NCBI GenBank assembly: GCA_946886875.1
Contig: CAMPJN010000126.1
Location: 1-9,572, forward strand
From: an uncultured Pseudomonas sp.
GTDB lineage: Bacteria > Pseudomonadota > Gammaproteobacteria > Pseudomonadales > Pseudomonadaceae
Direction of reading: 5' to 3'
Length of the DNA stretch: 9,572 bases
Numbering within the stretch: position 1 is the first letter of the stretch; every line of letters begins with the position of its first letter. The notes under the pieces are model-generated. The model searched no databases. It worked only from the letters and a program-made list of their open reading frames with translations, and had not been told where the DNA came from. The translations under genes and the position numbers were made by a program. This document shows, piece by piece, positions 1 to 9,572 of the stretch.

Positions 1-410
1 TGGACATGCTCTACTTCCACCTGGTCGATCAGCGCCAACATCACCATCACAGCTACTTCAGCCACTGGCCGCTGGTCTGGCTGGGGCTTTTGTTGCTGAG
101 CCTTGCGCTGCTGCGTCTGCGCCCGAACAGCTGGACGGCGCCGCTGGCAGTGGCCTTCGCCACCATGGGCATGCTGCATATGCTGCTCGACAGCATCGTC
201 GGCGATATCTGGTGGTTCGCCCCCTTCGTCGACCAGGCCTATGCGCTATTCAGCGTGCCCGCGCTCTATCAGCCCTGGTGGCTGAACTTCCTGCTGCATT
301 GGTCGTTCGGGCTGGAGCTGGCCCTGTGGGCATGGGCATTGCTGCTGTATCGCGCGCGCACCAGGGCGACACCGGCTTCAGCGGCATCAGCCGCCCTTAG
401 CGGTCGATAA
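1..410 (+). CDS. YdjM-like inner-membrane metal-dependent hydrolase, 5'-truncated
   Basis: The gene enters from the left edge (first full codon at 3) and ends at TAA 408-410; about 136 residues are visible. The Met at 6-8 lies in mid-sequence after an Asp, so I do not take it as the start. Numbered from that Met, there is a His-rich stretch HHHHSYFSHWP (12-22), a membrane segment (about 22-38), a second segment ending in HMLLDSIVGDIWWFAPF (58-74), and a final hydrophobic helix (about 92-115) followed by a basic tail. The 'H..LD...G...aPF' pattern plus an N-terminal 'HxHS..SH' fits the YdjM/DUF457 (PF04307) family of membrane proteins annotated as metal-dependent hydrolases; no substrate is firmly known. 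The gene converges on the truncated hemoglobin gene and overlaps its 3' end by 14 bp. The family call is from motifs only. Confidence 0.72.
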   Translation, partial: DMLYFHLVDQRQHHHHSYFSHWPLVWLGLLLLSLALLRLRPNSWTAPLAVAFATMGMLHMLLDSIVGDIWWFAPFVDQAYALFSVPALYQPWWLNFLLHWSFGLELALWAWALLLYRARTRATPASAASAALSGR

Positions 411-819
411 TCTGCCCACGCATCGGCGCCAGCCGTGCCAGCAGGCGATTCTGCGTCCGCATGGCGATGCCTTCGGCGCTCATCGCAATCTGCAAACTTT
501 CCACCAGGGCATTGAAGTCGCTGGGCGTGAGCTGCTGACCCTTGTGGCTTTCTTCCATGCTGTCGCCGCTGTACGTGCAAGGGCCGCCGGCTTCGACGCA
601 GAACTGCTCCACCAATTTGTCGCGCAGGCGCACGATATCGACGTTCTCGAAGTGACGGACGATGCGCTCGTCCCTGGCAATGTTCAGCAGCATGCCTTCG
701 ACGATGCGGGTGATCCCGGCCTGTTCGCCAAGCGCCCGATAGAGACTGTCGTCCTGCGGCGGTAGCGGCTGCGCGCAGGCCAACAGGCTCAAGAATGCGG
801 CCAACAGTGCGATACGCAT
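397..819 (-). CDS. Exported group 1 truncated hemoglobin (probable lipoprotein)
   Basis: 140 residues. I chose the ATG at 819-817: it gives a clean signal peptide and has a GGGAG about 9 nt upstream; the longer frame upstream only overlaps the DUF3034 gene. Residues 1-14 are a short signal peptide ending in LLAC (12-15), a plausible lipobox with Cys15. The globin part follows: 'LYRALGEQAGITRIVEG' (26-42) matches the family start, then 'DERIVRHF' (50-57), 'AGGPCTYSG' (77-85), and 'SMEESHKGQQLT' with His92 in the place of the proximal heme ligand F8. Truncated hemoglobins bind heme and react with O2 or NO. Most are cytoplasmic, so export is notable. The usual Phe-Tyr at B9-B10 appears as Met43-Leu44, so the distal pocket should differ. 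Cys74 and Cys81 could form a disulfide outside the cytoplasm. Last gene of the operon, 2 nt after the DUF3034 stop codon. Confidence 0.88.
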   Translation of the reverse strand: MRIALLAAFLSLLACAQPLPPQDDSLYRALGEQAGITRIVEGMLLNIARDERIVRHFENVDIVRLRDKLVEQFCVEAGGPCTYSGDSMEESHKGQQLTPSDFNALVESLQIAMSAEGIAMRTQNRLLARLAPMRGQIIDR

Positions 820-821
820 GC

Positions 822-1682
822 TCAGAAACTCCCCTGCACGGACAGGTAGGCGCCGTCCTGGTGATCGAGACCGGCGATGCTGCCCAGACGCGCGTACGCC
901 ACCACCACGGCCAGGTGTTTGTTGGGAAAGTAGCCGAGAAACAGATCGGACCAGTCGCTTTCGCCGGCAAAGCTCAGGTTGTCCGGCTTCTCGCGGTACT
1001 CCACGCCCAGCACCCAACGCGGGTTGAACAGCACCGCCAACGAGCCTTCTTGCAATAACGAGTGCCTGTCGCGGCGATCGCCGCCGAAGCCCAGCAGCCC
1101 CAACTCATTGGCCCGGCTATAGCGCACCCCGGCGTTGAGCAACAGGTTGTAGCCGAAGGCACCACCGAGGATCAGCCGACTGGCGTTGAGATAACCCTCG
1201 GTATCTTCGCTGCGTTGGGCGCCCACCAGGCCGGGGATAAGAAAGTCCTTCTGCCGCTTGTGCTGCAAGCCCAGAGAGACCTGAGGCAGGCGCTCGTAGA
1301 TCAGATCGCCGAACAGGCGCAGCTTGATGCCGAAGACATCCTGACTCAGGCTGTTTTCCGGCAAAGCGAGCCCCCGCGCCAGGTTGCCCAGGTCGAAGCG
1401 TTGTCGCGCATAGGACAGCTCCACCCGGTTGTCGAAAGCGGCCGCAACCCCCGCTGCATCGAGCCGGTAATCGCCGGTTTCCACCCGGGTGGCAAACGCC
1501 GTGGCGCCCCACTCGCCCCGCTCGCCATAACCGGACAGCACCGCCCAAGGGGTGATACCACCGCCCGCGGCGCCCTCGAGGCTGCTCGCGCCGCCCGTGG
1601 CGAGCAGACGACCATCGGCCGCCACCAGGCTCGGCAGCATGACCAGCAGAACGGCCGCAATTGATTTTAGCCAGCCCATCAT
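822..1682 (-). CDS. DUF3034 family outer-membrane-type protein
   Basis: 286 residues from the ATG at 1682-1680, which overlaps the TGA of the EAL gene as ATGA; a second ATG follows at once (1679-1677). A GGAG lies 5 or 8 nt upstream, suiting either. Residues 7-22 are a signal peptide with likely cleavage after VAA (20-22). The mature part has a Gly/Ala-rich start (GGASSLEGAAGGGITPW, 30-46) and then many short alternating segments with aromatic residues, e.g. VELSYARQRFDL (87-98), FGYNLLLNAGVRYS (176-189) and WVLGVEYREKPDNLSF (223-238). It ends in SVQGSF with a C-terminal Phe, the usual beta-signal of outer-membrane beta-barrels. This matches my memory of DUF3034 proteins, which have no established function. 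With a cupredoxin and an exported globin in the same operon, a barrel that holds or feeds these partners is possible, but that is inference. Confidence 0.85.
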   Translation of the reverse strand: MMGWLKSIAAVLLVMLPSLVAADGRLLATGGASSLEGAAGGGITPWAVLSGYGERGEWGATAFATRVETGDYRLDAAGVAAAFDNRVELSYARQRFDLGNLARGLALPENSLSQDVFGIKLRLFGDLIYERLPQVSLGLQHKRQKDFLIPGLVGAQRSEDTEGYLNASRLILGGAFGYNLLLNAGVRYSRANELGLLGFGGDRRDRHSLLQEGSLAVLFNPRWVLGVEYREKPDNLSFAGESDWSDLFLGYFPNKHLAVVVAYARLGSIAGLDHQDGAYLSVQGSF

Positions 1683-4024
1683 GGTCGCTCCATGTTCAAG
1701 GACAGGCTCAGCGGCTGCGCCATCCAGTTTTCGAAGGCCTGCGCCGCCAGGGGCCGGCTGATCAAATAGCCTTGGGCGGTATCGCATTGCCAGCCTCGCA
1801 ACAGCTGCAGGCTACGCTGGTATTCGACGCCCTCGGCTACCACCTTGAGGCCCAGACTGTGACTCATTTCGATGGTCGAACGGACGATCACCGAGTCTTC
1901 GCTGGCTTCGTCGAGGTCGCGGATAAAGGACTGATCGATCTTCAATTCCTGCACCGGCATCCGTTTGAGCTGGGTCAGCGAGGAATAGCCCGTACCGAAA
2001 TCATCCACCGACAGGCTGATGCCGCAATCATGCAACCCGTGCAACACCTGCAGGGCAACGGCGGGATTGAGCATCACCCCGCTCTCGGTGATCTCGAAAA
2101 TCAATTGCGTCGGCGCCACCTGATAACGCGCCAGCAGTTGTCGCACCCGGGTCGGCAACTGCGGGTCGATCAGATCCTCGGTGGAGATATTCAGCGACAT
2201 CTGCACCTGCAAACCGCGCGCGGTCCATTCGCGCAATTGCCGCAATACTTCTTCGATGACCCAGGCGGTGAGCAACTGAATACTGCCGGTGCGCTCGGCA
2301 AGCGGAATGAACTCACCCGGCGAAACCATGCCCAGCTCCGGATGTTGCCAGCGCAGCAAAGCCTCGGCCTGCAGCACTTTGACCCTGCGTATATCCAGCT
2401 TGGGCTGGTAATGCAGGAGCAACTCGCCATTTTCCGCTGCGCGATACAGATCGCGAATCAGCCGGATCTGGCGCTGATGGGCGGCGTCGCGGCCCTGCTG
2501 ATAAACCTGCAGACGCCCCGGCAGTTGCTCGGCGTCGCGCATGGCGATACCGGCGCGGCGCAACAGATCGTCCGGAGTGTCGCCATCGGCCGGAAAGGCG
2601 CTGATGCCGATCAGACATTCCACCTGTACCTCGTTGTTGCCGACCGACAGCGGTGTGAGTAGGGCACGCAAAATGCGGTCCGCCACCGCCACGGCGGTAT
2701 CGCTGTCGCAGCCGTCCAATTGCAGGAGGAACTCGTCGAGCAGCAGATGGGCCAGGCTATCGCCGGGACGCAGGCCGGCCTGCAATTGCCGGCCGAGTTG
2801 CTGAACGGCCAGATCGCCCGCTGCCGCGCCGTAACTGTCTTTGATCGCACGCAGATTACCGATACCGATATACAACAGCGCCACGGGCCGCCGCGCGGTG
2901 ATCGCAGTGCTCAGTCGTTCGAGCGCCAGGGTGCGATTGGGCAGGCCGGTCAGGCCGTCATGCAAGGCGTTATGCGCCAGTTGGCGCTCGCGTTCTGCAA
3001 TGCCCTGCTGCATCGCCTTGACCGATTTGGCCAGGCTGCCGAGTTCATCGTCGCGATCCAACTCCAGCGGCACATCATAGTCGCCCAGGCCGATCCGCTC
3101 GGTGGCGGAGGCGAGCCGCTGCACCGGTTTGGAGATAGTCCGCGCCAGCAGCAGCGCGCCGCCCAGGGACGCCAGCAGCGCCACCAAGGCGATCAACAGG
3201 ATGTCGCGATCCAGCGGTGCGAATGCCTCCCGTGCCTGGCTGAGCGACTTGTGCAGCAGCGCTCGCACGGCGAATCCTTCGCCACTGGCCAACAGCAGAC
3301 GCTGGCCCAGATAGCGTTCGCCGGCCAAGCGCTGCTCGCCGTCGGCGGGCACGACCGCAGCCGCCATGTCCTGCTGCAGTTGCTCGCGGGGTTTGTCGGG
3401 CAAGGTGCTGATCCAGGTTTCGGCGACGCCGTCCTGGGTCGCCACCAGCGTCAGGTCGAGATGGGTCAGCTCGCGCAACTCCGCGGCAAAACGCTGATCC
3501 ACTTCAAAGCCCATCATTACCCGGGCGATCGGCAAGGGTGCGGCAATCGTGGTTTGCACCAGCAGGTAGATGCCGTCGTCAATCGGCATCAGGAAAATCT
3601 GCACGCCTTCGCGCTGACGCCGCATGGCTTCCACACTCAGGCGCTGCGCCGTTTGCCCTTGGATCTGCGGATCGGTGCTGATCTCCAGGCGCCCATCCAA
3701 ACCCAGCATCATCACCGCATCGGCTTTGATCCGTGCACCGTGATTGGCCAATGCCGAGCGAATGGTCGCGTTGTCGCCGCTGGCTACCGCCGCCTTGAAG
3801 CCGAAGTCGGCGGCCAGTACCTGCACGGCGTCGAGCAATTGGCGGCCACGTACATCGAGCAACTGCTGAAAAACCAGGCTACCGACATCCAGCTGTTCGC
3901 GCGCCTGGCTACGCACCGCCGCATTGGTGGCGGTCTGCACGGCGAAATACAAGGCACAGACCACCACCGACAGCAGCAGGATCAGAACGCTGGCGATACG
4001 CGCTTGAAAACTATTGCGTAGCAT
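1679..4024 (-). CDS. Membrane c-di-GMP phosphodiesterase: periplasmic sensor, HAMP, degenerate GGDEF, intact EAL
   Basis: 781 residues; the ATG at 4024-4022 lies inside the end of the cupredoxin gene (14-bp overlap). Order: TM1 (about 10-30), periplasmic Cache-like sensor (about 31-273), TM2 (about 274-295), HAMP (about 296-348), GGDEF-type domain (about 354-510), EAL domain (about 520-770). The GGDEF signature reads LLDEF (428-432). The metal-binding 'DLD' position reads GIG (387-389), and the Asn of 'IND' is Lys395. Cyclase activity is therefore very unlikely. An RxxD (419-422) sits five residues before the motif, as in the c-di-GMP inhibitory site, so the domain may still bind ligand. The EAL domain keeps E554-A-L, N612, E644, DDFGTG (674-679), K695, E731, E734 and Q751, the set expected for c-di-GMP hydrolysis. 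Likely role: lowers c-di-GMP in response to a periplasmic cue, plausibly supplied by the co-encoded exported proteins. Confidence 0.93.
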   Translation of the reverse strand: MLRNSFQARIASVLILLLSVVVCALYFAVQTATNAAVRSQAREQLDVGSLVFQQLLDVRGRQLLDAVQVLAADFGFKAAVASGDNATIRSALANHGARIKADAVMMLGLDGRLEISTDPQIQGQTAQRLSVEAMRRQREGVQIFLMPIDDGIYLLVQTTIAAPLPIARVMMGFEVDQRFAAELRELTHLDLTLVATQDGVAETWISTLPDKPREQLQQDMAAAVVPADGEQRLAGERYLGQRLLLASGEGFAVRALLHKSLSQAREAFAPLDRDILLIALVALLASLGGALLLARTISKPVQRLASATERIGLGDYDVPLELDRDDELGSLAKSVKAMQQGIAERERQLAHNALHDGLTGLPNRTLALERLSTAITARRPVALLYIGIGNLRAIKDSYGAAAGDLAVQQLGRQLQAGLRPGDSLAHLLLDEFLLQLDGCDSDTAVAVADRILRALLTPLSVGNNEVQVECLIGISAFPADGDTPDDLLRRAGIAMRDAEQLPGRLQVYQQGRDAAHQRQIRLIRDLYRAAENGELLLHYQPKLDIRRVKVLQAEALLRWQHPELGMVSPGEFIPLAERTGSIQLLTAWVIEEVLRQLREWTARGLQVQMSLNISTEDLIDPQLPTRVRQLLARYQVAPTQLIFEITESGVMLNPAVALQVLHGLHDCGISLSVDDFGTGYSSLTQLKRMPVQELKIDQSFIRDLDEASEDSVIVRSTIEMSHSLGLKVVAEGVEYQRSLQLLRGWQCDTAQGYLISRPLAAQAFENWMAQPLSLSLNMERP

Positions 4025-4697
4025 CGACGGCTTTCTTGAAAGCATCGCCAAATGCGCTGCTCGGTTCGCTGAGCGTCGGCGCCGGGGCGACGCGCAATGC
4101 CACGACGAAACGCTGACGCACCTCGGCCGTACCGACCTGCACCTCGCCCGCCGGCTGTGGCAGCAAATCGGGCACCTGCGGGTGCCACAGGCTGGCCGCG
4201 TAACGCCCCGCCGGCAATGCATCGAACGCGACCTTGCCCTGCTCGTCCGCCACGGCGAACCAGGGGTCATCGGTCACATACACATAGCCGACCATCCAAT
4301 CATGGATATTGCAGCCCAGCACCACCACTCCCGGCTTGTCGAATATCACCGGTTCGCTCGGGGTGCCCTGATACAAGCGCAGCTCGAAACGCTTGACCGG
4401 CGAGAAGGAGTAAACGTGATGGCGAATATTGTCGCTGTTGGGAAAGGTCACCGCGGTGCCCGTGCGCACCGCCAGTACGCGGGGATTGAACTGCCGCGTC
4501 ACCTGGTCCATCACCGCGGTTTGCTGCACGGCGTCGTCAGCTAACGGCCCGCGCAACGTCAACAGCGCATCGCGCAGCGGCTGGCCCTGTTGATCGACCA
4601 ACTCGGCGTGCAGGCTGGCTGCCGATAGCGCAGAGCTGGCAAGCCAGCAGAAACTGGCCACGGCCAGACGCAACGGCTTCAGAAAATCATGAGTCAT
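4011..4697 (-). CDS. Exported cupredoxin-like protein ('methylamine utilization protein' type)
   Basis: 228 residues from the ATG at 4697-4695. An in-frame ATG at 4727 would add ten residues (MASVELEQTS) before the signal peptide; the shorter start gives a normal basic n-region, hydrophobic core and ALSA (23-26) cleavage site. Neither has a strong Shine-Dalgarno (GAG 9 nt before the chosen one). The mature protein has a cupredoxin fold pattern: 'VRTGTAVTFPNSDNIRHHVYSFS' at 77-99 with His93, then GCNIHDWMVGY (128-138) giving Cys129, His132 and Met135. These four are the ligands of a type-1 copper site. A segment after it (about 150-170, QGKVAFDALPAGRYAASLW) resembles a carboxypeptidase-regulatory-like beta-sandwich. 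Homologs are often named 'methylamine utilization protein', but no mau genes are present, so I would not infer methylamine metabolism. It is probably a periplasmic electron carrier or copper protein. First gene of the four-gene operon. Confidence 0.85.
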   Translation of the reverse strand: MTHDFLKPLRLAVASFCWLASSALSAASLHAELVDQQGQPLRDALLTLRGPLADDAVQQTAVMDQVTRQFNPRVLAVRTGTAVTFPNSDNIRHHVYSFSPVKRFELRLYQGTPSEPVIFDKPGVVVLGCNIHDWMVGYVYVTDDPWFAVADEQGKVAFDALPAGRYAASLWHPQVPDLLPQPAGEVQVGTAEVRQRFVVALRVAPAPTLSEPSSAFGDAFKKAVDATQ

Positions 4698-4746
4698 GCT
4701 TGTTTGCTCGAGTTCGACGCTAGCCATGCGGTGAGCTTAAGGAGCC

Positions 4747-4775
4747 CGTCAGCGTGGCGACTTCATACGTCAGTG
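4747..4775. promoter_or_regulatory. Candidate operator: direct repeat CGTCAG(C/T)G, 21-bp spacing
   Basis: CGTCAGCG at 4747-4754 and CGTCAGTG at 4768-4775 match at 7 of 8 bases and lie 21 bp apart start to start, i.e. two helical turns on the same DNA face. That is the typical arrangement of AraC-family half-sites. The pair lies about 50-80 bp upstream of the cupredoxin start codon and is next to an AraC-family gene. The geometry is seen directly; recognition by that regulator is inference, and a short repeat like this can occur by chance. Confidence 0.35.
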
Positions 4776-4813
4776 CCATGCAGATTAGCCGGCGAGTCGC
4801 TGCAGGTCACTTT

Positions 4814-4825
4814 TTGGATCGCCAA
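4814..4825. promoter_or_regulatory. Short palindrome TTGG-ATCG-CCAA, possible regulator site
   Basis: TTGG (4814-4817) and CCAA (4822-4825) form a perfect inverted repeat around ATCG. It is preceded by a run of T and lies in the operon's upstream spacer. The layout recalls an FNR/ANR box (TTGAT-N4-ATCAA), but only the outer three bases of each arm (TTG and CAA) agree, so I do not call it one. It is about 120 bp from the start codon. Confidence 0.2.
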
Positions 4826-4895
4826 CGAGAATTGAAGTGTTCTAAAACATGGGGCCGGCATAGTCGTCTGAGTTGCCGAACGGTTAAGGCGAAGG

Positions 4896-5648
4896 TCAGT
4901 CCGCGCGGCGCAGGCGTTTGGGCGTCAGGCCAAGGTAGCGGCGCATCGAATTGGTCAAAGCGCTCTGGCTGGAGAAACCGCACTCTTCGGCGATGCGGAT
5001 CAGCGGCATGCCACTTTCGCGGAGCAGACGGGCGGCAAGATCGAGACGGGATTTCAGCAGGTATTGATGTGGAGTGAGACCGACGCTGTCCTTGAACTGG
5101 GCATGAAAGTGGCTGGGGCTGAGGCACGCCACCTGGGCCAGTTCGGCGACGCTGATGCGCCGCGCCAGATTTTCCAGGATAAACGCATCGAGCCGTTCCA
5201 GATCCAGCGGCCCGGTAACCCGTTGCGCCTGCTCGCCGAACAAACGCAGGTGCAGGGCGCGCAACAACACGCCGCCAAGCGAGCGCGCCAACATCGGATC
5301 GCTGCCGTAACGCTCGAGCTCGGCACCGGCATAGCTGAGCAGGTGCTGGAAATCCACGTCCAGCTGCGGGTAACGCGGGGTCTCGAACAGATGGGTGAGC
5401 AGCTCCAGGTCTTCGCTGGAGGTGCCCTGCTCATTGAGGGCGATGATCAGGATGCGGTTGTCGCCGATACCGGCGAACTGGTGATCGGCATCGCCGGGCA
5501 CCAAACAGGCGCGCATGCGACATACCTCGCCACCGCGACCATTGACCTCGAATTCCGCGCGACCGGACAGCGACAACACCAGCTGATGGTGATCGTGGGT
5601 GTGTTCGTGAGCCTGGTGGTCAAGGTGCAGCAGGCGGGCTTTGAGCAT
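4896..5648 (-). CDS. AraC-family transcriptional regulator with His-rich cupin-like N-terminus
   Basis: 250 residues from the ATG at 5648-5646. The frame is open to another ATG at 5729, but the extra 27 residues are Cys-rich, do not look like the family, and overlap a candidate promoter at 5666-5696. No clear ribosome site precedes the chosen start. The N-terminal half (about 5-75) has the cupin pattern of AraC sensors: HEHTHDHHQLVLSLSG (14-29), then VPGDADHQF (50-58). Seven His fall within the first 21 residues, which could bind a ligand or metal. The C-terminal half has two helix-turn-helices: about 165-186 (ISVAELAQVACLSPSHFHAQF) and about 215-236 (IRIAEECGFSSQSALTNSM), then YLGLTPKRLRR (238-248), the family signature region. 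It is upstream of the operon on the same strand, so local control is plausible. The inducer is unknown. Confidence 0.9.
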   Translation of the reverse strand: MLKARLLHLDHQAHEHTHDHHQLVLSLSGRAEFEVNGRGGEVCRMRACLVPGDADHQFAGIGDNRILIIALNEQGTSSEDLELLTHLFETPRYPQLDVDFQHLLSYAGAELERYGSDPMLARSLGGVLLRALHLRLFGEQAQRVTGPLDLERLDAFILENLARRISVAELAQVACLSPSHFHAQFKDSVGLTPHQYLLKSRLDLAARLLRESGMPLIRIAEECGFSSQSALTNSMRRYLGLTPKRLRRAD

Positions 5649-5665
5649 GGCGACAACCGGGAGTG

Positions 5666-5696
5666 CGTATAACCGAACTTTAACTCTTTGTTGCAA
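5666..5696 (-). promoter_or_regulatory. Possible sigma-70 promoter for the AraC-family gene
   Basis: On the minus strand TTGCAA (5696-5691) and TATACG (5671-5666) match the -35 and -10 consensus at 4 of 6 bases each, but the 19-bp spacer is long. Transcription would start near 5659, leaving a leader of only about 10 nt before the ATG at 5648. This fits the lack of a ribosome site and argues against the longer protein start at 5729. Confidence 0.3.
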
Positions 5697-5830
5697 AAAA
5701 CAGCAGCCCGCTCGACAAATGGCCAGCATTTAGCCGCCAACGCACCAAAACGGACGCAGGCAAAAATTAGCGCACGAAAAGGGGGCGACGCGGCGCTCAT
5801 GCAAGTGCCGAGACGCCCTATTTCCGCGCA

Positions 5831-5858
5831 TTGGCTAACTGGCAGGAGAGTTGCTAAT
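5831..5858 (+). promoter_or_regulatory. Possible promoter for the NIT-like membrane protein gene
   Basis: TTGGCT (5831-5836) and GCTAAT (5853-5858) match sigma-70 elements at 4 of 6 bases each, with a 16-bp spacer, and lie 35-60 bp upstream of the start codon. The spacer 5649-5892 is divergent, so this promoter and that of the AraC-family gene face away from each other. The match is weak. Confidence 0.25.
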
Positions 5859-5892
5859 CCAAAACGCCTGTACCGCCCGCAAGGAACACTAG

Positions 5893-6606
5893 ATGGAACT
5901 CAGCATCGCCTTGGGCCTGGCCTTGGCGCTTTTCGTCCTCGGCCAATGGCTCACCCGACGTGCCGCACACCGTCATCGACATACCCTAAGCCAATTGCAA
6001 TGCGCCACTTTGCAGCGCGCCCTGGAATTGTTGCCGGCCGTGCAAAAGCATCGTGGCCTCGGTGCACAGCAGGACATCGCCAGCGTCAGCCAGCGCAATG
6101 CCCTCGCTCGCGAACTCGACCAGCTGTGGCTGAATTGGCCGGGGGAAAGCCTGCAATTGGCGCCGCTGCATCAGGATTGGCCGCAACTAAGGCGCAAGCC
6201 GGCGGATTTCGAGGCGCATTGCCAGATGATCGAAGCATTGCTGATCGTTATCGAACAGCTGGAAGATCGCCTGCGCCTGACGGACAAGCCACAGCTGCAG
6301 GGGATTGCCGCGGCTTGTCACACCCTCGAGGATCTGGCGCGCCTGCGCGGGCTGGCGGTACGTGCAGCCAACTACACGCGCTGCCCGGCTGGGCTGAAGA
6401 TGCAGATGCATCTGCTCTGCCAACGCCTGCAGCATGCCGAGCAACCCGAGCCGCTGAATAGCCTGCTGCAGCGCCTGCAAAACGATCTGATCGATGCGCC
6501 CCAGGTACGCCTGGCGCCCAGCGATTGCTTCGCCCTGCTCAGCCCGCCGATCGAGGAGCACCTGCTGCGCCTGCATATGTCGTTCGCCGAGCAACTGGCC
6601 TCCTGA
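5893..6606 (+). CDS. Membrane-anchored helical protein, remotely NIT (nitrate/nitrite-sensing) domain-like
   Basis: 237 residues. The start is set by AAGGA 7 nt before the ATG at 5893. Residues 4-20 form one membrane helix, then RRAAHRHRH (22-30), so the rest should be cytoplasmic by the positive-inside rule. The remainder is Leu/Gln-rich and reads as all-alpha. Two segments stand out about 98 residues apart: LLPAVQKHRGLGAQQ (46-60) and LEDLARLRGLAVRAAN (145-160). Each has the 'RGL' signature which in NIT domains (PF08376) reads 'LQxERGLS'. NIT domains are four-helix sensors of nitrate/nitrite, usually fused to an output domain; here no output domain is present. The assignment is tentative: it could be a degenerate NIT protein or an unrelated helical protein. 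It lies divergent from the AraC-family gene, and 189 nt precede the next gene, so it is probably monocistronic. Confidence 0.8.
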   Translation: MELSIALGLALALFVLGQWLTRRAAHRHRHTLSQLQCATLQRALELLPAVQKHRGLGAQQDIASVSQRNALARELDQLWLNWPGESLQLAPLHQDWPQLRRKPADFEAHCQMIEALLIVIEQLEDRLRLTDKPQLQGIAAACHTLEDLARLRGLAVRAANYTRCPAGLKMQMHLLCQRLQHAEQPEPLNSLLQRLQNDLIDAPQVRLAPSDCFALLSPPIEEHLLRLHMSFAEQLAS

Positions 6607-6680
6607 GGTGGGGTAACCCCGGTCAAGCGTGGCAGTATGCAGCGATTATGCTGGGAGCGGCCAACCCTGCCAGACTCTCA

Positions 6681-6708
6681 GGCGCACATAGCGCCGGGCA
6701 GTATTTTT
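6681..6708 (+). terminator. Weak terminator-like hairpin after the NIT-like gene
   Basis: GGCGC (6681-6685) and GCGCC (6691-6695) form a perfect 5-bp stem around ACATA, followed eight bases later by TTTTT (6704-6708). The stem is G+C-rich, but the T run is not directly adjacent, so this is a poor intrinsic terminator at best. It lies 75 nt past the stop codon, in the 189-nt gap before the inhibitor gene. Confidence 0.22.
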
Positions 6709-6795
6709 CGCTTCAACAAACGCTTCGCCACGGCATCAAAGGGATACCCTTCAGCTCTTAGCCCAGATCCCCTTCATCAATCACAGGAGCCGCCG

Positions 6796-7185
6796 ATGAC
6801 CACCTTACGCTTGCTGCCAACCCTAGGCTTGGCATTGCTGAGCGGCTGCGCCCACAGCCCAGACAGCCTGACCTTGCAACAACAAAGTCAATGTCCGCTA
6901 AGCCTTGGCAATGGCCAGTCCCTGCTGCTGACACTGCCAAGCAATCCCACTACCGGCTTTCGTTGGGTGCTGCGCGATGACGCCGACGCGGTGCTCGAGC
7001 GCCTTGGCCCGGAGGTTTACAGCAACCCCGAAGATAGCGGGCTGGTGGGCAGCGCCGGCCTGTCGACTTGGCGTTTCAAGGTCAAACAGGCTGGCGCAGG
7101 CAATCTGCAGCTGACCTACCAACGGCCCTGGGAAACCGAGGTAGCGCCAGCAAAAACCTTCGATTGCGCCATCGAAGTGCGCTAG
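6796..7185 (+). CDS. Chagasin-like (I42 family) cysteine-protease inhibitor lipoprotein
   Basis: 129 residues. AGGAG at 6785-6789, 6 nt before the ATG at 6796, fixes the start; in-frame codons upstream to 6637 lack such a site. Residues 1-17 are a signal peptide ending in the lipobox LLSGC with Cys18. The next residue is Ala, not Asp, so sorting to the outer membrane is expected. The mature part has the three inhibitory loops of chagasin proteins: NPTTGF (50-55), GLVGSAG (82-88, the 'GxxGxxG'-type loop) and RPWE (110-113). In known members these loops enter the active site of papain-like cysteine proteases. The length fits the family. No cysteine protease is encoded nearby, so the target may be a host or competitor enzyme, or a periplasmic one elsewhere in the genome. 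Cys33 and Cys124 could pair. Confidence 0.92.
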   Translation: MTTLRLLPTLGLALLSGCAHSPDSLTLQQQSQCPLSLGNGQSLLLTLPSNPTTGFRWVLRDDADAVLERLGPEVYSNPEDSGLVGSAGLSTWRFKVKQAGAGNLQLTYQRPWETEVAPAKTFDCAIEVR

Positions 7186-7335
7186 GAGCCAGTTATTTCG
7201 CGAGTTCCTCGTTCGCTTTGGCGACGCCGCTAAATCGCTCCGGCGGACCGCTCGCTCGGTCGTCATCCCATCGAACAAGCGCGGGGGCAATAAATGGGCT
7301 ATAGCAAGTAGACATACACAACTCAGGAAAACAAC
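7186..7335. other. Structured spacer with two adjacent hairpins, possible dispersed repeat
   Basis: No gene is supported in these 150 bp. Two perfect 5-bp stems abut: CGCCG/CGGCG (7225-7229 with 7241-7245, 11-nt loop) and GACCG/CGGTC (7246-7250 with 7257-7261, 6-nt loop). Neither is followed by a T run, so they are not typical terminators. The reverse strand is open across the region (part of a 151-codon frame, 7353-6898), but that frame continues antisense through the inhibitor gene and has no support. The sequence reminds me of intergenic Pseudomonas segments that recur and get miscalled as short proteins; that is memory, not proof. The 3' end (about 7290-7335) is A+T-richer and carries the ribosome site of the next gene. 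Confidence 0.35.
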
Positions 7336-7911
7336 ATGATGGATATTAGGCATGCAGTCGGCCTGCTCCTCATGCTTGCATGGTTATCGGGTTGTAGCAG
7401 TCTGCTCCCCAGCGAACGGGAGGAAGCACTGTCCCCTTTCGATGACTACCTCGATGCGGAAATACGTTATTCCCAGGCCAAACCCGGGATGACCACTCGT
7501 TCCGAACTCTTCGCCCTGGGCTTCGACCCACTGGCCGAAGGCAACGGCAAGATGCTCTCTTTTATCGACCTGCGTCTGATGTTCGTGCAGCCGAACGTTC
7601 CCATCGAGTATCTACCCGATGGCCTGCTGCGGTGCCTGGAGGCCAAGGACCGTTGCGTGGGTTACTCGTTCGAGTTCAACAAGACCGACACCCAGCGGGT
7701 CGGTAATTTCTGGGCCGACGCCTTCAACTTTCGCAAGAAACGCGAATTGCAGGGCTGGGTCTTCCGCGCGGTTTTCGTGCTGGTGGACGACACGCTGGTG
7801 CACAAAGTCAGCAATGGCGAGCCGAACATCCGGCGCTTTGAGGTCAAACGCAATCCGCTCGGGCCGTTGCAGGGTGCTGGCGAGTTCTTTTCCGATCAGT
7901 TGAGAAAGTAA
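7336..7911 (+). CDS. Lipoprotein of unknown function with SmpA/BamE-like N-terminal motif
   Basis: 191 residues. AGGA at 7325-7328, 7 nt before the ATG at 7336, supports this start; a second ATG follows at once. Signal peptide 1-19 ends in LSGC with Cys20 as the lipidated residue. Ser and Ser follow, so outer-membrane sorting is expected. After a short linker, '[21 protein letters not shown]' (45-65) matches the 'pGmT..ev...lG.p' opening of SmpA/OmlA (BamE-like) folds. Later parts, '[15 protein letters not shown]' (94-108) with Cys94 and Cys101, and '[24 protein letters not shown]' (132-155), look like the following beta-strands. It is longer than BamE (about 110-120 residues) and I do not recognise a named gene. 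It could help outer-membrane assembly or simply use the fold. Unlinked in function to the cmo genes downstream as far as I can see. Confidence 0.87.
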
Positions 7912-7934
7912 GCGCTGGCGTCGAACGCAAGCAG

Positions 7935-7977
7935 AACGCGACAAGCAGTCGTCGTTGCGCGACTTTCCCGCTAAAAT
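7935..7977 (+). promoter_or_regulatory. Gap before cmoA: bulged hairpin and possible -10 element
   Basis: AACGCGAC (7935-7942) can pair with GTCG-T-CGTT (7948-7956) around a 5-nt loop with one bulged T, but no T run follows, so termination is doubtful. TAAAAT (7972-7977) matches the -10 consensus at 5 of 6 bases and lies about 30 nt before the cmoA GTG. No good -35 is seen at the right distance. A promoter for cmoAB here is plausible but weakly supported. Confidence 0.3.
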
Positions 7978-8008
7978 TGCCGGCCCTCCCGACCAGTGCG
8001 CCGCCAAC

Positions 8009-8752
8009 GTGACCAAGCAACCCGACCGCCTGTTTGCCCAGCCCTTGCCCCAGGTGCCCGACTTCGCCTTCAACGAAGACGTGGTGCGGGTGTTCCCGGA
8101 CATGATCAAGCGCTCGGTGCCCGGTTACCCGACCATAGTCGAGAATATCGGCGTACTGGCCGGGCAGTTCGCCCAGCCGCACAGCCTGCTGTATGACCTG
8201 GGCAGCTCCCTGGGCGCGGTGACCCAGGCGCTACGCCGCCACGTGCAGATCGAAGACTGCCGGGTGATTGCGGTGGACAACTCCAGCGCCATGGTCGAAC
8301 GCTGCCGCGAATACCTGCATGCCCAGGACTCGATGTTCCAGGAGCTGCTGCCGGTCGAAGTGATCGAGGCCGATATCCTTAGCCTGGAGCTGCAACCGGC
8401 GTCCCTGGTGGCGTTGAACTTCACTCTGCAATTTATCCGCCCCGAGCAACGTCTCGAACTGCTGACCCGGATTCGTCAGGCCTTGTTACCGGGCGGCGCG
8501 CTGATCCTCTCGGAGAAGCTGCGTTTCGAGGACGCCGAGCAACACGAGCTGCTGAACGATCTGCATATCGCCTTCAAACGCGCCAATGGTTATAGCGAAC
8601 TGGAAATTGCCCAGAAGCGCAGCGCCATCGAGAAGGTCATGCTGCCCGACAGCCTGGAGCAGCACCGCGAACGTCTGCTCGCCGCCGGTTTCAGCAAGGT
8701 ATTGCCCTGGTTCCAGTGCCTTAATTTCGCCTCTTTGATTGCCCTGCCATGA
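8009..8752 (+). CDS. cmoA: Carboxy-S-adenosyl-L-methionine synthase CmoA
   Basis: 247 residues from the GTG at 8009, the same length as E. coli CmoA; the protein opens (M)[12 protein letters not shown] as in other Pseudomonas CmoA proteins. An in-frame TTG at 7955 would add 18 residues unlike the family. No ribosome site is evident. CmoA converts SAM plus prephenate to carboxy-SAM (Cx-SAM) and phenylpyruvate, the carbon donor for uridine-5-oxyacetic acid at tRNA wobble position 34. The SAM-binding motif YDLGSSLGA lies at 62-70. Aligned by eye with E. coli CmoA, Tyr40, Asp90, Asp122, Asn137 and Arg204 fall at the positions of Tyr39, Asp89, Asp117, Asn132 and Arg199; that Arg is a known Cx-SAM contact supplied across the dimer. 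'[12 protein letters not shown]' (189-200) and '[10 protein letters not shown]' (234-243) are strongly family-like. Its stop overlaps the cmoB start (ATGA). Confidence 0.97.
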
Positions 8753-9572
8753 TCAGCCGTCTCGACCTCGATGCCCTGCAAGCGCAGCTGGCAGGCACCC
8801 CGCTGCAGGACTGGGCCGCAGGCCTGCCGGGGCAAATAGATACCAAGCTGGCCATCGGTCATGGCGACCTACAGCGCTGGTACGGCGCGGTGCAGGCGTT
8901 GCCGGCGCTGCACGTCGAACAACTGGAGCTGCTCGATGCTTTCACCTTTAGTGGCCCCTGCGATGAGGCAACCCGTGCCGAGCTGAAAAGCGCACTGCAA
9001 GGGCTGATTCCCTGGCGCAAAGGCCCCTTCGAGCTGTTCGGCGTGCATGTGGATACCGAGTGGCGTTCGGATTGGAAATGGCAGCGCGTCGCCCCCTATC
9101 TCGACCTGACCGGCAAACGCGTGCTGGATGTCGGCTGCGGCAATGGCTACTACATGTGGCGCATGCTCGGCGCAGGAGCCGATAGCGTGGTCGGCATCGA
9201 CCCCAACTGGCTGTTCCTCTGCCAGTTCCTGGCGATGAAGAACTACCTGCCCGACCTGCCCGCCTGGCACCTGCCGCTGGCCTTCGAGGAACTCCCCGGC
9301 AAGCTGCAAGGCTTCGATACGGTGTTTTCCATGGGCGTGCTCTATCACCGTCGCTCGCCCATCGATCACCTGATCGATCTCAAGGACTGCCTGGTCAAGG
9401 ACGGCGAACTGGTGCTGGAAACCCTGGTGGTGGAAGGCGATGCCCAGCAGGTGCTGGTGCCCGAGGACCGCTATGCGCAGATGCGCAACGTCTGGTTCCT
9501 GCCCTCGGTACCGGCGCTGGAGTTGTGGCTGCGCCGCGCCGGCTTCGTCGATGTGCGCTGCGTCGACGTCAA
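8749..9572 (+). CDS. cmoB: tRNA U34 carboxymethyltransferase CmoB, 3'-truncated
   Basis: 274 residues are visible and the frame stays open to the right edge; E. coli CmoB has 323, so about 50 are missing. The ATG at 8749 overlaps the cmoA stop as ATGA, indicating translational coupling. CmoB transfers the carboxymethyl group of Cx-SAM to 5-hydroxyuridine at position 34, giving cmo5U and wider wobble decoding. The N-terminal helical part is followed by '[25 protein letters not shown]' (87-111), with Lys91 and Trp105 at the known Cx-SAM contact positions. The methyltransferase core has [16 protein letters not shown] (125-140), [10 protein letters not shown] (147-156) and '[16 protein letters not shown]' (189-204), where Met195 and Tyr199 correspond to E. 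coli Met196 and Tyr200. 'ETLVVEG' (224-230) follows. Start and product are secure. Confidence 0.97.

Follow-up and report, generated by a model that had tools for sequence, protein, structure and literature searches.

A DUF3034 barrel, an exported globin and a blue-copper protein as candidate inputs to exchangeable envelope signalling proteins in proteobacteria

In the NspS-MbaA and YfiBNR systems, a c-di-GMP enzyme of the membrane is governed across the envelope by a partner that is periplasmic or a lipoprotein: a binding protein in one case, YfiR together with an OmpA-like lipoprotein in the other. Globins are tied to signalling outputs, c-di-GMP enzymes included, in the globin-coupled sensors. 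According to the available portions of two further reports, periplasmic CHASE4 domains of Pseudomonas aeruginosa c-di-GMP proteins sense iron by direct binding (IsmP-ImcA; PMC10904736), and heme and copper are sensed by direct binding in CHASE4 c-di-GMP receptors of the same species (PMC13277305).

The locus analysed here differs from NspS-MbaA and YfiBNR in that its candidate partners comprise a cupredoxin, a globin and a barrel, and its output changes from one family to another; Pfam detected no OmpA-like lipoprotein or YfiR domain in the four proteins. As in the globin-coupled sensors, a globin is found with a signalling output, but it is encoded by a separate exported TrHb1 gene and is not a domain of the transducer polypeptide. 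IsmP-ImcA and the CHASE4 receptors, as far as the available parts of their descriptions go, read heme, iron or copper through a periplasmic CHASE-type domain on the c-di-GMP protein, whereas here the metal sites lie on separate exported proteins; the words operon, azurin, cupredoxin and neighbor do not occur in the available portion of the study of P. aeruginosa PA2072 (PMC13277305). No description of the four-gene set was found in the literature searched, which consisted of listings rather than full texts.

The window (the whole stretch of DNA analysed, 9,572 nt from an uncultured Pseudomonas sp., contig CAMPJN010000126.1) carries four consecutive genes on its minus strand, identified as open reading frames and, for the last three, by Pfam: a cupredoxin gene, the first of the operon (4011..4697, 228 aa), an EAL-protein gene (1679..4024, 781 aa), a DUF3034 gene (822..1682, 286 aa) and a globin gene (397..819, 140 aa). 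The cupredoxin and EAL genes overlap by 14 bp, the EAL and DUF3034 genes share a 4-bp ATGA overlap, and 2 nt separate DUF3034 from the globin gene, exactly as an earlier note on this DNA had described the arrangement. A simple promoter scan of the locus returned no promoter-like site and terminator-like sites were no commoner than in shuffled sequence, so that the argument for co-transcription is that of the gene overlaps; signal peptides of the module proteins were judged by eye. Over 14 bases (397-410), the globin gene overlaps the 3′ end of a convergent plus-strand reading frame (6-410) that enters from the window edge. Elsewhere in the window, an exported-looking chagasin-family (I42) peptidase inhibitor was recognised by Pfam at 6796-7185, followed by CmoA and CmoB (8009-9570). 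An AraC-type regulator (4896-5648) was considered as a member of the module and set aside, a relative being present in only 8 of the 35 family regions fetched; a methylamine utilization (mau) cluster was likewise rejected, as no methylamine dehydrogenase was found among the nine window proteins scanned with Pfam.

The EAL protein matched the Pfam profiles for EAL (252 bits), GGDEF (96.6), HAMP (56.2) and dCache_3 (36.1, cut-off 25.7), and by this domain content it is an inner-membrane transducer with a periplasmic dCache_3 domain, a HAMP domain, a degenerate GGDEF domain and an EAL domain with intact catalytic residues. Residues E554, N612, E644, D674, D675, K695, E731 and Q751, which we take to have the catalytic roles, are all present in the window protein, and across 91 aligned rows they are kept, the exceptions being a single Q-to-R change and, at each site, one or two gaps. 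The GGDEF motif of the window reads LLDEF and thus departs from the intact motif of an active diguanylate cyclase; the strict motif is found in 41 of the 91 rows. Because the EAL catalytic residues are intact and the GGDEF motif is often degenerate, lowered c-di-GMP is the likely output in this organism, in agreement with the earlier proposal for this protein. None of the His, Cys and Met positions in the sensor region (25-290) reaches 90% conservation, which fits a protein partner but would also agree with an unrelated small ligand.

The protein encoded at 4011..4697 gave no Pfam match and is nevertheless an amicyanin-like type-1 cupredoxin: a profile of 31 relatives matched the NirK cupredoxin domains, pseudoazurin and amicyanin among PDB sequences, its AlphaFold2 model (pLDDT 90.8) matched the folds of amicyanin and NirK at E about 1e-6, and the type-1 copper ligands H93, C129, H132 and M135 are invariant in 34 sequences. 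Type-1 copper sites are electron-transfer sites. The ligand loop, C-x2-H-x2-M, is presumably also that of amicyanin, and the fold is common to amicyanin and NirK-type cupredoxin domains; unlike amicyanin, the window protein has an extra C-terminal domain and, as its genetic partner, a receptor rather than methylamine dehydrogenase. From a weak Pfam match, below the cut-off, in the homologue at locus L127, we infer that this C-terminal part is carboxypeptidase-regulatory-like. The model begins with an N-terminal helix at 3-22, and the cupredoxin is smaller at kinase and chemoreceptor loci.

DUF3034 (PF11231) was matched over its full length (365.7 bits against a cut-off of 25; profile positions 1-255 of 255), and its model is a predicted 12-stranded outer-membrane beta-barrel with an N-terminal helix at 2-14, the N-terminal segment being very conserved. 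The fold matches of the barrel included FapF, KdgM and the COG4313 channel, with PcoB far below them. The outer-membrane barrel fold is common to these proteins and DUF3034, but at about 7-14% identity the likeness is one of fold alone, and no function was read from the matches. No functional description of DUF3034 was found in the literature listings searched (full texts were not part of the search), in which one mention is apparently a slip for DUF3037 and another is a row of an actinobacterial table. In one genome (L117), the gene is broken by an in-frame TAG.

The globin matched Bac_globin (PF01152) at 50.1 bits against a cut-off of 21, and its PDB relatives are HbN and GlbN. Its signal ends in the lipobox LLAC, so that it reads as an exported group-1 truncated globin and a lipoprotein; a simple pattern for the lipobox gave 41 matches, at least two of them oddly placed (L122 and L192). 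The proximal His (His92 in the window) is present in 136 of 136 globins and the Phe in 133 of 136, sites that we take to be F8 and CD1, respectively. The Cys pair (Cys74/Cys81 in the window) is complete in 131 of the 136 and wholly lacking in 5, with a single Cys never found, an all-or-none pattern as expected of a periplasmic disulfide. The protein thus has the TrHb1 family, the proximal His and the CD1 Phe in common with HbN (PDB 1idr), and differs from it in being exported, in its conserved Cys pair and, for part of the globin family, in the lipobox.

Conservation of the gene set was examined in a Pseudomonadaceae-like family sample, centred on a genome with a CmoA 82% identical to that of the window. 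DUF3034 was found in 52 of the 198 genomes, with one match each, and was absent from the 14 well-known genomes used as controls. The surrounding region was retrieved for 35 of the 52 matches, and 31 of these contain all four genes in the order of the window, bearing out the earlier statement that the genes travel together in Pseudomonas; the flanks vary between genomes while the four genes stay together. In a separate database listing of DUF3034 relatives, the named ones among the best matches listed are mostly Pseudomonas and its kin. The four exceptions are L207, L208, L209 and L210, the last a fragment. In L207, DUF3034 and the globin are distant from those of the window (37% and 36% identity), and a convergent set of fasciclin, RskA anti-sigma and ECF genes stands in place of the cupredoxin and EAL genes. 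At L208 (8012-8955) and L209 (7983-8881), neither the cupredoxin gene nor the EAL gene is present, DUF3034 lacks its first 112 residues, the AraC flank and the globin are kept, and about 140 bases lie between AraC and the remainder; the barrel is broken where the transducer is lost, which fits functional coupling but may reflect a single deletion event.

Outside the family, all four genes are present in other orders on Caballeronia, Paraburkholderia and Novosphingobium plasmids, and a second Novosphingobium plasmid carries DUF3034 and the globin with an ECF set instead. The four genes occur together in alpha-, beta- and gammaproteobacteria, with gene order differing by lineage and flanks changing; in this survey of neighbourhoods across proteobacteria, a linkage confined to close relatives, the outcome against which the earlier note had set its reading, is contradicted. 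One class sample contained DUF3034 in 18 of its 369 genomes and a second in 11 of its 289, counting the centre genome of each (L067 and L085). Wide regions were fetched for 26 of these 29 matches, the other three being the two centre genomes and G212, a fragment. Of the 26, a globin is adjacent in 19 and lacking in 7, no output was found in 10, a cupredoxin and a signalling gene are present in 14, and DUF3034, globin, cupredoxin and signalling gene together in 13. Over all labelled loci, a globin is adjacent in 137 of 145 and lacking in 8, and the full set of four elements occurs in 108. The 80 named loci are the best 80 of at least 489 confirmed relatives, ranked against a Novosphingobium sequence, so that Sphingomonadales are over-represented and the class samples are the fairer base. 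These neighbourhoods mark DUF3034 and the globin as a tightly linked pair. A divergent DUF3034 clade (L129-L132) lacks the globin and has neighbours that look, by eye, like sulfide:quinone-type flavoproteins, L129 having a PAS-sigma54 regulator as a neighbour as well. Eight loci (L177, L178, L184, L185, L189, L192, L194 and L206) carry a second, convergent EAL or GGDEF-EAL gene right after the globin, 0.4-0.5 kb from the DUF3034 end.

The outputs at 145 DUF3034 loci comprised GGDEF/EAL proteins (93), histidine kinases (9), ECF sigma factors (9), Cache-only proteins (7) and a chemoreceptor (1), and none was found at 26, of which 7 are near a contig end and 5 have a cupredoxin. Pfam analysis of representatives recognised HAMP-PAS-HisKA-HATPase kinases, a chemoreceptor and ECF sigma factors next to RskA or ChrR-type proteins; three sensors without an output gave weak Cache or HAMP matches below the Pfam cut-offs. 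On a DUF3034 tree of 73 rows (25 non-c-di-GMP rows plus 48 of the 92 c-di-GMP rows, taken at random with a few chosen, the 'none' rows and L120, L121, L125, L129 and L141 being left out), the five output labels require at least 8 changes, compared with a possible minimum of 4 and an average of 23.9 for shuffled labels; a quick tree of 143 rows, with L117 and L209 dropped as short, gave 10 label changes. Within 1.5 kb of DUF3034 or the globin, 118 signalling genes lie in 417.7 kb (0.28 per kb), and at 4.5-7.5 kb there are 9 in 725.6 kb (0.012 per kb), a contrast of about 23-fold that is partly circular for the kinase, sigma and sensor classes because their profiles were derived from these same loci; GGDEF/EAL genes alone give the fairer comparison, 101 in 417.7 kb versus 6 in 725.6 kb. 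Judged by gene neighbourhood and tree, the signalling output of the DUF3034-globin module is repeatedly exchanged and is not tied to c-di-GMP. The idea of an envelope module controlling c-di-GMP, put forward for this DNA earlier, stands as regards the conserved anatomy of the module, but did not foresee the outputs found elsewhere, namely kinases, a chemoreceptor, sigma factors and cyclases.

Some of these loci have further components. In L056, an adenylate/guanylate cyclase with a 2Fe-2S ferredoxin domain (6055-7836) ends just before DUF3034; this locus was tallied as 'none'. Small exported proteins resembling HiPIP, with weak matches below the Pfam cut-off, adjoin DUF3034 and the globin in L035 (9304-9582) and L128 (7281-7622), where no cupredoxin was found. 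Six Lysobacterales loci (L040, L044, L048, L067, L073 and L084) have a membrane sensor between the cupredoxin and DUF3034, about 330-375 aa where measured and with no recognised output domain in the three scanned with Pfam (L067, L073 and L084). Upstream of DUF3034-globin in L066, L068, L072 and L075, local profiles identified an ECF sigma factor, a ChrR-type cupin and a secreted PF03640 repeat protein, with Pfam run on the L075 and L068 members.

Pairing of the cupredoxin with the transducer was then compared at loci with and without DUF3034. At DUF3034 loci, the cupredoxin is present with 91 of 93 GGDEF/EAL outputs, all 9 kinases, all 7 Cache-only proteins and the one chemoreceptor, and at 1 of the 9 ECF loci. 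In L134, the kinase carries the cupredoxin as a fusion at its C-terminus; two public proteins match this kinase in length, have the same cupredoxin end and, being 84-86% identical over the part searched, represent one lineage. Above 100 bits, the cupredoxin profile matched 30 of 369 genomes, compared with 18 of 369 for DUF3034; with the limit set at E 1e-6 it matched 87 of 369, many of the lower-scoring matches spanning the cupredoxin domain only. All 30 genomes above 100 bits were examined, and the regions of 16 of them were enlarged, in several of which the simple gene caller found nothing. By hand count, a transducer adjoins the cupredoxin, or is one gene away (two cases), in 24 of the 30 and is lacking in 6, with three of the 24 (L235-L237) assigned by profile match only at weak scores of 51-67 bits. 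Among the genomes without DUF3034, 13 of 19 have a transducer beside the cupredoxin (again by hand, three on weak scores). There the outputs behind dCache_3-HAMP include adenylate cyclase (L242 and L248), histidine kinase (L245, with dCache_3 and HAMP below the Pfam cut-offs) and Ser/Thr kinase (L251). In this last locus, the dCache_3-HAMP receptor with its eukaryotic-like Ser/Thr protein kinase output (2532-5225) adjoins the cupredoxin. Several cupredoxin loci lacking DUF3034 encode another exported-looking protein that may, tentatively, be an outer-membrane barrel; the candidates in L243 and L250 gave weak Pfam matches below the cut-off. As far as gene neighbourhood tells, the cupredoxin-Cache pair is a wider unit that occurs also without DUF3034 and the globin.

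Taking these data together, we lean towards the operon being a trans-envelope receptor, in which the dCache_3 domain would read the cupredoxin, the barrel and globin would serve as the front end and the EAL domain would provide the output; with slightly greater confidence, the DUF3034-globin-cupredoxin set is probably an input module for interchangeable transducers. The direct basis for this, as read from sequence, is the anatomy of the module, the conserved metal and catalytic residues, the linkage of the genes and the repeated exchange of the output. In the proposed mechanism, the DUF3034 barrel in the outer membrane, with the globin anchored at or near it, would admit and capture a diatomic or redox-active ligand, most likely O2 or NO. 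The globin heme would exchange electrons with the type-1 copper site of the cupredoxin; this gas or redox relay from globin to copper is a tentative part of the scheme that we think may well be wrong. The cupredoxin would be the periplasmic partner of the dCache_3 domain, and its state, whether redox or bound versus free, would move dCache_3 and HAMP and so set the EAL phosphodiesterase, which would lower c-di-GMP in this organism, while in other lineages the same input would pass to kinases, chemoreceptors or sigma factors.

The gene set could also be an effector operon, in which the exported globin and cupredoxin handle NO or O2 or transfer electrons in the periplasm, the barrel imports their substrate and the transducer senses an unrelated cue, simply staying linked to the genes that it serves. 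Globin, cupredoxin and the HiPIP-like proteins (weak matches, below cut-off) are indeed of electron-transfer type, ECF sigma/anti-sigma neighbours would normally regulate such genes (8 of the 9 ECF loci lack the cupredoxin), and for cable bacteria, in the available portion of the report, fusions of truncated globin domains with periplasmic pentaheme cytochromes are proposed to be periplasmic oxidases (PMC11976967). However, the cupredoxin keeps a transducer in 13 of 19 genomes without DUF3034, a cupredoxin-kinase fusion exists, and, where an output could be labelled (119 loci), it is a c-di-GMP enzyme and not a transcription factor in 93; we regard the effector reading as unlikely.

A sensor of copper ions, with Cache reading the loading of a copper-binding cupredoxin, the barrel as the copper route and the globin as an accessory, would leave the globin adjacent in 137 of 145 loci unexplained, and we consider it improbable: type-1 sites are generally sites of electron transfer, PcoB ranks far below FapF, KdgM and the COG4313 channel among the barrel matches, and no copper-resistance domain was found in the Pfam scan of nine window proteins. 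Variation of gene order between lineages is what might be expected of a chance or hitch-hiking neighbourhood, but the persistence of the four genes together in alpha-, beta- and gammaproteobacteria though flanks change, and the strong near/far contrast of signalling genes, make this explanation highly implausible.

Returning to the trans-envelope receptor, it may belong to a general class in which Cache-HAMP and related membrane receptors, with at least six outputs (GGDEF-EAL, histidine kinase, chemoreceptor, adenylate cyclase, Ser/Thr kinase and ECF sigma/anti-sigma), have a secreted blue-copper protein as their signal-bearing partner; in the DUF3034 branch, an outer-membrane channel and an exported globin with a disulfide would be added, forming a front end for O2/NO from which electrons go to copper. 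We offer this wider scheme as a speculative possibility. If true, DUF3034 would be placed as an outer-membrane barrel in a sensory module and exported truncated globins would gain a role, and the cell would read the gas or redox state outside its inner membrane by way of a copper protein and pick its response by swapping the transducer.
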